In this document: one piece after another, positions 1 through 64,000 of the stretch
Layout: every line of letters begins with the position of its first letter
How positions within the stretch are numbered: the stretch's first letter is position 1
Made by a program: the position numbers and the translations under genes
The notes under the pieces: model-generated
What the model was told of the DNA's origin: nothing
Seen by the model: the letters and a program-made list of their open reading frames with translations, nothing else
Database searches by the model: none
Assembly (NCBI RefSeq): GCF_000024465.1
Contig: NC_014010.1
Location: forward strand, 1,054,001-1,118,000
Source of the DNA: Candidatus Puniceispirillum marinum IMCC1322
GTDB lineage: Bacteria; Pseudomonadota; Alphaproteobacteria; Puniceispirillales; Puniceispirillaceae
Length of the DNA: 64,000 nucleotides
Direction: 5' to 3'

Positions 1-831
1 AATGTCATGGCTGATGATATTGGTTCCCGCATAGGACGCCACGACTGGTAGTCTATGTCTTTCCACGAACTCTTGGACTGTTTTTTTTGTTTCCTTATCG
101 CTGCTTGCACCGCCACCTAATAAAACAAGAGGTCGTCTCGAAGATTGTAGCAACGCTTCAAAATGAGATAGACTGTCAGCGTTTACTTGAAACTCGTTTG
201 AAACTTTCGCAAAGATACATGCCTGTAATTTTTCTGCAACGATTTTGAGTTTATCACGTGTTTGAGCAGATACAAGCTGATGCTGTACGTCTTGAGGCAC
301 ATCCAACCATACCGGCCCTTTCCTGCCCGTATTCGCAATAACGAACGCGTCAAGGAAACTATCAAACAGTTCGGCTTCGCTCTTTACGGTCTTCGCAAAC
401 TTGGTCACAGATGACATGTTTTCAATGATGTCATGCTCTTGAATGCCATAACATCTGACATAAATGTCGTTAACTTCATTTAGATGTTCGCTACATGTCG
501 CTATTGGCACATTTCCAGATATGACCACCAAAGGAACAGAATCTTGCCAAGCGTTTACGACAGGCGTCAAACAGTTCGTTCCGCCACATCCTGTTGTGGG
601 ATTTACCACTGCAAAAAATTTCGTTAAGCGGCTTTCCGCAAGCGCGCCATAGGCTGCCCCTTGCTCATGATGGTAGCTAATGTATTTAATCTCAGAATTT
701 CTGATAAAGGCATCATTTAAGCCTGCGGCCCCGCCGCCCATCAAGCCGTGAACATTTTTAATGCTTATCGCATGCAGAAATGCGGCAATCCAATCTGCGA
801 CGTTCATGTTGGAATTAGCATCTTCATACAT
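1..831 (-). CDS. ThDP-dependent acetolactate-synthase-like enzyme, N-terminal part (runs off left edge)
   Basis: An open frame runs from ATG at 831 to base 1 without a stop (277 codons), so the gene is cut by the window. Translation gives the N-terminal pyrimidine-binding domain of ThDP enzymes: HHEQGAAYGALAES with the Glu that contacts the ThDP ring, then a TGCGGTN...AWQDSVPLVVISG stretch matching the usual GPG-TN...DSVPLV pattern. The start of the central domain follows (RRPLVLLGGGAS). GAAGAAAAAGAA just upstream could be a ribosome binding site; an in-frame stop lies at 853-855 and GTG at 847-849 is an alternative start. Relatives include IlvB and the carboligases of polysaccharide clusters (YerE type). 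The substrate cannot be decided from this half. Confidence 0.8.
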   Translation of the reverse strand, partial: MYEDANSNMNVADWIAAFLHAISIKNVHGLMGGGAAGLNDAFIRNSEIKYISYHHEQGAAYGALAESRLTKFFAVVNPTTGCGGTNCLTPVVNAWQDSVPLVVISGNVPIATCSEHLNEVNDIYVRCYGIQEHDIIENMSSVTKFAKTVKSEAELFDSFLDAFVIANTGRKGPVWLDVPQDVQHQLVSAQTRDKLKIVAEKLQACIFAKVSNEFQVNADSLSHFEALLQSSRRPLVLLGGGASSDKETKKTVQEFVERHRLPVVASYAGTNIISHDI

Positions 832-855
832 TTCTTTTTCTTCCAGCACGAACTA

Positions 856-1367
856 AAAAAAACAAATCATAATAAAATTTTACCTGTTTTAACCACGAAT
901 GCAGTCAGGAAAAAGACGAATTGATTTTAATTGCATCCTAAAGATTTCCCCTAAATTGGTCAAGACAGACAAGAAGAGTAGTTCTATTTTATCAAAGGCG
1001 TCAATTAGATGTGTTATACGCCTTGTAAAAGGATCTGCTCTTCGCTTTTTACTCTATTTTACAAAACTTGTTGTATCTTTTCTGTGCTACCTTAGTAAAA
1101 CCAGAAACAACAATCCTACATCGTGCTATTTTCTTGACGCACAATGGGTTAGTTTCCTGGCTCATATTCATATTTGGCAGATCCTCTCTCATTACAATCA
1201 ACACCCAAACAGGGACATAACTGACATAAAATATGCTATCTTTGAGGCTATGTTCAGATTGAGAAAAGCGCAACACATTCAGCAGTGATTAACAATAAAT
1301 ATTCTTGAATGCTAAAAACACCTCAAAGTAATTTCGAGACACTATAATATATTGATAATATTGAGAT
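856..1367. other. about 500 bases without a convincing gene
   Basis: AT-rich sequence between the ThDP-enzyme gene and the tRNA-Met fragment. A 129-codon frame on + (899-1288) and a 75-codon frame on - (1049-1276) overlap each other, show no recognisable motif and have no clear ribosome binding site. The last 50 bases (about 1318-1367) resemble the sequence just inside the right end of the island (21450-21503). Confidence 0.5.
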
Positions 1368-1415
1368 AAATGGTAGCGGAGGAGGGACTCGAACCCCCGA
1401 CACGCGGATTATGAT
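1368..1415 (-). repeat. attachment-site copy: 3' fragment of tRNA-Met
   Basis: 48 bases identical to 21504-21551. Read on the minus strand they are the tRNA-Met sequence from the anticodon loop (ATCATAA) through the T arm to CCA. The 5' half of the tRNA is missing (AAAACTAC follows on +), so this is a non-functional att copy marking the left end of the island. Confidence 0.9.
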
Positions 1416-1469
1416 AAAACTACTTCAACTTTTCATATTTTATTTGAGTTGTTTACAAGCACATAAATT

Positions 1470-1491
1470 AGGTGTGTTAAAAAGTGTGTAA
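1470..1491. repeat. putative integrase arm sites, left end
   Basis: AGGTGTGTTA and AAAGTGTGTAA lie in tandem 55 to 76 bases inside the left att copy. Close copies (AAAGTGTGTAA and AGGTGTGTAA, 21423-21444) lie at the right end between the integrase gene and tRNA-Met. Short repeats at both ends of a tyrosine-recombinase element usually bind the N-terminal domain of the integrase; that role is inferred. Confidence 0.55.
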
Positions 1492-1498
1492 TGGAAAA

Positions 1499-1541
1499 TG
1501 GTTGCGGGGCAGGATTTGAACCTGCGACCTTCAGGCTATGA
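1499..1541 (-). repeat. degenerate 3' fragment of an initiator tRNA-fMet gene
   Basis: On the minus strand the bases read from the anticodon loop (CTCATAG) through CCTGAAGGTCGCAGG, the T loop TTCAAAT and CCTGC to GCAACCA, which is the 3' end of an initiator tRNA. One C is missing from the acceptor strand and one anticodon-loop base differs from the usual sequence, so it is not a working tRNA half. It lies 313 bases upstream of the integrase gene at 1855, consistent with an attachment site of that second integrase. No second copy was seen in the window. Confidence 0.7.
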
Positions 1542-1854
1542 GTTGAACCCGACCCATTGTTTTTGTGGTACTTCCAAACACTAAAACCCCCTCACCTTTT
1601 CGCTAACCTTTTGATATCTGGCCGCAATCCGAATCCAGAAAGCAAATCCTGTCACTCTTGGTTTCGCCAGCTTTCGCAGGAACATTCGCTTCATTTAGTG
1701 CATTTTTAGTGCACGGTATTTATCGCCATACGCAGCAGTTCTCATTAGCCATTTTGTTTGCGCACCACTACACCAACGCATTGATATTACTTGATAATAT
1801 ACGGATTCCACGCAACCCTACGCGCACTGCAATTCTAGCCCGTGTAGGTCGCCC
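1542..1854. other. leader region of the first integrase
   Basis: 313 bases between the tRNA-fMet fragment and the integrase start. A 69-codon frame (1658-1867) overlaps the integrase start and shows no motif. The region probably contains the integrase promoter and arm sites, but none can be assigned with confidence. Confidence 0.4.
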
Positions 1855-3267
1855 ATGCCCAAATTAACAAAAACCGTCATCGAAAAAGCCACCGCAAAAG
1901 ATAAGCCTTATTTTCTTTTCGATGACCAACTGGCGGGATTTTGCGCTCGTATCACACCCGGTGGCAAAAAGACCTATTACGTCCAATACATGGTCTACAA
2001 AAAGATTAAACGCGTTGCCATCGGCGCGCATGGCATTTTCACAACTGAGCGGGCTCGTAATCAAGCGACCATCATGCTTGGTGAAATCAAGGCTGGCGCA
2101 GATCCCCAAAAAGAGAAATCAACCAAACGCAAAGAGCTCTTCGTCAGGGACTTGGCAGAGCGCTACATGGAAGAACACGTCATCCCTCATTGCAAGCCTT
2201 CCACTGCTAAGGGCTACAGGCGTTACCTAGATAAACACCTGATTCCGTTTTTCGGAGATATGAAAATCAAAGACGTGCAACGATCCGACGTGGCCGAGTT
2301 TCACCATTCATTACGGCGAACGCCGTATGAAGCAAACCATGGCCTTGAGATTATATCCAAGATGTTCAATCTCGCTGAAATGTGGGGCTTGCGTGACGAC
2401 CACACCAATCCACGGCGTCATATCAAAAAATATCCATCAAAGGCCAGAGAGCGCTATCTGAGTGAGGAAGAGGTAAAACGCCTCAGCGCCGTCCTGGATG
2501 AAATCAAACAGTACCCAGACGAAAACCTTGCTGCCGTCTATTGCATTCAGTTGCTTCTGCTCACCGGCTGCCGCCTTGGTGAAATCCGCTCCCTCAAGTG
2601 GGATTATGTCGACCGCAAAATGCAGGTGCTGAAATTGCCGGATTCAAAGACAGGAGCAAAATACGTCTATGTGGGCAACACCGTTATGAACCTACTCGAT
2701 GAAGTCCATGCGCACCCAGCACGACCAGTAGACAACCCTTATGTAATTTGGGGGCTAATAGAAGGTAGCCACCTGGACAATGTCCAAAAGCCGTGGCGGC
2801 GGTTCAGAAAGATGGCCGGAATTGAAGATGTCCGCATCCATGACCTGCGGCACAGCTTTGCCTCCTTCGCCGTCAGTAAGGGGATGAGCCTCGCAGTGAT
2901 CGGTCGGCTTCTAGGCCATACTCAGGTTCAAACCACCGCACGCTACGCTCACTTGATGGCAGCCCCTATGACGGAAGCAGCAAGCTCCGTCACTGACGTG
3001 CTTGGTGACCTCATGAATATAAACACCAAGCCAATGTCGTCACAAAAGCCAGAACGCCAAGCAGGCAATACCATCCCTGGCACCAAGGTGACGGCTCCGA
3101 CATACCTAACCTCTAATCAGGCAGCAAAGTATCTGAATGTGGCTCCTCGCCTGATGGAAAACTGGCGCTGGCGCAAAGTCGGGCCCAAATTCGTCAAGGT
3201 CGGTAACCGGGTACGTTATGACATGGTTGATTTGAAGTCCTTCATCTCATCAAGCGCGCCATGCTGA
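1855..3267 (+). CDS. P4-type tyrosine recombinase with C-terminal excisionase-like HTH
   Basis: 470 residues. Residues 1-90 form the arm-binding DUF4102-type domain (MPKLTKTVIEKA...LFDDQLAGFCARITPGGKKTY). Residues 95-195 form the SAM-like core-binding domain. The catalytic domain shows R240 (LTGCRLGEIRSLKW), H329-x-x-R332 (HDLRHSFASF), H355 (LLGHTQ) and the nucleophile Y364 (ARYAHL). After a linker, residues 417-465 form a second DNA-binding unit (YLTSNQAAKYLNV...WRWRKVGPKFVKVGNRVRY) of the helix-turn-helix type seen in excisionases. P4-type integrases usually end near residue 400, so this tail is extra. It probably moved the element whose att site is the tRNA-fMet fragment upstream. Confidence 0.9.
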   Translation: MPKLTKTVIEKATAKDKPYFLFDDQLAGFCARITPGGKKTYYVQYMVYKKIKRVAIGAHGIFTTERARNQATIMLGEIKAGADPQKEKSTKRKELFVRDLAERYMEEHVIPHCKPSTAKGYRRYLDKHLIPFFGDMKIKDVQRSDVAEFHHSLRRTPYEANHGLEIISKMFNLAEMWGLRDDHTNPRRHIKKYPSKARERYLSEEEVKRLSAVLDEIKQYPDENLAAVYCIQLLLLTGCRLGEIRSLKWDYVDRKMQVLKLPDSKTGAKYVYVGNTVMNLLDEVHAHPARPVDNPYVIWGLIEGSHLDNVQKPWRRFRKMAGIEDVRIHDLRHSFASFAVSKGMSLAVIGRLLGHTQVQTTARYAHLMAAPMTEAASSVTDVLGDLMNINTKPMSSQKPERQAGNTIPGTKVTAPTYLTSNQAAKYLNVAPRLMENWRWRKVGPKFVKVGNRVRYDMVDLKSFISSSAPC

Positions 3268-3400
3268 TGGTCGCCAGTTTCCTGCGGACATCAAAAAATG
3301 TAACCGCTGTTGAAGCCGGCCAACTGGACGAAGCGATTGCCTGCCAAAAGTCGCGGTGCATTCGGTGTGAACTCTAGGCCAATCGTATCATATCACAATA

Positions 3401-3856
3401 TCATTTCGACCTAGACGTTTTGGCCTTTGGGTGGCTCTCGGTCAGGCATTTCGAGTGGTCCGTCAATACATCAATAATACGGCACTCGGCGACCTTACCG
3501 CCGCAGCATTCATGGACCATTCTCTTCAACTCCCGCTCCATAGAGCGCAGGCGGCCCAATCTTTCCTGAACACCTTTGAGGTGCGCCTGTGCAATGGCGT
3601 CCACCTGTTCACACGACTGGTTGGGTTTGTCGGAAAATGACAGCAACTGGCGGATATCGCCCAGGCTGAACCCCAATTCGCGGCTGTGTCGGATGAAAAT
3701 CAGGCGCGAGGCCTGACCTTCGGAGTAGATGCGGCGATTGCCGCTGGTGCGTCTGGTTTCAGGTAGAAGACCGATTTTCTCGTAATGCCGAATGATTTGA
3801 ACCGTGCACCCAGCCCGCTCAGCTAATTCACCTATAGAGATGTCTTTTGCGGCCAT
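3401..3856 (-). CDS. MerR-family metal-responsive regulator (ZntR/CadR-like)
   Basis: 151 residues from ATG at 3856 (a TTG one codon upstream is possible). The N-terminus is a MerR winged helix-turn-helix (ISIGELAERAGCTVQIIRHYEKIGLL), followed by the dimerisation helix. Candidate metal ligands are the Cys in NQSCEQV at the start of that helix and the ECCGGKVAEC cluster near the C-terminus, an arrangement typical of regulators of Zn, Cd or Pb. It is divergent from the CDF-type exporter gene. The shared intergenic region contains a long palindrome in a promoter with a 19-bp spacer, the classical MerR target. It probably activates the exporter and perhaps the downstream run of genes. Confidence 0.9.
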   Translation of the reverse strand: MAAKDISIGELAERAGCTVQIIRHYEKIGLLPETRRTSGNRRIYSEGQASRLIFIRHSRELGFSLGDIRQLLSFSDKPNQSCEQVDAIAQAHLKGVQERLGRLRSMERELKRMVHECCGGKVAECRIIDVLTDHSKCLTESHPKAKTSRSK

Positions 3857-3869
3857 CAAACTTTTCCTC

Positions 3870-3900
3870 TTGCACCTACAATGATTGTAGGTGGTAGCAT
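3870..3900 (+). promoter_or_regulatory. MerR-type operator/promoter for the metal cassette
   Basis: A perfect 21-bp palindrome (3873-3893, half-site CACCTACAAT, one central base) lies between a -35-like TTGCAC (3870-3875) and a -10-like TAGCAT (3895-3900). The 19-bp spacer is the over-long spacing that MerR proteins correct by untwisting DNA. It faces the exporter gene that starts at 3973. Confidence 0.75.
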
Positions 3901-3972
3901 ATAAAAGCTGGCGTTTGCAAATCGTTATTTAGATTGGCAAGGGTCGTTATCGACCAATTTAAGGAACACACT

Positions 3973-4608
3973 ATGAGCTCTGGTTGCTGTGGACACGACG
4001 CCCAATTCGACGGCGTTTCAGATGCATTCAAACGTGCGTTGTGGATTGTCATCGCCATAAACGGGGCGATGTTCATTATTGAAATGACAGCAGGGGCGTT
4101 TGCCGGTTCCAAGGCGTTACAAGCGGATGCTCTCGATTTTCTGGGAGACACAACGACGTACGCGCTTAGTCTTTACGTCATCGGTATGTCCATGAGGGTT
4201 CGCGCAACGGCGGCACTTTTGAAGGGTTTCAGTCTTGCGGCTATGGGACTCTGGGTACTCGGATCAACCGTCTATCAAGTTCTCATCCTCGGCATTCCAT
4301 CCGCGACGGTCATGGGAGCCGTTGGCGTCCTGGCGCTCACGGCCAACTTGATTAGTGTCTTCTTGTTGATGCGATTTAAGGATGGTGATGCGAACGTCCG
4401 GTCCGTGTGGCTCTGCAGCCGAAACGACGCCATCGGCAATGTTGCCGTCATGGGGGCAGCGGCAGGAGTGTACTTCACGGGAACCGCATGGCCCGACCTT
4501 ATCGTCGCTGGATTGATGGCGGGATTGTTCTTTTGGTCGTCGGCTCAAATCATCACTCAGGCCATGAGGGAAAGGCAGCACGATCTTGTACATGCTCCGG
4601 GGAAGTGA
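3973..4608 (+). CDS. CDF-like cation transporter
   Basis: 211 residues from ATG at 3973, preceded by AAGGAAC; the frame stays open upstream but that start has no ribosome binding site. An N-terminal metal-binding-like SSGCCGHD is followed by about six membrane segments. Conserved acidic sites appear in the helices: DALDFLGD in the second segment and SRNDAIGN in the fifth, the positions where CDF carriers hold metal ligands. The C-terminal cytoplasmic domain of classic CzcD/FieF proteins is missing, giving a compact form. With the divergent MerR gene it forms a metal-induced efflux unit, probably for Zn, Cd or Co; the metal cannot be told from sequence alone. Confidence 0.85.
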   Translation: MSSGCCGHDAQFDGVSDAFKRALWIVIAINGAMFIIEMTAGAFAGSKALQADALDFLGDTTTYALSLYVIGMSMRVRATAALLKGFSLAAMGLWVLGSTVYQVLILGIPSATVMGAVGVLALTANLISVFLLMRFKDGDANVRSVWLCSRNDAIGNVAVMGAAAGVYFTGTAWPDLIVAGLMAGLFFWSSAQIITQAMRERQHDLVHAPGK

Positions 4609-4622
4609 GGAATTAGGAATTT

Positions 4623-5048
4623 ATGGAGACGGCAAAAATTCAAACAAATACCCTCTATATGGCTTGGCTGGTCGCGTTAGTGTCGACCCTCGGTGCATTA
4701 TTTATTGGGGAAATTATGGGACGGGTTCCTTGCGTATTGTGCTGGTATCAACGAATCGCAATGTTTCCCTTGGCGTTGATTCTGGGAATCGCCTGTCTCC
4801 GAACCGATATATCTGTACGTCTTTACGTTCTGCCCCTAGCATCCATCGGCGGGCTGATCGCTGTCTGGCATAGTCTGCTCTTCGCTGGTGTTATTCCTAC
4901 GCCGCTTCAACCGTGTGAGCGCGGCGGGCCATCATGCTCGGGTGCGGATCAGGTGTTATTTGGCGTCCTGCCGTTGCCATACCTATCACTCGCTGCCTTC
5001 GCCGCCATCATATTGTTGCTGACCATTCCATACAGAAAGAAAATCTAA
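4623..5048 (+). CDS. dsbB: DsbB-family disulfide bond formation protein
   Basis: 141 residues with four predicted membrane helices. Redox cysteine pairs are C37-V-L-C40 in the first periplasmic loop and C98...C105 in the second (QPCERGGPSC), as in DsbB/BdbC, which reoxidises a DsbA-type partner and passes electrons to quinone. The stop overlaps the start of the next gene as TAATG, so the two are probably translated together. The gene follows the exporter by 14 bases, in one run with the copper-handling genes. Confidence 0.88.
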   Translation: METAKIQTNTLYMAWLVALVSTLGALFIGEIMGRVPCVLCWYQRIAMFPLALILGIACLRTDISVRLYVLPLASIGGLIAVWHSLLFAGVIPTPLQPCERGGPSCSGADQVLFGVLPLPYLSLAAFAAIILLLTIPYRKKI

Positions 5049-5722
5049 TGAACCGTAAATCTGTTATTATCACGACCATTATTGCCGCGCTTGGCATGTT
5101 TGCAGTCGGAGCATTTCTTTATTCTCCCACACCTGAAAAAACGGCAACGGCAACGGCGATGCCTGCCTCAAATGAGGTACCGTTAATACGACCTCACTCG
5201 CCGGTGATTGGCTCAAGTGATGCGCCAGTGACTATTGTAGAATTTTTCGATCCTGCCTGCGAATCTTGCCGGGCCTTCCATCCTATCGTTAAAGAGATAT
5301 TGTCCAAGTTTCAGGGGAAGGTCCGTGTTGTACTCCGTTACGCAGCCTTTCATCCGCCATCTGAAGAGGCAATTCGGGTATTGGAAACCGCCCGCATCCA
5401 AGGAAAATTTGAAGCGGTTCTGGAGCGGCTGCTCGAAACACAGCCAAAGTGGGCACCGCATGGCCGAGAGCCTGTAAGCATATGGGAACTCATAAAGGAA
5501 ACAGGAATTGATGTCGAACGAGCCCGCCGAGACGCTAAACTACCAGGTATCGTTGCCGTTCTGAACCAGGACGCCGCCGATGTTAAAACCGTCGGAATAC
5601 GAGGGACACCCACGTTTTTCGTGAACGGTAAGCCGCTACCAGAATTCGGAGCCCAACAACTGCATGATCTTGTCAAAAGCGAGGTTGAGTTGTCAGAACG
5701 TTCATCAGAAGAAAAATCCTGA
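5048..5722 (+). CDS. DsbA/BdbD-like periplasmic thiol-disulfide oxidoreductase
   Basis: 224 residues. A signal anchor (about 4-24, SVIITTIIAALGMFAVGAFL) leads to a thioredoxin fold with active site C71-E-S-C74 after EFFDPA. A cis-proline motif GIRGTPTFFVNG lies near residue 190. The start overlaps the dsbB stop by one base (TAATG), so this is the likely partner of that DsbB. A dedicated pair next to SCO and PCuAC proteins suggests thiol control of copper-binding or cytochrome-oxidase assembly factors; that link is inferred. Confidence 0.88.
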   Translation: MNRKSVIITTIIAALGMFAVGAFLYSPTPEKTATATAMPASNEVPLIRPHSPVIGSSDAPVTIVEFFDPACESCRAFHPIVKEILSKFQGKVRVVLRYAAFHPPSEEAIRVLETARIQGKFEAVLERLLETQPKWAPHGREPVSIWELIKETGIDVERARRDAKLPGIVAVLNQDAADVKTVGIRGTPTFFVNGKPLPEFGAQQLHDLVKSEVELSERSSEEKS

Positions 5723-5800
5723 CCTGAGAATTAAAGCAAAAATTGTGCAGCACTCTAACAGCACTCTAATTGTGCGCAACTTGAGAAAAATGGCCCGCTT

Positions 5801-6493
5801 TTGGAAGATTTAAATAAAAATACCGGCACAGATGAGAGTGCAAAAGCGCCTGTGGCAGCGACCGAAGGGGTCGTTGTGCAAAGATTACGAGCGATCCGTT
5901 ACGCCAGTTGGGCGGTCGTACTCGTTATGACGCTCGCGTTCGCTGGGTACGCGGGTTGGCGCACATTGGGCCCCCAACCAGAGCCGCCAACAATTAATCA
6001 AGTCGGACAATCATTGATCAAAAGTGAGTTCGATCTGGTTGACCACCGTGGGGACCAAGTCTCGGCAGCAGACTACCGAGGGAAATGGCTGCTGGTGTTT
6101 TTTGGTTTCACAACCTGTCCTGATGTCTGCCCGACAGCACTGAACGAGATCGCCGAGGTAATGGAGAAGCTCGGCGCAAAAGCCGCGAAGGTGCAGCCAC
6201 TTTTCATCACCGTCGACCCCGAACGGGACACGCCAGAGCGAATGGCTGAATTCGTGGGTGCCTTCGATCCCCGAATTACCGGTTTGACGGGCACGCTTGA
6301 CCAGATCAAGGCGTCAACGAAGTCGTTCAAAGTGTATTACGCGAAAGCTGTTCAGAAGGAAGCCCCAGATGGTTACACGATGGAACACACGACTTACCTC
6401 TATCTCATTGATCCGAAAGGCCGCTTCGTAAGGCCCTACTCTTATAACGCGACAGTCAACGAGATTGCAGATGATTTACAGGCCAGATTATGA
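5801..6493 (+). CDS. SCO1/SenC family copper chaperone (first copy)
   Basis: 230 residues from TTG at 5801; no ATG is available upstream of the membrane anchor. An N-terminal membrane segment (about 34-52) precedes a thioredoxin-like domain with C106-PDV-C110 (FGFTTCPDVCPT), the VDPERDT signature and H196 (MEHTTYLYLID), the copper ligands of SCO proteins. SCO proteins deliver copper to the CuA site of cytochrome oxidase or act as thiol reductases. Just upstream, 5748-5769 is a perfect 11-bp tandem duplication. Confidence 0.87.
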   Translation: MEDLNKNTGTDESAKAPVAATEGVVVQRLRAIRYASWAVVLVMTLAFAGYAGWRTLGPQPEPPTINQVGQSLIKSEFDLVDHRGDQVSAADYRGKWLLVFFGFTTCPDVCPTALNEIAEVMEKLGAKAAKVQPLFITVDPERDTPERMAEFVGAFDPRITGLTGTLDQIKASTKSFKVYYAKAVQKEAPDGYTMEHTTYLYLIDPKGRFVRPYSYNATVNEIADDLQARL

Positions 6494-6506
6494 GGACAAA
6501 ACAATC

Positions 6507-6971
6507 GTGAAGTATTTTGCCATTTTCACCTTGGTGATAGCGACTATTGCCGGATCAGGTGCGAGTTTTGCTCAGGAAATATCGCGACTTGATGATCTGG
6601 TGATCGAGCGCCAGTGGGCGCGGGCATCGATCGGGACAAGACGCCCTGCAGCCGCCTATCTTTCAATCCGCAACAAGGGAACAGAGAATGACACCCTGCT
6701 TGAAGTGAGCACCCCATTGTCGGGAATGGCCGAGGTTCACACCATGAAAATGAAAAATGGCGTTATGAAAATGGGCCCTGCCGGCTCGGTTGAAATACCC
6801 GCCGGTGGCAAGGTGGTGCTGGCTCCTGGCGGGTTGCACATCATGATGATGAAGCTCAAAAAGGCTCTTATCAAAGGCAAAACCGTCGAAATTACGCTTT
6901 CGTTCGAACGTAGTGGCAAGATCACGGTAACAGCGCCCATTTACGGGCCTGGCGCGACTCGGCCCGAATGA
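6507..6971 (+). CDS. PCu(A)C periplasmic copper chaperone
   Basis: 154 residues from GTG at 6507, chosen because it places a signal peptide at the N-terminus (MKYFAIFTLVIATIAGSGASFAQ) and has GAGG 11 bases upstream. The family motif is present: H78-x-M80 (EVHTMKM), internal methionines in GVMKMGP, and H111-x-M113 (GGLHIMMM). PCuAC proteins bind Cu(I) in the periplasm and work with SCO proteins in loading CuA centres. It sits between two SCO genes and overlaps the next start as ATGA. Confidence 0.88.
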   Translation: MKYFAIFTLVIATIAGSGASFAQEISRLDDLVIERQWARASIGTRRPAAAYLSIRNKGTENDTLLEVSTPLSGMAEVHTMKMKNGVMKMGPAGSVEIPAGGKVVLAPGGLHIMMMKLKKALIKGKTVEITLSFERSGKITVTAPIYGPGATRPE

Positions 6972-7618
6972 TTCTTCACGCCACATATGGTCGGAAAATC
7001 GTGCTGTCCACGATAACCATTATTGTCGGCCTGTCGGCTGCCATCGGCGTTGGTTGGTGGCAGGTTGACGGGCCAGGCGCGGTTCGCCCATTGAGTAAAA
7101 TCAAGACGGTCATACCTTCAATCACAAGTATGTCGTTCAGTTTGACTGATCACGAAGGCAACGCGGTCGGGCCGGAAACCCTGATCGGCCGCCCGACGAT
7201 GGCGTTCTTCGGCTTCACCTACTGTCCCGATGTCTGCCCGACCACGCTCGCGGACATTTCGGGATGGCTCGACGATCTGGGAGACGAGGCCGACGAGATG
7301 AACGTGGTTTTCATCACGGTCGATCCCGAGCGCGACACTGTCGAAACGATGGCCGAATATGTCGGCTACTTCCATCCTGCGATCCGTGGCTGGACGGGAC
7401 CGGAAGAGCAGATCGCGCGCGTCGCGGACGGCTTCCGCGCCACCTACGAGCGGGTGCCGACGGGGAGCGGCGATTACACGATGAACCACACCGCGAGCGT
7501 CTTCTTGTTCGCAGCCTCTGGGCGGTTCGTCACCATGATCGACTATCACGAACCCAGAGAATTCGCGGTGCCGAAAATTCGCCGCGCGATGGAAGAAGAA
7601 ACGGAGGGGGCGACATGA
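6968..7618 (+). CDS. SCO1/SenC family copper chaperone (second copy)
   Basis: 216 residues; ATGA overlap with the PCuAC gene upstream and with the peptidase gene downstream. A membrane anchor (about 10-31) precedes C86-PDV-C90 (FGFTYCPDVCPT), VDPERDT and H174 (MNHTASVFLF). The sequence is clearly different from the first SCO copy, so this is not a recent duplication. By eye, GC rises sharply inside this gene, from about half before 7150 to well over 60% after it. Confidence 0.87.
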   Translation: MILHATYGRKIVLSTITIIVGLSAAIGVGWWQVDGPGAVRPLSKIKTVIPSITSMSFSLTDHEGNAVGPETLIGRPTMAFFGFTYCPDVCPTTLADISGWLDDLGDEADEMNVVFITVDPERDTVETMAEYVGYFHPAIRGWTGPEEQIARVADGFRATYERVPTGSGDYTMNHTASVFLFAASGRFVTMIDYHEPREFAVPKIRRAMEEETEGAT

Positions 7619-8988
7619 GGCTCAGAACTATGGCGGCTTGTGTCGTAATTGCGGGGATGGTTTCGGGAGCGGCTATCGCCCTCTCTGATTTCATGTCGAA
7701 AGAACCCGTGCCGCCGGAACTTGCCTCGGCAGGTAAATGGATGCCCCAAGGTCCTGAAGCTCCCCAAAACGTTGACATCCTCGTGACGCTGCCCGCGACG
7801 GCATGGGCAGAAGATGCACCCGACCTCGACCCCCTGCCCCTTCTGCAGGTCGCGTTTGCCGACAGGCCCGTGCAGGCGATCGAGCCACCCCTGTCGACAT
7901 GGTCGCGCGACATTGCACCTGGCGAGACGCTCGATTTCTTGCTGTCCGAAGCTGGACTTGCGGCACCTGACAGAGCCAAAGTTGCCCTCGCGCTTGGCGC
8001 GGAATACGATCTGCGACGGCTGCGGCCGGGGCACTCGGTCACTGTCGCTTCGACCGTGGACGGCAGCCCCCGCACCGTCTCACTCGCCGTCGAGGACGGA
8101 GTGCGGATCGAGGTGGTTTTCGGCGAGCAGTTGTCCACACAGGTCGTGGCTCCGGATCCGGAGATCGTAACCCTTGCCGGCGAAGCCGTGATCGACAGCT
8201 CGATCTTCGCGGCACTCGACGAAGCCGGCATACCCGCCCGTTTTTCCGTGGACCTTGCGCAGATGCTGGGTGGGACCGTGGATTTCCGCCGCGAGATGGC
8301 CAGCGGCGAAACACTAAGGCTTCTCTGGCGTGAGGCGCGGGTCGGCGAGGACAGGATCGGACAGCCCGAACTCGCCTTCGCCGCACTGGAGATCGGCGGT
8401 TCGCTCTACGAGATCGTATGGCCTGACGACGGCAGCGGTCAGGCGACGATCTACGTCGATGGCGAGGTGCTGCGCGTCTTCGCACAGCCGGTCGAGGGTG
8501 CGCGCCTCAGCTCGGTGTTCGGGCGCCGCACGCATCCGGTCTTTGGCAACATCCGGATGCACACCGGCGTCGATTTCGCAGCGGCACGTGGGACACCGGT
8601 TCAAGCGACGGCACCGGGGCGGGTCAATTTCATCGGCTGGCGCGGCGGATATAGTCGAGTGGTCGAAATCGCCCACGGCTCCGACACCATGACGCGCTAC
8701 GCGCATCTGAGCGCCGTGCCGGAAGACCTAGCACAAGGCCACCGCGTGGCGGCGGGAGATGTGATCGGCCGCGTCGGCGCGACTGGTACGGCGACAGGTC
8801 CGAACCTGCACTACGAAGTCCTCGTGGATGGGCGCCCGACTGACCCCCTCTCTGACGACCGGCTCGCCGAAGCAGCCGAGAGCGATGCGGATGATACGGC
8901 CGCGCTCTCGCGTCTGGCCGAGGCGCGGGCGCTTCTGAATCAAAACCTCGGCAGCGAGATTGCCGAAACGACAACCGAAAGGCTCTGA
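7615..8988 (+). CDS. M23-family metallopeptidase with N-terminal opacity/LysM-like region
   Basis: 457 residues. The N-terminus has a signal-peptide-like start (TMAACVVIAGMVSGAAIA). The middle (about 100-290) resembles the N-terminal domains of MepM/NlpD-type peptidases. The C-terminal LytM domain has zinc ligands H316-x3-D320 (MHTGVDFA) and H399 (NLHYEV) with H364 (RYAHLS), so it should be an active cell-wall endopeptidase or activator. ATGA coupling to the SCO gene places it in the metal cassette operon. How wall hydrolysis serves metal tolerance is unclear. Confidence 0.85.
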   Translation: MRLRTMAACVVIAGMVSGAAIALSDFMSKEPVPPELASAGKWMPQGPEAPQNVDILVTLPATAWAEDAPDLDPLPLLQVAFADRPVQAIEPPLSTWSRDIAPGETLDFLLSEAGLAAPDRAKVALALGAEYDLRRLRPGHSVTVASTVDGSPRTVSLAVEDGVRIEVVFGEQLSTQVVAPDPEIVTLAGEAVIDSSIFAALDEAGIPARFSVDLAQMLGGTVDFRREMASGETLRLLWREARVGEDRIGQPELAFAALEIGGSLYEIVWPDDGSGQATIYVDGEVLRVFAQPVEGARLSSVFGRRTHPVFGNIRMHTGVDFAAARGTPVQATAPGRVNFIGWRGGYSRVVEIAHGSDTMTRYAHLSAVPEDLAQGHRVAAGDVIGRVGATGTATGPNLHYEVLVDGRPTDPLSDDRLAEAAESDADDTAALSRLAEARALLNQNLGSEIAETTTERL

Positions 8989-8991
8989 CCC

Positions 8992-9447
8992 ATGAAACGC
9001 ATGACCCAAGCTCTGGCAATCACCCTCGCCCTGTTACCAGCGGCCCAGGTCCTCGCAGAGGCAACGGCGATCGAGGTCCGCAAGACGAACGGTTGCGGCT
9101 GTTGCCTCTCGTGGATGAATCATCTCGAAGAAAACGGGTTTGCGCCGACGGGCGAGAACATGTTCGGTGGGTCGCTGGTTCGCTTCAAGCTCGACAACGG
9201 CGTGCCGCAGCGCATGGTCTCCTGCCACACCGCGCTCATTGATGGCTACGTGATCGAAGGCCATGTAGCGGCCGCTGACATCCGCCGCCTTCTCGAGGAG
9301 CGCCCGGACGCCGTCGGCCTCGCTGTTCCGGGGATGCCCTATGGCTCGCCCGGCATGGGGCCAGAAGACGACCGCGAGGCCTATGATGTCTTCCTCATCC
9401 GCAAGGACGGGTCGACGGAAGTCTTTTCGAGCTACGCCGAAGGATAA
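8992..9447 (+). CDS. DUF411 metal-binding periplasmic protein
   Basis: 151 residues with a signal peptide (MTQALAITLALLPAAQVLAEA). DUF411 features are present: KTNGCGCC (C35, C37, C38), the SCHTALIDGYVIEGHV segment (C78, H79, H91) and the Met-rich GMPYGSPGM near residue 118. Members often lie in copper or silver resistance clusters and are thought to bind Cu(I). It starts three bases after the peptidase gene and is followed within 12 bases by a ZIP transporter. Confidence 0.85.
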   Translation: MKRMTQALAITLALLPAAQVLAEATAIEVRKTNGCGCCLSWMNHLEENGFAPTGENMFGGSLVRFKLDNGVPQRMVSCHTALIDGYVIEGHVAAADIRRLLEERPDAVGLAVPGMPYGSPGMGPEDDREAYDVFLIRKDGSTEVFSSYAEG

Positions 9448-9459
9448 TCTGGCCCGCCC

Positions 9460-10242
9460 ATGGAAAATCTGTCTCCAATAATGCTCGGCTTTCTCGGAAG
9501 TCTTGCCGCCGGATCGCTCACAGCAGTCGGAGCAGTTCCCGTGCTGTTCGGGCGCATCCCGTCTCGGGCCACACGCGATCTGTCGCTCGGCTTCGCTGCC
9601 GGTGTGATGCTCGCCGCTTCTTTCTTTTCGCTGATCATCCCGGCATTGGATGCGGCGGAGCCGATGTTCGAAAACGGCGCGATGCCTGCGGCCATCGTAT
9701 GCGTTTCGATTCTTCTGGGCATGGGGGCTGTCGCCCTGATGAACGAAAAGCTGCCGCACGAGCACTTCAAGACGGGACGCGAAGGGCCCGAAGCGGCGTC
9801 TTTGCGGCGGGTCTGGTTGTTCATCATTGCGATCACGATCCACAACTTCCCCGAAGGCCTTGCCGTGGGGGTCGGCTTCGGATCCGGAGGTATGGAGGGC
9901 GGTCTGCCGCTCGCCATCGGCATCGGGCTTCAGAATGCGCCCGAAGGATTGGCCGTCGCGGTGTCGCTGCTGGGCGAGGGATATCCGAAGCTGCGCGCCT
10001 GGGGCATCGCGGCGCTGACGGGCATGGTCGAGCCGATTGGCGGTTTGCTCGGGGCCGGCATCATCACACTGTCGGAACCGCTGCTTCCATGGGGTCTGGC
10101 CTTTGCCGCGGGTGCAATGCTCTACGTTATCAGCCACGAAATCATCCCCGAAACCCATCGCAGCGGCCAACAGAACAGGGCGACGCTCGGTCTCGCAGTC
10201 GGGCTCGTTCTGATGCTGTTCCTTGATGTCTGGTTGGGATGA
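9460..10242 (+). CDS. ZIP-family metal transporter
   Basis: 260 residues, about eight membrane helices. Helix IV holds HNFPEGLAVG (128-137) and helix V QNAPEGLAVAV (158-168), the binuclear metal site of ZIP carriers, with Asn/Gln replacing His at one place in helix V. A later YVISHEIIPETH completes the family pattern. ZIP proteins move Zn, Fe or related metals into the cytosol (ZupT type). An importer beside an exporter of the CDF type suggests control of metal balance rather than simple export. Confidence 0.87.
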   Translation: MENLSPIMLGFLGSLAAGSLTAVGAVPVLFGRIPSRATRDLSLGFAAGVMLAASFFSLIIPALDAAEPMFENGAMPAAIVCVSILLGMGAVALMNEKLPHEHFKTGREGPEAASLRRVWLFIIAITIHNFPEGLAVGVGFGSGGMEGGLPLAIGIGLQNAPEGLAVAVSLLGEGYPKLRAWGIAALTGMVEPIGGLLGAGIITLSEPLLPWGLAFAAGAMLYVISHEIIPETHRSGQQNRATLGLAVGLVLMLFLDVWLG

Positions 10243-10246
10243 GGCA

Positions 10247-10729
10247 ATGTCACTAAACAAGGTATCTCCGATGATCGGCGTCTTCGCAGCACTTGCTGCG
10301 TTCGCGATCGATCAGATCACCAAAGCCATTGTCGTTGCGAATGCCGTCACTTTAAGCGCCGGGATTCCCGTGTTTCCGGGATTCAACCTCGTCTTTTATC
10401 GTAATGACGGCGTGGCTTTCGGGATGTTGGGCGGCGCGCCGTGGTGGAGCCTCATCGCTCTCGCTCTTGCCATCTGTGTTTGGCTGGGGGTTATGCTGTT
10501 TCGCGCCGATAATGCGGTCGAAACACTTGCCTATGGCGCGATCATTGGCGGAGCCTTGGGCAATGTTATCGATCGTGTGCGGTATCGGGCTGTAACAGAC
10601 TTTCTCGATTTCTACATTGTCACAACACATTGGCCTGCCTTCAACATGGCCGATATATTTGTTGTCAGTGGCGTGGGGCTCTTGCTCGCCGCGCCATGGA
10701 TCAGCGTGCGGCGTCCGATCAAATCGTGA
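10247..10729 (+). CDS. lspA: lipoprotein signal peptidase (signal peptidase II)
   Basis: 160 residues from ATG at 10247, preceded by GAGGC; the frame also offers starts upstream at 10223 and downstream at 10271. Four membrane helices. Family motifs: AIDQITK, YRNDGVAFG, and the catalytic aspartates in VTDFLDF (D118) and NMADIF (D136). It cleaves the signal peptide of prolipoproteins after diacylglyceryl transfer. It is directly coupled to lnt (next stop/start overlap). A housekeeping copy would be expected elsewhere in the genome, so this is probably an accessory paralogue carried by the island. Confidence 0.9.
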   Translation: MSLNKVSPMIGVFAALAAFAIDQITKAIVVANAVTLSAGIPVFPGFNLVFYRNDGVAFGMLGGAPWWSLIALALAICVWLGVMLFRADNAVETLAYGAIIGGALGNVIDRVRYRAVTDFLDFYIVTTHWPAFNMADIFVVSGVGLLLAAPWISVRRPIKS

Positions 10730-12303
10730 AGCCGGAAATTCTGAACCGCATAGCACTGCGCCACCGTTTGCTTTCGCGGATGACGCTTGGTTTCGTCGCC
10801 GGGGCGCTGACCGTTCTGACTTTCCCGCCTTTCTCGCTTCTCCTGCTTGTTCCCGTTGCCTATTCCGCGTTGTTTGTCGGTCTTCGCGATCTCTCCTTCG
10901 GGCGCGCTTTCCTCGTCGGCTGGGCGTTTGGTCTTGGCCAGTTCGGTTTCGGGATTTCGTGGATCGCGGAAAGTTTTTACGTCGAGGACAGGCGGTTCGG
11001 GACGATGGCGATCCCGGCCGTCACGGGATTGTCCGCAGGTCTCGCGATTTTCCCGGCCATTGCCGCCGCGCTTTTCGCCGAAATCACGCGGCGCGGAGCC
11101 ATGGGCAGTCTCTTGGCCTGCCTCGCGTTCGCGACCTCCTGGACCGTGGCAGAGTGGTTGCGTGGTCACGTTCTGACAGGGTTTCCATGGAACCTCGCCG
11201 GCTACGCACTTTTAGACTACGCCGCCCTTCGCCAGACCGCCGCCTGGGTCGGAAGCTATGGGCTAAGCTTTCTCACCGTGTTCGTCGCGGTACTCCCCGG
11301 CGCGGCTGTCATGGCGTCCGGGCGGCAACGATTGACCGTTTCGCTCATGGCGCTGGCCGGCATCGCGGCTATTTGGGCCGTCGGGACGCTTCACCTCCAG
11401 TCGGATACACAACAGCCACCCGGTGTCGACCTGCGCATCGTTCAGGGCAACATTCCCCAAGGGGAGAAATGGGCGCCCGAGAACCGCGAGGCGACCTTCG
11501 CGCGCTATCTTGAGCTTTCAACCTGGCCCGGCGATTTCGACGTTCTTCTCTGGCCGGAAACCGCCTTTCCGGGTTTCCTCGATGAGGATACGGAGGCGCG
11601 GGCCCGCATTGCCGCTGCGCTGCAAGACGGCAGGGTGCTGCTCACAGGTGTGCCGGACCGTGTACCGAGCGAGGATGGCACCCGATATTTCAACACGGTT
11701 CAGGCATTTGACGAGACCGGCAGAATCCTGACCGGATACGCGAAACACCATCTCGTGCCCTTCGGCGAATACGTGCCATTCCGCGGCTGGTTGCCGATCG
11801 AGCGGCTGACAGCGGGGCTGGGCGACTTTACGCCCGGTCCGGGCCCGCGAACGCTTGCGCTTCCGGGTCTGCCGCTGGTCGCCGTGGCGATCTGCTATGA
11901 GATCATCTTCCCAGGCCATGTGGTCGACGACCTGTTCCGACCTGACTGGGTTTTCAACGCGACGAACGACGCCTGGTTCGGCACCAGCATCGGACCCGAG
12001 CAGCATCTGGCTTCCGCACGGATACGCGCCGTAGAGGAAGGCCTTCCTGTCATTCGAGCCGCGAATACGGGCATTTCCGCGGTCATCGACGCGAACGGAG
12101 AGATCGTTGCGCGGCTCGATACCGGTGAAACGGGCATCATCGACGCTAGCCTGCCCTCCGCGCGGCCGCCGACACTCTACGCGAGCTTCGGGGACTGGAT
12201 GCTGTTGGCGCTCATCTTGGCTTCGTGGAGCTGGGCTCTGACGGCCAATGCGACGGCTCATTACCGCCGCATGAGAAAAACCGTCATGCAAAGATCTGGA
12301 TAG
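10726..12303 (+). CDS. lnt: apolipoprotein N-acyltransferase
   Basis: 525 residues using GTG at 10726, which overlaps the lspA stop as GTGA; ATG at 10696 is an alternative. The N-terminal half has about six membrane helices. The C-terminal half is a nitrilase-like domain with the Glu-Lys-Cys triad: E278 (WPETAFPG), K340 (GYAKHHLVPFGEYVPF) and C390 (AICYEIIFP). Lnt adds the third acyl chain to mature lipoproteins. With lspA it gives the cassette two of the three lipoprotein-maturation enzymes; lgt was not seen. Its last 20 bases overlap an antisense gene remnant. Confidence 0.9.
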   Translation: MKPEILNRIALRHRLLSRMTLGFVAGALTVLTFPPFSLLLLVPVAYSALFVGLRDLSFGRAFLVGWAFGLGQFGFGISWIAESFYVEDRRFGTMAIPAVTGLSAGLAIFPAIAAALFAEITRRGAMGSLLACLAFATSWTVAEWLRGHVLTGFPWNLAGYALLDYAALRQTAAWVGSYGLSFLTVFVAVLPGAAVMASGRQRLTVSLMALAGIAAIWAVGTLHLQSDTQQPPGVDLRIVQGNIPQGEKWAPENREATFARYLELSTWPGDFDVLLWPETAFPGFLDEDTEARARIAAALQDGRVLLTGVPDRVPSEDGTRYFNTVQAFDETGRILTGYAKHHLVPFGEYVPFRGWLPIERLTAGLGDFTPGPGPRTLALPGLPLVAVAICYEIIFPGHVVDDLFRPDWVFNATNDAWFGTSIGPEQHLASARIRAVEEGLPVIRAANTGISAVIDANGEIVARLDTGETGIIDASLPSARPPTLYASFGDWMLLALILASWSWALTANATAHYRRMRKTVMQRSG

Positions 12304-12499
12304 GTGTTCCGTCCTTCACCATTGCATAGATGTCCTCGATCTGCCGATCTGTGACCCCGATGCAGCCAGCTGTCCAGTCGCGGACGTCCGTTGGGTCGAT
12401 GCCCGGGCGTGGACCACCATGGATGAAGATGTCGCCGCCGGGGGAAAGGCCCTGCGCTTCGGCAAAGGCGATGTCGGCCTCATTCGGATAAGAGATGCC
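12284..12499 (-). pseudogene. C-terminal remnant of a YkuD L,D-transpeptidase
   Basis: The minus-strand frame ending at TGA 12286-12284 encodes about 70 residues: YPNEADIAFAEAQGL, then GGDIFIHGG, DWTAGCIGVTD and KDGTPIQIFA. These are the catalytic His and Cys blocks of the YkuD fold. Homology stops at about 12500, where the sequence changes to the AT-rich autotransporter fragment, and no start or N-terminal half remains. Its GC content matches the cassette, so it came in with the cassette and was cut at the junction. Confidence 0.8.
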
Positions 12500-13484
12500 A
12501 ACTGAAACCGAATTAGCCCAGCTTGCCTCAAGTATTGGAAATAACCCCGAACTTTATCAAGAGATCCTCAAGGCCCAGGCAATATCACTAGTCATTGCAG
12601 AGTTAAAAGCGGAGACTGGTTTTAATCCCAATCCTGAGTTTGATAACTCAGACAATGACTGGAGCATCTGGAGTGACGGGGAAGTATTCGTTGGTTCAAT
12701 TAGTGCTTCATCTTCATCACCGTCGCGCAAATTTAATAATTCCAGGATCACAATTGGAATTGATAAAGAGTACAAACAAGACAAACTGATTGGCTTTGCG
12801 GTATCAGCAGGAAGAGACGACGCTGACATCGGCACAGATGGTAGCAAAATTGAGTCAGATAATTTTGGTGCGACCTTATACACAACATATAAATTAGAGG
12901 GATTACCGCAGATCGAAGCATCTCTTGGTTATTCTGACCTAACCTATGAGACCAAGCGCATTGATGGAAGTGAGACACTTACCGGAGAGAGAAATGGACA
13001 TACCTACTCTGGCTCAGTGAGATTACGGCAATTTATAAATTATGCTGACTTGGATTACTCGTATTATGGGGGATTTAATCTCGCCGATATCAAACTAGAA
13101 ACATTTGATGAGACCGGAGGCACAAGGGCTCTGAGATATTTTGATCAGGACATTGATTATCAAGAGTTGGATTTAGGTGCTGAAATGTCAAAGATCATTG
13201 ACTGGAATGGCTTCAAAATCCGCACATACGGCAATGTTCAGTATTCCAATTTCTTAAATAAAAGCTTCCCAGCATCAATGCGCTATCTCAGTCAATCCAA
13301 CATATATAGCACGAATGTTTCAACTGAGCTCAAAGAGAGTGGCACTGTGAAATTTGGTGTAAATATTTGGAAATCAGATGATCTTAAAATTGATTTTGCT
13401 GTGTCAAGAATGGAGAGTATCCATAGCAATGGCAATGACCATTACGTCAACTCTGGGAGTTTTGGTTTAAATTACAGGTTCTGA
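12495..13484 (+). pseudogene. 5'-truncated autotransporter beta-barrel domain
   Basis: 329 residues can be read from ATG at 12495, but the frame begins at the recombination junction. The sequence resembles a C-terminal autotransporter barrel: alternating strands, aromatic residues, many Gly/Asp/Ser turns, and a terminal GLNYRF ending in Phe. There is no signal peptide or passenger. An autotransporter should start with both, so this looks like the distal part of a larger gene whose front was replaced by the metal cassette. It is AT-rich compared with the DNA on its left. It is unlikely to be functional as it stands. Confidence 0.7.
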
Positions 13485-13495
13485 TTTGACCTGAA

Positions 13496-14261
13496 TTATC
13501 GCCCTTCTCTTTTCGGAAACTCTCCCAAGGCAACATGCTCTATATATTGCTCTGCGATCCTGAGATGCCGCTGAACAGCCAACTGTTTACGGCGCTTGAT
13601 CACACGCTCTAAGTCTCTGGTTGGCAGGTCTTCTGCTCTAAGCTCAGCTATGGTTTCACCATTCACAACTTCGTTCACTGATATGCCTGCAATATCAGCA
13701 AGCTCACTGTCATGTGCAGTTGGGTTCTGCTGTTTTGCATCCCAAACCAACAAATGCTCTTGAAGCGTTCTCAACACAGGCTTTGTAGCTATGGGATACT
13801 TAGCTTGGCTCTGTGTTTTTTTTGCGAGCGGCTTTTTGAACCTGAGGCTCTAACAAACGCCTAATCTGCTTCATTGAGACAGATAGTTTGTTCTCCAATG
13901 GAACAATCAATGCAAGCGTGTTTTGGTCTGTTGAAACACTGTGTTCAACCGACACATGTCTTATGGGTGGTTCTGCAAATAACTCTGCATGTTCTGTCCA
14001 CCAACTCCAAAAATCACCTTTATGAACATTGCCAAAATCAGCGTAGAGGTCGGCAAATTTACCCCTGCCCGCGCTCTCACAGGTTTGTCTGTATCCTTCA
14101 TGACGGCGCAGATACTCCCACCAGTAATAGTAGACTGAGCATTTCCAAGCAGGCGCGCCCTTATATGGCGGCTCAACAGCACGGCGATTGCTTGGCCTCT
14201 TTCCCTTCAAGGGCGGTGCATAGACAAAGAACAATGGACGGTTGGCACGAGACTTTTTCAT
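13496..14261 (-). pseudogene. conserved island protein, split by a frameshift in an A8 run
   Basis: Two adjacent minus-strand frames, 13800-14261 (153 residues, FFVYAPPLKGKRPSNRRAVE...YWWEYLRRHEGY...LYADFGNVHKGDFWSWW) and 13496-13777, appear to be one gene. The second frame stays open upstream of its nominal start and reads KTQSQAKYPIATKPVLRTLQEHLLVWD from the 8-base homopolymer (A8 on the coding strand, 13816-13823). A shift of one base there joins the two into a protein of about 250 residues. The function is unknown; I recall similar unnamed proteins from integrative elements, unverified here. It may be a mutation, a sequencing error or programmed slippage. The C-terminal half (ELADIAGISVNEVV) looks like a helical DNA-binding segment. 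Confidence 0.65.
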
Positions 14262-14379
14262 GACAATATGATGCCATATTTATTTAATTATATGAAAAAC
14301 AAATTGGCGTCATTTTTTGTGCGATATTCACTACATCGATGCAATCACGCATCACAACAAAACACGAAAGGTGAATATC
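14262..14379. promoter_or_regulatory. divergent promoter region with imperfect inverted repeat
   Basis: AT-rich spacer between two divergently transcribed genes. ATGATGCCATA (about 14269-14279) and ATTGGCGTCAT (about 14303-14313) form an imperfect inverted repeat that could be an operator. AAAGGTG just before 14380 is the ribosome binding site of the + gene. Confidence 0.4.
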
Positions 14380-14850
14380 ATGACTAAAACAAAACACGCT
14401 CAACTAACAGAAGTCTATCAGGCAAAACCTCAACAAAAATCAATCAAGATGCATTCGAATGTCATTCTAACTTTCAATACTGATATGAATGAATTTGATG
14501 ACTTTCAGGAAGTTTTTAACTTGAATCTTCGGGTCAGTCCTATGGAGAAAAGTAGCTTTGATTTCCTTAATAGAGAGCTATTTCCTAGAATTGTTGAAAA
14601 GTGCTCCACCCTTTCGAGGGACCCAAAAGATTTAATAAAAATTAGCACTGCTAGCGACTGGGACTTATTCAGTCAAACTACTGGGCTACCAGCCCTTTGT
14701 GACCTCTGCCACCCTTGCAAGTGGTTCTTTGGATATGACCGACTGGATTTGGATTTCTGGGAACGCAACCTGATGGTGCGCTTTGGTTTCGGACTAAATG
14801 CATCTTTCTATGAGCTCTTTACAACTCAACTTCTACATGGAGGAAAGTAA
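14380..14850 (+). CDS. hypothetical protein, first gene of a coupled pair
   Basis: 156 residues from ATG at 14380, which has a good ribosome binding site (AAAGGTG). The longer frame starting at 14317 has none. The protein is soluble, with no signal peptide, and has a cysteine-bearing patch ALCDLCHPCKWFFGYDRLD (C-x2-C-x2-C) in the C-terminal third that could hold a metal. I do not recognise the family. GGAGG within its last codons serves the next gene four bases downstream, so the two are expressed together. Confidence 0.65.
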   Translation: MTKTKHAQLTEVYQAKPQQKSIKMHSNVILTFNTDMNEFDDFQEVFNLNLRVSPMEKSSFDFLNRELFPRIVEKCSTLSRDPKDLIKISTASDWDLFSQTTGLPALCDLCHPCKWFFGYDRLDLDFWERNLMVRFGFGLNASFYELFTTQLLHGGK

Positions 14851-14853
14851 GAC

Positions 14854-15183
14854 ATGAGTTTTCTTGTTTGGAACTTAAATGAAGAAGCTTTACGCAAAAC
14901 ATGCATAGACGCAGCTTATTACCAATGTGGATGGGATTTCGATGGGACGTCTGATGATTTGCTTGATACTCTCCAGCAGGATCTCAAGGAATTTAATCCG
15001 TGTTCATACGATGATTTGCTTGCAGAGATAGACAATTCTCCTAGTTGTGTTCAATTAGCAAAATTTGCTAACCACAGGCTTCTCCAAATATATGACGGCG
15101 TTTTACCAGTTGGAATCAACTCAAAACCTATTTCAACAAAGGAAGTTATTGAACATATGTACGATTTAGAAAGTCTCTTCTAA
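14854..15183 (+). CDS. hypothetical protein, second gene of a coupled pair
   Basis: 109 residues, acidic, predicted helical, with no membrane segment or known motif. The start is well defined by GGAGG in the end of the preceding gene. Its N-terminus (SFLVWNLNEEALRKTCIDAAYYQCGWDFDG) is Cys- and Trp-containing. The tight coupling suggests the two products act together. Function unknown. Confidence 0.65.
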   Translation: MSFLVWNLNEEALRKTCIDAAYYQCGWDFDGTSDDLLDTLQQDLKEFNPCSYDDLLAEIDNSPSCVQLAKFANHRLLQIYDGVLPVGINSKPISTKEVIEHMYDLESLF

Positions 15184-15306
15184 TTTGGCGAACATGAACA
15201 TTTTAGACACGCATAGCATTACCTAAATGCCGTATGGCAAATTAAAATAAAATTAAAAAAATCGTGAATTTTCAGCCAATAAATTCACAATTGATTGAAA
15301 AAAGCG

Positions 15307-15696
15307 TTAGTTTGCTAACGGCGGTGACGGCTTAATTGGCGCAAGAGCGTTTTGCTTGGAAGTGAAATCCTGCCTTATGCGCTCATAGTCGCCAGCACTG
15401 ATAGCTGAAGCCGCAACAGGATTGGCAGTCGGAAGAGCCTTTTGTGGCGGTGAAGGTGGCGGTGTAACCCAAGGAAATGGTCTCACCTTTAGCTGTTTTG
15501 CTTTCTTGGGCTTCTTTGATTTTGGTTTATCTGCTGGCTGAAGGCTTTTTCTTACACGCATTTCTATACGGTCGGTTAGGTCATGCGTGGCCGTGGACAG
15601 AGTTTTGAGATCATCCAGTGTTTGCTCAAGTGGCGCTTCGAAACTGAGTTTCTTCACAATATCTATTAGTCGCCTCATGTCATCTTTGTATTCCAT
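15307..15696 (-). CDS. hypothetical Pro/Lys-rich protein
   Basis: 129 residues. The N-terminal third is helical (MEYKDDMRRLIDIVKKLSFEAPLEQTL). The middle is very basic (KPKSKKPKKAKQLKV) and then proline-rich (WVTPPPSPPQKALPT), suggesting a flexible nucleic-acid-binding tail. It starts five bases after the stop of the next gene upstream (15701-16021), so both belong to one transcript. No family recognised. Confidence 0.55.
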   Translation of the reverse strand: MEYKDDMRRLIDIVKKLSFEAPLEQTLDDLKTLSTATHDLTDRIEMRVRKSLQPADKPKSKKPKKAKQLKVRPFPWVTPPPSPPQKALPTANPVAASAISAGDYERIRQDFTSKQNALAPIKPSPPLAN

Positions 15697-15700
15697 GCGA

Positions 15701-16021
15701 TTAAGCCGCCATCACTCGTTGCCATCGATCTACGCAACGCTCATTGATCTTGCTGTGACAGATTTGGCTATATGACAGAAACTTCTCGCCCAACGCACGA
15801 TGCTGCTCAGTGTGCTGACCTAAAAGCCTCTCGCCATAATATTGAAGCTTGCTTGCCAACAGTGCCATGGTTGCAATGCTTGGCTCTGCATCATGGAATC
15901 TTAAGCCTCTTGCATAGCTCTCGCTTCGTGCCAGCCAGTCTTTGCTGAATTCATTTTCTGTTGAGACCAATCCCTGTGATTTCAGCAGTTCAAAAACTTC
16001 AAATAAAACCGTTTTTGACAT
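15701..16021 (-). CDS. hypothetical small protein with HTH-like pattern
   Basis: 106 residues, start preceded by GAGGAGAAAACC. The first 60 residues (LFEVFELLKSQGLVSTENEFSKDWLARSESYARGL...PSIATMALLASKLQ) have the spacing of a small helix-turn-helix protein, where a 'sequence-reading' helix follows SKDWLARSESY. I recall such proteins from alphaproteobacterial mobile elements but cannot name the family with certainty. It probably regulates the island or its neighbour. Confidence 0.55.
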   Translation of the reverse strand: MSKTVLFEVFELLKSQGLVSTENEFSKDWLARSESYARGLRFHDAEPSIATMALLASKLQYYGERLLGQHTEQHRALGEKFLSYSQICHSKINERCVDRWQRVMAA

Positions 16022-16645
16022 GGTTTTCTCCTCAAGTTGATAAATAACAATGTCGACAGATTGCTAATCACTACAAAGTTATTTAGCCAATCCTGTCGCC
16101 AACAAATGAGATCAAGGCTGGCACGCCAACTGATATGTGCTGCTAATCCGTTCTGATGTGAGACGGTATGCAATCGAACTGCTCATTGTTTGCTTCTTCG
16201 CACTACCCTGTGCAATGCGCAGGATGCCTTAAATGCAATCCCACTGGAGAGACATCCTTTTATCCTGAAAGATCGGAAGAGATTTGACGTTTGCGAAGTC
16301 GGAATGGTTGAGACGGAACGCCGTCTAAAAGTGAAGCGGATGACAACCTCGTAAGAGACCCGCTATCGTGTAGGAGTGCCTGGCTATTTGGGTCCTATGC
16401 GTGCGTGAACGCTGGTAATAGAGATGATAGCAAAACCTGCTCTTCCAATTTGGTTCAGTAAAATAGCCTGACAAGCGACTTGCAATATCGACAAGACGCA
16501 TTTCAGATCGACGCCAGATTGGCGTTGATCTGACTGCTCTTTGCAATCTCGAATAAAAAATAATCAATCAAAAAGAAAACATGCGATGCGCAAGCAGAGC
16601 ATTCGTAGATGCGAAGCAGATGCGACGTATCGATACCCAATAAGT
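16022..16645. other. 624-base intergenic region rich in hairpins
   Basis: No convincing gene (an 80-codon minus frame at 16325-16567 has no motif). Several strong inverted repeats lie close together: 16207-16223 (7-bp stem, AAT loop), 16311-16326 (AGACGG, loop AACG, CCGTCT), and 16503-16533 (14-bp stem including one G-T pair, loop GAT). The stretch is GC-richer than its flanks and could encode a structured RNA or contain a protein-binding origin or transfer site. None has a T tail of a normal terminator. Confidence 0.5.
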
Positions 16646-17683
16646 CTAGCTATCAAGTTCTTCATCAAGTGATCTATCAAATGCCAATAGTTTTTCTGAA
16701 ACACCTTGGCTTTGGTAGAAATCAAGAAGATCACGCTGTGTAAGAACGCCAGATTCTAGATAGCGCTCCAAATAAGTGCCTGTGTGTTCCACTAACTGTC
16801 GTGTCTTCTCTGATTGATGGATGATCTTGCGGGTACTCTTGATGATGTTTTCTGCTTGTGTGCGTGTATCGGAATAGTCATTGAGCACTCGCATCAATCG
16901 TTCAACAATGAATGACAATACCTTTGGGTCAACCTCACCTTGCTTGGGCTCACTCAGTGCAAAATCCCTTGCTAGAGCATAGGCCATAGCCAGTGTTGCA
17001 TAGTCATTGCGCCTTGTGCTCACGACCACTACAAAACCGATGCCGCCAAGATAGGCCACACCATCTGCACAGCGTTTCTGCACAGACCCATCCACACTGT
17101 CTTCGTCAAAAACGATGATGTTGGCTCTGCTGTTACGATTAGCAGCTGTTTCGATCAGTTGGCTTGCGGCAGTATCCGTTTTGGCAGTTGGGTCTCTGTC
17201 TGCAAGCTCACCAAGCCTTACGCCTTTGTCCAGCTTGACTTCAATGCCAATCACACAGTCTGGGTCACCATCTACGCGAACCAGCACATCACCAGTTTTG
17301 TTGTTGCGGATTGCGCCAGAAGTTGTGCTGGCATCGATCACTTCATCATTGTCAAATCCAGCAGACGTAGCAAATTCACGCACCACTTCCAGGACTTGGC
17401 CTTCTGCGACAGCACCTTTGCCGCTGGTTTCTCTGAACCTAAGTTCACGCAGATCATAGAGCGCTTTGAGTGATGAGAGATGCTTGCCAAGCTCACCTTC
17501 AGTTTCTCTTAGGAAGTGACTGATCTCGCCTTTCATCTCAGCCATGATGCCAATACCAAGTGCTCTGATAACAGCAGATTCACGCTCTGATGCTGGCAGG
17601 CTGCTCAAATATTCAGCTACCAGCTCATTTTCAATAACGATGTCTTTTATTGAGAGTTGTTTGTTTTTTAATTGAACAGGCAT
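16646..17683 (-). CDS. probable PD-(D/E)XK-fold nuclease
   Basis: 345 residues from ATG at 17683. The first 85 residues are helical, perhaps a coiled coil (ESAVIRALGIGIMAEMKGEISHFLRETEGELGKHLSSLKAL). The middle contains a nuclease-like core: GAVAEGQVLEVVREFA, then D132 (TGDVLV) and E148-V-K150 (IGIEVKL), followed by QLIETAANRNSRANIIVFDE, the order and spacing of the PD-(D/E)XK fold. The C-terminal 120 residues are helical. Some resemblance to RmuC-like proteins exists. No methylase lies beside it, so a classical restriction pair is unlikely. An acidic small protein is encoded divergently 77 bases away. A defence role is possible but unproven. Confidence 0.65.
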   Translation of the reverse strand: MPVQLKNKQLSIKDIVIENELVAEYLSSLPASERESAVIRALGIGIMAEMKGEISHFLRETEGELGKHLSSLKALYDLRELRFRETSGKGAVAEGQVLEVVREFATSAGFDNDEVIDASTTSGAIRNNKTGDVLVRVDGDPDCVIGIEVKLDKGVRLGELADRDPTAKTDTAASQLIETAANRNSRANIIVFDEDSVDGSVQKRCADGVAYLGGIGFVVVVSTRRNDYATLAMAYALARDFALSEPKQGEVDPKVLSFIVERLMRVLNDYSDTRTQAENIIKSTRKIIHQSEKTRQLVEHTGTYLERYLESGVLTQRDLLDFYQSQGVSEKLLAFDRSLDEELDS

Positions 17684-17760
17684 AATCAAAAATCTTCAAA
17701 TTTTCTATTAAACAAAAATGCGCTAAATTCTATAAATATGCAAATAACATGGAGAGTAAG

Positions 17761-18117
17761 ATGTCGAATAATGAATCAAATAAAGAGCTAGAAGATTTAG
17801 CGGGTTGGCTTATTCACGAAATGAGTGAAGCCATCGACAACACTATCAACGCCAAATATATGGAAATGGACACTGACGAAGATGATGAAGAATTTGAAAC
17901 TGGATTAGATGATGATGAATTTGAACAGTTCAAAGAAGACCTAGCTGAGTCTATATCAATGGACGCAATAGTTTCGTCAGATACATTTGGAACAGTTGAG
18001 TTAGTGAAAGCTGCACTCTCATATTTTGAAAAAGAAAATCGTACTGATGAGTGGCATTATGAAGTGCTAGAAAACGCGCTTGAAAAGGCGATTAAATGGG
18101 ATGAGGAAAACGAGTAG
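17761..18117 (+). CDS. very acidic small protein
   Basis: 118 residues from ATG at 17761, with GGAGAGTAAG upstream; ATG at 17749 is also in frame. About a third of the residues are Asp or Glu, with a run TDEDDEEFETGLDDDEFEQF. No membrane segment or signal. Such composition is seen in DNA mimics, inhibitors of nucleases and antitoxins. It is transcribed divergently from the probable nuclease gene (16646-17683), which makes a control or neutralising role attractive but only inferred. The family is not recognised. Confidence 0.6.
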   Translation: MSNNESNKELEDLAGWLIHEMSEAIDNTINAKYMEMDTDEDDEEFETGLDDDEFEQFKEDLAESISMDAIVSSDTFGTVELVKAALSYFEKENRTDEWHYEVLENALEKAIKWDEENE

Positions 18118-18272
18118 GCTTCAACAATCTCATAAAACACGCTTTTTATGACATTATTGCATAACCAAATGTATTTATTGAGATAATCGTCAACGCCATT
18201 TTCGGTAGGAAAGCCGATATCTCAGAAAATATAATAGTGGAACATAAACTATTAGATTTTCGGAGGTCCTAA

Positions 18273-18839
18273 ATGAAACAGGCTATGACACTCACAGACG
18301 CTCAGCAAAAGCGTGTTCTGCAGTATTGCGCCACAAGGCGTCATCCCACAAGAGACAAGACAATCGTGCTGTTTTCACTGCACACTGGGCTTCGTGCTAT
18401 GGAACTGGCAGCGCTAAAGCTTGGCGATGTGTTTGATGAAGATGGAAGCGTTAAATCCCAATTCCAACTTGCTCAGCGCAATACAAAAGGCAGCAATGCC
18501 AGAACAGTGTTCGTCAACACAAAGCTTCGAAAAGCGCTAAAAGACTATGGTGAACAGAGTAATCTAACTCAGCCAGAACGCGCCCTTTTCCCTAGTCAAA
18601 AAGGTGGGCACTTTTCTGCCAACACCATGTGTCAGCTGTTCTTAGACATCTATAAAGCTTGTGGCTTTGAGCATGCAAGCTCACACAGTGGCCGCAGGAC
18701 ATTTATTACTAAACTTGCCAACTCAGGCGTAAATGTGCGCTTGCTAGCTACTCTAGCTGGGCATCAACATATCTCCGTAACGCAACGCTACATAGATGTG
18801 AATGATACACAGCTCGCAAACGCTGTAGAGTTGCTGTAA
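18273..18839 (+). CDS. small tyrosine recombinase, catalytic domain only
   Basis: 188 residues with a strong ribosome binding site (GGAGGTCC). It contains only the catalytic domain: R41 (HTGLRAMELAALKL), K72 (NTKGSNART), H138-x-x-R141 (SHSGRRTFI), H164 (LAGHQHISV) and the nucleophile Y173 (QRYIDVND). All six positions are filled. The size matches FimB/FimE-type invertases, which lack the N-terminal arm domain and act on short local sites. It lies far from either island end, so it may act on an internal inverted site. Its stop overlaps the start of a small ORF (TAATG). Confidence 0.82.
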   Translation: MKQAMTLTDAQQKRVLQYCATRRHPTRDKTIVLFSLHTGLRAMELAALKLGDVFDEDGSVKSQFQLAQRNTKGSNARTVFVNTKLRKALKDYGEQSNLTQPERALFPSQKGGHFSANTMCQLFLDIYKACGFEHASSHSGRRTFITKLANSGVNVRLLATLAGHQHISVTQRYIDVNDTQLANAVELL

Positions 18840-19009
18840 TGGCCAAGCAAAAAGCCAGAGCTGTTGAAAAGCAGCTTCATAGAGCACTTAAACAACGCGA
18901 ATGGCTCAAGAAGAATTTGCCAAACTCAAAGCAGTTAAGAGCTTGTGAAAAGGAGATACTCGTCAAGCGCACAACTTTATTGGTAAACTACAGATCTTTG
19001 ACCTCCTAA
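18839..19009 (+). CDS. 56-residue ORF translationally coupled to the small recombinase
   Basis: ATG overlaps the recombinase stop (TAATG). It encodes 56 residues, basic and helical (MAKQKARAVEKQLHRALKQR...EKEILVKRTTLLVNYRSLTS). The first 45 residues form a single amphipathic, probably coiled-coil helix. Overlapping stop/start and good codon use argue for a real gene; it may be an accessory DNA-binding or directionality factor for the recombinase. No family recognised. Confidence 0.5.
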   Translation: MAKQKARAVEKQLHRALKQREWLKKNLPNSKQLRACEKEILVKRTTLLVNYRSLTS

Positions 19010-19129
19010 AGGCAAAATCTTACGAACGTGGTTTATGTGAAGTTTAAAAAATATCAATTTTTGTGCTGTAAAGTGATATTTAACTAGCAATTAGAGGTTT
19101 AACAAAGAAAACGATTACAACATCAATTA

Positions 19130-19345
19130 TTAGGTTTCTTGAGGGTTAAACGCCTGACCATCGTAGCCCCGTCCTCGCCATGCTTTTGCAACAAACCGAC
19201 CTGGCGTTAGGTTAACAAGCTTTTGGATGGCTGACCAAACTCCGGCTGAATATGTATTTTGCTCGAAATAATGCCAGCTTCCTCTTGGGAAAATGCCAAT
19301 TTCGCCACGATTAGCAAATTCAAGAATCCCACAATTTATAGGCTT
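19130..19345 (-). pseudogene. C-terminal fragment of an unknown protein
   Basis: A minus-strand frame between stops encodes about 70 residues ending at TAA (19132-19130): GEIGIFPRGSWHYFEQN, then VWSAIQKLVNLTPG and RFVAKAWRGRGYDGQAF. The sequence looks like real protein (tryptophans, aromatic clusters), but there is no start codon before it. It is probably what remains of a larger gene. It does not join the neighbouring frame at 19367 without a frameshift. Confidence 0.4.
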
Positions 19346-19366
19346 TTATCCTTTTAAGAAGCACTC

Positions 19367-20104
19367 TCAATCTTCGTCGTAGTTTCGAATGCAGTAGGAG
19401 AAGACTTTGTTTTCACGCATCATTACTTGTGAAAACCCACTTTCGATTTCAGTAAAAAATTTACCAGTAGCAACACACATTATTTTTACAGACCAGTTAT
19501 CGTAATTTGAACGTTCGTCGAAATTTTCGATTAAATCTGTTTCATACCATTCATTATTGGTAAGGCTGCATGATCCATCCAATATATAATCAGCAAGCTT
19601 GAATGCGAATTCGATTGGTTTTTCTTCTTTGCAACGCTGGATAAATGATATGCCTTGGTCAAGACTGTCAGAGTTATATTCGACTAACCAATCTCCTTCA
19701 GCATCAGATACCCAATATTCGGGCAATTCGTCGCCATTCCAAGACTGTGGTTCGTCATTGTCAAAATTCTCATATAGATCTCGTGCTATGGATGATCCAT
19801 CAACCTTATTAATGACGTAATATACAAAGAAATTACTAGCATGCAGGAGCTGCCATGCAACGAATTCACGTACTGAAACAGTAGCCTCAGATTTATCGTC
19901 TTTAAAAATCAGATCGATATGATTGCTTGTTGGGACAAATATGCCCCCCCATTCTGAGCGCTCAAATAAATGTTCCCAGCCTTCAACTGGATCACCATCT
20001 TCTGTTTCGTGCATTAGTGGGTTATCAAAAATCTCAGCAAAATGTGTCACATGCGAGAATTCTGCGCCACGCTCCATCGCTTTAGACATAATATCAAAAT
20101 TCAT
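19367..20104 (-). CDS. hypothetical acidic protein
   Basis: 245 residues, start preceded by AAGGGAATAG. It is soluble and rich in Asp/Glu and aromatics (DEPQSWNGDELPEYWVSDAEGDWLVEY). A central segment (VREFVAWQLLHASNFFVYYVIN) is hydrophobic but probably a buried helix. No catalytic motif seen. It is 24 bases downstream of the island integrase stop and on the same strand, so it may be on the integrase transcript. Function unknown. Confidence 0.6.
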   Translation of the reverse strand: MNFDIMSKAMERGAEFSHVTHFAEIFDNPLMHETEDGDPVEGWEHLFERSEWGGIFVPTSNHIDLIFKDDKSEATVSVREFVAWQLLHASNFFVYYVINKVDGSSIARDLYENFDNDEPQSWNGDELPEYWVSDAEGDWLVEYNSDSLDQGISFIQRCKEEKPIEFAFKLADYILDGSCSLTNNEWYETDLIENFDERSNYDNWSVKIMCVATGKFFTEIESGFSQVMMRENKVFSYCIRNYDED

Positions 20105-20128
20105 AACTATTCCCTTCTTGATCTGGAT

Positions 20129-21373
20129 TTATCTATCAGCAAGCTTCTCAAACTCATCCCGCGACAACTCATACCTTTTGCCTGTGAGCATGTCTTTCTT
20201 CAATCGCGGCGTCAAATGACTATAGTGACGCTCTATCATCTGTATTGAAGTGCCCATCTGAATAGCGAGTGTATGGATGTCCATGCCATCTTTCAGCAGA
20301 GCAAATGTCGCATATGTGTGTCTGAGGCTGTAGAGCGTGCGAGCCTGGCCTGTCCTCGGACAAATCAACAGTTCGTTCTCTTTGAGAAAATTTCTAAATG
20401 TTTGGTGAAGAGCATTAGTGACTGTTCCATCTCTTAAACGGAACACAGGCAGATCTAATCGCTGCTTTAGTAATTCTTCAAACTCAAGATGCTTTATGTC
20501 CTCTGAACGCTCATGGATGCGCTTGAGATAATTGATAGTGCCAGACCTACAGATGATATCTCTGCGGCCTGTCTTGCCACTCACACTCATCTCAAGATAG
20601 CTCTGCCCATTGTCTTCAAACTGGGTGATGTGCTGCCATTTTAGGTTTTGCGCTTCTGTGCCATGCCTCATGCCTGTATTGGCCATGATCAGCACATAGT
20701 CTCTCAGTAGCTCACGCATGTGGACTGACTTTGGGTGTTGGGTCTTGTTGATCCAGTGTGGCAATTTACGGATCATTGAAGCATATTCTTCTTGGGTGAA
20801 ATCTGGTCTTCGCTCGCTGTCCCTGCCCTTGTTTATCAGCGTTGGCACATGTGTCTTGTTCATAAAACCACGCGCAACACTCTCATCAAACACTCTGTTA
20901 AGAGCCGAGTTATGTGTGTTCAGCGTTGACGCTTTGGGCTCCCTGCCCATCTGCTGTTCACGCCAACGAGCAAATTTCTGGAGTGTTTCATAGGTGATGC
21001 TGGTGACATGCATCTTGCCAAAGAAAGGAATTAGATATTTCTCAAGCACAATCACATAGTCGCGATAGACCTTCTTACCAACGCCACTTTCTAGCTGCTT
21101 GTTCATTTCTGTGATGCACAGTTTAGCGACATCTGAGAAGCGTTTGGATACAACTGGGACGCCATTCTTTTGGCGAAACTTGTATTCCAAATAGCTGTCA
21201 GAGGCAGCCTGTTTAGCTTCGTCCAAATCACTCTTGCCAGTTGAAATGCGAATATATTGGCCGTCTATTTGGAAGGCTGCCTGCCATTTGCGGCTTCTCT
21301 CACGCCTGTAGAGCTTGACTGCTCCATCCATAATCAACACAGAATCTTCACTCAAAACAGGCATCTGACACAT
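20129..21373 (-). CDS. tyrosine recombinase of the tRNA-Met island
   Basis: 414 residues from ATG at 21373 (TTG at 21418 and ATG at 21364 are alternatives). An N-terminal arm-type domain (YRRERSRKWQAAFQIDGQYIRISTGKSDLDEAK) and a SAM-like core-binding domain precede the catalytic domain: R in ANTGMRHGTEAQNLKWQH, H-x-x-R in YSLRHTYATF, and the nucleophile Y in ERHYSHL. The second His box is altered (IQMGTSIQM in place of LGH), as in a subset of family members. The gene ends about 90 bases from tRNA-Met with arm-like repeats in between, so this enzyme should catalyse integration at the tRNA. Confidence 0.9.
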   Translation of the reverse strand: MCQMPVLSEDSVLIMDGAVKLYRRERSRKWQAAFQIDGQYIRISTGKSDLDEAKQAASDSYLEYKFRQKNGVPVVSKRFSDVAKLCITEMNKQLESGVGKKVYRDYVIVLEKYLIPFFGKMHVTSITYETLQKFARWREQQMGREPKASTLNTHNSALNRVFDESVARGFMNKTHVPTLINKGRDSERRPDFTQEEYASMIRKLPHWINKTQHPKSVHMRELLRDYVLIMANTGMRHGTEAQNLKWQHITQFEDNGQSYLEMSVSGKTGRRDIICRSGTINYLKRIHERSEDIKHLEFEELLKQRLDLPVFRLRDGTVTNALHQTFRNFLKENELLICPRTGQARTLYSLRHTYATFALLKDGMDIHTLAIQMGTSIQMIERHYSHLTPRLKKDMLTGKRYELSRDEFEKLADR

Positions 21374-21422
21374 CCAATCACTATAAAAACGATATAGTCT
21401 TGCGTGACTGGAAGCCAACCAA

Positions 21423-21444
21423 AAAGTGTGTAAGAGGTGTGTAA
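21423..21444. repeat. putative integrase arm sites, right end
   Basis: AAAGTGTGTAA (21423-21433) and AGGTGTGTAA (21435-21444) lie in tandem between the integrase start and the tRNA. The first is identical to 1481-1491 at the other end of the island. Their position and repetition fit arm-type binding sites; binding is inferred. Confidence 0.55.
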
Positions 21445-21506
21445 CGCAAAAATCACCTCAAACTGATTTTTGAGACGCTACAATGCATTGATATTATTAA
21501 GAGAAA

Positions 21507-21583
21507 TGGTAGCGGAGGAGGGACTCGAACCCCCGACACGCGGATTATGATTCCGCTGCTCTAACCAGCTGAGCTACTCCGCC
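21507..21583 (-). tRNA. tRNA-Met (CAU), elongator type
   Basis: 77 nt including CCA. The acceptor stem GGCGGAG pairs with CTCCGCT, the D loop is AGCTGGTTAGA, and the anticodon stem GCGGA/TCCGC encloses loop ATCATAA with anticodon CAU. The T arm is GGGGG-TTCGAGT-CCCTC. The first base pair and the loop are of the elongator tRNA-Met kind, not the initiator. Its 3' 45 bases are the attachment site of the adjoining island; integration keeps the tRNA intact because the element supplies the same 3' end. Confidence 0.93.
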
Positions 21584-21757
21584 ACATGGCTATGGTGAAA
21601 AATCATTGTTTCGACCTTGCGTGGGGAGTTTTAATGCGATAGGCGTGGCTAGGTCAAGTGCTGTTATGTCATACTTATAACTTAATTACCGCTTTCATGA
21701 TTACCACTTTCATGTCGGGGCCTATGTCCCGCCATATAAGCCATCAGGAAAACCATC

Positions 21758-22390
21758 ATGCTGGAAAGTTTCATCACCGCTTTTATCGTCTATTTCGTGG
21801 TTATCGACCCGATTGGCAATGCGCCGATTTTTCTGGCTGTGACCCAGCATCTTGATCGCGCCAGCAAAACCCGGACAGCGCTCGAATGTTCGCTGGTCGC
21901 CTTTGGCATCATGCTGTTCTTTGCGCTCTGCGGCACCTGGATTCTTGGCTATCTCAGCATTTCGATCACCGCTTTCAAGATCGCCGGTGGCATCATCCTG
22001 TTGCTGGTTTCGCTCGATATGCTGTCGGCCAAACGGCAAAAGCGCAAAAAGCAGGGTAGTGACAAAGCCACCGAATCTGCCGAAAATGTCGCTGTCTTTC
22101 CTTTGGCGATCCCGCTTCTAGCGGGTCCTGCGGCGATCACATCGGTTATGGTGGTATCAGCCGACCTAGCGGGCAATGCGGCACAAAGCATGATTGGCTA
22201 TGGCGCCTTGGGCGCAGTGATGGCGACAACGGCAGCGATTTTGGTGCTTACCGGCCTGGCACAGAATTTCATCGATACGCGCATTGCCTCGGTGTTTTCG
22301 CGTGTCACGGCGATTATTCTAGCAGCGCTTTCGGTGCAATATATTATCGATGGTCTGCTTGAACTAAGGCTAGTGGGCATCGGCGGATGA
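21758..22390 (+). CDS. marC: MarC-family integral membrane protein
   Basis: 210 residues, six predicted membrane helices. The opening MLESFITAFIVYFVVIDPIGNAPIFLAVT is the signature of the UPF0056/MarC family, and FPLAIPLLAGPAAITSVMV is its second conserved block. The linker between helices 3 and 4 is charged (AKRQKRKKQGSDKATESAEN). Despite the name, members have no proven role in drug resistance and their function is unknown. It is the first core gene to the right of the tRNA. Confidence 0.88.
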   Translation: MLESFITAFIVYFVVIDPIGNAPIFLAVTQHLDRASKTRTALECSLVAFGIMLFFALCGTWILGYLSISITAFKIAGGIILLLVSLDMLSAKRQKRKKQGSDKATESAENVAVFPLAIPLLAGPAAITSVMVVSADLAGNAAQSMIGYGALGAVMATTAAILVLTGLAQNFIDTRIASVFSRVTAIILAALSVQYIIDGLLELRLVGIGG

Positions 22391-22481
22391 ATTTTAGCCA
22401 ATAGCTTTCTCATCAGTACGCTAACAGGCTGGAACCAGCCTATCAAAGCGGTTATGCTGGGCCAGCTTTATTGAGGTAGCT

Positions 22482-23000
22482 ATGCAACAGGATATTCTGA
22501 TTATCGGCGTGTTATTTCCCGCCATCCCCCTGATGATGATCAATTTTGGCAACCGTTATTCGGTGCTGGCCACCTTGATCCGCAATCTGCATGACAATGC
22601 GGTGCGTGACAACACAACGCCCGATGACGCCGCGCGGTTTTTGCGCCAGATCGCCAGCCTGCGCAAACGCCTGCAACTGATTGGTATTGTCCAGACCTGT
22701 GCCGCAACAGCCTTTGTAGCGGCGCTGGCAGCGATGATTGCCATGTATCTGGATCATGTGTCCTTTGGCAGCTGGCTGTTCTTTACCAGCATCGTCCTGC
22801 TGATGGTCGCCATGTCGTTATTCATGCTCGAAATTCAGATCGCTAACCGCGCCCTGGATGTGCATCTGTCGGATCTTGAAGATCGTCAGGAATGGGAAGC
22901 CTATCTTCACCCGCCCCGCATATCGCGCCGTAGCAAAGCCGCTGCAAAACGCGCCGAACTAGCTGCTACAAAATCTAACGACGATAGCTCGTTGCTATAG
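22482..23000 (+). CDS. DUF2721 membrane protein
   Basis: 172 residues with three hydrophobic segments: 5-22 (ILIIGVLFPAIPLMMINF), about 63-88 and about 95-115. In between is the family's basic stretch (RFLRQIASLRKRLQLIGI). The C-terminal 50 residues are charged and cytoplasmic. This is the layout of the DUF2721 family, found in many alphaproteobacteria; function unknown. It lies 91 bases after marC on the same strand. Confidence 0.75.
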   Translation: MQQDILIIGVLFPAIPLMMINFGNRYSVLATLIRNLHDNAVRDNTTPDDAARFLRQIASLRKRLQLIGIVQTCAATAFVAALAAMIAMYLDHVSFGSWLFFTSIVLLMVAMSLFMLEIQIANRALDVHLSDLEDRQEWEAYLHPPRISRRSKAAAKRAELAATKSNDDSSLL

Positions 23001-23063
23001 ATTATGGCCTAAAGAACAGCATGGATGTCTGCTGATTGTGCTAAAGAAACTATCGGGTGGGCT

Positions 23064-24323
23064 CTAGGATAGCTGACCATCTGCACCCGCAAGCGGGGCG
23101 GCCGAAATCCACCCCCCACCAAGCAGATTTTCAGGATCAGCCGCATCATAGATTGCCGCCGCTTGCCCCACGGCAATGCCAAATTGCGGATCGTCCAGCC
23201 GCACAATTGCACAGCCACCCTCACCTGCCTCGAGCACGGCAGGCATCGCCGGGGCGGTATTGCGCAACCGTGCAAGCACAGGATGTCCGGCAACAGGCGC
23301 ACCGCCACCAGCAACCCAGCTGGTCTCGCTCAGATGCACCTCATAACAGGCAAGTGCGCTTTGCGGGCCAACAATGACACGATGCGCGGCCGCATCAATA
23401 CCGACAACATATAACGGGCCGTCAGCTTCGTCAGCATCCTTGCGCCCGCCAATGCCAAGTCCGCGACGCTGGCCAATGGTATAATCGATCACGCCCTTAT
23501 GCTGACCCAGAACGGTACCATCAAGATGCACAATATCACCAGCCTCAACAGCACCTGGCCGCAAGCGCCGCACAACATCGCCATACCGGCCATTTGGCAC
23601 AAAGCAGATATCCTGGCTGTCAGGTTTTTCGGATACCGCCAAACCATATTTGCGCGCCAGATCGCGCGTTTCATCCTTGGTCAGCCCGCCCAGCGGAAAG
23701 CGCAGATAGTCCATCTGCTCTGCCGTGGTCGCAAACAGGAAATAGGATTGATCCTTGGACGCATCAATACCGCGCCGTAATACTGGTCCGGCTGGCGTTT
23801 CAAGACGCTGGACATAATGGCCAGTGGCCAGACAATCCGCACCAAGTTCCTGCGCAGTTGTCAGCAAATCGGTAAATTTGACTGTCTGGTTACAGCGCAC
23901 GCAGGGGATAGGCGTTTCGCCGCGCAAATAACTATCGGCGAAATCTTCCATCACCTGATCACGGAACTTAGACTCATAATCCAGCACATAATGCGGAATG
24001 CCCAGCCGCGCCGAAACTGTCCGTGCATCGTGGATATCAATGCCCGCACAACAGGCACCCTTGGTCTGAACCGCCACACCATGGTCATACAACTGCAAGG
24101 TGATACCAATGACTTCATAGCCTTCATCATGCAGCATCGCCGCCGTGACCGATGAATCAACGCCGCCTGACATTGCCACGACAACCCGTGTATCGGCAGG
24201 CGCTTTGGCAAAGCCAAGCGAGTTTATGGCTGATAGATCAGCAGTCGGCCTATCAGTAGCCTGCACCGACGCAGATGTGGTCGCGGCATGCACATTGTTG
24301 CTGGCTGTTTTGGCCACAGACAT
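23064..24323 (-). CDS. mnmA: tRNA-specific 2-thiouridylase
   Basis: 419 residues. About 45 extra residues of low-complexity sequence precede the ATP-pyrophosphatase P-loop VVVAMSGGVDSS (49-58). Catalytic cysteines are C144 (PCVRCNQTVKF) and C240 (SQDICFVP), which form the persulfide/disulfide pair during thiolation. MnmA makes 2-thiouridine at position 34 of tRNAs for Lys, Glu and Gln. It is the last gene of a probable operon with cysE, a cysteine desulfurase and a ferredoxin, so the likely sulfur donor is encoded two genes upstream. Confidence 0.95.
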   Translation of the reverse strand: MSVAKTASNNVHAATTSASVQATDRPTADLSAINSLGFAKAPADTRVVVAMSGGVDSSVTAAMLHDEGYEVIGITLQLYDHGVAVQTKGACCAGIDIHDARTVSARLGIPHYVLDYESKFRDQVMEDFADSYLRGETPIPCVRCNQTVKFTDLLTTAQELGADCLATGHYVQRLETPAGPVLRRGIDASKDQSYFLFATTAEQMDYLRFPLGGLTKDETRDLARKYGLAVSEKPDSQDICFVPNGRYGDVVRRLRPGAVEAGDIVHLDGTVLGQHKGVIDYTIGQRRGLGIGGRKDADEADGPLYVVGIDAAAHRVIVGPQSALACYEVHLSETSWVAGGGAPVAGHPVLARLRNTAPAMPAVLEAGEGGCAIVRLDDPQFGIAVGQAAAIYDAADPENLLGGGWISAAPLAGADGQLS

Positions 24324-24333
24324 TGTTTAGTCC

Positions 24334-24648
24334 CTACATATCATCCGGAATTGTAAGACGGATGCCATCAAGTTCAGCCGACATTGTCAACTGACACCCA
24401 AGCCGTGAGGTTTCGGTCAGGCCAAAAGCGAGATCGAGCATATCTTCTTCATCCTCGCTAGGCGCGCCGGTTTTGGCAAACCAGTCGGCATCAACAATCA
24501 CATGACAGGTTGCACAAGACAAACAGCCCCCACAGGTACCTTCAATACCAAGATTGGCATCGCGGCCAGCTTCCATCACACTCACGCCCTCATTGACGTT
24601 GACATTCAACTCGGTGCCATCTGGCTTTACAAAGATGATGTTTGGCAT
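24334..24648 (-). CDS. adrenodoxin-type 2Fe-2S ferredoxin
   Basis: 104 residues from ATG at 24648. Cluster ligands C39-x5-C45-x2-C48 (EGTCGGCLSCATCHV) and C85 (SRLGCQLT) match vertebrate-type/Isc-type ferredoxins. Such proteins carry electrons for Fe-S assembly or monooxygenases. It sits between a cysteine desulfurase and mnmA, ten bases from the mnmA start, which suggests a role in sulfur transfer or cluster assembly. Confidence 0.93.
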   Translation of the reverse strand: MPNIIFVKPDGTELNVNVNEGVSVMEAGRDANLGIEGTCGGCLSCATCHVIVDADWFAKTGAPSEDEEDMLDLAFGLTETSRLGCQLTMSAELDGIRLTIPDDM

Positions 24649-24713
24649 CGCAGTCACCACTCCTATTTCATTTGGTTATGTTGTCGGCTTGCACGCAGTT
24701 ACCGTCCGCAATT

Positions 24714-25814
24714 CTAACGCTTGTACAGCCCAAGAAAGACATCTGCAAGCCTTTCAAAGTCGGTTTTCTTGGTTTGCCAGCCTCCCGAAATACGCACAGC
24801 CTGACCAGCCAGATCACCAGCCCCCATAGCGGCCAGCACATGACTTGTTTTGACCTTGCCTGACGAACAGGCTGATCCGGCACTGATCGCGGCACCCGCA
24901 ATATCAAGCGCCATAACCATGGTTTCGGCGGACTTGCCCGCAATCGCAAGACAGCTGGTATTTCCAAGGCGCGGCACCTGCTGGCCAAAAACATGCGCAT
25001 CTGGCACATGCGCAAGCATCATATCTTCAAACTGATCGCGCCATTTTGACATCGCTTCATAATGCGCAACATCCCCAAAGGCAGCCGATGCGGCGGCACC
25101 AAAACCGGCAATGCCAATAAAGTTTTCTGTGCCTGAGCGACGTCCCTGTTCCTGACCGCCGCCCCGTAGCAAACTTTGCAACGCATTGCCCGGCTTGACC
25201 AGCACAGCACCGACACCCGCCGGCCCGCCAATTTTATGCGCCGACAGGCTGGCGTAATCCAGATCTAGCGCGGCAAAGCTGAAATGATCCTTAGCCAGTA
25301 ATTGCACCATATCGCTATGCACGGCAATGTTGTTTTCACGCGCCAGCGCAACAAGTTCAGCCACTGGCTGAATAACGCCTGTTTCGTTATTGGCTGCCAT
25401 TACCGACAAGATGGTTGATGGCCTTTGCTCGTCAGGCAATCCGGCAAGCACAGCACGCGCATGCTCCAGATCAATCACGCCATCTGATGTCACATTGATG
25501 ACACTGGCACTCACAGCACATGCACGCACCGAATCATGCTCAATTGCCGAGGTGACAATATGCGCAAAGCCGGCCAAAGCCAGATTGTTGGATTCGGTAC
25601 CGCCGCTGGTAAACACCACATCTGCGGCTCTTGACCCCGCCAGCAAAGCAACTGATTCACGCGCCGCCTCGACGGTCAAACGTGCCGTACGGCCAAAAGA
25701 ATGTACCGATGACGGATTCGCTGGTGCGCCCATCGCCTTATGTATCGCCGCCGACGCTTCAGGGCGAAGCGGTGCTGTGGCATTGTTGTCAAAATAAAGC
25801 GGCGTCATTCCCAT
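24714..25814 (-). CDS. cysteine desulfurase (NifS/IscS family)
   Basis: 366 residues from ATG at 25814. PLP-enzyme features: TSGGTESNN, H93 (IEHDSV), NNETGVIQP, HSDMVQ, K194 (SLSAHKIGGP) forming the Schiff base, and C316 (SAGSACSSGK) accepting the persulfide. The short loop around the cysteine places it nearer to class I (IscS/NifS) than to SufS. It liberates sulfur from cysteine for Fe-S clusters and thiolated tRNA. Its neighbours, cysE upstream and ferredoxin plus mnmA downstream, form a chain from serine to thio-tRNA. Confidence 0.92.
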   Translation of the reverse strand: MGMTPLYFDNNATAPLRPEASAAIHKAMGAPANPSSVHSFGRTARLTVEAARESVALLAGSRAADVVFTSGGTESNNLALAGFAHIVTSAIEHDSVRACAVSASVINVTSDGVIDLEHARAVLAGLPDEQRPSTILSVMAANNETGVIQPVAELVALARENNIAVHSDMVQLLAKDHFSFAALDLDYASLSAHKIGGPAGVGAVLVKPGNALQSLLRGGGQEQGRRSGTENFIGIAGFGAAASAAFGDVAHYEAMSKWRDQFEDMMLAHVPDAHVFGQQVPRLGNTSCLAIAGKSAETMVMALDIAGAAISAGSACSSGKVKTSHVLAAMGAGDLAGQAVRISGGWQTKKTDFERLADVFLGLYKR

Positions 25815-25848
25815 CACGCATGGTTCCAGCTAAAAACTAAAAAGATAA

Positions 25849-26598
25849 TCAAGATTTATTGCTACGCCTACTTGGCTGGCTGGTTTTTCCTGCCTTGTTG
25901 TGAAGCTGGGTTGCCGAAACACGATCTTCCATATCATTAAGACGGGCACGCAAGCTTTGCACTTCATCAACAAGCGCGGTGATAATGCGCTCGCGTGGAT
26001 CGGCATTAGCCATATCATGAACGCCGTAGGGCTGAAAGCTCTCATCAACGGTTTTCGGCGTTGTCTTATTTGTCATCTGGCGAGCCGGAACACCGACAAC
26101 GGTTGCGCCCTCAGGCACATCTTTGGTGACCACCGAATTACCACCGACACGCGCACAACGATTAACGGTGATATTACCCAGAATCTGCGCACCTGATCCG
26201 ACGATCACATCATCGCCCAAAGTTGGGTGGCGTTTGACCGAACGTTGCGATTCAGCATCTACCGCCGGCAACACACCACCAAGCGTGACCCCCTGATACA
26301 ACGTTACATTATCGCCGATTATGGCTGTTTCACCAATCACGACGCCTGACCCATGATCGACAAAAAAACCACCGCCGATGGTCGCACCGGGATGAATTTC
26401 GATGCCTGTGAGCCAGCGGGCAATCTGCATGATCCAACGCGCAATAAAGCGTAGCCCGATATTCCACAATGGATTCGACAAGCGATAGGCCACCATGACA
26501 TGAAAACTTGGATATAGAATCACCGCGGCAAAACGATTGCTAGCCGCGGGGTCACGCGTCATAATTGCCTTTAGATCACGGTTCAAATTTGCAAACAT
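25849..26598 (-). CDS. cysE: serine O-acetyltransferase
   Basis: 249 residues from ATG at 26598, chosen because FANLNRDLKAIMTRDP is the usual N-terminus; the open frame continues upstream to 26634. The left-handed beta-helix has the hexapeptide pattern IHPGATIGGGFFVDHGSGVVIGETAIIGDNVTLYQGVTLGG, and the active-site His lies in VDHGSG. It acetylates serine for cysteine synthesis. The C-terminal 50 residues (VDEVQSLRARLNDMEDRVSATQ) extend the family's usual end as a coiled coil. It probably leads the operon cysE - desulfurase - fdx - mnmA. Confidence 0.92.
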   Translation of the reverse strand: MFANLNRDLKAIMTRDPAASNRFAAVILYPSFHVMVAYRLSNPLWNIGLRFIARWIMQIARWLTGIEIHPGATIGGGFFVDHGSGVVIGETAIIGDNVTLYQGVTLGGVLPAVDAESQRSVKRHPTLGDDVIVGSGAQILGNITVNRCARVGGNSVVTKDVPEGATVVGVPARQMTNKTTPKTVDESFQPYGVHDMANADPRERIITALVDEVQSLRARLNDMEDRVSATQLHNKAGKTSQPSRRSNKS

Positions 26599-26708
26599 GA
26601 TTGCAGTTTCTCTCATCTGATTAACGATCTGCACAAAGCTGGCTTGGCGATCGCGCCTTATTAAGATATAAGCCGTTCATTAAATAGCACAAGTGGAGCA
26701 AAAAAAAT

Positions 26709-27371
26709 ATGCCTGAGGTCATCATTAACGGCCCTGAAGGTCGCCTTGAATGTCGCTATATGCCTGCCGAAGCAAGTGACGCCCCGACGGCGCTTATTTT
26801 GCATCCGGAGCCAGATAAAGGCGGCACCATGAATAACCGGGTGACCTATGCTCTTTATAAATTATTCCAAGCGCGCGGATTTTCCGTCATGCGGTTCAAT
26901 TTCCGCGGCGTTGGCCGAAGCCAGGGTGTATATGATAATGGCGAAGGCGAATTATCCGATGCGGCAACAGCCATGGATTGGTTGCAAGCGCAGAATCCAT
27001 CATCGCGGCAATGCTGGATCGCCGGCTTTTCGTTTGGATCATGGATTGGTATGCAGCTTATGATGCGCCGCCCTGAAATTCAGGGATTCATCTCGGTTAC
27101 GCCGCCTGCTGTTACGCATGATTTCTCGTTTCTGGCACCTTGTCCGGCATCTGGACTCATCATGCATGGCGAGCTGGACGAACAGGTGCCACCTGAAAGT
27201 GTCGAAAAGCTGGTTGAACGCCTATCAATTCAGAAAGGCGTCAATATTACCGTTGACGTTCTGCCTGGGGCAAATCACTTCTTTACCGAGCATCTTGACC
27301 CGATGATCGAACGTGTCGAAGCTTATCTGAACGACTCGATTAACGAAGATGATTTCGACCCGCTTGCCTGA
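26709..27371 (+). CDS. alpha/beta hydrolase
   Basis: 220 residues. The nucleophile elbow is GFSFGSW (Ser in G-x-S-x-G), followed by HGELDEQVP for the acid and GANHFF with the catalytic His. The oxyanion region RFNFRGVGRSQG comes after the HPEPDKGGTMNNRV motif. This resembles the small hydrolases of the BAAT/serine aminopeptidase-like group common in alphaproteobacteria. The substrate is unknown. It is divergent from cysE. Confidence 0.85.
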   Translation: MPEVIINGPEGRLECRYMPAEASDAPTALILHPEPDKGGTMNNRVTYALYKLFQARGFSVMRFNFRGVGRSQGVYDNGEGELSDAATAMDWLQAQNPSSRQCWIAGFSFGSWIGMQLMMRRPEIQGFISVTPPAVTHDFSFLAPCPASGLIMHGELDEQVPPESVEKLVERLSIQKGVNITVDVLPGANHFFTEHLDPMIERVEAYLNDSINEDDFDPLA

Positions 27372-27423
27372 TTGAGACAAGTGCATTGTAACGACTTTTG
27401 CACTCTATATTGAGTTGAATGAC

Positions 27424-28668
27424 ATGACCTATAAATCAGATCTTATCCAGCACTATACTGACCGCGGCTATATTCATCAGGCCACCAATATCGAAGCGCT
27501 GGACGATGCTGCCAGCACCAAGGTTTTGCCAGCCTATATTGGTTTTGACTGTACGGCCGATAGCCTGCATGTCGGGTCGCTGGTGCAGATCATGATGCTA
27601 CGTATTTTACAGAAAACCGGCCATAAGCCGATTGTTCTGATGGGCGGCGGCACAACCAAGGTTGGAGATCCGTCAGGTAAGGATACAGCCCGCCCGTTGC
27701 TATCAGATCAGGATATCGAAGCGAATAAGAACGGCATCAAAAAGGTATTTGAAAAATATCTGAAATTTGGCGATGGCCCGACCGATGCAATTATGGTTGA
27801 TAATGCCGACTGGTTGGACACGCTTGGCTATATCCGGTTTTTGCGTGACTTTGGCCCGCATTTTTCAATTAACCGCATGATGGGCATGGATTCGGTCAAA
27901 TTGCGACTTGACCGCGAACAACCGCTTTCATTTCTGGAATTCAACTATGCGATTCTTCAGGCTTATGATTTTCTCGAGCTACGCCGCCGCTATGGATGTC
28001 TGCTCCAGATGGGGGGATCGGATCAGTGGGGCAATATCGTTACCGGCATTGATCTGACCCGCCGCGTCGATGCGCAGGAAATTTTTGGTCTTACGTCACC
28101 CCTTATCACCACGGCATCGGGTGCCAAAATGGGCAAATCTGCCGATGGTGCGGTATGGTTGAATGACGATAAATTATCAGCTTTTGATTTCTGGCAGTTC
28201 TGGCGTAACACCGAAGATGCCGATGTTGCCCGTTTTCTGGCGCTATTTACCGAATTGCCCATGGATGAGGTGAACCGGCTAGGTGCGCTGGAAGGTGCCG
28301 ACATCAATGAAGCCAAAATTATTCTGGCTAATGAAGCGACAAGCCTGTGTCATGGCACAGAGGCGGCCGCGCATGCCATGCAAACAGCCCAGCAGACCTT
28401 TGCCGGATCGGGCGTTTCAGACGGTTTGCCACAATTTGATCTTGCGGCGGGACGGGCTGAAGCGCTGGACATGGTCGAGGCGCTAAAAATTGTCGGCTTT
28501 GCCGCATCAAATGGCGAAGCGCGGCGCTTGATACGCGGCGGTGGTGCGCGGGTGAATGATGTGGCTATCAATGACGAAAACATGCAACTGACATTATCTG
28601 ATTTTATTGATGGCAAGGCCAAGATATCAGCAGGCAAAAAACGTCATGCCATGCTTGTCGCTGGCTAG
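27424..28668 (+). CDS. tyrS: tyrosyl-tRNA synthetase
   Basis: 414 residues from ATG at 27424; the frame begins with TTG at 27415. HIGH-like motif HVGS (SLHVGSLVQ) and KMSKS-like KMGKS ([10 protein letters not shown]), Tyr-binding [15 protein letters not shown], and a C-terminal S4 RNA-binding domain ([14 protein letters not shown]). It charges tRNA-Tyr. It is convergent with the AsmA-like gene, and the two stop codons share the palindrome CTAG. Confidence 0.95.
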
Positions 28669-31600
28669 TCGGCCTGCGCGCCAAACAGGCGGTCGCTTTC
28701 GCGCTTTAGCCATTCCGGACTGAATATATCGCGCAAAACTCCTGGTGCCAATGACGCCGCATTGATCGAGGTTTCAGGATCATCCATTTTGCCGATCATG
28801 CTGAACTGGGTTGTAAAAATACCCGACTTGTCAATGCCGGTCAGGACGTTCCCAAGAAGCGGCACCGCCCCTATTATTTTACTGAGCTGGTTAGCTGGTA
28901 CAAGATTCCCCGAAATATCCATTTGACGTGTTTTGTTGTTAAAGCGCCCCACAACAGCCACGCTGACAGCTCCACCGCTGGCTTCCATGCGCGAGATAGA
29001 AATATCCGATCCGCGTTTTTCAAACCTTGCAACGCCGTTGCTAAAGGCCGTGCCTTCGCCTTCAACCAGACCGATGATACCTGCTGGCCCCAAAAGCGAG
29101 AATATGCGGACTGCCCGTGGGGCTTTGACCACATTAAAATCTGAAAGTGTGATGTTGGTATTGAAGGAAGAAAAATCAGTGCTGATAAAGTTATTCTCTA
29201 GCCGGACAGATCCCGCACGTATTGCATCGGTAATCCCGAGCCCGGACAGCATACGCCCCGCATTTTTGGAGGTCAGAACAAGAACCGCTTGCTCGCCGCC
29301 ATTGCCATTAAATGTAATCTGCGTTTCGGCACCGCCAATAAGGCCCGCCCCACTAAGGTGATCACCTCTTGGACCAAAATTCACTGTCATCTGGCCTTCG
29401 CTGACCAATGGTTTGCCTTTGGTCAATAACGTACCGGAAAACACAGCCTTACCATTACCCGCTTCATCACGCGAACCCTGAATATGGCCGGATAATGCGT
29501 TTTGTGCGTCGATGTAAATCGTGTCAGCGGTCACATCAAAGGTAATGGGCGCGCCCCCGCCAACACCCTTATTGCGTCGCAATGGCACCAGATCAATCGT
29601 GCGGGCAGACGCGCTAACGCTCCAGCCGCCCTTGGCGCTTGTTTCGACTATCAGATCACGGATATCATTACCCGGCATTGTCAGCTTGTTAAAAAAGGCC
29701 GCCTGCAAACTGCCATCAACACCAAGCGCTAATTGCCCTTTGGCCGCCAGCGTGCCTAGTGACAGGTCAATATCCTGTATGGCTGTTACCACGCCGTTAC
29801 GAAGCACAAAGCTGGCATTCACAACGCCGTTTTCAGCCGGAAATTTCGCCCAGTTCAATGCTGGCACATTGATCGAAGCGTTGGTCAGGTCTGTTGATAG
29901 GTTAATCTGTGCGTTATTCCATCCGGTCGATGAACTAAAGCCAATTTTAGCGCTGGCTTTACCCTCAATATCAAGTCCGGACATTTTGGCAAAAATACCC
30001 GTCATAATCGGCGATGATTCAAACTGCCCTACAAAATCAACTTCTCGGGTCGCTTTGTTGGTTTGAAAGGTAAATCTGGCGGGCATATCAAAAACTTCTG
30101 CATCACCGGTAATATCAACCTTGTTCTTTTCAAATGAGGCAATCATTGCCGCCGATTCCAGATTGATGCCAAACGGCAGACCCCTGATTGTGGCATTGCG
30201 CGTAGTGGCATTTACAGCGGTGTCGGCATTGGCAAATTTAGCCCCCTTACGTAACGGAAAACGTGATGTCAGTGACAGTTCGGTGGTTCCAGATACGGTA
30301 AGTTTTTCGAGATCGATCGCGCCTACCTTGCTGCGTCCGGTGCGTTTGAAAATATCCAGCGCCGTCGTCATTCCGCCTTGCGCCTTTAGCGACAAATCGA
30401 TCATTCTTTGGTCATTGGTCAGGATCGGACCGATCGTCACCCGCCCAGTTTCAAGAACAAAGTCTTCGAGTTGCCCCGAAGATGAGGTGATATTAAAGGC
30501 ATCATTATTAAGCACAAGATTAGCATCAATACCGGTTATAAGCGGCATGTCAGGCGCCCACCTTACCGTCGCCTCCCGATATGACCCTGTGGCTGAAATA
30601 TCACTAAGTACCGGCTTTTGTGTTGCCGGCACATAAGCACCAGTCATCGACATACGGGCGTTTTCAATATGTCCTGCCAGAAGGTTGGCCTGCATCCAGC
30701 TACGGGTCTTTGCCAGCGCCCATCTTGGCCATAAGGCCTGAAAAAAGCGCGTATCAAGATTATCAACTTCCAGACTCACGTTGAAATCCCGCGGCATCCA
30801 GTCTGCCGCAACTGTCACATTACCATTCAGCGTGATCGCACCATCACCTGCAAAATCAGCAGTAAAGCTCTCAACCGTCAGATCACCATTGCGAAACGCC
30901 ATCTGTAATGCGGCCTTTTGCACCGGCATCGACTTTGTAAAATCTTCCAGCAATATCGAACCATTGCTCAGATCAAGTGCCAGATTGGCACTTTTTATCA
31001 CGCCACCAACACCGACATTTATATCCATGGCACCACCAACAGTACCCACAACACGTCGGATCTGACCCTTGGATAAATTGGCCCTTACACTGTCAAATTT
31101 TGTTGCCAGATCAAGCTTTGATAATTTTAAAACAAACGTGTCCCGATTGAAGGCTCCAATAAATTCGGCACCAAGATTGCTAACGATTCCACCTGAAAAT
31201 TGGCTTTGAAGCTGCGCCTTTAATGCGGGGGCAAGGTCATCTGGCCAATCATTGAAAATTGACTGTAACCGTAAGCTATTAGCATCGATTTTACCTGACA
31301 GGACTGACGTGGGCGCGCTGAGTTTTTCAACATCACCAGAAAAGGTGAAAGACCGATTATCATCCAGCAGGATTTGCGCCTTGGCCACAGTCGCAACATC
31401 AATATGGCTGAGATAGTCAAACGCAATCTCGGCTGACTTAAACGCGCCACGTTTTTGATTGGCCGTTTGTGACAGATATCCATCGGTTACAATAACATCA
31501 CCGAATATGGATGTGACAGCCTGACGCCGCATCTGCACTTTCAAAAAACCAGACAATGTACCAAAATGGCTTTGCCTGGCCATTTCAAGATCAAGATATT

Positions 31601-32357
31601 CGGCAATATCTGCCAGATTGAGTTCATCTGCGGTTATGTCGGTAATGAAATCTTCACCAGTCGGCAAACCGGAAAATGTAATCGCTAGTCGCCCCGCATC
31701 GACGCCATCGATCAGTCTTTGTCCGCGAATGCCACCAACAATCTGGCCGGACTCTTCAAGCTGGGCGTCAATATAAATGCTGGTAAGCTGAACCGGTGCT
31801 AACGCGCCTGTGGCGTCGGTAATCGTAACAAGATCAGTCTCGATACTAATTTGTTTCAAGCCTGCAAAATTAACCCGGTTATCATCTGTCACTGGGTCAG
31901 TTGCCAGCTTTGCAACATTGTCTGCTGGGGATCCCAACAAGGCGTTAAGCAAAGCCGTAGATTCCGAACCTGACCAACCTGTTGCCGATTTGACAAGCTT
32001 AATTTCGATGCCCCGCAAATTGAGCGCCACCGGCATACCTGTCCACAGGCTTTTAAAACCGAATTTGACCTCGCCTTCAGGCACGATGACAGTCTCATCA
32101 CCAAAGCTGAAGGTGATATCTTCTGCCTTTACGGATAATGGTGTTGGTGAAACGGAAAATGCTAATCGCGCCGCGCCAACCTCGGCAGCCACCTCGGCAG
32201 ACACTTTGGACAGCTCATATTCCAGAAGCTGGCGCAAACCACCTGCCTGCACGATCACAAAGCCAACGATGCCCGCAATCAAAATAAAAATAAGCAGTAA
32301 TGTTGTGAATAGGAGCTTCACCTTGTCTGCGCCTGATGTATGGCCCATTAAAGACAC
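28665..32357 (-). CDS. AsmA/YhdP-like large envelope protein
   Basis: 1230 residues. A single N-terminal membrane anchor (about 14-34, [22 protein letters not shown]) is followed by a long series of beta-rich repeats and an AsmA-C-like C-terminal region ([16 protein letters not shown]... [26 protein letters not shown]...GNLVP). That layout is of DUF3971/YhdP-TamB-type proteins that bridge inner and outer membranes and carry lipids. It occupies 3.7 kb without a break and is divergent from bcp. Confidence 0.85.
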
Positions 32358-32503
32358 CCGTATGACTCCTGTTATTCTATCTTTCTAGATAGTCTGAATG
32401 CTACTGACAAGATAGCATTGTCTTGCAGACATCACTATCGTTCCTATTTAATAATTTAGAGTGCTAACATTAATCCGATCCAAGAAAAACCGGAGAATTT
32501 AAT

Positions 32504-32962
32504 ATGCTTGAAACTGGAATGGCTGTTCCTCAATTCGTCGTACCTACTGATAAGGATGATTTCAATATTGCAGATCATCATGGCAAAAAAATGGTGGTAT
32601 TTTTCTTTCCACGCGCAGACACCTCTGGCTGTACAAAAGAAGCTATCGCCTTTTCCGAATTAATCGATGATTTTACCGCCGCAAATTGTGTGGTGATAGG
32701 TATCTCGAAAGACAAACCCGCCAAGCAAGCCAAGTTTCGGGAAAAATATGGCCTGACCTGTGTCTTGGGCGCCGATCATGAAACCGATATTTGTGAGCAA
32801 TTTGGCGTGTGGGTCGAAAAATCAATGTATGGCAAAAAATATATGGGTATCCAGCGCGCCAGCTTCCTGATTGACGCCGATGGCACCGTGGCTGCAACTT
32901 GGCCAAAGGTGAAAGTTGACGGACATGCCGAAGCTGTCCTTGAAGCGGCACGCGCCTTATAA
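32504..32962 (+). CDS. bcp: thioredoxin-dependent peroxiredoxin (Bcp/PrxQ type)
   Basis: 152 residues. The peroxidatic Cys is C43 in PRADTSGCTKEAIAFSE. The usual resolving Cys five residues later is absent (Ile in its place); other cysteines are at C62 and in LTCVLG and DICEQF, so either a more distant resolving Cys is used or the protein works as a one-Cys enzyme. It reduces peroxides in the cytosol. A typical ribosome binding site (GGAG) precedes the start. Confidence 0.9.
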   Translation: MLETGMAVPQFVVPTDKDDFNIADHHGKKMVVFFFPRADTSGCTKEAIAFSELIDDFTAANCVVIGISKDKPAKQAKFREKYGLTCVLGADHETDICEQFGVWVEKSMYGKKYMGIQRASFLIDADGTVAATWPKVKVDGHAEAVLEAARAL

Positions 32963-32998
32963 ATGAATATGAGCCAAGGCAGATATGATTAAACAGAT

Positions 32999-33835
32999 AT
33001 GAGCCACGCTACGCTGACTGACGGCATTGTCGATTGCATTGCCACCAAAGATGCTATTGCAAAAGCCCTCAATACCCGGGCATTGGTTGCACAATGGCGT
33101 GCTGATGATATTACCGCTATTGGCACATGCGCCCCGCCTGAGCGTCCCGGACGCCCGCCTCTGCCTGCATTGCGGCCACCACGCGATGTACCAAAGCGCC
33201 GTATTACCGGTGGCGTCGCTGGCCGCGTTGCCCTGATCCATGCCATCGCCCATATCGAGCTTAATGCGATTGATCTGGCACTTGATATGGCCTGCCGGTT
33301 CACTGATCAGCATCTGCCACGCGACTTTTACCATGACTGGCTATCCGTTGCCGATGATGAAGCACGCCATTTTCTGATGCTCAATGACCGATTGGCTTTA
33401 CTTGACGCGCATTATGGTGATCTGCCTGCTCATGACGGGCTATGGCAAGCGGCCCAGGAAACTGCCCATGACTTGCTAGGGCGTCTGGCAATTGCCCCTC
33501 TGGTGCTGGAAGCGCGCGGACTTGATGTCACACCAGCCATGATCGACAAACTGAATGCTGTCGGGGACAGTGAAACGGCCGCCGCACTTGGTATTATCAT
33601 GCGTGACGAAGTGGGGCATGTTCTGATTGGCAAGCGCTGGTTTGACTATGTATGCGGCTTGCATCGCCGCGATCCGGTCAGCAGCTGGCATATGCTGGTA
33701 AAACGCTATTTCAAAGGCCCGCTTAAGCCGCCTTTTAATATAGAAGCCCGTGAAGCAGCCCATTTCTCGGCCGCCTTTTATGGCCCGCTTTCCTATCGCG
33801 AGGACCTTGTCTCAACGCCCACATATTCCAAATAG
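32999..33835 (+). CDS. DUF455 ferritin-like domain protein
   Basis: 278 residues. The middle contains acidic/His residues that fit a ferritin-like diiron site: HAIAHIELNAIDLALD, DWLSVADDEARHFLML, and a later RDEVGHVLIGKRWF. DUF455 proteins share this arrangement. The role is unknown; an oxidoreductase or hydroxylase acting on a redox cofactor is plausible. It lies 36 bases downstream of bcp. Confidence 0.82.
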   Translation: MSHATLTDGIVDCIATKDAIAKALNTRALVAQWRADDITAIGTCAPPERPGRPPLPALRPPRDVPKRRITGGVAGRVALIHAIAHIELNAIDLALDMACRFTDQHLPRDFYHDWLSVADDEARHFLMLNDRLALLDAHYGDLPAHDGLWQAAQETAHDLLGRLAIAPLVLEARGLDVTPAMIDKLNAVGDSETAAALGIIMRDEVGHVLIGKRWFDYVCGLHRRDPVSSWHMLVKRYFKGPLKPPFNIEAREAAHFSAAFYGPLSYREDLVSTPTYSK

Positions 33836-33864
33836 AATATAACCGCCATCATAGCTTTGCTTGG

Positions 33865-34974
33865 CTATTCGCGTTGCATACCGACCCGGGCGGCAAGGCT
33901 GGCCTCGATGAAACTATCAAGATCACCATCAAGCACACCTTGGGCATTACCTTTTTCCACATTTGTGCGCAAATCCTTGACCATCTGATAAGGATGTAGA
34001 ACGTAAGACCGGATCTGATTGCCCCAGCCTATATCAGTTTTGCTGGCGGCAGCATCAGACGCGGCTTCTTCGCGTTTTTGCAATTCCAGCTCGTATAAGC
34101 GCGCTTTCAGCATATTAAAAGCCGTTGCCCGGTTGCGGTGCTGTGATCGGTCATTCTGGCATTGCACAACAATATTGGTTGGTAAATGGGTGATACGGAT
34201 CGCCGAGTCGGTTTTATTCACATGCTGTCCACCAGCCCCCGAAGCGCGGTAGGTATCAATGCGAAGATCCTTATCCTCGACCTCAATTTCAATATTATCA
34301 TCGACCACTGGATAAACCCATGCACTGGCAAAGCTGGTATGCCGCCGTGCCGAGCTATCATAAGGCGAAATGCGCACAAGACGATGCACACCGGATTCGG
34401 TTTTCAACCATCCATAGGCATTTTCACCGTCAATGCGCATGGTCACTGATTTGATGCCCGCCTCTTCACCAGCACTTTCTTCGATTAAATGCACCTTATA
34501 GCCGCGCTGTTCGCACCAGCGTCCATACATGCGAACCAGCATTTGCGCCCAGTCCTGTGCCTCGGTACCACCAGCACCAGCATGAATTTCCAGAAAACAA
34601 TCATTCGCATCAGCTTCGCCGGATAACAGGCTTTCAAGCTGGCGTTTATCCGCCTCGGTCACAAGCTTTGTCAGCACCGCTTCGGCTTCGGCGACAACAT
34701 CATCATCGCCTTCGGCAATGCCAAGCTCGATCAACGCCACACAATCATCCATTTCGGCTTGCATGTCCTTGATCAGATTGATCTGACGCTCAAGCCGGTT
34801 TTTTTCCCGCATGACATCCTGTGCCACGGCCTGGTCATTCCAGAAATCGGGCATGGTTGTTTGCGCTTCCAGATCATTTAGACGCGCAACCGCCACCTCG
34901 AAATTGACATGTTTGCGTAATAATTCCAGCGTTGATGAAATGACATCGATTTTGGCTTGGGTTTCGGCCTGCAT
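33865..34974 (-). CDS. prfB: peptide chain release factor 2
   Basis: 369 residues. GGQ at 248-250 (ASGAGGQHVNKTDSA) triggers peptidyl-tRNA hydrolysis. The stop-recognition loop reads S203-P-Y205 (RISPYDSSARRHTSF), where enterobacteria have SPF; this variant is common in alphaproteobacteria. The full frame is open from ATG, so the programmed +1 frameshift that regulates prfB in many bacteria is absent. Confidence 0.95.
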   Translation of the reverse strand: MQAETQAKIDVISSTLELLRKHVNFEVAVARLNDLEAQTTMPDFWNDQAVAQDVMREKNRLERQINLIKDMQAEMDDCVALIELGIAEGDDDVVAEAEAVLTKLVTEADKRQLESLLSGEADANDCFLEIHAGAGGTEAQDWAQMLVRMYGRWCEQRGYKVHLIEESAGEEAGIKSVTMRIDGENAYGWLKTESGVHRLVRISPYDSSARRHTSFASAWVYPVVDDNIEIEVEDKDLRIDTYRASGAGGQHVNKTDSAIRITHLPTNIVVQCQNDRSQHRNRATAFNMLKARLYELELQKREEAASDAAASKTDIGWGNQIRSYVLHPYQMVKDLRTNVEKGNAQGVLDGDLDSFIEASLAARVGMQRE

Positions 34975-35043
34975 CGTCTCTCTCTGTTTATAAAGCTTGC
35001 ACGTACCTAACCCGACAACGCCACGCTGACAAGTTTATATGAT

Positions 35044-37602
35044 CTAGAAAAATTCCTGTGTCGCCAGTCCATTGTCTGCCCCATTGGTGTTTACGCCACT
35101 TGGCGCATCGATTAACTGACCACCTGGCCGCTGACCCGGTTTAAACACCTCAAGGATGGCTTTTTCATGGGTTGGCAACACCCGTTCACCCGTTTCGGCA
35201 TGTACGGGAATAATAGAAATACCATTCGGACGACGGAACGGTATCACCGGCTTATCGGCAAGTGCCTTGACCATGAAATTGCCAAAGATGGGGACTGCCA
35301 CTGTCGAACCTGTTTCCCGTTTGCCAAGCGGGCGCGGCTTGTCATAGCCAACAAATACGCCCACCACCATATCCGGCGCAAAGCCAATGAACCAGCCATT
35401 CGTATTGTCATTGGTGGTTCCTGTCTTGCCAGCAAGCACAAGATCAAGCCGTGATAATAAACGACCTGTTCCACGCTGAATAACACCTTCAAGCATCGAT
35501 ACCATCTGGAATGCCGACGCTGGCGAGGTTAATTGTGATCGCGTGTCAGGCAGATCGGGAATAGGTTGATTATCCCATAAAGCGTTTTCACAGCCATCAC
35601 ATTGCCGTTCATCATGCCGGTAAATGGTTTTACCATGCCGATCCTGGATCCTGTCGATCAGACTTGGCGTGACCTGCTTGCCGCCATTGACCAGCATGCC
35701 ATAGGCCGAGGTCAGCCGCATCAGATTGGTCTCCCCCGCGCCAAGCGACATCGACAGTAACGGCGGCAAATTGTCATTAATCCCGAAACGGCGCGCATAG
35801 TCCTGAATCTCGGGCATGCCCAGCTTCATCGCCAGACGCGCGGTCATCAGGTTGCGCGACTTTTCAATGCCAACGCGCATGATCGACGGACCATAAAACC
35901 GCTTGGTATAGTTAGCCGGCTTCCATTTCGGCTTGCCAACACCCTGATCGACGACTAGCGGCGCATCTAGAATACGGGTCGTTGGCGCATAGCCATTATC
36001 GAGGGCTGCTAGATAGACAAAGGGCTTGAATGCCGAACCAGGCTGGCGCATCGCCTGAACCGCCCGGTTAAATTCGGAATCAGCATAATTATACCCACCA
36101 CTCATTGCCAATAGCCGGCCTGTATGCGGATCCATCACCACAATCGCGCCTTCCACCGCTGGCCGCTGGCCAAGGGCATAATGATGCGCTTCGGGTTTAA
36201 ATCCATCACGGATCAGATCAGGCGTTTCTGACGGTGGCTGGACAATGACAATATCGCCTGCCGAAATAGCATCGCGCAGATCCTTTAGCGGTTGCGGGCG
36301 CACCCCGTCATCGTCGCGCGGCGGATAGGCCCAGAAAGCCAGCTTGAACGGAATTGTCGCGGCTTTGCCATTTACATAAATCTGGGCTTCACGGCGCGCT
36401 ACATCGGTAACTAGGGCGGCATAATGTTTTGGGCGTAGCTGTTTCTGATAGCGCGCCAAGGTCGCGGCAACATCCTCGCCAGCTTCAAGACGGCCAAGCG
36501 GCCCGCGCCAACCCTGACGACGATCAAGCGCTTCAAGGCCACGTTCCAGCGCGGTATCGGCAAGCGATTGCAAATTAGGATCAAGGGTCGTGCGAATTGA
36601 TAGCCCCCCTCCATAAAGTGCATCTTCACCATAATTTTTCATGATCTGACGGCGCACAGACTCGGTGAAATAGGGCGCATCAGCGCCATCAGCACCTGTA
36701 TCCGGCACAATCACCAGCGGTTTGCTTTTGGCCGCTTCGGCCTGTTCAACCGAAATATAGCCATTTTCCTGCATCTGGTTCAGCACCCAGTTACGCCGGA
36801 TGACCGCCGCCTTGGTTTTGCGGATCGGATGATAATTGCTAGGCGCCTTTGGCAAGGCCGCAAGATAGGCCATTTCATCCAGATCAAGCTGGTTCAGCGC
36901 CTTGTCAAAATAGTTAAGCGCAGCCGCCGCCACGCCATAACTGCCCATGCCAAGATAGATTTCATTCAGATATAGCGCCAGAATCTGATCTTTGGTAAAG
37001 GCGCGCTCCATGCGCAATGACAGTATCGCTTCCTTGATTTTACGGTCGATTGACACTTCATTGGTCAATAGAAAATTCTTTGTTACCTGCTGGGTAATGG
37101 TCGAAGCCCCGATCAGGCGTTTTCCACGTCCATAATTGACAACATTTGTCGCCATTGCCCGCGTCAGGGCTTTCACATCAAGGCCAAAATGGCTGTAAAA
37201 GGCTTTGTCTTCGGCAGATATAAACGCATGAATGAGCTGCGGCGGTATCGCATCAATAGGCACAAAAAGTCGCTTTTCATTGGCATATTCAGCCAGTAGC
37301 GCGCCATTACCAGCATGAATGCGGGTCACCACAGGCGGTTCATATTGTGCCAGCTGGCGATAATCTGGAAGCCCTTTTCCATATGTCCAGAAAACCCACA
37401 GCACAGCCCCAACGCCAATAACACCGACGATAATTATTAATGAAATAATGATTGAGAATGCTTTTGCCATACCGCGAATGATAGACCATGAATTAGGCGA
37501 TGATATGGCATGCCTTACTGGTGGCGCATATCCATCACCAGCGTCATATCCGGTGCTGTCATCATTATTATTTTGCGTATTATCAGACACGGAACTGGTC
37601 AC
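35044..37602 (-). CDS. mrcA: penicillin-binding protein 1A (bifunctional)
   Basis: 852 residues. A short cytoplasmic N-terminus and a membrane anchor (about 48-70) precede the glycosyltransferase domain (ISAEDKAFYSHFGLD, ASTITQQVTKNFLL, KIKEAILSLRMERAFTKDQILALYLNEIYLG). The transpeptidase domain has S-x-x-K in QPGSAFKPF, and KTGTTNDN. Between them lies an OB-like insertion, as in the MrcA family. It polymerises and cross-links peptidoglycan. It is followed on the same strand by a wall amidase gene upstream. Confidence 0.95.
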   Translation of the reverse strand: MTSSVSDNTQNNNDDSTGYDAGDGYAPPVRHAISSPNSWSIIRGMAKAFSIIISLIIIVGVIGVGAVLWVFWTYGKGLPDYRQLAQYEPPVVTRIHAGNGALLAEYANEKRLFVPIDAIPPQLIHAFISAEDKAFYSHFGLDVKALTRAMATNVVNYGRGKRLIGASTITQQVTKNFLLTNEVSIDRKIKEAILSLRMERAFTKDQILALYLNEIYLGMGSYGVAAAALNYFDKALNQLDLDEMAYLAALPKAPSNYHPIRKTKAAVIRRNWVLNQMQENGYISVEQAEAAKSKPLVIVPDTGADGADAPYFTESVRRQIMKNYGEDALYGGGLSIRTTLDPNLQSLADTALERGLEALDRRQGWRGPLGRLEAGEDVAATLARYQKQLRPKHYAALVTDVARREAQIYVNGKAATIPFKLAFWAYPPRDDDGVRPQPLKDLRDAISAGDIVIVQPPSETPDLIRDGFKPEAHHYALGQRPAVEGAIVVMDPHTGRLLAMSGGYNYADSEFNRAVQAMRQPGSAFKPFVYLAALDNGYAPTTRILDAPLVVDQGVGKPKWKPANYTKRFYGPSIMRVGIEKSRNLMTARLAMKLGMPEIQDYARRFGINDNLPPLLSMSLGAGETNLMRLTSAYGMLVNGGKQVTPSLIDRIQDRHGKTIYRHDERQCDGCENALWDNQPIPDLPDTRSQLTSPASAFQMVSMLEGVIQRGTGRLLSRLDLVLAGKTGTTNDNTNGWFIGFAPDMVVGVFVGYDKPRPLGKRETGSTVAVPIFGNFMVKALADKPVIPFRRPNGISIIPVHAETGERVLPTHEKAILEVFKPGQRPGGQLIDAPSGVNTNGADNGLATQEFF

Positions 37603-37705
37603 AATTTTCTTGAAATTTACACACTGATTTACCCATTAATATCCCGATCATGAGATATGGCCTCAATGATGTCAATTATTCCGCCCCCAGAAGAGAACCA
37701 CTGGC

Positions 37706-39121
37706 TCATTTGGGGCCATGTTTTTGTAAATAGCTAATGATAGCCTTGGTCAGACGCTGGCATAGCAGGCGGCGGTATTTTGCCGACTGCAAGTTCGCCT
37801 CATCCTTGCGATTTGACAGGAACCCCATCTCCACCAGAACCGATGGCATATCAGGTGCCTTTAACACAGCAAAGCCGGCAAAACGATGTCCACGGCGGTC
37901 ACCGCCACGCAAATCACGTATCTGGCTTAGAATATCACTGGCAAAATGTGTTGATTGGTTCATCGACTCGCGCTGAAACATGCGTAATAGCTCACTTGCC
38001 ACATCGGAATCTTCAACCCCCAGGTCAGGGCCACCAATCAAGTCCGCCTTATTTTCCTTACGCGCTAAGGCGGCGGCTTCTTTATCTGATGCGGTTTCCG
38101 ACAAGGTGAATACGGACATGCCATGCGCCGATTTATTCGCCGCTGAGTCCGCATGCAGTGATATGAACAGGTCAGACTTTTTCGCCCGCGCCAGCCTTAT
38201 GCGTTCGCGTAATTTCAAGAACCGGTCATCTTTGCGCGCCAAAATGGCCTTCACACGGCCAGTTGCATTCAATTGCCGCGCCAATTCGATGGCGGCGGCT
38301 AGTGTAATATCCTTTTCCTTTGTCCCTGCCAGCCCGATGGCGCCCGGATCCTTGCCCCCATGGCCAGCATCAATAAAGACAACCCACTTCTTGGGGGGGC
38401 GTTTTGGGACCGCCATGGCAACAATCTGTTCACCAGGGGCGAGCTGACCCGCATTATCTGGCTTGGCCTTGGGCAAGGTCACGGTTCTTTTGATAGGCAC
38501 TGTACTTACGCCATTTGCGGGTGATGTTTCTTTGGCCAGAGCCTTGGCCGCCATGTCCGGACGCGCGGCAAGCGCCCGCGCCGCCAGCGTAAAGGCTGTT
38601 GGGCCATTATCAATCATATCGATAACCAGCCGATGTCCGCCAGCTGTTGGCGGCAACCGAAAGATGCGTTGCGGGGCAGCAGGCGCGGTAAGTTCGATCA
38701 CCAATCTGCCGGTATCAGGCTTTGGCATGCCAAAGCGGTAAGCACGGGCAGGTGGCTTGGACAAAGCCCCTTTACGCGGCAAATTTGATGCCTGCCAGTC
38801 GGTTTGATCAAGATCAACCACCAGCCGGTAGGGCTGTTCCAACAGTAGCATTGACGCTTTTGCCGGATTTTTGGTTTCGATGACAAGCCGCAGACCCTTA
38901 ACCCCATCGATAGATATATCGCCAAGCCGGATGGCGGTGACATTATTCCCGGCCGCATATGCTGGTGACACCAGCACTATGGCAAGCGCGAGAACACCGC
39001 CCAGAACCGATCGCAGAATGGGAATCAGACCGTGCAGATACTGCACGAAACGGCCCAGAAACGGCCTAATAAATGATAATATCGCATGTGATGAACAGAT
39101 TTCAAAATCAGATGCCAGCAT
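37706..39121 (-). CDS. amiC: N-acetylmuramoyl-L-alanine amidase (AmiC type)
   Basis: 471 residues. An N-terminal signal segment (LRSVLGGVLALAIVLVSPAYA) leads to an AMIN domain (AIRLGDISIDGVKGLRLVIETKNPAK) and a C-terminal Amidase_3 domain with zinc ligands in VFIDAGHGGKDPGAIG, LFISLHADSA and VLVEMGFLSN (catalytic Glu). It splits daughter-cell peptidoglycan. The first 30 residues before the signal region are unusual, so the true start may be internal, but no better ATG is evident. Confidence 0.92.
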   Translation of the reverse strand: MLASDFEICSSHAILSFIRPFLGRFVQYLHGLIPILRSVLGGVLALAIVLVSPAYAAGNNVTAIRLGDISIDGVKGLRLVIETKNPAKASMLLLEQPYRLVVDLDQTDWQASNLPRKGALSKPPARAYRFGMPKPDTGRLVIELTAPAAPQRIFRLPPTAGGHRLVIDMIDNGPTAFTLAARALAARPDMAAKALAKETSPANGVSTVPIKRTVTLPKAKPDNAGQLAPGEQIVAMAVPKRPPKKWVVFIDAGHGGKDPGAIGLAGTKEKDITLAAAIELARQLNATGRVKAILARKDDRFLKLRERIRLARAKKSDLFISLHADSAANKSAHGMSVFTLSETASDKEAAALARKENKADLIGGPDLGVEDSDVASELLRMFQRESMNQSTHFASDILSQIRDLRGGDRRGHRFAGFAVLKAPDMPSVLVEMGFLSNRKDEANLQSAKYRRLLCQRLTKAIISYLQKHGPK

Positions 39122-39636
39122 ATATCAAAGGGTCTTTCGCGTTGAAAATCACTATTCTGCCCCACAAGTGAGCATGGGCACAGCTTTTCATATCAAAATA
39201 ACATATCGCAATTAGTCTATATATGTACCCTAAAAACAGCGCGTGATAATTGCCCTATTGGCAAAAACGTTATCACGGGTGTATAACGTATTTAGGTAAG
39301 TATCAATGACGCACTTTGCGCCATATGAAATATACCAAAACAATGAATTTCCGCCACTGGTGGATGACCAGCGCAGTTATGCCAGACCTTCTTCAAGCGT
39401 CCCGCGACTGAAACAGACCGGTCAATCACCAACGGCGTCATGCCTAATAACACAAACTTTGGACTGCATCATGCTAACACCAACAACATCAAAATACTTT
39501 AAAAGAGCCTCTTGCTCGGATGTTGTGCTGTTTGAAGCTGATGATAGCAGTCTGAATCAACATTACCTGCCTTCAACACTCAGATTTTCAAGCCCTAGCG
39601 GGATAACAGTGTCGAACGCCGGGGAAAGACAAACGA
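39122..39636. promoter_or_regulatory. 515-base leader of rne with a compound hairpin
   Basis: The space between amiC and rne contains no convincing gene (a 135-codon frame at 39306 overlaps rne and lacks motifs). A hairpin at 39242-39277 is nested: CGTGATAA pairs with TTATCACG, and inside it TTGCC pairs with GGCAA. RNase E genes often have a long, structured 5' leader used for autoregulation; whether this DNA is transcribed as part of that leader cannot be seen. Confidence 0.45.
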
Positions 39637-42177
39637 ATGACCAAGCGCCTATTGATAGATGCACGACAATCCGAAGAAACGCGGGTTGTGCTTCTAAGTG
39701 GAACACGCATTGAAGATTTTGACTATGAGACCGAAAATCGCAAGCAACTAAAAGGCAATGTATATCTGGCACGTGTAACGCGTGTTGAACCGTCCTTGCA
39801 GGCGGCCTTTGTCGAATATGGCGGCAACCGCCAAGGTTTTCTTGCCTTTAGCGAAATCCATCCGGACTATTACCGCATCCCCATCGAAGATCGTGAAGCC
39901 TTGCTGGCGGCCGATAAAGCCGAAGCACAAGATGAGGATAACGAGAAAGACGCCGAAGACGGTCTGGAAACTGTTGGTGGCGGCGATGGTGACGAAGATG
40001 ATATCCGTCCAGCACGTAAAGTCCGCAAATATAAAATTCAGGAAGTCATTTCCCGCAAGCAAATCATGCTTGTTCAGGTTGTAAAGGAAGAACGTGGCAA
40101 CAAAGGCGCAGCGCTGACCACCTATCTGTCTCTTGCAGGACGGTATTGTGTGCTGATGCCAAATAACAGCCGCGGTGGCGGTGTTAGCCGCAAAATCACT
40201 AATGTTGCTGATCGCAAACGGCTAAAGACTGTTGTTGGTGGGCTGGATATTCCCGATGGTATGGCGGTGATTGTCCGTACCGCCGGCTCCAAGCGCACCA
40301 AAACCGAAATTGCCCGTGATTACGCCTATCTCTCCAAATTATGGAATGATATTCGCGAGCGTACGCTTGAGTCCCAAGCCCCCTGCATCATTCATGAAGA
40401 AGGCAATCTGATCAAACGATCAATCCGTGATATCTATACCAGCGAAGTCGAAGAAATTCTGGTTGAAGGTGAAGAGGCCTATAAAGCCGCACGCAATCAC
40501 ATCAAAATGCTGATTCCAAGCCATGTGAAAAAGGTCAAGAAGCACGAAGATGCGATCCCACTATTTCAGCATTATCGCGTCGAAAGCCAGATGGACACGA
40601 TCCATAGCCCGCAGGTAACGCTGAAATCAGGTGGTTATCTTGTGATCAATCAGACCGAAGCATTGGTGGCTGTCGATGTCAATTCGGGGCGGTCAACACG
40701 CGAACGTAATATCGAAGAAACCGCCCTCAAAACCAATCTTGAAGCGGCTGATGAGTTGGCCCGCCAGTTACGCTTGCGTGATCTGTCAGGACTTATTGTC
40801 GTCGATTTCATCGATATGGAAGAAAATCGCAATCAAAATGCGGTTGAACGCCGTATGAAGGACGCCATGCGCAATGACCGGGCGCGGATCCAGATAGGCT
40901 CTATAAGCCATTTCGGACTGCTCGAAATGTCACGCCAGCGTCTGCGTCTCAGTATTAATGAATCAACCAGTGATCTATGCCCGCATTGTGAAGGCACTGG
41001 ACGGGTTCGTTCGGTTGATACAGCCGCCTTGCAAACATTACGCTCGATTGAGGATGAAGCGCAGAAAGGCAAAATGGACGAAATGCACATTACCGTGCAT
41101 CGGGACATTGCCCTGTTTATCCTCAATCATAAGCGCGATGCGCTGGCCGAATTGGAAAGCCGTTACGGCATTACCATTATGCTGTTGTCAGATGACACAT
41201 TGATCTCGCCAGAATATCGGATCGAACGCGTCGGATGGCAAGGCAAAGCCCCGCAACAGCAAAACCGTCGGTCGCCAAAACCAGCCAATAATAATAACAA
41301 TAATAATAGTAATAGTAATCGCGCCGATAACAAAGACGCCAAAAATGATAATGCTAGCGATACAGCGGACGCGTCAGATTCAGATGATGACGCACAGACG
41401 GCTAGTGAGGCTGGTGACAATGACGCCACGTCAGATGAAGATCAACCAAAACGGCGGCGGCGTGGACGTCGTGGTGGCAGGCGGCGGCGGCGGCGCAACG
41501 GCAATGAAAATGGCACGAATGCCGAAAATGAAGGCCAGACCGCAACATCGGACGCTGGAAGCGATAATGTAGCATCTGCCGAAGCCGCTACTGATGCCGT
41601 TAGCACTGCCGACGAAGCGCCTGCCAAGAAAAGCCGCGGACGGGGACGTAAAGCCACATCGGTGGCTACCGAAGCAGCATCAGCTGAAACGGCAGAAGCC
41701 CAAAGCAACGATAACGCTGATACAACTGCCAGCGATACTGAAGGTGAGACTAAGCCAAAGCGTCAGGCACGTAAAAAAGCTGCGCCAAAGGCAAAGGCTG
41801 ATATTGATGTAACAGCCGCAGATGATGCACCTGCCAAAGCCGCGCCAAAGAAAGCTGCAACCAAGAAAACCGCGCCGAAGAAAGCAACAAAAGCATCGAA
41901 GAAAGCCAGTGCGGCTGATGCCGATGCTGTTAGCGAGACCAAAGTTGTGGCAAAGAAAAAGCCCCGCACAGCGGCCGCCAAGAAAGGCACGACAAAGGCC
42001 GCCAGCAAGGCCGCCGCGTCAGCTGACGCAGCCACAGCTATCAGCAATGGTTCCGATCATGAGGCTACCGCCGCAGATGCACGGGCACCGATCAGCTCAG
42101 CACCGCAGGATGTGGTCGATGTTGATGGAGACAAGCCAGCTGGCAAAACCCGCCGCGGCTGGTGGTCACGCGGCTAG
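39637..42177 (+). CDS. rne: ribonuclease E
   Basis: 846 residues. The catalytic N-terminus has the S1 domain with an acidic insertion (KAEAQDEDNEKDAEDG...GDGDEDD), the RNase E 5' sensor and DNase-I-like fold (VAVDVNSGRST, IVVDFIDMEENR), and the Zn-link C-x2-C (DLCPHCEG). After residue 530 comes an arginine-rich RNA-binding patch (RRRRGRRGGRRRRRRNGN) and a long Lys/Ala-rich, disordered tail, the scaffold for degradosome partners. A poly-Asn tract lies at the domain border. It initiates mRNA decay and rRNA/tRNA processing. Confidence 0.94.
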   Translation: MTKRLLIDARQSEETRVVLLSGTRIEDFDYETENRKQLKGNVYLARVTRVEPSLQAAFVEYGGNRQGFLAFSEIHPDYYRIPIEDREALLAADKAEAQDEDNEKDAEDGLETVGGGDGDEDDIRPARKVRKYKIQEVISRKQIMLVQVVKEERGNKGAALTTYLSLAGRYCVLMPNNSRGGGVSRKITNVADRKRLKTVVGGLDIPDGMAVIVRTAGSKRTKTEIARDYAYLSKLWNDIRERTLESQAPCIIHEEGNLIKRSIRDIYTSEVEEILVEGEEAYKAARNHIKMLIPSHVKKVKKHEDAIPLFQHYRVESQMDTIHSPQVTLKSGGYLVINQTEALVAVDVNSGRSTRERNIEETALKTNLEAADELARQLRLRDLSGLIVVDFIDMEENRNQNAVERRMKDAMRNDRARIQIGSISHFGLLEMSRQRLRLSINESTSDLCPHCEGTGRVRSVDTAALQTLRSIEDEAQKGKMDEMHITVHRDIALFILNHKRDALAELESRYGITIMLLSDDTLISPEYRIERVGWQGKAPQQQNRRSPKPANNNNNNNSNSNRADNKDAKNDNASDTADASDSDDDAQTASEAGDNDATSDEDQPKRRRRGRRGGRRRRRRNGNENGTNAENEGQTATSDAGSDNVASAEAATDAVSTADEAPAKKSRGRGRKATSVATEAASAETAEAQSNDNADTTASDTEGETKPKRQARKKAAPKAKADIDVTAADDAPAKAAPKKAATKKTAPKKATKASKKASAADADAVSETKVVAKKKPRTAAAKKGTTKAASKAAASADAATAISNGSDHEATAADARAPISSAPQDVVDVDGDKPAGKTRRGWWSRG

Positions 42178-42193
42178 TATCGGATAAGATTTT

Positions 42194-42226
42194 AAACGCC
42201 GCTGGCTCATGCTGGCGGCGTTTTTG
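42194..42226. terminator. bidirectional rho-independent terminator (rne / aminotransferase)
   Basis: The stem AACGCCGC...GCGGCGTT, loop around GGCTCATGCTGG, is followed by TTTTT on + and preceded by AAA on the other strand. It lies between the convergent rne and aminotransferase genes and can serve both. Confidence 0.75.
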
Positions 42227-42241
42227 GTATATTGGATAGCC

Positions 42242-43411
42242 CTATGCGGTTTTGGCCAGACGCGGAAGCCAGTCATTGATCCGCTGGCAGGCATTACGGA
42301 TATCATCAGTGCTACCGGCATAGGATAAGCGCAGGAATTTCTGCCCCTCATCGGGATCAAAATCGACCCCCGCCGTACAAGCAACGCCTGTGTCTTCAAG
42401 CAGACGATTGGCAAAGACAATCGAGTCAGACGTGAGGGCGCTGATATCAGCATAGAGATAGAATGCCCCATCAGAGGGTGCCGCATTCCCCAGAAATTCC
42501 GGGGGCAATTGACGCAGAAGAATATCGCGATTTTCCTGATAACGTTCAATATGCCCGTTCAGCTCGTCATAGCAATCAAACGCCGCTTGCGCGCCATGCT
42601 GATTCAGCGTTGTAGCCGAAATATAGAGATTCTGGGCTAGCCGTTCGGCGGTTTCGCGTAAATCGTCAGGCAGAATCATCCAGCCCAGCCGCCAGCCTGT
42701 CATGCAGAAATATTTGGAAAATGAATTAATGATGATGGCGTTCTTATTATGCACGAATGCCGAGGTGCTTGGCCCTTTAAAAGACAGCCCATGATAAATT
42801 TCGTCCATAATCAGACGTACCTGATGCTTATCGCACCAGGCGCAGACCGCTTTGATCTCGGCATCGCTCATCACCACACCTGTTGGGTTGGCTGGGCTGG
42901 CCAAAAGTAGCCCATCAGGCAGATCACCTGTTTCGGCAAGCGCATCAAGATCAGCAATCCAGTTCTGTTCTGCCCGCGCTGGCAGTAAAACAGGCTCCAA
43001 TCCCAGTGAAATCATGATATTGCGATAGGCAGGATAGCCCGGTGTGGTGATGGCAATCTTGTCACCGCGATCAAACGCCGACAGGAACGCAATCACAAAC
43101 CCCATCGATGATCCGGGTGTTATCGCAATATTTTCCCAGTCTGGACGTGCGCCATACCAATCTTGATAATGCGCCGCGATACGCTGACGCAGGATCTTCT
43201 GACCAAAGGCAACCGAATAACCATGCGAAGATAGTGTGGATAGTGACCTTGTCAGAGCGTCACAAACCGCGACCGGCGCAGGCGTCGAGGGCTGTCCCAC
43301 CTCCAGATGAAGCACATCATGACCGGCGGCTTCCATGGTTTGGGTACGTTGCATCATGGACATGGCCAGAAAAGGGGGCAGCTGATTGCTGGTTGTTGAT
43401 TTCAGTGTCAT
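42242..43411 (-). CDS. class I/II aminotransferase (PLP)
   Basis: 389 residues. Aspartate-aminotransferase fold: N-terminal HDVLHLEVGQPSTPAP, ASPANPTGVVMSD, DEIYHGLSF and the Schiff-base Lys in NSFSKYFCMTGWRLGW. The C-terminal RLSYAGSTDDI contains the substrate-carboxylate Arg. It belongs to the AAT I branch; the amino acid used cannot be read off. It is divergent from the M48 gene and convergent with rne. Confidence 0.88.
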   Translation of the reverse strand: MTLKSTTSNQLPPFLAMSMMQRTQTMEAAGHDVLHLEVGQPSTPAPVAVCDALTRSLSTLSSHGYSVAFGQKILRQRIAAHYQDWYGARPDWENIAITPGSSMGFVIAFLSAFDRGDKIAITTPGYPAYRNIMISLGLEPVLLPARAEQNWIADLDALAETGDLPDGLLLASPANPTGVVMSDAEIKAVCAWCDKHQVRLIMDEIYHGLSFKGPSTSAFVHNKNAIIINSFSKYFCMTGWRLGWMILPDDLRETAERLAQNLYISATTLNQHGAQAAFDCYDELNGHIERYQENRDILLRQLPPEFLGNAAPSDGAFYLYADISALTSDSIVFANRLLEDTGVACTAGVDFDPDEGQKFLRLSYAGSTDDIRNACQRINDWLPRLAKTA

Positions 43412-43659
43412 TGATTTTCTTTGAATATCTCTGCTTTAAGCAATTAAAATTAATTTTACATAAGATTTAAGACATAAAATTGTGTTTGTGGTGTCATATC
43501 TAGCCCTAAATGATTTTTTATGCAAACTTTAAGCCAGTTTCAGAAGGGATTATTTTTGCCACATATTTAGATGATGATGCTTTTAAACATTGATCGACTT
43601 AATACTGTATCATTATTTTGCAAAATCGCATTACCGCAGGACATAACAGGCACTATTTC

Positions 43660-45054
43660 ATGCAGCGCGTAGAGACATTGATAACGAACAGATCCACCGC
43701 GACAGACCCCATTACGCGGCGTTTGCTTATGGTTCGGTCAATCACGATCATCACCGCGATGCTGTTGTGTCTGATCACCAGCATCACATCGGCTAACGCC
43801 TATCTTATTCGGGACACCGAGCTGGAAGCGGGACTCGAAGACATCATAAGCCCACTTGCCATAGCCGCTGGATTTAAAGCTGATGAGATCAAGGTGCGTG
43901 TTGTCATTGCCCCCGAATTTAATGCGTTTGTTGCGGGGGGACGAACGGTTTACATAAATTCTGGGCTTATTTTGAAAGCCAAAAGCCCGGACGAGGTTAT
44001 TGGCGTTCTAGCACATGAGCTTGGCCATATCGTCGCGGGGCATGTGCCGCGCCGTGGAGAGGCGATGGCCGACGCCAAGGCGGCTTCGGCTCTGGCCGCT
44101 TTGGCGGCAATCGCGCTGGCGGCTGGCACCGGATCAAATGATGCCGCCGTTGGTGTGATGATTGGCGGTCAGGATCGGGCACAACGCAATTTGCTGGCCT
44201 CGGTGCGCCGTGATGAGTCGGTTGCTGATGAGTTAGGCTTGCAGATTCTGGATGATGCCGGATACTCGGCTTTGGGATTGCGTGACATGATGCAGCGCAT
44301 GGCCAGCCAGCGCGCTTTGCCTGAAAGCCGTCAATCCTCTTATTACACGACGCATCCGGGCGCCGAAACACGGCTCACCACATATCAGGATCACGTCAAT
44401 CAATCAGCGGTCAGTGATAATATCCTGCCAGGGCGAATAAACCGGCTGATGGCTCGCCTTGCCGCAAAAATGCGCGCCTGGACTGAAAACCCGCAAGATG
44501 TGTTGCGCTATGAAGAACCCGATCCGGTCAATACCCGCTATGGCCATGCGATCGCATCCTATCGGCGCGGTGATCTGGGTACAGCCCTGAATGACATTGA
44601 CGCGCTGATCGCAGGCGCGCCAGACGATGCCTTTTTTTACGAATTTCGCGGCGATATATTATTGTCAATGGGGCGTGCCAGCGATGCCGCCAGCGCCTAT
44701 GAAACAGCCGTAGCCGCGCGCCCCGACAGCCCGCAAATCCTTTTGAATCTGGGGCGTGCCCTGATTGCAACCAACCAGAAACCCCGACTTGAGCGCGCTA
44801 TTGAAGCCATCGAAAAAGCTGCCAGCCATGAACCGGAATGGGCTTTTGTGCGGCGACAGCTTGCGATTGCCTATGGCCGGTCGGGGCGAATTTCCTATGC
44901 TGATATGAGCCTAGCTGAAGAAGCCTTGCTGACTGGCGACACCAACCGCGCCGTACATTTGTCAAAACGGGTTCTGGCCCGCAAGGATCTCGACAATATC
45001 ATCCGAAACCGTGCCAATGACATTTTGTTTCGCTATGGCACCAAAGACCCATGA
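43660..45054 (+). CDS. M48-family metalloprotease with TPR repeats (BepA-like)
   Basis: 464 residues from ATG at 43660; ATG at 43729 would start directly at the signal peptide (ITIITAMLLCLITSITSANA). The zinc site is HELGHIVAGH with the third ligand E in RRDESVADELG. The C-terminal half has TPR-like helices (FYEFRGDILLSMGRASDAASAYETAVAARPDSP). BepA/YfgC-type proteins work in the periplasm on outer-membrane protein assembly quality control. A DsbA-like gene follows 81 bases downstream. Confidence 0.88.
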   Translation: MQRVETLITNRSTATDPITRRLLMVRSITIITAMLLCLITSITSANAYLIRDTELEAGLEDIISPLAIAAGFKADEIKVRVVIAPEFNAFVAGGRTVYINSGLILKAKSPDEVIGVLAHELGHIVAGHVPRRGEAMADAKAASALAALAAIALAAGTGSNDAAVGVMIGGQDRAQRNLLASVRRDESVADELGLQILDDAGYSALGLRDMMQRMASQRALPESRQSSYYTTHPGAETRLTTYQDHVNQSAVSDNILPGRINRLMARLAAKMRAWTENPQDVLRYEEPDPVNTRYGHAIASYRRGDLGTALNDIDALIAGAPDDAFFYEFRGDILLSMGRASDAASAYETAVAARPDSPQILLNLGRALIATNQKPRLERAIEAIEKAASHEPEWAFVRRQLAIAYGRSGRISYADMSLAEEALLTGDTNRAVHLSKRVLARKDLDNIIRNRANDILFRYGTKDP

Positions 45055-45135
45055 TAACGGTTCACTTATATCACACCTTGTTGTAAGCAGATGCGTCTCA
45101 GCATTGCTATGGCACAATTTTCGCAGGAGCCTTGA

Positions 45136-45876
45136 ATGTCCAAAATCTATCACTTTGTCATACTGACTGTCTTGTCCATGGCCGCTATGGCTTTGACTCA
45201 AGGATTAACATCGCCAGCGCATGCGGATGTTAAAGATAGCGACAAGGCCGCCTTTGAAGCCATCGTCAAGGACTATATCTTGGCGAATCCAGAAGTCCTG
45301 CGCGATGCGCTGATGAATCTGGCTAAGCGCGAAGATCTGGCGCGCCAAGCTATGGCCATGCAGATATTGTTTGATGATGCAGGTGACCCAAGCATGGGTA
45401 ATCCGGATGGTGGTTTAGTGATCTATGAATTTTCGGACTATAATTGCGGCTATTGCAAACGTGTTTTCGAACCGATCCAGCAAGTGTTGCGCGACGATGG
45501 TGATATCCGTCTCGTGGTCAAGGAATTTCCGATCCTCAGCCAGTCCTCTCTGGTCGCGGCTCAGGCCGGCATTGCCGCCGAAAAACAAGGTAAATTTACC
45601 GATTTTCATATCAATATGATGACCTATCGCGGCAAAGTCACCACCCAGAGCATCATGGATGCCGCCAACGAGGCCGGTATCGATACTGAGCAGCTGAAAA
45701 CCGATATGGAAAGCGATGCCGTCGCGACGATCATCGCGCGCACAAGGCAAGCCGCCGAAGCCTTGAAACTGACCGGAACGCCAGCCTTGGTTATTGGTGA
45801 GACTGTGGTGCGGGGCGCGGTAGATATTGATGAATTCCGGCGTTTAATCGCAGCCGAACGCGCCAAACAGGGCTAA
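45136..45876 (+). CDS. DsbA-family thiol-disulfide oxidoreductase
   Basis: 246 residues with a signal peptide (YHFVILTVLSMAAMALTQGLTSPAHA). A helical N-terminal extension (DKAAFEAIVKDYILANPEVLRDALM) precedes a thioredoxin domain with C-G-Y-C (SDYNCGYCKRV) and cis-Pro LTGTPALVIGE. This Com1/ScsC-like type is common in alphaproteobacteria. It is distinct from the cassette enzyme at 5048. A hairpin overlapping its stop may end the transcript. Confidence 0.9.
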   Translation: MSKIYHFVILTVLSMAAMALTQGLTSPAHADVKDSDKAAFEAIVKDYILANPEVLRDALMNLAKREDLARQAMAMQILFDDAGDPSMGNPDGGLVIYEFSDYNCGYCKRVFEPIQQVLRDDGDIRLVVKEFPILSQSSLVAAQAGIAAEKQGKFTDFHINMMTYRGKVTTQSIMDAANEAGIDTEQLKTDMESDAVATIIARTRQAAEALKLTGTPALVIGETVVRGAVDIDEFRRLIAAERAKQG

Positions 45877-45885
45877 ACGCCCTGT
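45867..45885 (+). terminator. possible terminator hairpin after the DsbA-like gene
   Basis: ACAGGGC (45867-45873) pairs perfectly with GCCCTGT (45879-45885), and the stop codon lies in the loop. Only a weak AATTTC follows, so termination may be partial. Confidence 0.4.
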
Positions 45886-46057
45886 AATTTCAATAGACTT
45901 CACGCAAATTTGAAAAAATTTCAAATAAATTTGATGTAAAATGCAAATCCGTGCAGGCAAAACCAAAAGCAGGTAACATAACATTCTGTCCCTTGGTTAG
46001 AACGGATTTAGTTCTAGGGCTTTCCCTACTGGCTCATTTAAGTGTATTGTGACGCTC

Positions 46058-46507
46058 ATGACAAAATCGAAACACATTCTGGTCTTGAACGGCCCCAACA
46101 TAAATATGCTTGGCACACGTGAACCCGATATTTACGGGCATGTGACGATGGCTGATATTGTGGCGGGCTGTGCTGAACGATGCGCCAAAGCTGGCATGAG
46201 CATGGATAGCTTCCATTCAAATTGCGAAGGCGAACTCATCACCACCATTCAGCAAGCATCCGGAACCTATGACTGGATCGTGATCAATGCCGCCGGCCTG
46301 ACACATACGTCGGTTGCCTTGCGTGACGCGCTGGCTTTATTTACTGGTGACGTGATCGAAGTACATATATCGAACATCCATGCCCGCGAGTCTTTCCGGC
46401 ATGTTTCTCTTATTTCCGCCATTGCAAAAGGCGTTGTTGCCGGATTTGGCGCACAATCCTATTACATGGCTATTAATTTTATCGCTGATACGCTTACGGA
46501 GAGCTAA
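46058..46507 (+). CDS. aroQ: 3-dehydroquinate dehydratase, type II
   Basis: 149 residues from ATG at 46058; a GTG three codons upstream is in frame but less likely. Hallmarks: [44 protein letters not shown] and [13 protein letters not shown] containing the catalytic His. Type II enzymes are small dodecamers of the shikimate pathway. The start of accB follows its stop within two bases. Confidence 0.94.
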
Positions 46508-46508
46508 A

Positions 46509-46994
46509 ATGGCATCTGCACCAAAATCAACGTCATCCAAATCCGAAACCAAACTGGTCAAGGAACTGGCTGACATTCTTGATGCGTCAGGACTGGCGGA
46601 AATCGAATATGAAACCGAAGCTGTGTCGATCCGTTTGTCACGTGTAACAGGGGCGATGCCCGTCGCCGCCGTGGCGCCTGCCGCACCTGCACCCGTAGCG
46701 CCTGCCGCACCTGCACCCGTGACGCCTGCCGCCAACGCGCCCGCCAATCCAGCCAGCCATCCCGGCGCGGTCACATCGCCAATGGTTGGCACCGTCTATA
46801 CATCACCCGAACCTGATGCCCCTGCCTTTATTTCCGAAGGCGACACTGTCAAGGCTGGTCAGACATTATTCATCGTCGAGGCAATGAAAGTGATGAATCC
46901 CATCACCGCGCCAAAAGCAGGCAAAATCTCGACTATCCTTGTGCAGAACGCCCAGCCAGTAGAATTTGGTGAAGCTCTAGTAATTATAGAATAA
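46509..46994 (+). CDS. accB: biotin carboxyl carrier protein of acetyl-CoA carboxylase
   Basis: 161 residues from ATG at 46509 (the frame is open far upstream inside aroQ, but that part is out of place). An N-terminal helical domain, a Pro/Ala linker and a C-terminal biotinyl domain with the biotinylated Lys in EAMKVMN. The linker arises from a tandem 24-bp duplication (46674-46697 and 46698-46721, one difference) encoding APAAPAPV twice. With accC it forms the biotin part of acetyl-CoA carboxylase in fatty acid synthesis. Confidence 0.93.
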
Positions 46995-46999
46995 GTATC

Positions 47000-48340
47000 A
47001 TGTTCAAAAAAATTCTTATTACCAATCGTGGTGACGTTGCTTTACGGGTACTCCGTGCCTGTAAGGAAATGAATATACCCAGTGTTATTGTCCATTCAAC
47101 CGCTGATGCTGATTCCATGCCTGTCCGTTTGGCAGATGAGTCAGTCTGTATCGGCCCGCCAAGCAGTGCCGAATCCTATCTGAACATTCCGGCAATTCTG
47201 TCAGCGGCCGCCATTACCGGTGCTGATGCTGTGCATCCCGGTGTTGGCTTTCTGTCGGAAAATGCCGATTTCGCCGAGATTGTTGCGGCGCATGGGCTGA
47301 CCTTTATCGGGCCTGAACCACATCATATCCGCGCGATGGGTGACAAGGTTGAAGCCAAGATCACCGCCGAAGCCGCTGGCTTGCCTTTGGTGCCAGGCTC
47401 CCCTGGTGCGGTCCATACAATAGATGACGCGCGCAAAGTTGCCGCCGATGTTGGCTATCCGCTTTTGGTCAAAGCTGCATCTGGTGGCGGTGGCCGCGGC
47501 ATGAAGGTTGCCGAAACTGCCGATAATCTTGCCGAAGCTTTCAGCGCTGCCCGCGCCGAAGCCAAGGCTGCCTTTGGCGATGATACGGTTTATCTGGAAC
47601 GCTATCTTGGCCTGCCCCGTCATATCGAGGTTCAGGTCATTGCCGACGCGCATGGCAATGTTGTGCATCTCGGCGAGCGCGAATGTTCGATCCAGCGCCG
47701 CCATCAAAAACTTTTCGAAGAAGCCCCCTCACCAGCTTTGACCGCCGATGAACGCCATAAAATCGGTACAGTTGCCGCCGAAGCCACACGCAAGCTTGGC
47801 TATCTTGGCGTCGGCACAATGGAATTTCTTTATGAGAATGGCGAATTCTTCTTTATCGAGATGAACACACGCCTGCAGGTCGAACATCCGATTACCGAAG
47901 CCATTACCGGCATTGATCTTGTGCGCGAACAAATCCGTATCGCGGCAGGCAAGCCCTTATCCTTTAGCCAGAAAGATGTCACATTCACTGGCCATGCGAT
48001 CGAATGTCGGATCAATGCCGAACATCCCGAAACATTTATGCCGACTCCCGGCAAGGTCACGGCCTTTCATGCGGCGGGGGGGCCAGGCGTGCGGGTCGAT
48101 TCCTGTCTCTATTCGGGCTATTCGGTACCGCCCTATTATGACAGCTTAATTGCCAAGCTGATCGTCTATGGTGATGACCGCGATCATTGCCTAGCGCGTT
48201 TGAAGCGCGCTTTGCAGGAATTTGTTGTCGAGCCAATTCCGACCACTTTGCCGCTTCATCTGCGTCTGGTTGACGCCGATGGCATTAAAGACGGAAGCTA
48301 TAATATCCGCTGGCTGGAAGAAGTTTTTCTAGCAGACTAA
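47000..48340 (+). CDS. accC: biotin carboxylase
   Basis: 446 residues. Order of the ATP-grasp family: ILITNRGDVALRVLRACKEM, GGGGRGMKV for ATP, VQVIADAHGNVVHLGERECSIQRRHQK, EMNTRLQVEHPITEA, ECRINAEHP. It carboxylates the biotin of AccB. It lies five bases after accB, so the two are co-transcribed. Confidence 0.96.
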   Translation: MFKKILITNRGDVALRVLRACKEMNIPSVIVHSTADADSMPVRLADESVCIGPPSSAESYLNIPAILSAAAITGADAVHPGVGFLSENADFAEIVAAHGLTFIGPEPHHIRAMGDKVEAKITAEAAGLPLVPGSPGAVHTIDDARKVAADVGYPLLVKAASGGGGRGMKVAETADNLAEAFSAARAEAKAAFGDDTVYLERYLGLPRHIEVQVIADAHGNVVHLGERECSIQRRHQKLFEEAPSPALTADERHKIGTVAAEATRKLGYLGVGTMEFLYENGEFFFIEMNTRLQVEHPITEAITGIDLVREQIRIAAGKPLSFSQKDVTFTGHAIECRINAEHPETFMPTPGKVTAFHAAGGPGVRVDSCLYSGYSVPPYYDSLIAKLIVYGDDRDHCLARLKRALQEFVVEPIPTTLPLHLRLVDADGIKDGSYNIRWLEEVFLAD

Positions 48341-48377
48341 CCAATGGGATATAGGGCTTTATTCGGGGAATAGCCGG

Positions 48378-49061
48378 ATGTCACAGACCTATGCTTTTGC
48401 ACCGGAAACACTAATCAAGGCTTATGCACTTGGAGTGTTTCCTATGGCTGACGCGCATGACAGCGATGATATCCGCTTTTATGATCCCGAAGTGCGCGCC
48501 TTGATCCCGCTGGATGACGCTGTTGGTACGGGCATTCACATTCCCCGCCGCCTGCGCCGCACTGTGCGCAATACCCCCTTTAACGTCACCATCGATCATG
48601 ATTTTCCTGCCATTATCAAAGGCTGCGCCGAACTGGCAGATGATCGGACTGACACCTGGATCAATAAGGATATTCAGGCGCTTTACATCGCTTTACACAA
48701 GATGGGTTTTGCGCATTCGATCGAGGTCTGGGATGGCGACAGGCTTGTTGGCGGCCTCTATGGTGTGGCTTTGCGCGCGGCATTCTTTGGCGAGTCCATG
48801 TTTTCACGCGCCACCGACGCCTCGAAAATAGCCCTTGTGCATCTGATGGCCCGATTAAAGGCTGGCGGCTTTCAGTTACTTGATGCGCAATTCACCAATC
48901 CGCATCTGGTGCAATTTGGCATCACTGAAATATCGCGTGACACCTTTCAGGATAAGCTGGCACAGGCGATGGCATCATCGGCTGACCTGCGGCTTGGCAC
49001 CGCATCAGATGAATTGACTATCGGGTTTCTGGATACGCTGTCAAAGCCGGTGGACAGCTAG
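48378..49061 (+). CDS. aat: leucyl/phenylalanyl-tRNA-protein transferase
   Basis: 227 residues. Family features: AYALGVFPMADAHDSDDIRFYDPEVRALIPLD, HKMGFAHSIEVWDGDRLVGGLYGVALRAAFFGESMFSRATDASKIALVHL. It adds Leu or Phe to N-terminal Arg/Lys of proteins for the N-end rule. ClpS and ClpA, which act on these proteins, are encoded 10 kb to the right. It converges with the DUF2155 gene two bases away. Confidence 0.93.
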   Translation: MSQTYAFAPETLIKAYALGVFPMADAHDSDDIRFYDPEVRALIPLDDAVGTGIHIPRRLRRTVRNTPFNVTIDHDFPAIIKGCAELADDRTDTWINKDIQALYIALHKMGFAHSIEVWDGDRLVGGLYGVALRAAFFGESMFSRATDASKIALVHLMARLKAGGFQLLDAQFTNPHLVQFGITEISRDTFQDKLAQAMASSADLRLGTASDELTIGFLDTLSKPVDS

Positions 49062-49062
49062 C

Positions 49063-49446
49063 CTATTGCGCACGACATGACAGCAAGGTGATGTCATATA
49101 CCGGATGCTCCATAGCTGACACCGCAGGACTCGAAGAGAACATCCAGCCCGTAAAGACAGACTTTGGTGCTAGTGACAGATCATGACCACGATCAAGTAT
49201 CGTTAAAAAAGCGACATTTTCAGGCGGTTCTTCAGGGGGACGAAACGCACAACGATTGACGGTCAATTGCAATGTGCCAAACCGCAAAGGCGTATCAATA
49301 GCTGTCGTCAATGTGGTGATCCGGGCGGTGATTTTATCTAGCCCTTGCAGAACAACTATTTTGCCATCTATCCATTCAGCCGCAACAGGCATGGCGTAAC
49401 TGACATACAGCACCATAGCCGCAAATATGATTTTGGGGTTTGTCAT
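49063..49446 (-). CDS. DUF2155 periplasmic protein
   Basis: 127 residues from ATG at 49446, which gives a signal peptide (KIIFAAMVLYVSYAMPVAA); the frame is open to 49497 but that part overlaps mlaD. The conserved core VVLQGLDKITARITTL, RFGTLQLTVNRCAFRPPEEPPENVAFLTI and GWMFSSSPAVSAMEHPVYDITLL identifies the alphaproteobacterial DUF2155 family. Function unknown. Confidence 0.86.
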   Translation of the reverse strand: MTNPKIIFAAMVLYVSYAMPVAAEWIDGKIVVLQGLDKITARITTLTTAIDTPLRFGTLQLTVNRCAFRPPEEPPENVAFLTILDRGHDLSLAPKSVFTGWMFSSSPAVSAMEHPVYDITLLSCRAQ

Positions 49447-49468
49447 GTTAAGCGTACGCCACACGGGG

Positions 49469-49924
49469 TTAGTTCGTGCCACCATCTGCCCCTGCAAAAA
49501 CGGCTTTGCCCAAAAGATCGGTAAGGCTCACCGGATCGCGTGTGTCATAGATGATGGCGCCTGGTGCCAGCATGTCTATGTCGGCACCTGGCATAAGCTC
49601 CAGATAATTTCCACCCAGCAATGACGCCGCGGTAATCCGTGCCGAACTGTCAGCCGGAATCAAGATGTCGGGATTGATCGCCATGGCAATGCGCGCGCTA
49701 TAGGTATCCGGATCAAGCGTCTGGGACGTAATACGGCCAATCTTGATGCCAGATATACGCACATCATCACCCACTGACAAGCCGCCAGTGGCACCGAATT
49801 CAGCCTGTATTTCATACCCGTTAGTGCCTTGAATATCAGCCGCCTCATAGGCAAGCGTGACAAAGCCAGCAGCGGCAAGAAGCACCACAGCACCCATAAT
49901 CATTTCAAGTGTATTACGCTGCAT
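49469..49924 (-). CDS. mlaD: MlaD-family phospholipid transport protein
   Basis: 151 residues. An N-terminal membrane anchor (LEMIMGAVVLLAAAGFVTLAY) and an MCE domain (EIQAEFGATGGLSVGDDVRISGIKIGRI...SSARITAASLLGGNYLELMPG). MlaD forms the hexameric ring of the Mla system that returns phospholipids to the inner membrane. It is shorter than E. coli MlaD, as usual in alphaproteobacteria. The other Mla genes are not in this window. Confidence 0.9.
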   Translation of the reverse strand: MQRNTLEMIMGAVVLLAAAGFVTLAYEAADIQGTNGYEIQAEFGATGGLSVGDDVRISGIKIGRITSQTLDPDTYSARIAMAINPDILIPADSSARITAASLLGGNYLELMPGADIDMLAPGAIIYDTRDPVSLTDLLGKAVFAGADGGTN

Positions 49925-50004
49925 TTACCATCTCCCTGCTTTGCTAGGGTTATCCATCCGCACCAGCACAGCACACGCGCTATGTAAATTGCAAGACAGC
50001 ATTA

Positions 50005-50361
50005 TCAGACCGGTGTCCATGGCTCATAATCACCAGTCGCTGCCTGACGTTTGCCGCTTTTGAGCACATGACCTTCTGGACGATGCGCAAATTTTGTACC
50101 AGTCAGATTTGGCATATGATCAATCTGCCAGTCATGACGCTTATAGCCACCGTTCGGGGGCGGGGTATCTTCGGTATGATGTAACCAGCCATGCCAGTCA
50201 GCCGGCACCTTTGATGCTTCTGGCATACCGCTATAACGCACATAACGCCGCGGCGGCTTGCCTGGGCGCGCCTTACGCTCTTCGAAATAGCGATTACCAT
50301 GCTCGTCACCACCGATTTCGCGGGCGGTAAGCTTTAGCATCAACAAAGTTACAATATCCAT
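50005..50361 (-). CDS. NDUFA12-family complex I subunit
   Basis: 118 residues from ATG at 50361. It contains the B17.2-type signature: EIGGDEHGNRYFEERKARPGKPPRRYVRYSG, DWHGWLHHTEDTPP and WQIDHMPNLTGTKFAHRPEGHVLKSGKR. This alphaproteobacterial/mitochondrial supernumerary subunit binds the complex I peripheral arm. The mlaD gene follows on the same strand. Confidence 0.9.
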   Translation of the reverse strand: MDIVTLLMLKLTAREIGGDEHGNRYFEERKARPGKPPRRYVRYSGMPEASKVPADWHGWLHHTEDTPPPNGGYKRHDWQIDHMPNLTGTKFAHRPEGHVLKSGKRQAATGDYEPWTPV

Positions 50362-50848
50362 AAGCACGGTTCCTCTAACTGCGGGCTGAATATAGTCTAG
50401 AAGTTACTTCGGCGTCCATAGGCGTGCCGACACAGGCAGATAATTTTTTAATTTCCAGATATTTTTTCACGTGATCGTCAGTTTTTTGCCAAAACATGCT
50501 CCGACAAGATCAAAAGTAAAAAAATTCTTCTAAAAAAATCACATCACGCCAGCCAGTGATACTTAATATAGCAAAACATAAAACTCTTTGTCTCTCATAT
50601 AGTTGTGACGAATCGTTGAATCAAATGCTCAAAACCTATGTGGATATTATGAAAAAAAAATGGCCTCAAACGCATATTTTTAACATTTATCTATTTACCA
50701 TTTAGGTCAACATAATGTAGTTTAATCATTCGCTGGCCGCTATATGTAGTGATAAGCGCTAAATTATTGCTTAGATTTCTTAACATATAGAAATCACAAG
50801 AAAAATTGCCATAGCGCACTAACTCAGACCCCATTAGAGGACGAATAC
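50362..50848. promoter_or_regulatory. nrdJ upstream region with possible NrdR boxes
   Basis: About 490 bases with no gene, between NDUFA12 and nrdJ. CCGCTATATGTAGTGA at 50737-50752 is close to the NrdR-box consensus (ACACTATATATAGTGT); a weaker relative, AACATAATGTAGTTTA, lies at 50709-50724. Their spacing (29 bases) is slightly less than usual. No cobalamin riboswitch consensus was recognised. Confidence 0.4.
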
Positions 50849-53800
50849 ATGCATTTTGAAAGACGATTCACCCAGGACGGAACCAATCCTTACGACAAAC
50901 TAGCTTTCAGGTTCGCCACCAGTGAAATTCGTAATCCAGACGGCACAATTGTGTTTCGGGCTGAGAACGTAGAAATTCCAGAGCAATTTTCACAAGTTGC
51001 CACCGATATCCTTGCGCAGAAATATTTCCGCAAGGCCGGCGTGCCTGCGGCTTTGAAGCGCGTTGAAGAAAGCGCTGTACCATCATGGCTTTGGCGTTCG
51101 ATTCCTGATGAAGCGGCTTTGGCGAAACTGCCTGAAGATGAGCGCTTTACCGGCGAAACATCCGCCAAGCAGGTTTATGACCGGCTTGCGGGCACCTGGA
51201 CCTATTGGGGCTGGAAAGGTGACTATTTTTCTACCGAAGAGGATGCCAAGGTTTATTTTGATGAAATGCGCTTCATGCTGGCCAACCAGATGGCCGCGCC
51301 AAATTCGCCGCAATGGTTCAACACGGGCATGCATTGGGCTTATGGTATCGATGGCCCAAGCCAGGGACATTATTATGTCGATTTCAAAACCGGCAAGCTA
51401 ACCCGTTCGGCAAGCGCTTATGAGCATCCGCAGCCGCATGCCTGTTTCATCCAGTCTGTCAGCGACGATCTGGTCAATGAAGGCGGCATCATGGATCTGT
51501 GGGTACGTGAAGCCCGCCTGTTCAAATATGGTTCGGGCACCGGATCAAACTTCAGCCGCTTGCGCGGTTCGGGTGAAAACCTATCCGGCGGTGGTAAATC
51601 ATCTGGCTTGATGAGCTTTTTGCGCATTGGTGACCGGGCTGCCGGTGCCATCAAGTCTGGCGGCACAACCCGCCGCGCCGCAAAAATGGTGACTGTCGAT
51701 ATCGACCATCCTGATATCGAAGAATATGTCGATTGGAAAGTTGTCGAAGAACAAAAGGTTGCCGCGCTTGTTGCGGGATCGAAACTGGCGCAAAAGCATA
51801 TGGGCGAAGTCATGGCTGCCTGTCAGATCACTGACGGGTTGGATGACGATGAGCGCTTTGATCCCAAGGTCAATAAGGTGCTGCGCAAAGCTATTATTTC
51901 TGCGCGTAAATCCATGATCCCTGAAAATTATGTTCAGCGCGTGATTCAATTTGCCCAGCAAGGCTATAACGAAATTGAATTCAAAACCTATGATACCGAC
52001 TGGGACTCAGACGCCTATCTGACCGTTGCTGGCCAGAATTCAAACAATTCGGTGCGCGTCAGCAATGACTATCTTCAGGCGGTGCTTGACGGCGGCGACT
52101 GGAATTTGATCAAACGCCGCGATGATGGCGTTGCCAAAACCATCAAAGCCAAGGATCTTTGGGAAAAGATTGCGCATGCCGCATGGGCCTGTGCTGATCC
52201 GGGTCTGCAATATGACACCACCATCAATGAGTGGCATACCTGCCCTGAAGGGGGGCGGATCAACGCGTCTAATCCATGTTCGGAATATATGTTCCTTGAT
52301 GATACTGCCTGTAATCTGGCGTCATTGAACCTAATGCAGTTCCGCAAACAAGACGGCACATTCGATATCGAGATGTTTGAACATGGCTGTCGTTTCTGGA
52401 CGCTAACGCTGGAAATTTCGGTTTTGATGGCGCAGTTCCCCTCAAAGGAAATTGCCCAGCTATCATATGAGTATCGCACATTGGGTCTGGGTTTTGCCAA
52501 TATCGGTGGCTTGCTGATGGCACAAGGCCATTCATATGACAGTGATGAAGGCCGTGCGATCTGTGGTGCTATTTCGGCGATCATGACCGGCACATCCTAT
52601 GCCACATCAGCTGAAATCGCTGGTGAAGTAGGTCCCTTCCCGCAATATAAGAAAAACGCCAAACATATGTTGCGGGTGATGAAGAACCATCGTCTGGCCG
52701 CGCACAGCAAGGCGTCAGGCTATAAAGGTCTGTCAATCCTGCCCGTACCACTTGACGCAAAATCATGTCCAGATCAGGATCTGGTCAATGCGGCAAAGGC
52801 AGCATGGGACAAGGCTGTCGATCTTGGCACCAAGAATGGTTACCGCAACGCCCAGTCAACCGTCATCGCGCCAACAGGCACCATCGGTCTGGTTATGGAT
52901 TGTGACACCACCGGAATCGAGCCAGACTTTGCCATCGTAAAGTTCAAAAAGCTGGCCGGCGGTGGTTACTTCAAGATCATCAACCGGGTTGTTCCCGAAG
53001 CCTTGGATAAGCTTGGCTATGGTAAGGATCAGGTCAAAGACATTATCAATTATGCCGTTGGTGCGGGATCATTGAAAAACTGTCAGTCGATTTCGGTCAA
53101 TGCGCTTAAAGACAAAGGCTTTGGTGATGCCGAACTGGCAAAAGTCGAAGCCGCTATGGAAAGCGCCTTTGATGTGAAATTCGTCTTCAACCGCTTCACC
53201 CTTGGTGACGAATTCTGCAAGGACAAGCTGGGCTTTTCGGATGAACAGCTGAATGATTTCGAATTCAACATGCTCGAAGCGCTTGGCTTTGACAAAGACG
53301 CGGTCGAAGCGGCCAACATACATGTTTGTGGATCAATGACACTCGAAGGTGCACCGCATCTAAAAGACGAACATCTACCTATCTTTGACTGTGCCAATGT
53401 ATGTGGACGTATCGGCAAACGCTTCCTGTCGGTTGATAGCCACATCACCATGATGGCTGCATCCCAGCCCTTCATTTCGGGCGCGATTTCCAAGACTATC
53501 AATATGCCGAATGCGGCAACAGTTGAAGAATGCGGGGCGGCCTATATGCTGTCATGGCGTCTTGGCCTGAAAGCCAATGCGCTATACCGTGACGGATCAA
53601 AGCTGAGCCAGCCTTTGTCATCTGGCCTTGTTGAAGATATCGAAGACGATGATGAGGCTATGGCCGCGCTGGAAACACCGGTGGCTGCTGCCGCGCCGCA
53701 GGTGATTGAGAAAATCGTCGAGCGTATCGTCCGTGCCGAACGTGACCGTCTGCCTGACCGCCGTAAAGGCTATACGCAGAAAGCCAGCGTTGGTGGACAT

Positions 53801-54496
53801 AAGGTCTATCTACGGACAGGTGAATATGAAGATGGCCGCATTGGCGAGGTCTTTATCGATATGCATAAAGAAGGTGCTGCCTTCCGTTCATTGATGAATA
53901 ACTTTGCTATCGCTGTATCGATTGGTCTGCAATATGGCGTTCCACTCGAAGAGTTTGTCGAAGCCTTTACCTTCACCCGTTTCGAGCCACAAGGCATCGT
54001 GACTGGCAATGATGCGATCAAGATGTCAACCTCGATTCTTGATTATACATTCCGCGAACTGGCAATTTCATATCTTGACCGCCACGATCTTGGACATGTC
54101 AATCGCGACGATCTTGACGTCACCACAACTGGCAGCGGTGAAAATCAGTCTGAGCTTATGAACAAGGTCACCAGCCGTGGCTTTATCCGTAAGCAAGGTC
54201 TTGTTGTGTACTCGAATGAAGGTACCGCCGCCCTTGCCGAGCCTGTCGCCAACACGGCATCAGAAACAGCCAGTATAGCGACCATGCGCACAGCCGAAGC
54301 GCCAGTTGCCAGGGCTGACGCAGGGACTGTGGCAAGTGCAGATACAGCACCGAACATTGCCATTGAACGTGTGCAACAGGCACGGATTCAAGGCTATGAA
54401 GGTGAAGCCTGTCCTGAATGTCAGAACTTTACCCTTGTTCGCAATGGAACCTGTCTAAAATGTAATACCTGTGGTGGCACTACAGGATGTAGCTAG
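50849..54496 (+). CDS. nrdJ: adenosylcobalamin-dependent ribonucleotide reductase (class II)
   Basis: 1215 residues, typical for the long alphaproteobacterial NrdJ. The (beta-alpha)10 barrel contains [35 protein letters not shown] (with the Cys-Glu active-site motif) and [15 protein letters not shown]. The C-terminus ends in a Cys cluster ([24 protein letters not shown]) needed for re-reduction. It makes deoxynucleotides with B12 and does not need oxygen. A ribosome binding site (GAGGACG) and a strong terminator frame the gene. Confidence 0.95.
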
Positions 54497-54526
54497 GCTC
54501 TCCCTGCAGAGTAACCTGCAGAACTG

Positions 54527-54556
54527 GCCTCATACCTCCGGGTATGAGGCTTTTTT
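54527..54556 (+). terminator. rho-independent terminator of nrdJ
   Basis: GCCTCATACC (54527-54536) pairs perfectly with GGTATGAGGC (54541-54550), with loop TCCG, followed by TTTTTT. Confidence 0.9.
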
Positions 54557-54667
54557 CTGATCTAAAACGGGCGGAAAGTGACACCGGAATCGCTTGTCCT
54601 CACCAGAGGTTTATGCGACCTTCCATATATTCTTATAGCCACAGCAAAATTAAGGGAACTTGAAATC

Positions 54668-55135
54668 ATGACAAGCAAGGTCGAAACACGTTTGAACGAA
54701 ATGGGCATAACAATTCCCGATGCACCAGCACCGGCAGCAAATTATGTCCCCTATGTTGTCAGCGGCAATCTGGTTTTCGTATCGGGTCAGGTACCTTTTG
54801 TTGATGGTAAACTGACCGCCACCGGCACCGTTGGTAAAGACGCCACCCCCGAAGATGCCACTGAACAGGCGCGTATCTGTGCGATTAATTTGATCGCCCA
54901 GGTCAAAGTTGCCTGTGATGGGGATCTCGATCGGGTCACACGCGTTGTCAAACTTGGTGCCTTTGTCGCCTCGGCTGATGATTTCAATGGCCAGCCTGGC
55001 ATCGTCAATGGTGCTTCCGATCTGATGGTCGAAGCTTTTGGCGACGCTGGTCGTCATGCACGTTTTGCGGTTGGAACAAATGCCCTGCCGCTGAACTGTC
55101 TTGTCGAAATTGATGGTGTTTTCGAAATCAAATAG
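54668..55135 (+). CDS. RidA-family enamine/imine deaminase
   Basis: 155 residues from ATG at 54668; the frame continues upstream without a good start. RidA/YjgF features: PAANYVPYVVSGNLVFVSGQVPFVDGK, the NGASDLMVEAFGDAGRHARFAVGTNALPLNCLVEID end with the substrate-binding Arg. RidA proteins hydrolyse reactive enamines released by PLP enzymes. A terminator follows about 85 bases downstream. Confidence 0.92.
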   Translation: MTSKVETRLNEMGITIPDAPAPAANYVPYVVSGNLVFVSGQVPFVDGKLTATGTVGKDATPEDATEQARICAINLIAQVKVACDGDLDRVTRVVKLGAFVASADDFNGQPGIVNGASDLMVEAFGDAGRHARFAVGTNALPLNCLVEIDGVFEIK

Positions 55136-55220
55136 CCGTTAATTATGGCCACGCATACAGGCCATCATCCGGTATTACCAGCCGGGCTATGGCCAATCTT
55201 AAAATCATCCAACAATATGC

Positions 55221-55248
55221 GCCGACCCCCTTGTAGGGTCGGCTTTTT
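55221..55248 (+). terminator. rho-independent terminator after the RidA gene
   Basis: GCCGACCC (55221-55228) pairs with GGGTCGGC (55236-55243), loop of seven bases, followed by TTTTT. Confidence 0.88.
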
Positions 55249-55266
55249 ATTGCCACTTTCTTATAT

Positions 55267-56415
55267 ATGGACGGTCTCGATTTTACCCTGGAACAATCCC
55301 GCGACATAAGCGCAATCAGCGCTGATGAATGGAATCGGCTGGCGGGCGATGGCAACCCCTTTGTCCGGCATGAATTTCTGCAAGCCATGGAAACTGGCGG
55401 CGGCGTCGGCAATGATAGTGGCTGGGATCCCCTGCATCTTCTTCTGCGTGATAGTGAGGGCAGTTTGCTGGGCGTGGTGCCGCATTACATAAAGCATCAT
55501 TCCTATGGTGAGTATATTTTTGATCATAGCTGGGCAGATGGCTTTATGCGCGCAGGTGGACAATATTATCCAAAATTGCTGGGGGCGGTGCCTTTTACAC
55601 CTGCCACTGGGCCGCGTTTGCTAGCCTACGACAATCGTGACGATATCAAGGTTGCACTTGCCTATGGCATCACCCAAATGGTTGATAAATACGGCCTGTC
55701 TTCGGCGCATCTGAATTTTCTGCCCGAAGATGATCTGCCCGCTTTAGAGGCGGCAGGATGGCTAATCCGTTCGGGTTTGCAATTTCACTGGCATAATAAT
55801 GGCTATAAGGATTTTGACGATTTTCTCTCTGGCCTGTCGTCACGCAAGCGCAAAAACATCAAAAAAGAACGCCAGTCGATTCGCGATGCCGGTGTCCACA
55901 TGATCGCCCTGACAGGTGAAGACATCACCCCGGCACATATCGACATTTTTTTCCGTTTCTATATGTCAACAATCGATCGCAAATGGGGCGGTGCCTATCT
56001 AACGCATGACGTATTCAGACATTTACAACAGATGATGGCTGACAAAATTTTGCTGGTCATGGCTGAATATCAGGGTCGGATTATTGCCGGTGCGATCAAT
56101 TTTATCGGTGATGATTGTCTGTATGGACGTAATTGGGGTGCCGATCTGGATATTCCGAATCTGCATTTCGAAGCCTGCTATTATCAGGCTATCGATTTTG
56201 CCATCGCCCACGGCCTTGCCCGCGTCGAAGCTGGCGCACAAGGCTTTCATAAAGTTCAACGCGGTTATTTGCCTGCCAAAACCTATTCGGCGCACTGGAT
56301 CGCGCATGACGGATTCAAGGATGCCATTGCCCGGTTTCTAGTAGCCGAAAGCCGGGGCATCGAAGCCGAAAAGAACCATATTGATTTTGTCAGCCCATTT
56401 AAGAAAGATAACTAG
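55267..56415 (+). CDS. FemAB-like / DUF482 GNAT acyltransferase
   Basis: 382 residues. Two GNAT-like lobes: WNRLAGDGNPFVRHEFLQAMETGG...GVVPHYIKHHSYGEYIFDHSWADGF and SGLSSRKRKNIKKERQSIRDAG...ISTIDRKWGGAYLT...RVEAGAQGFHKVQRGYLP. This is the 'peptidogalycan biosynthesis' DUF482/FemAB-like family, with the RKNIKKERQ block as its mark. The acceptor is unknown. It ends 12 bases from the stop of the convergent clpA. Confidence 0.85.
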   Translation: MDGLDFTLEQSRDISAISADEWNRLAGDGNPFVRHEFLQAMETGGGVGNDSGWDPLHLLLRDSEGSLLGVVPHYIKHHSYGEYIFDHSWADGFMRAGGQYYPKLLGAVPFTPATGPRLLAYDNRDDIKVALAYGITQMVDKYGLSSAHLNFLPEDDLPALEAAGWLIRSGLQFHWHNNGYKDFDDFLSGLSSRKRKNIKKERQSIRDAGVHMIALTGEDITPAHIDIFFRFYMSTIDRKWGGAYLTHDVFRHLQQMMADKILLVMAEYQGRIIAGAINFIGDDCLYGRNWGADLDIPNLHFEACYYQAIDFAIAHGLARVEAGAQGFHKVQRGYLPAKTYSAHWIAHDGFKDAIARFLVAESRGIEAEKNHIDFVSPFKKDN

Positions 56416-56427
56416 CAAAAAAGACAG

Positions 56428-58722
56428 CTAGCCATCCTGTGGTGCGGGTAAGGCCGTGCGCTTGCTGCTAGGCAAGGCACGTTGCGGTGGGGCTTTCACC
56501 TCGACCACAAGCTCACCATCCTTAACATCGACAAAGGCAAGGCCGCCACCAGCAAGCTCGCCAAATAGCAACGCATCGGCAAGTGGCTTTTTGATGCTTT
56601 CCTGCACAACGCGGGCCAGCGGGCGGGCACCGTAATTACGGTCATAACCGCGCACGGCCAACCAGTCACGCGCCGCCTCACTCAACTCAATCTCGACATT
56701 ACGATCTGCCAGCTGGGCATCAAGCTGCATCATGAATTTATCAACAACAAGCCGGATCACATCACTTTCCAATGGCGCAAACGGTATCATCGCATCAAGA
56801 CGGTTACGGAATTCAGGCGTAAACATTTTCTCGATCGCTTCGATATCGGCACCATCATTCATGTCTCGGCCAAAACCGATCGCCTTTTTCGATAGCTCTT
56901 GGGCGCCTGCATTCGTTGTCATAATCAGAATGACATTGCGGAAATCAACTGATTTACCGTTATTATCCGTCAACTTGCCATGATCCATCACTTGCAACAG
57001 AATATTGAACAGATCTGGATGCGCTTTTTCAATTTCATCCAGCAGCAGTACCGCATGCGGTGTTTGATCGACAGCATCGGTCAACAGCCCGCCCTGATCA
57101 AAGCCAACATAACCCGGAGGCGCCCCGATCAGACGCGATACGGTATGCCGTTCCATATATTCGGACATATCAAACCGGATCAACTTAATGCCAAGCGCTT
57201 CGGCTAATTGCCGCGCAACTTCGGTCTTGCCAACGCCAGTAGGGCCCGAAAACAGATAATTACCAACTGGCTTTTCAACTTCACGTAAACCAGCACGCGA
57301 TAGTTTGATGGCCGAAGACAGCGCCGATATCGCCGCATCCTGTCCAAAGACCAGACGTTTTAGATCATCTTCAAGCGTTGCCAGAACCGCCTTATCATCA
57401 CGGCTCACATGCTTTGACGGGATACGCGCCATCGTTGCAATTGTCGCTTCGATTTCCTTTTGCCCCACCGTGGCCTTGCGACGTGATGGTGGCAGCAGAT
57501 TTTGGGCGGCGGCAGCCTCGTCAATAACGTCAATCGCTTTGTCAGGCAATTTGCGGTCATTAATATAGCGTGCTGCCAGATCAACCGCTGTCTTTAGGGC
57601 GGCACCGGTATAACGGATCTTGTGATGCGCTTCATAGCGGCTTTTCAGACCATTCAGAATTTTGATGGTATCGGCCACAGTTGGCTCGGCAACATCAATT
57701 TTCTGGAAGCGGCGCACCAGTGCCCGGTCTTTTTCGAAATGACCGCGATATTCCTTATAGGTTGTTGAGCCAATACAGCGCAGATTGCCTTCCTGCAATG
57801 CCGGCTTTAACAGGTTAGAGGCGTCCATAGCCCCACCCGATGTGGCGCCAGCACCAATCACTGTATGGATTTCATCAATGAACAGAATGGCATTTTCATC
57901 ATCTTCAACCGCTTTCATAACGGCTTTGAGACGTTCTTCAAAATCACCACGATAGCGCGTACCTGCCAGCAACTGCCCCATATCAAGCGCATAGATGACA
58001 GCATTTGTCAGTACTTCCGGCACCTCACCATTATAAATCCGCAAGGCCAGTCCTTCGGCAATCGCGGTCTTACCAACGCCCGGATCACCAACATAAAGCG
58101 GGTTATTCTTGGTACGGCGACATAGCACCTGAATCGTGCGATCAACTTCGCGGTCCCGCCCGATTAGTGGGTCGATGCGGCCATTTGCGGCCTTGGCAAT
58201 CAGGTTGACTGCATATTGGCTAAGCGGATCACTGCCAGCATCGTCAATAGGCTCGCCTTCAGTCTGATCTTCGGTGCCACGCGCGATATTGCCATCCTTG
58301 CCGTGGCTTAGGAATGATACGGCGTCAAGCCGGGTCATATTGAGCGACTTTAGAAACCAGACAGCATGGCTTTCACGCTCGGAAAAGATCGAGACCAGTA
58401 CATTGGCACCTGTGGCAACTTCACGGCCTGATGACTGGGTATGGATAATGGCACGTTGAATCACACGCTGGAAAGACGCTGTTGGCTGGACATCAAGCCC
58501 ATCTTTGGTGCTCACAATCGATTCAAGCTCGACTTCGATATATTCCTGTAACTTGCGCGCTAGCTCCTGAATATCAACATTACAGGCATTCAAGACCTCA
58601 AGCGCATCACTATCTTCGGTCAGGGCAAGTAACAGATGTTCAAGCGTTGCAAATTCATGCGCACGTGTTGTCGCATTCGACATGGCACGGCGTAGGGACT
58701 CTTCCAGTTCACGAGACAGCAT
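56428..58722 (-). CDS. clpA: ATP-dependent Clp protease ATP-binding subunit ClpA
   Basis: 764 residues. An N-terminal double Clp-N domain ([35 protein letters not shown]), the first AAA+ module with Walker [14 protein letters not shown], the second with [13 protein letters not shown] and sensor/Walker [14 protein letters not shown], and a D2-small end. It unfolds substrates for ClpP. It starts five bases after clpS, and the two are one operon. Confidence 0.96.
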
Positions 58723-58727
58723 TTACC

Positions 58728-59051
58728 CTATTCCTTTTCCAATTGAAGTTGCAACGGATGCTCTTTTTGACGTGCATATTCCATAGTCTTGCTAGCTTTT
58801 GTTTCGGCAATTTCAAAACTGTAAATGCCACAGATACCAACACCACGTTGATGGACATTCAGCATGATCTGTGTTGCTTCATCAGCCGTCCGGCCAAAGA
58901 AATGTTGCAAAACATGCACAACAAATTCCATCGGCGTATAGTCGTCATTCATCATCACGACCTTATACATTGAGGGCTTTTTTGTCTGAGTTCGGCTTTC
59001 CAGAATAATCTGGCCCGAACCTCCATCCTGTTTTTTGTCTTTATCTGTCAT
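58728..59051 (-). CDS. clpS: ClpA adaptor protein ClpS
   Basis: 107 residues. The N-terminal basic/Gln region is followed by [24 protein letters not shown], with the conserved N-degron pocket residues (Asp, Thr, Met in DDYTPMEFV), and [28 protein letters not shown]. It delivers N-end-rule substrates to ClpA. The aat gene for making such substrates is in this window. Confidence 0.96.
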
Positions 59052-59350
59052 AATCTGCTCGCTGGCATGAACGAATGCCGCACCTATATCTTAACGTATT
59101 TAACATTATACCTAAATTACCCGATATCGCTACATAACGCTTATCACAATTATGATATCGGCATTAAATGCTGTTGGAAAAGGGGTTGAAATAAAAAAAA
59201 TCATCTCTAGGCGCTTTAAAAAAAGCATCTATTAAGAAAAAGGTAAAAAATTGGGTAAGATTCTTGATTGAAAGCTTAATTCCGGTATGATTCCTGCACA
59301 AGTGGATTGGGTTAACGCGCCGGTTGCGGTGCTTGTCAGGAACGCATTTT

Positions 59351-60664
59351 ATGGCTGTTAAAAATATCTGCTTAACTGCTGTTGCCGATGTCAAAAGACT
59401 GCGGGCTTTTTTCATATTTATGATGCTGTCTTGTGGTGCCCTGATCTGGCCACAACAAGCGATGGCTTCCAAATATGCCTCAATCGTGATCAATGCTGAG
59501 AGTGGCCGGGTCATGTATGCACGTAATGCCGATGCCATGCGCTATCCGGCATCTTTGACCAAAATCATGACGCTGTATCTATTGTTCGAAGAAATAAAAT
59601 CTGGCCGCATGGATATGAATTCGCGGATTGGCGTGTCCAAACTTGCTGCCAGCCGTTCACCATCAAAGCTATATCTCAAACCTGGGCAGTCAATCAGCGC
59701 CGAACAGGCTATCTATGCGCTGGTGACCAAGTCAGCCAACGATGTAGCAACCGCCGTTGCCGAGGCCATTTCAGGTACCGAACGAAACTTTGCCAAGCGC
59801 ATGACACGTAAAGCGCGCGCGCTGGGCATGCGTAAAACCGTATTTAAAAACGCTTCGGGCTTGCCACATAGCCAGCAAAAGACAACCGCACGTGATATGG
59901 CGCGGCTGGCTGTTGCCATGCGGCGTGATTTCCCACGCCTATACCGTTATTTCAGCACGCAGAACTTTAACTGGAAAGGCCGTAAATTTGGCAACCATAA
60001 CAAGTTGTTGGCGCATTATTCAGGCACCGATGGCATCAAGACAGGCTATATCAATGCTTCCGGTTTCAATCTTGTGGCCTCGGTCAAGCGGCATGGTGTA
60101 CGGCTGATTGGTGTGATCTTTGGCGGCAAAACATCACGGTCACGCGATGCGCATATGATGAAAATTCTGGACGCACAATTCAAGCGGGCAAAGCCTGCAG
60201 AGATCAGCGCGCAAGTGGCCGCCGTCGATATGCCACAAAAATTGCCCAAATCGCCCCCCAAGCGTAGCAATCTTGTGAAAGTCAGGCGGCTTGCCAAGCT
60301 ACCTTTGCCGAAAGAGGAATTTCTGGACACGCCACAAACTTTCAGCCTATCCAGTTCTGGGGCAAGAAGATCACCCGAGGAAATGCCTGATGCGGCCATT
60401 GACGAGGTCTGGAGCGTTCAGATTGGCAGTTTTGCCCGCCGCGTCAATGCCCATCGGGCGGCTGCCAAAGCGCGGCGTATGGTCGATAATGTGCTTGGCA
60501 TGACACCAGCACGCCTGACATTGGTGACAAGTGGCAATATGCCATTGTGGCGCGTTCGCTTTCATGATCTTGACGAAACCCAGGCCCGATCTGCCTGTGC
60601 CGCCCTATTCGCCGAAGGAAGCCCCTGTATTGCCGTGCGCGAGAAAATTCGCAATACAAGTTAG
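59351..60664 (+). CDS. dacF: D-alanyl-D-alanine carboxypeptidase with SPOR domain
   Basis: 437 residues from ATG at 59351; the upstream part of the frame is less likely. A signal peptide (LRAFFIFMMLSCGALIWPQQAMAS) precedes a DacF-type serine peptidase: S-x-x-K in YPASLTKIM, S-x-N in TKSANDVA and KTG in GIKTGYINASGFN. The C-terminal 75 residues (EVWSVQIGSFARRVNAHRAAAKARR...LWRVRF) form a SPOR domain that binds denuded glycan at septa. It trims peptidoglycan stem peptides, likely at division sites. Confidence 0.92.
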   Translation: MAVKNICLTAVADVKRLRAFFIFMMLSCGALIWPQQAMASKYASIVINAESGRVMYARNADAMRYPASLTKIMTLYLLFEEIKSGRMDMNSRIGVSKLAASRSPSKLYLKPGQSISAEQAIYALVTKSANDVATAVAEAISGTERNFAKRMTRKARALGMRKTVFKNASGLPHSQQKTTARDMARLAVAMRRDFPRLYRYFSTQNFNWKGRKFGNHNKLLAHYSGTDGIKTGYINASGFNLVASVKRHGVRLIGVIFGGKTSRSRDAHMMKILDAQFKRAKPAEISAQVAAVDMPQKLPKSPPKRSNLVKVRRLAKLPLPKEEFLDTPQTFSLSSSGARRSPEEMPDAAIDEVWSVQIGSFARRVNAHRAAAKARRMVDNVLGMTPARLTLVTSGNMPLWRVRFHDLDETQARSACAALFAEGSPCIAVREKIRNTS

Positions 60665-60710
60665 TCTGGCACCATCAGCATAAATTTCCAGACTTTCAAA
60701 ACGAACGTCA

Positions 60711-61139
60711 TCACGGTTTGAAAAAATCATCCAGATGTGGCACATCCGGATCAGGTTTGCACCATAAGGGATGGCTGATGGCGAATATCTGGCCGCGTAC
60801 ACGCAGCATATCATTATCATCAAGTACGCCCGGGGCAATGGATATACGCCCCTCGCCATTCATAGAATAGAACATACATGACCCGCAGACATTACAAAAG
60901 CCGCGTTTGGCCCAACTGGAGCTGTCATACCAGCGCAAAGCATCCGATGATGAGGTGATTTTGAAACAATGATCAGGCACCGAGGTCGCTGCCCAGCTAG
61001 TCCCCGAAATCCGGCGACAATCATCACAATGGCAAATCAAAAGTGGCGTCAAAGGCCCGATCAGGCGAAAACGCACCGCCCCGCAATGACAGCCACCATC
61101 AAAATATTTATTTTCGGTTCCGGTAATCGTCTCGTACAT
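60711..61139 (-). CDS. GFA-family (glutathione-dependent formaldehyde-activating-like) zinc protein
   Basis: 142 residues. Zinc/thiol motifs CHCGAVRFRL, CHCDDCRR and FCNVCGSCMFYS match the GFA/CENP-V family. The substrate of most members is unknown, and the name does not prove formaldehyde metabolism. It stands alone between two genes on opposite or same strands. The parS-like site lies about 100 bases from its start. Confidence 0.88.
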   Translation of the reverse strand: MYETITGTENKYFDGGCHCGAVRFRLIGPLTPLLICHCDDCRRISGTSWAATSVPDHCFKITSSSDALRWYDSSSWAKRGFCNVCGSCMFYSMNGEGRISIAPGVLDDNDMLRVRGQIFAISHPLWCKPDPDVPHLDDFFKP

Positions 61140-61236
61140 GCGCCTCTGCCTCTGCCTTTTCCATCTGACATCAATAATGCCTGATAATGGTTAAGAAAAA
61201 GTGTGCAGGAAGATAGTTTTGACGAAATTTCAAAAA

Positions 61237-61252
61237 TGTTTCACGTGAAACA
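61237..61252. promoter_or_regulatory. parS-type ParB binding site
   Basis: TGTTTCACGTGAAACA matches exactly the 16-bp chromosomal parS consensus. It is the centre of a 22-bp perfect palindrome (61234-61255). It lies in the 225-base gap between the GFA gene and the large repeat protein, so it is non-coding. ParB-type proteins load at such sites near replication origins. Confidence 0.85.
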
Positions 61253-61364
61253 TTTCGTGAACAAACATGCGTTGCGCGGCAATAGAATTCCAAGAAACAG
61301 GCAAATAGTCAGGAACACCCAGCTAAAATCAACAACTCAAACAAGACAGGTCAGCGATAGAGGA

Positions 61365-64000
61365 TCAGAGAAAATCGTTCTGAACCGTGCCAATTTCTTC
61401 CGTCCCCGCATCGGGCACAAAATCATCATCCGGTTGCACGACCTCTGTCATCGCCCTGCCACTGCCACCGCTCTGGCCAGATGTCGACTGTCCAGATGCT
61501 GCCGAAATGTTAATGGTCAGTGTTAATTGACCGTTTATAGCAGTTCCTTCGCCTTCGTAAACCGTGATTATCAGAGTTATCGTTTCACCGGGGTTGAGTT
61601 GCGCATCACTCTTAACCTTAAGACGATAATGAACCCCCTCAAGATGCCCGGGTACGATCTTGTTAAGATAACTGGGCTCATATTTCACCAGTTCAAACCT
61701 AGTATCATCGCTCAACTCATACCTTAAATCCGTTGGCTCGCCCTCTCCCTTAAGGTCGTCTGGATCATAGATGGCAATATTCTTCAGATATTCGCGGGAG
61801 CCAGGCGTAAAGTTAAAGGTTGCAGAATCATTTTGCCTCAACGTCACAATGGGGTTTTCAGGCACGTCATTCACATTGAGATAGAAGATTTTGTCGGCAG
61901 AAGGATTCATGGCTGAACTATCACGTAGCACGACCTTAATCACGGCCTGACTAGGCCTTGTTGAGCCTTCTTCATAAGTCACATGCTTTTCAAAATCAAA
62001 TGTGGCATCGGGTTTCACCCATAGCTCATGCTGGTTCCGCACCTCAAACTTAATTTCACTGCGGTCTCGGATGAGATCAGACACCAGATCATCATTAATC
62101 TTATAGAGGAAAAACGCCGGTGCAAACGAAGGAGTAATGGTCGCGACGGCGGCGGTTGAATAGGTCATATTCTCCCCGAGGACGACCGCTGTGTTGTCAA
62201 GTATTATATCATCGTCCCTATAGAAGAAGAATACTTTCTCCATTCTCAACACATTGGTGCCATCACTCACATCCAGCTCAAGCTTGTAACTTCCGGCTCT
62301 CGGCGGGGTGAAGCTTGTGCTCGTAACCGGAGTACCGAGTGTCACTGTACCTCGCGGATCCCTGCTCCAAGTCATCCATTTGTATGTGAAGGTAAGCTCA
62401 ACACCCTCAGGATCTTTGAAATTTTCCTCATTAATTGAATATTCAACCCCTGAAGGCAACAGTAAATCTGTATCAACCGGTACGCTGCTTCTGCCGGTTC
62501 CTGTCATAAGTTCAAGACTGCCAAATGGAATTTCATTCGCCACATCAGTCAACTGGATCGGGACATGAAGCTTTGCCGTGTTACCTTCTCTGTCCCTAAC
62601 GGTGATTCGCAATTCAATCAGGCCATTCGGATTATGCTCGCTCTCGAAATCCAGGCTTTTATTAGCCTTGACCGAAAGCTTGCCATTACTTCTAACCGAA
62701 AATCGCGTATCTATGGCGAAAGAGCCATCCGCCTGACGACTTTCAATCGTCATCACATACCCGACATATTCGGTGCCACGCAAGGCCGTAAACAGATTGG
62801 AAACGCTCGATGTTAGGTAAAAACCTGTACCCTTTCCACTGGCATTTCCATGTGTTTCCTGGATTTCTTTCTGGGTAGCGTCCGGGTCACTAAAACCAAG
62901 GGTCAGATCGCTTTGCAACGCGGTGTCGACGGTGAATTCCCCGCTAAAGTACCGTGACGAGCTACCTGATGCAGTCTCTGTGACGCGCAAACGGTAGGTT
63001 CCTGCCTCTGTCGGTGTGAAACGCACACTGGTTGCATTCGGCACATCCTGCCAAACATTGTTCACCTTCTGCTCCCATCCATAAGTACGCTGTGTCGGGT
63101 TAGTGCTAGAACCAGCAGATTTCAATGGAGCTGTTAGTGTTTCACCAGTATACGCTCTGTTATTTTCAACACCAAACACGGACAGGATTTCCTGTCCGAC
63201 TGGCATTTCCTGTCCGACTGGCGGATCACCGATGTCAGGTGTAGACTGTTCCACCACCACATTGATCCGCATGGTATATTCGGCGCTGAGGAGGCTGTCA
63301 TTATAATAATCATTGTACCTAAATTTGAACCCAAAATCGTAGCTCGCAGTCGGTTGATAGGTCAGACTAGGCAGGTCATTAATCGCGATCACCTGCCCCT
63401 TTGTCACATCACTATTGTTCAGCAACAGCCTTGCATTATTTGTTGGCAGACGGCTGATTATTACAGCCGTGACAGTCAAATCAGAATTCGTCATACGCGT
63501 GCCAGCCGTGAAATCGACCAGAGTGAAGCTCGTCACCTCATTCCCCTGAACGCTGGATTTCACCTTTGCGACCTGAAATTCTATCTCTTCTTGTATGACT
63601 GTATCTGATTTGTCAGTGGCCTTAATGATCAGGGTGATCGGATCGTAGGACGTGATAGTATTACCCTGTTTCAAAAACAGGGAATAGGACTGTTTGGGCG
63701 GTTCACCATTGAAATTAAATCCCGTTGGTCTGTTAATGCTAAAAGGAGCAATTCCAAAACGGTCATCACTCAGTTCAACTTTAACACCGAATTTTTCTAT
63801 GTTATCGTGAATGCTCCGGATGTTGTCCGGATCGTAAATTTCCAGACGAATCCCGGTATAGAAATTCTGAGCCGCTTCGGTGGTGGTTGGCAACACGAGT
63901 TGGTTTCCATTAATATTGATAACCGGATCTTCTAGAACGTTGTCCACATTCAGCGTGAATGTAATATCTGTAGAGCTCTCATCATTAATCTGGTGACGTA
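61365..64000 (-). CDS. very large cadherin/Ig-like repeat surface protein, C-terminal part (runs off right edge)
   Basis: The frame is open to the end of the window (about 880 residues here; the upstream reading HQINDESSTDITFTLNV continues past the last ATG/GTG), so the front is missing. It is made of beta-sandwich repeats: several copies of a D-x-N-E-x-P type border (VDNVLEDPVI, LTDVANEIPFG, VNDVPENPIV) with Asp-rich loops typical of calcium-binding cadherin/VCBS domains, and Ig-like blocks (YGWEQKVNNVWQDVPNATSVRFTPTEAGTYRLRV). A local tandem PVGQE repeat occurs near 63190. The last 40 residues are Ser/Gly-rich and acidic without a cell-wall sorting or autotransporter end. An adhesin or secreted giant protein is likely. 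Confidence 0.8.
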   Translation of the reverse strand, partial: RHQINDESSTDITFTLNVDNVLEDPVININGNQLVLPTTTEAAQNFYTGIRLEIYDPDNIRSIHDNIEKFGVKVELSDDRFGIAPFSINRPTGFNFNGEPPKQSYSLFLKQGNTITSYDPITLIIKATDKSDTVIQEEIEFQVAKVKSSVQGNEVTSFTLVDFTAGTRMTNSDLTVTAVIISRLPTNNARLLLNNSDVTKGQVIAINDLPSLTYQPTASYDFGFKFRYNDYYNDSLLSAEYTMRINVVVEQSTPDIGDPPVGQEMPVGQEILSVFGVENNRAYTGETLTAPLKSAGSSTNPTQRTYGWEQKVNNVWQDVPNATSVRFTPTEAGTYRLRVTETASGSSSRYFSGEFTVDTALQSDLTLGFSDPDATQKEIQETHGNASGKGTGFYLTSSVSNLFTALRGTEYVGYVMTIESRQADGSFAIDTRFSVRSNGKLSVKANKSLDFESEHNPNGLIELRITVRDREGNTAKLHVPIQLTDVANEIPFGSLELMTGTGRSSVPVDTDLLLPSGVEYSINEENFKDPEGVELTFTYKWMTWSRDPRGTVTLGTPVTSTSFTPPRAGSYKLELDVSDGTNVLRMEKVFFFYRDDDIILDNTAVVLGENMTYSTAAVATITPSFAPAFFLYKINDDLVSDLIRDRSEIKFEVRNQHELWVKPDATFDFEKHVTYEEGSTRPSQAVIKVVLRDSSAMNPSADKIFYLNVNDVPENPIVTLRQNDSATFNFTPGSREYLKNIAIYDPDDLKGEGEPTDLRYELSDDTRFELVKYEPSYLNKIVPGHLEGVHYRLKVKSDAQLNPGETITLIITVYEGEGTAINGQLTLTINISAASGQSTSGQSGGSGRAMTEVVQPDDDFVPDAGTEEIGTVQNDFL

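Follow-up and report, generated by a model that had tools for sequence, protein, structure and literature searches.

Scattered parS sites with an overlapping LexA-like half-operator in Candidatus Puniceispirillum marinum and other alphaproteobacteria

Why does an exact chromosomal parS sequence lie in the middle of a chromosome arm of Candidatus Puniceispirillum marinum IMCC1322? The site is found near the right end of the window, the 64,000-nucleotide stretch of DNA analysed here (positions 1,054,001–1,118,000 of the genome, a single contig of 2,753,527 bp). An earlier note on this DNA had described an intergenic, exact match to the chromosomal parS 16-mer within a perfect 22-bp palindrome, and all three parts of this description were confirmed. 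The exact 16-bp palindromic core TGTTTCACGTGAAACA occupies positions 61237–61252 of the window, and the perfect palindrome around it spans 61234–61255. The site lies between a gene with a GFA domain (PF04828; 60711–61139, minus strand) and a large adhesin-like repeat gene, whose 3' part (61365–63998, minus strand) extends past the right window border. It is located upstream of the GFA-domain gene, 97 bp from the start codon; on its other side, the adhesin-like gene has its 3' end 112 bp away. The latter gene comprises over 2,500 codons including the part beyond the window, and its adhesin-type matches are below the cut-offs except for VCBS and choice-anchor. At up to three mismatches the window contains two parS-like matches, the exact copy and a three-mismatch one at position 46634, compared with a mean of 0.35 matches in 100 shuffles.

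Distribution of parS along the chromosome

Exact parS occurs 18 times in the whole genome, in which single-mismatch copies are absent and three copies have two mismatches; the reversed parS sequence, used as a control, had no match in the whole genome. Eight of the exact copies form a cluster at 1,812,124–1,817,028, beside gidA, gidB, parA and parB, with further neighbours that we take from reading of the ORFs to be rho, mnmE and hemE. The chromosomal ParB has ParB_N and HTH_ParB domains, and its gene adjoins parA, gidA and gidB; the sole match to TIGR00180 (ParB) in the genome is at 1,818,686–1,819,204. In 533 kb of sampled stretches, GC skew has a positive sign between position 1 and 0.34 Mb, a negative one between 0.44 and 1.76 Mb, and is positive again from 1.805 Mb onwards, where a single near-zero value, at 2.05 Mb, has the opposite sign. 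Judged from these sign changes, the origin is close to the parS cluster and the terminus lies around 0.4 Mb. Ten exact copies remain outside the cluster and are scattered along both arms, at −1290, −1097, −968, −699 (the window copy), −495, +367, +609, +815, +942 and +943 kb from the cluster.

The window parS is thus a mid-arm site, 699 kb from parB and the eight-copy cluster. Of the two possibilities raised by the earlier note, an isolated distal parS proved right, and one of several origin-region sites is not supported, with parB and the eight clustered copies at the GC-skew sign change; the same distance speaks against the suggestion that the right end of the window is in or near the origin ParB-bound domain, a reading ruled out by position. 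The statement that parA, parB, gidA and gidB are absent from the window stands for parB, whose sole TIGR00180 match lies outside; for the other three genes, the copies found adjoin parB, and their absence from the window rests on the ORFs listed for positions 52000–64000 and, for the rest, on the earlier note itself. The site is a chromosomal parS by its exact 16-mer and by the presence of a cognate chromosomal ParB in the genome; the usual near-origin place of parS, which is typical and not strictly defining, is not shared by this copy. Given the exact identity of the 16-mer and the single ParB, we infer with strong confidence that ParB would load at sites of this type.

A GTTC element at the scattered copies

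The window copy reads GTTCACGAAATGTTTCACGTGAAACA on the minus strand at genome positions 1115237–1115262. It includes the tetranucleotide GTTC (window positions 61259–61262, minus strand), which is separated by exactly 7 bp from the GTTT of the parS arm that follows it on that strand, and the whole composite, TTGTTCACGAAA followed by parS, extends over 61237–61264 (minus strand), so that parS is overlapped by a LexA-like half-operator. Among the copies of this genome, GTTC at exactly this distance was found at eight of the ten scattered copies vs none of the eight cluster copies, and the GTTC-bearing copies are the eight intergenic ones. The upstream form is TTGTTCACGAAA-parS at five of them, TTGTTCCCGTTA-parS at two and CGTTCCTGTTT-parS at one. 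Two distal copies located inside cysS and thiD (genome positions 717937 and 2181298) both have no GTTC element. The occurrence of GTTC-N7 before parS at scattered, never at cluster copies is new here; the literature on parS, ParB and LexA, as far as its text was available and with the Livny 2007 survey of parS positions represented by papers citing it, yielded no LexA/parS composite. A long dispersed repeat or mobile element was considered as the source of the pattern and rejected, as, apart from the composite, the 18 copies have little in common within 40 bp on each side (39/80 for the best pair).

The comparison within the family used 39 genomes with a completeness of 80% or more, one of them the source genome; the 38 relatives possess zero to three parS copies each, including seven with none. 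One locus each was analysed for 29 of the 31 parS-bearing relatives: all 29 loci are at gid, par, mnmE or rho genes, and none has GTTC-N7 at parS. Among the places listed, further copies in the relatives are no more than about 5 kb away from the first one, with the exception of three genomes (G011, G018 and G035) that have parS copies on two contigs. Inheritance from the family is contradicted by these copy numbers, by the origin-type position of all 29 loci and by their lack of GTTC-N7. The earlier note had proposed that its reading would be refuted if all other parS sites lay in a distant cluster and this copy were not conserved in relatives. The outcome is mixed: a distant cluster exists and the relatives have few copies, and on the other side there are nine further scattered copies and an extra element shared by the scattered class.

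Beyond this family, the composite was found in several alphaproteobacterial lineages. A scan of genome contigs with GTTCNCGNNA-parS retrieved 53 stretches, of which 28 belong to Erythrobacter, Porphyrobacter or other Erythrobacteraceae, often with several per genome. The others are from Micavibrio, further alphaproteobacterial MAGs, some Actinobacteria and elsewhere, and the matches in Actinobacteria and elsewhere look like chance. In six of these genomes, G422 to G427, exact parS occurs in 15, 8, 17, 20, 7 and 11 copies, respectively. The main count comprised all 88 copies of eight genomes: the source genome (G000) and G063, G229, G422, G423, G425, G426 and G427, the latter seven chosen via at least one copy matching a narrower form of the motif. 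GTTC is present at position −10 in 44 of 54 distal vs 0 of 34 origin copies (Fisher p 1.8e-15), where origin means a locus with gid or par genes (in G427, gidA and mnmE only), and distal means another contig or a distance of about 100 kb or more, the true distance being not fixed in draft genomes. At any other offset from −4 to −30, GTTC was found in zero or one of the distal copies. The element occurs at 8/10 distal copies in G000, 2/3 in G063, 2/2 in G229, 8/10 in G422, 4/4 in G423, 10/15 in G425, 2/2 in G426 and 8/8 in G427. After subtraction of the 16 composites that fit the selection pattern (seven of them in the source genome), it is still present at 28 of 38 distal copies.

Three genomes stand outside this count: G424 (17 copies, read in part), G313 and G416. 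In G313, 16 of whose 18 copies were read, GTTC-N7 precedes 6 of 10 non-origin copies and none of the six at the parAB locus, and some of the copies form 34-bp arrays; in both G313 and G255, parS copies 33–34 bp apart were found away from parAB, most of them preceded by GTTC-N7. The 5.5-Mb alphaproteobacterial genome G416 possesses 52 exact parS copies, many of them paired 37 bp apart; it has no spacer-7 match, and GACC/GGTC-like flanks are found where GTTC would be.

Among 389 alphaproteobacterial genomes, most have zero to three parS copies, and 14 genomes have six or more (from a table read by eye). A search of the same set for GTTC-N(2–12)-parS gave 100 matches, 37 of them at spacer 7 (29 outside the source genome), compared with 16 at spacer 4, 14 at spacer 3, 9 at spacer 9 and at most five elsewhere; it should be noted that related genomes and arrays are not independent in these counts. 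The spacer-7 matches come from 14 genomes of eight families. A further 17 spacer-7 regions were retrieved: in 13 (families f25, f27, f70 and f120) the stretch is free of origin-type genes, and in four it includes one. In the latter four the base before GTTC is not T, and we take them as chance for this reason, yet they argue against an absolute rule. Spacer 7 is absent from 10 of the 14 many-copy genomes, again as read by eye (G042, G046, G189, G246, G265, G275, G322, G358, G398 and G416), suggesting that a high copy number does not by itself entail the element. A phage origin was rejected as well, as viral contigs show no clear enrichment of spacer 7 (48 stretches vs 29 at spacer 6 and 40 at spacer 8).

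Conservation was analysed at orthologous distal sites of Erythrobacter genomes G422–G425, where nine groups were picked by eye among the matches listed, so that at least nine exist. All members kept GTTC in seven of the nine; in another group it is present in one of two members, the other having a spacer of 8, and in the last group it is absent. Within the seven groups, pairwise identity is 2/12 at −6, 8/12 at −5 and 1–7/12 at −30 to −12, suggesting that the flanks drifted while GTTC and parS stayed; the 12/12 identity of GTTC and parS follows from the choice of groups, and the values for the flanks are reduced by sites that are flipped. The composite points the opposite way relative to the aligned flanks in two pairs (L194/L203 and L107/L190), and its orientation may therefore be of no consequence. 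Judged by their sequences, scattered parS copies with an overlapping (T/A)TGTTC, in which GTTC-N7-GTTT runs into the parS arm, represent a distinct class of sites.

Likeness to the LexA operator and competing readings

The alphaproteobacterial LexA motif is described as GTTC-N7-GTTC (PMC3323433), and the Caulobacter LexA consensus as (T/A)TGTTC(N6)TGTTC (PMC13384398). Nine genomes were checked, the eight of the main count among them, and in all nine GTTC-N7-GTTC was found upstream of the lexA match, at a distance of about 160 bp or less; in the source genome it also precedes umuDC. In front of lexA in the source genome, three GTTC units follow one another at 11-bp intervals and make up a doubled LexA operator (528646–528672). 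Exact TGTTC-N6-TGTTC occurs in this genome at ten places, three of them at lexA and umuDC, and no SOS gene was recognised at the remaining ones.

The composite shares with the LexA operator the half-site, the spacing and the outer bases. Among the 44 composites, A or T is present at −12 in 34 (p 8e-6) and T at −11 in 34 (p 5e-14); the window copy, TTGTTC, fits the (T/A)T before the first LexA half-site. In contrast to the operator, the composite has GTTT as its second half, other spacer bases and no recognised SOS promoter. The window site does not have two GTTC half-sites at N7, its second half being GTTT because parS demands it; a GTTT-type operator was not seen at lexA in the genomes checked, and the doubly perfect site GTTC-N7-GTTCCACGTG occurs in none of the loci retrieved. 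At spacer position −5, C or T is found in 42 of 44 composites vs 4 of 10 lexA operators (p 2e-4), a preference not shared by the other flank of the composite sites. The contexts of the 44 composites are tandem in 17 cases, convergent in 10, divergent in 3, inside mechanical ORFs in 12, some of these ORFs being probably spurious in GC-rich DNA, and undecided in 2; no SOS promoter was recognised among the identified neighbours of the distal sites in the source genome. Because of the GTTT half, the differing spacer bases, the contexts and the absence of a recognised SOS promoter, the window site is best regarded as a parS carrying a LexA-like half-operator and is not classed among the LexA operators.

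We tentatively favour the possibility, which falls somewhat short of an even chance, that these distal copies serve to load ParB, are overlapped by a LexA half-operator and stay masked until the DNA is damaged. In its favour are the restriction of GTTC-N7 to distal copies in the main count, the excess of spacer 7 among the 389 genomes, the likeness to the operators at lexA and umuDC, the retention of GTTC at most orthologous Erythrobacter sites and its lack at the 29 origin-type loci of the relatives. Against it stand the GTTT second half, the preference at −5, the contexts without a recognised SOS promoter, the 10 many-copy genomes with no spacer-7 match, the four spacer-7 regions with origin-type genes and the choice of seven genomes of the main count via a narrower motif. 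Binding of LexA across GTTC-N7-GTT, with exclusion of ParB, can be proposed with moderate confidence. A rather unlikely alternative is that another protein reads (T/A)TGTTC-N-Y and either assists or opposes ParB at distal parS, LexA being uninvolved. It would account for the GTTT second half, for the preference at −5 that differs from lexA operators and for the location of the composites away from recognised SOS promoters; the register and the outer bases, however, are those of the LexA operator, and no candidate protein is at hand. Even without LexA, the fixed register of the second element at distal copies of these genomes, and its absence from their origin copies, would mark distal parS as a separate functional class awaiting its partner protein.

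The GTTC element could also be a third ParB half-site that aids binding at a single isolated parS. The consensus TGTTCACG equals the parS arm minus one T, C at −5 (32/44) and G at −4 (27/44) fit the parS arm, and other ParB proteins are described as binding the half-sites GTTCCAC and GTTTCAC (PMC10419367). This explanation is nevertheless improbable, as the ParB arm and the flank agree in only 4.7 of 8 bases at the best ungapped offset, A is found at −6 in 16 of 44 composites, GTTC is present all or none, and half-site binding by Caulobacter ParB is relatively weak according to the same source (PMC10419367). We consider it very improbable that the sites are ordinary distal parS copies as in B. 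subtilis, with a GTTC flank of no role: scattered parS is indeed described for a few lineages such as Bacilli (PMC8357415), but the 44/54 vs 0/34 distribution in a single register and the retention of GTTC by all members of seven of the nine orthologous groups (at least nine exist) argue otherwise. Also very improbable is an operator for the neighbouring gene, for which the position of the window site upstream of a start codon, that of the GFA-domain gene 97 bp away, would speak, since 10 of 44 composites are convergent and only 3 divergent and the neighbours vary between sites; a promoter operator in general was rejected on the mostly tandem or convergent contexts, which are based on mechanical ORFs, 12 of the 44 composites lying inside one.

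Possible role of the composite and related ParB systems

If LexA does mask the distal parS copies, the following scheme can be envisaged. ParB would nucleate at the distal copies, and in undamaged cells LexA bound to the overlapping GTTC-N7-GTT would keep it off. Cleavage of LexA would open the distal sites, and ParB would then load along the arms, its candidate partners being condensin or an inhibitor of division, for example MipZ. As an outcome, division or segregation might be held back, or sister arms might be kept together during repair. The SOS unmasking and the chromosome-wide effect through ParB, condensin or MipZ are speculative. A masking device would be reasonable, because ectopic parS is disfavoured at mid-arms in Caulobacter (PMC5815017) and condensin collisions arise from distal parS (PMC8357415), as far as the available text of these sources goes. 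The more general proposal of damage-gated centromeres in several alphaproteobacterial lineages, with LexA masking arm parS, SOS unmasking it and ParB turning into a chromosome-wide checkpoint, is possible but doubtful. If true, the checkpoint would consist in a division block or in sister-arm cohesion, and would be a direct, non-transcriptional output of LexA. The masking model, if right, would link the SOS repressor directly to the centromere protein and would explain the tolerance of some bacteria for parS on chromosome arms.

Several known systems resemble the scattered copies in part. The scattered parS copies of B. subtilis likewise provide ParB sites outside the main group at the origin (PMC8357415), but lie within about 0.75 Mb of the origin, whereas here the copies are distributed along both arms; the available text of PMC8357415 mentions no LexA-like overlap. 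Dispersed ParB targets are also described in Pseudomonas aeruginosa (PMC10419367, PMC7022226), where they are half-parS sites, single arms GTTCCAC/GTTTCAC, in contrast to the full palindromes found here. With the Caulobacter-type chromosomal parS the window copy shares the exact 16-mer and the one ParB encoded beside parA, gidA and gidB; unlike that type it is 699 kb off the cluster and has an asymmetric GTTC absent from cluster copies. Noc is a ParB paralogue with its own binding site. Noc sites are similar, in idea only, in being scattered targets of a ParB-type protein that might act as a division inhibitor; they differ in that here there is one TIGR00180 match and the site is a canonical parS. 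No dedicated Noc paralogue was recognised in the genome with this model, for which a paralogue may be too distant.

Two of the distal composites in the source genome have neighbours worth recording. The composite at genome position 524818 is located 3.9 kb upstream of lexA and immediately precedes a row of genes that runs from trpD to a moeA-like gene and lexA and includes two genes that we take from reading of the ORFs to be trpC and moaC. The composite at genome position 4049 is found 209 bp before a 1596-codon gene, which demonstrates weak similarity to DNA-phosphorothioation restriction enzymes (73.6 bits, with a cut-off of 600).
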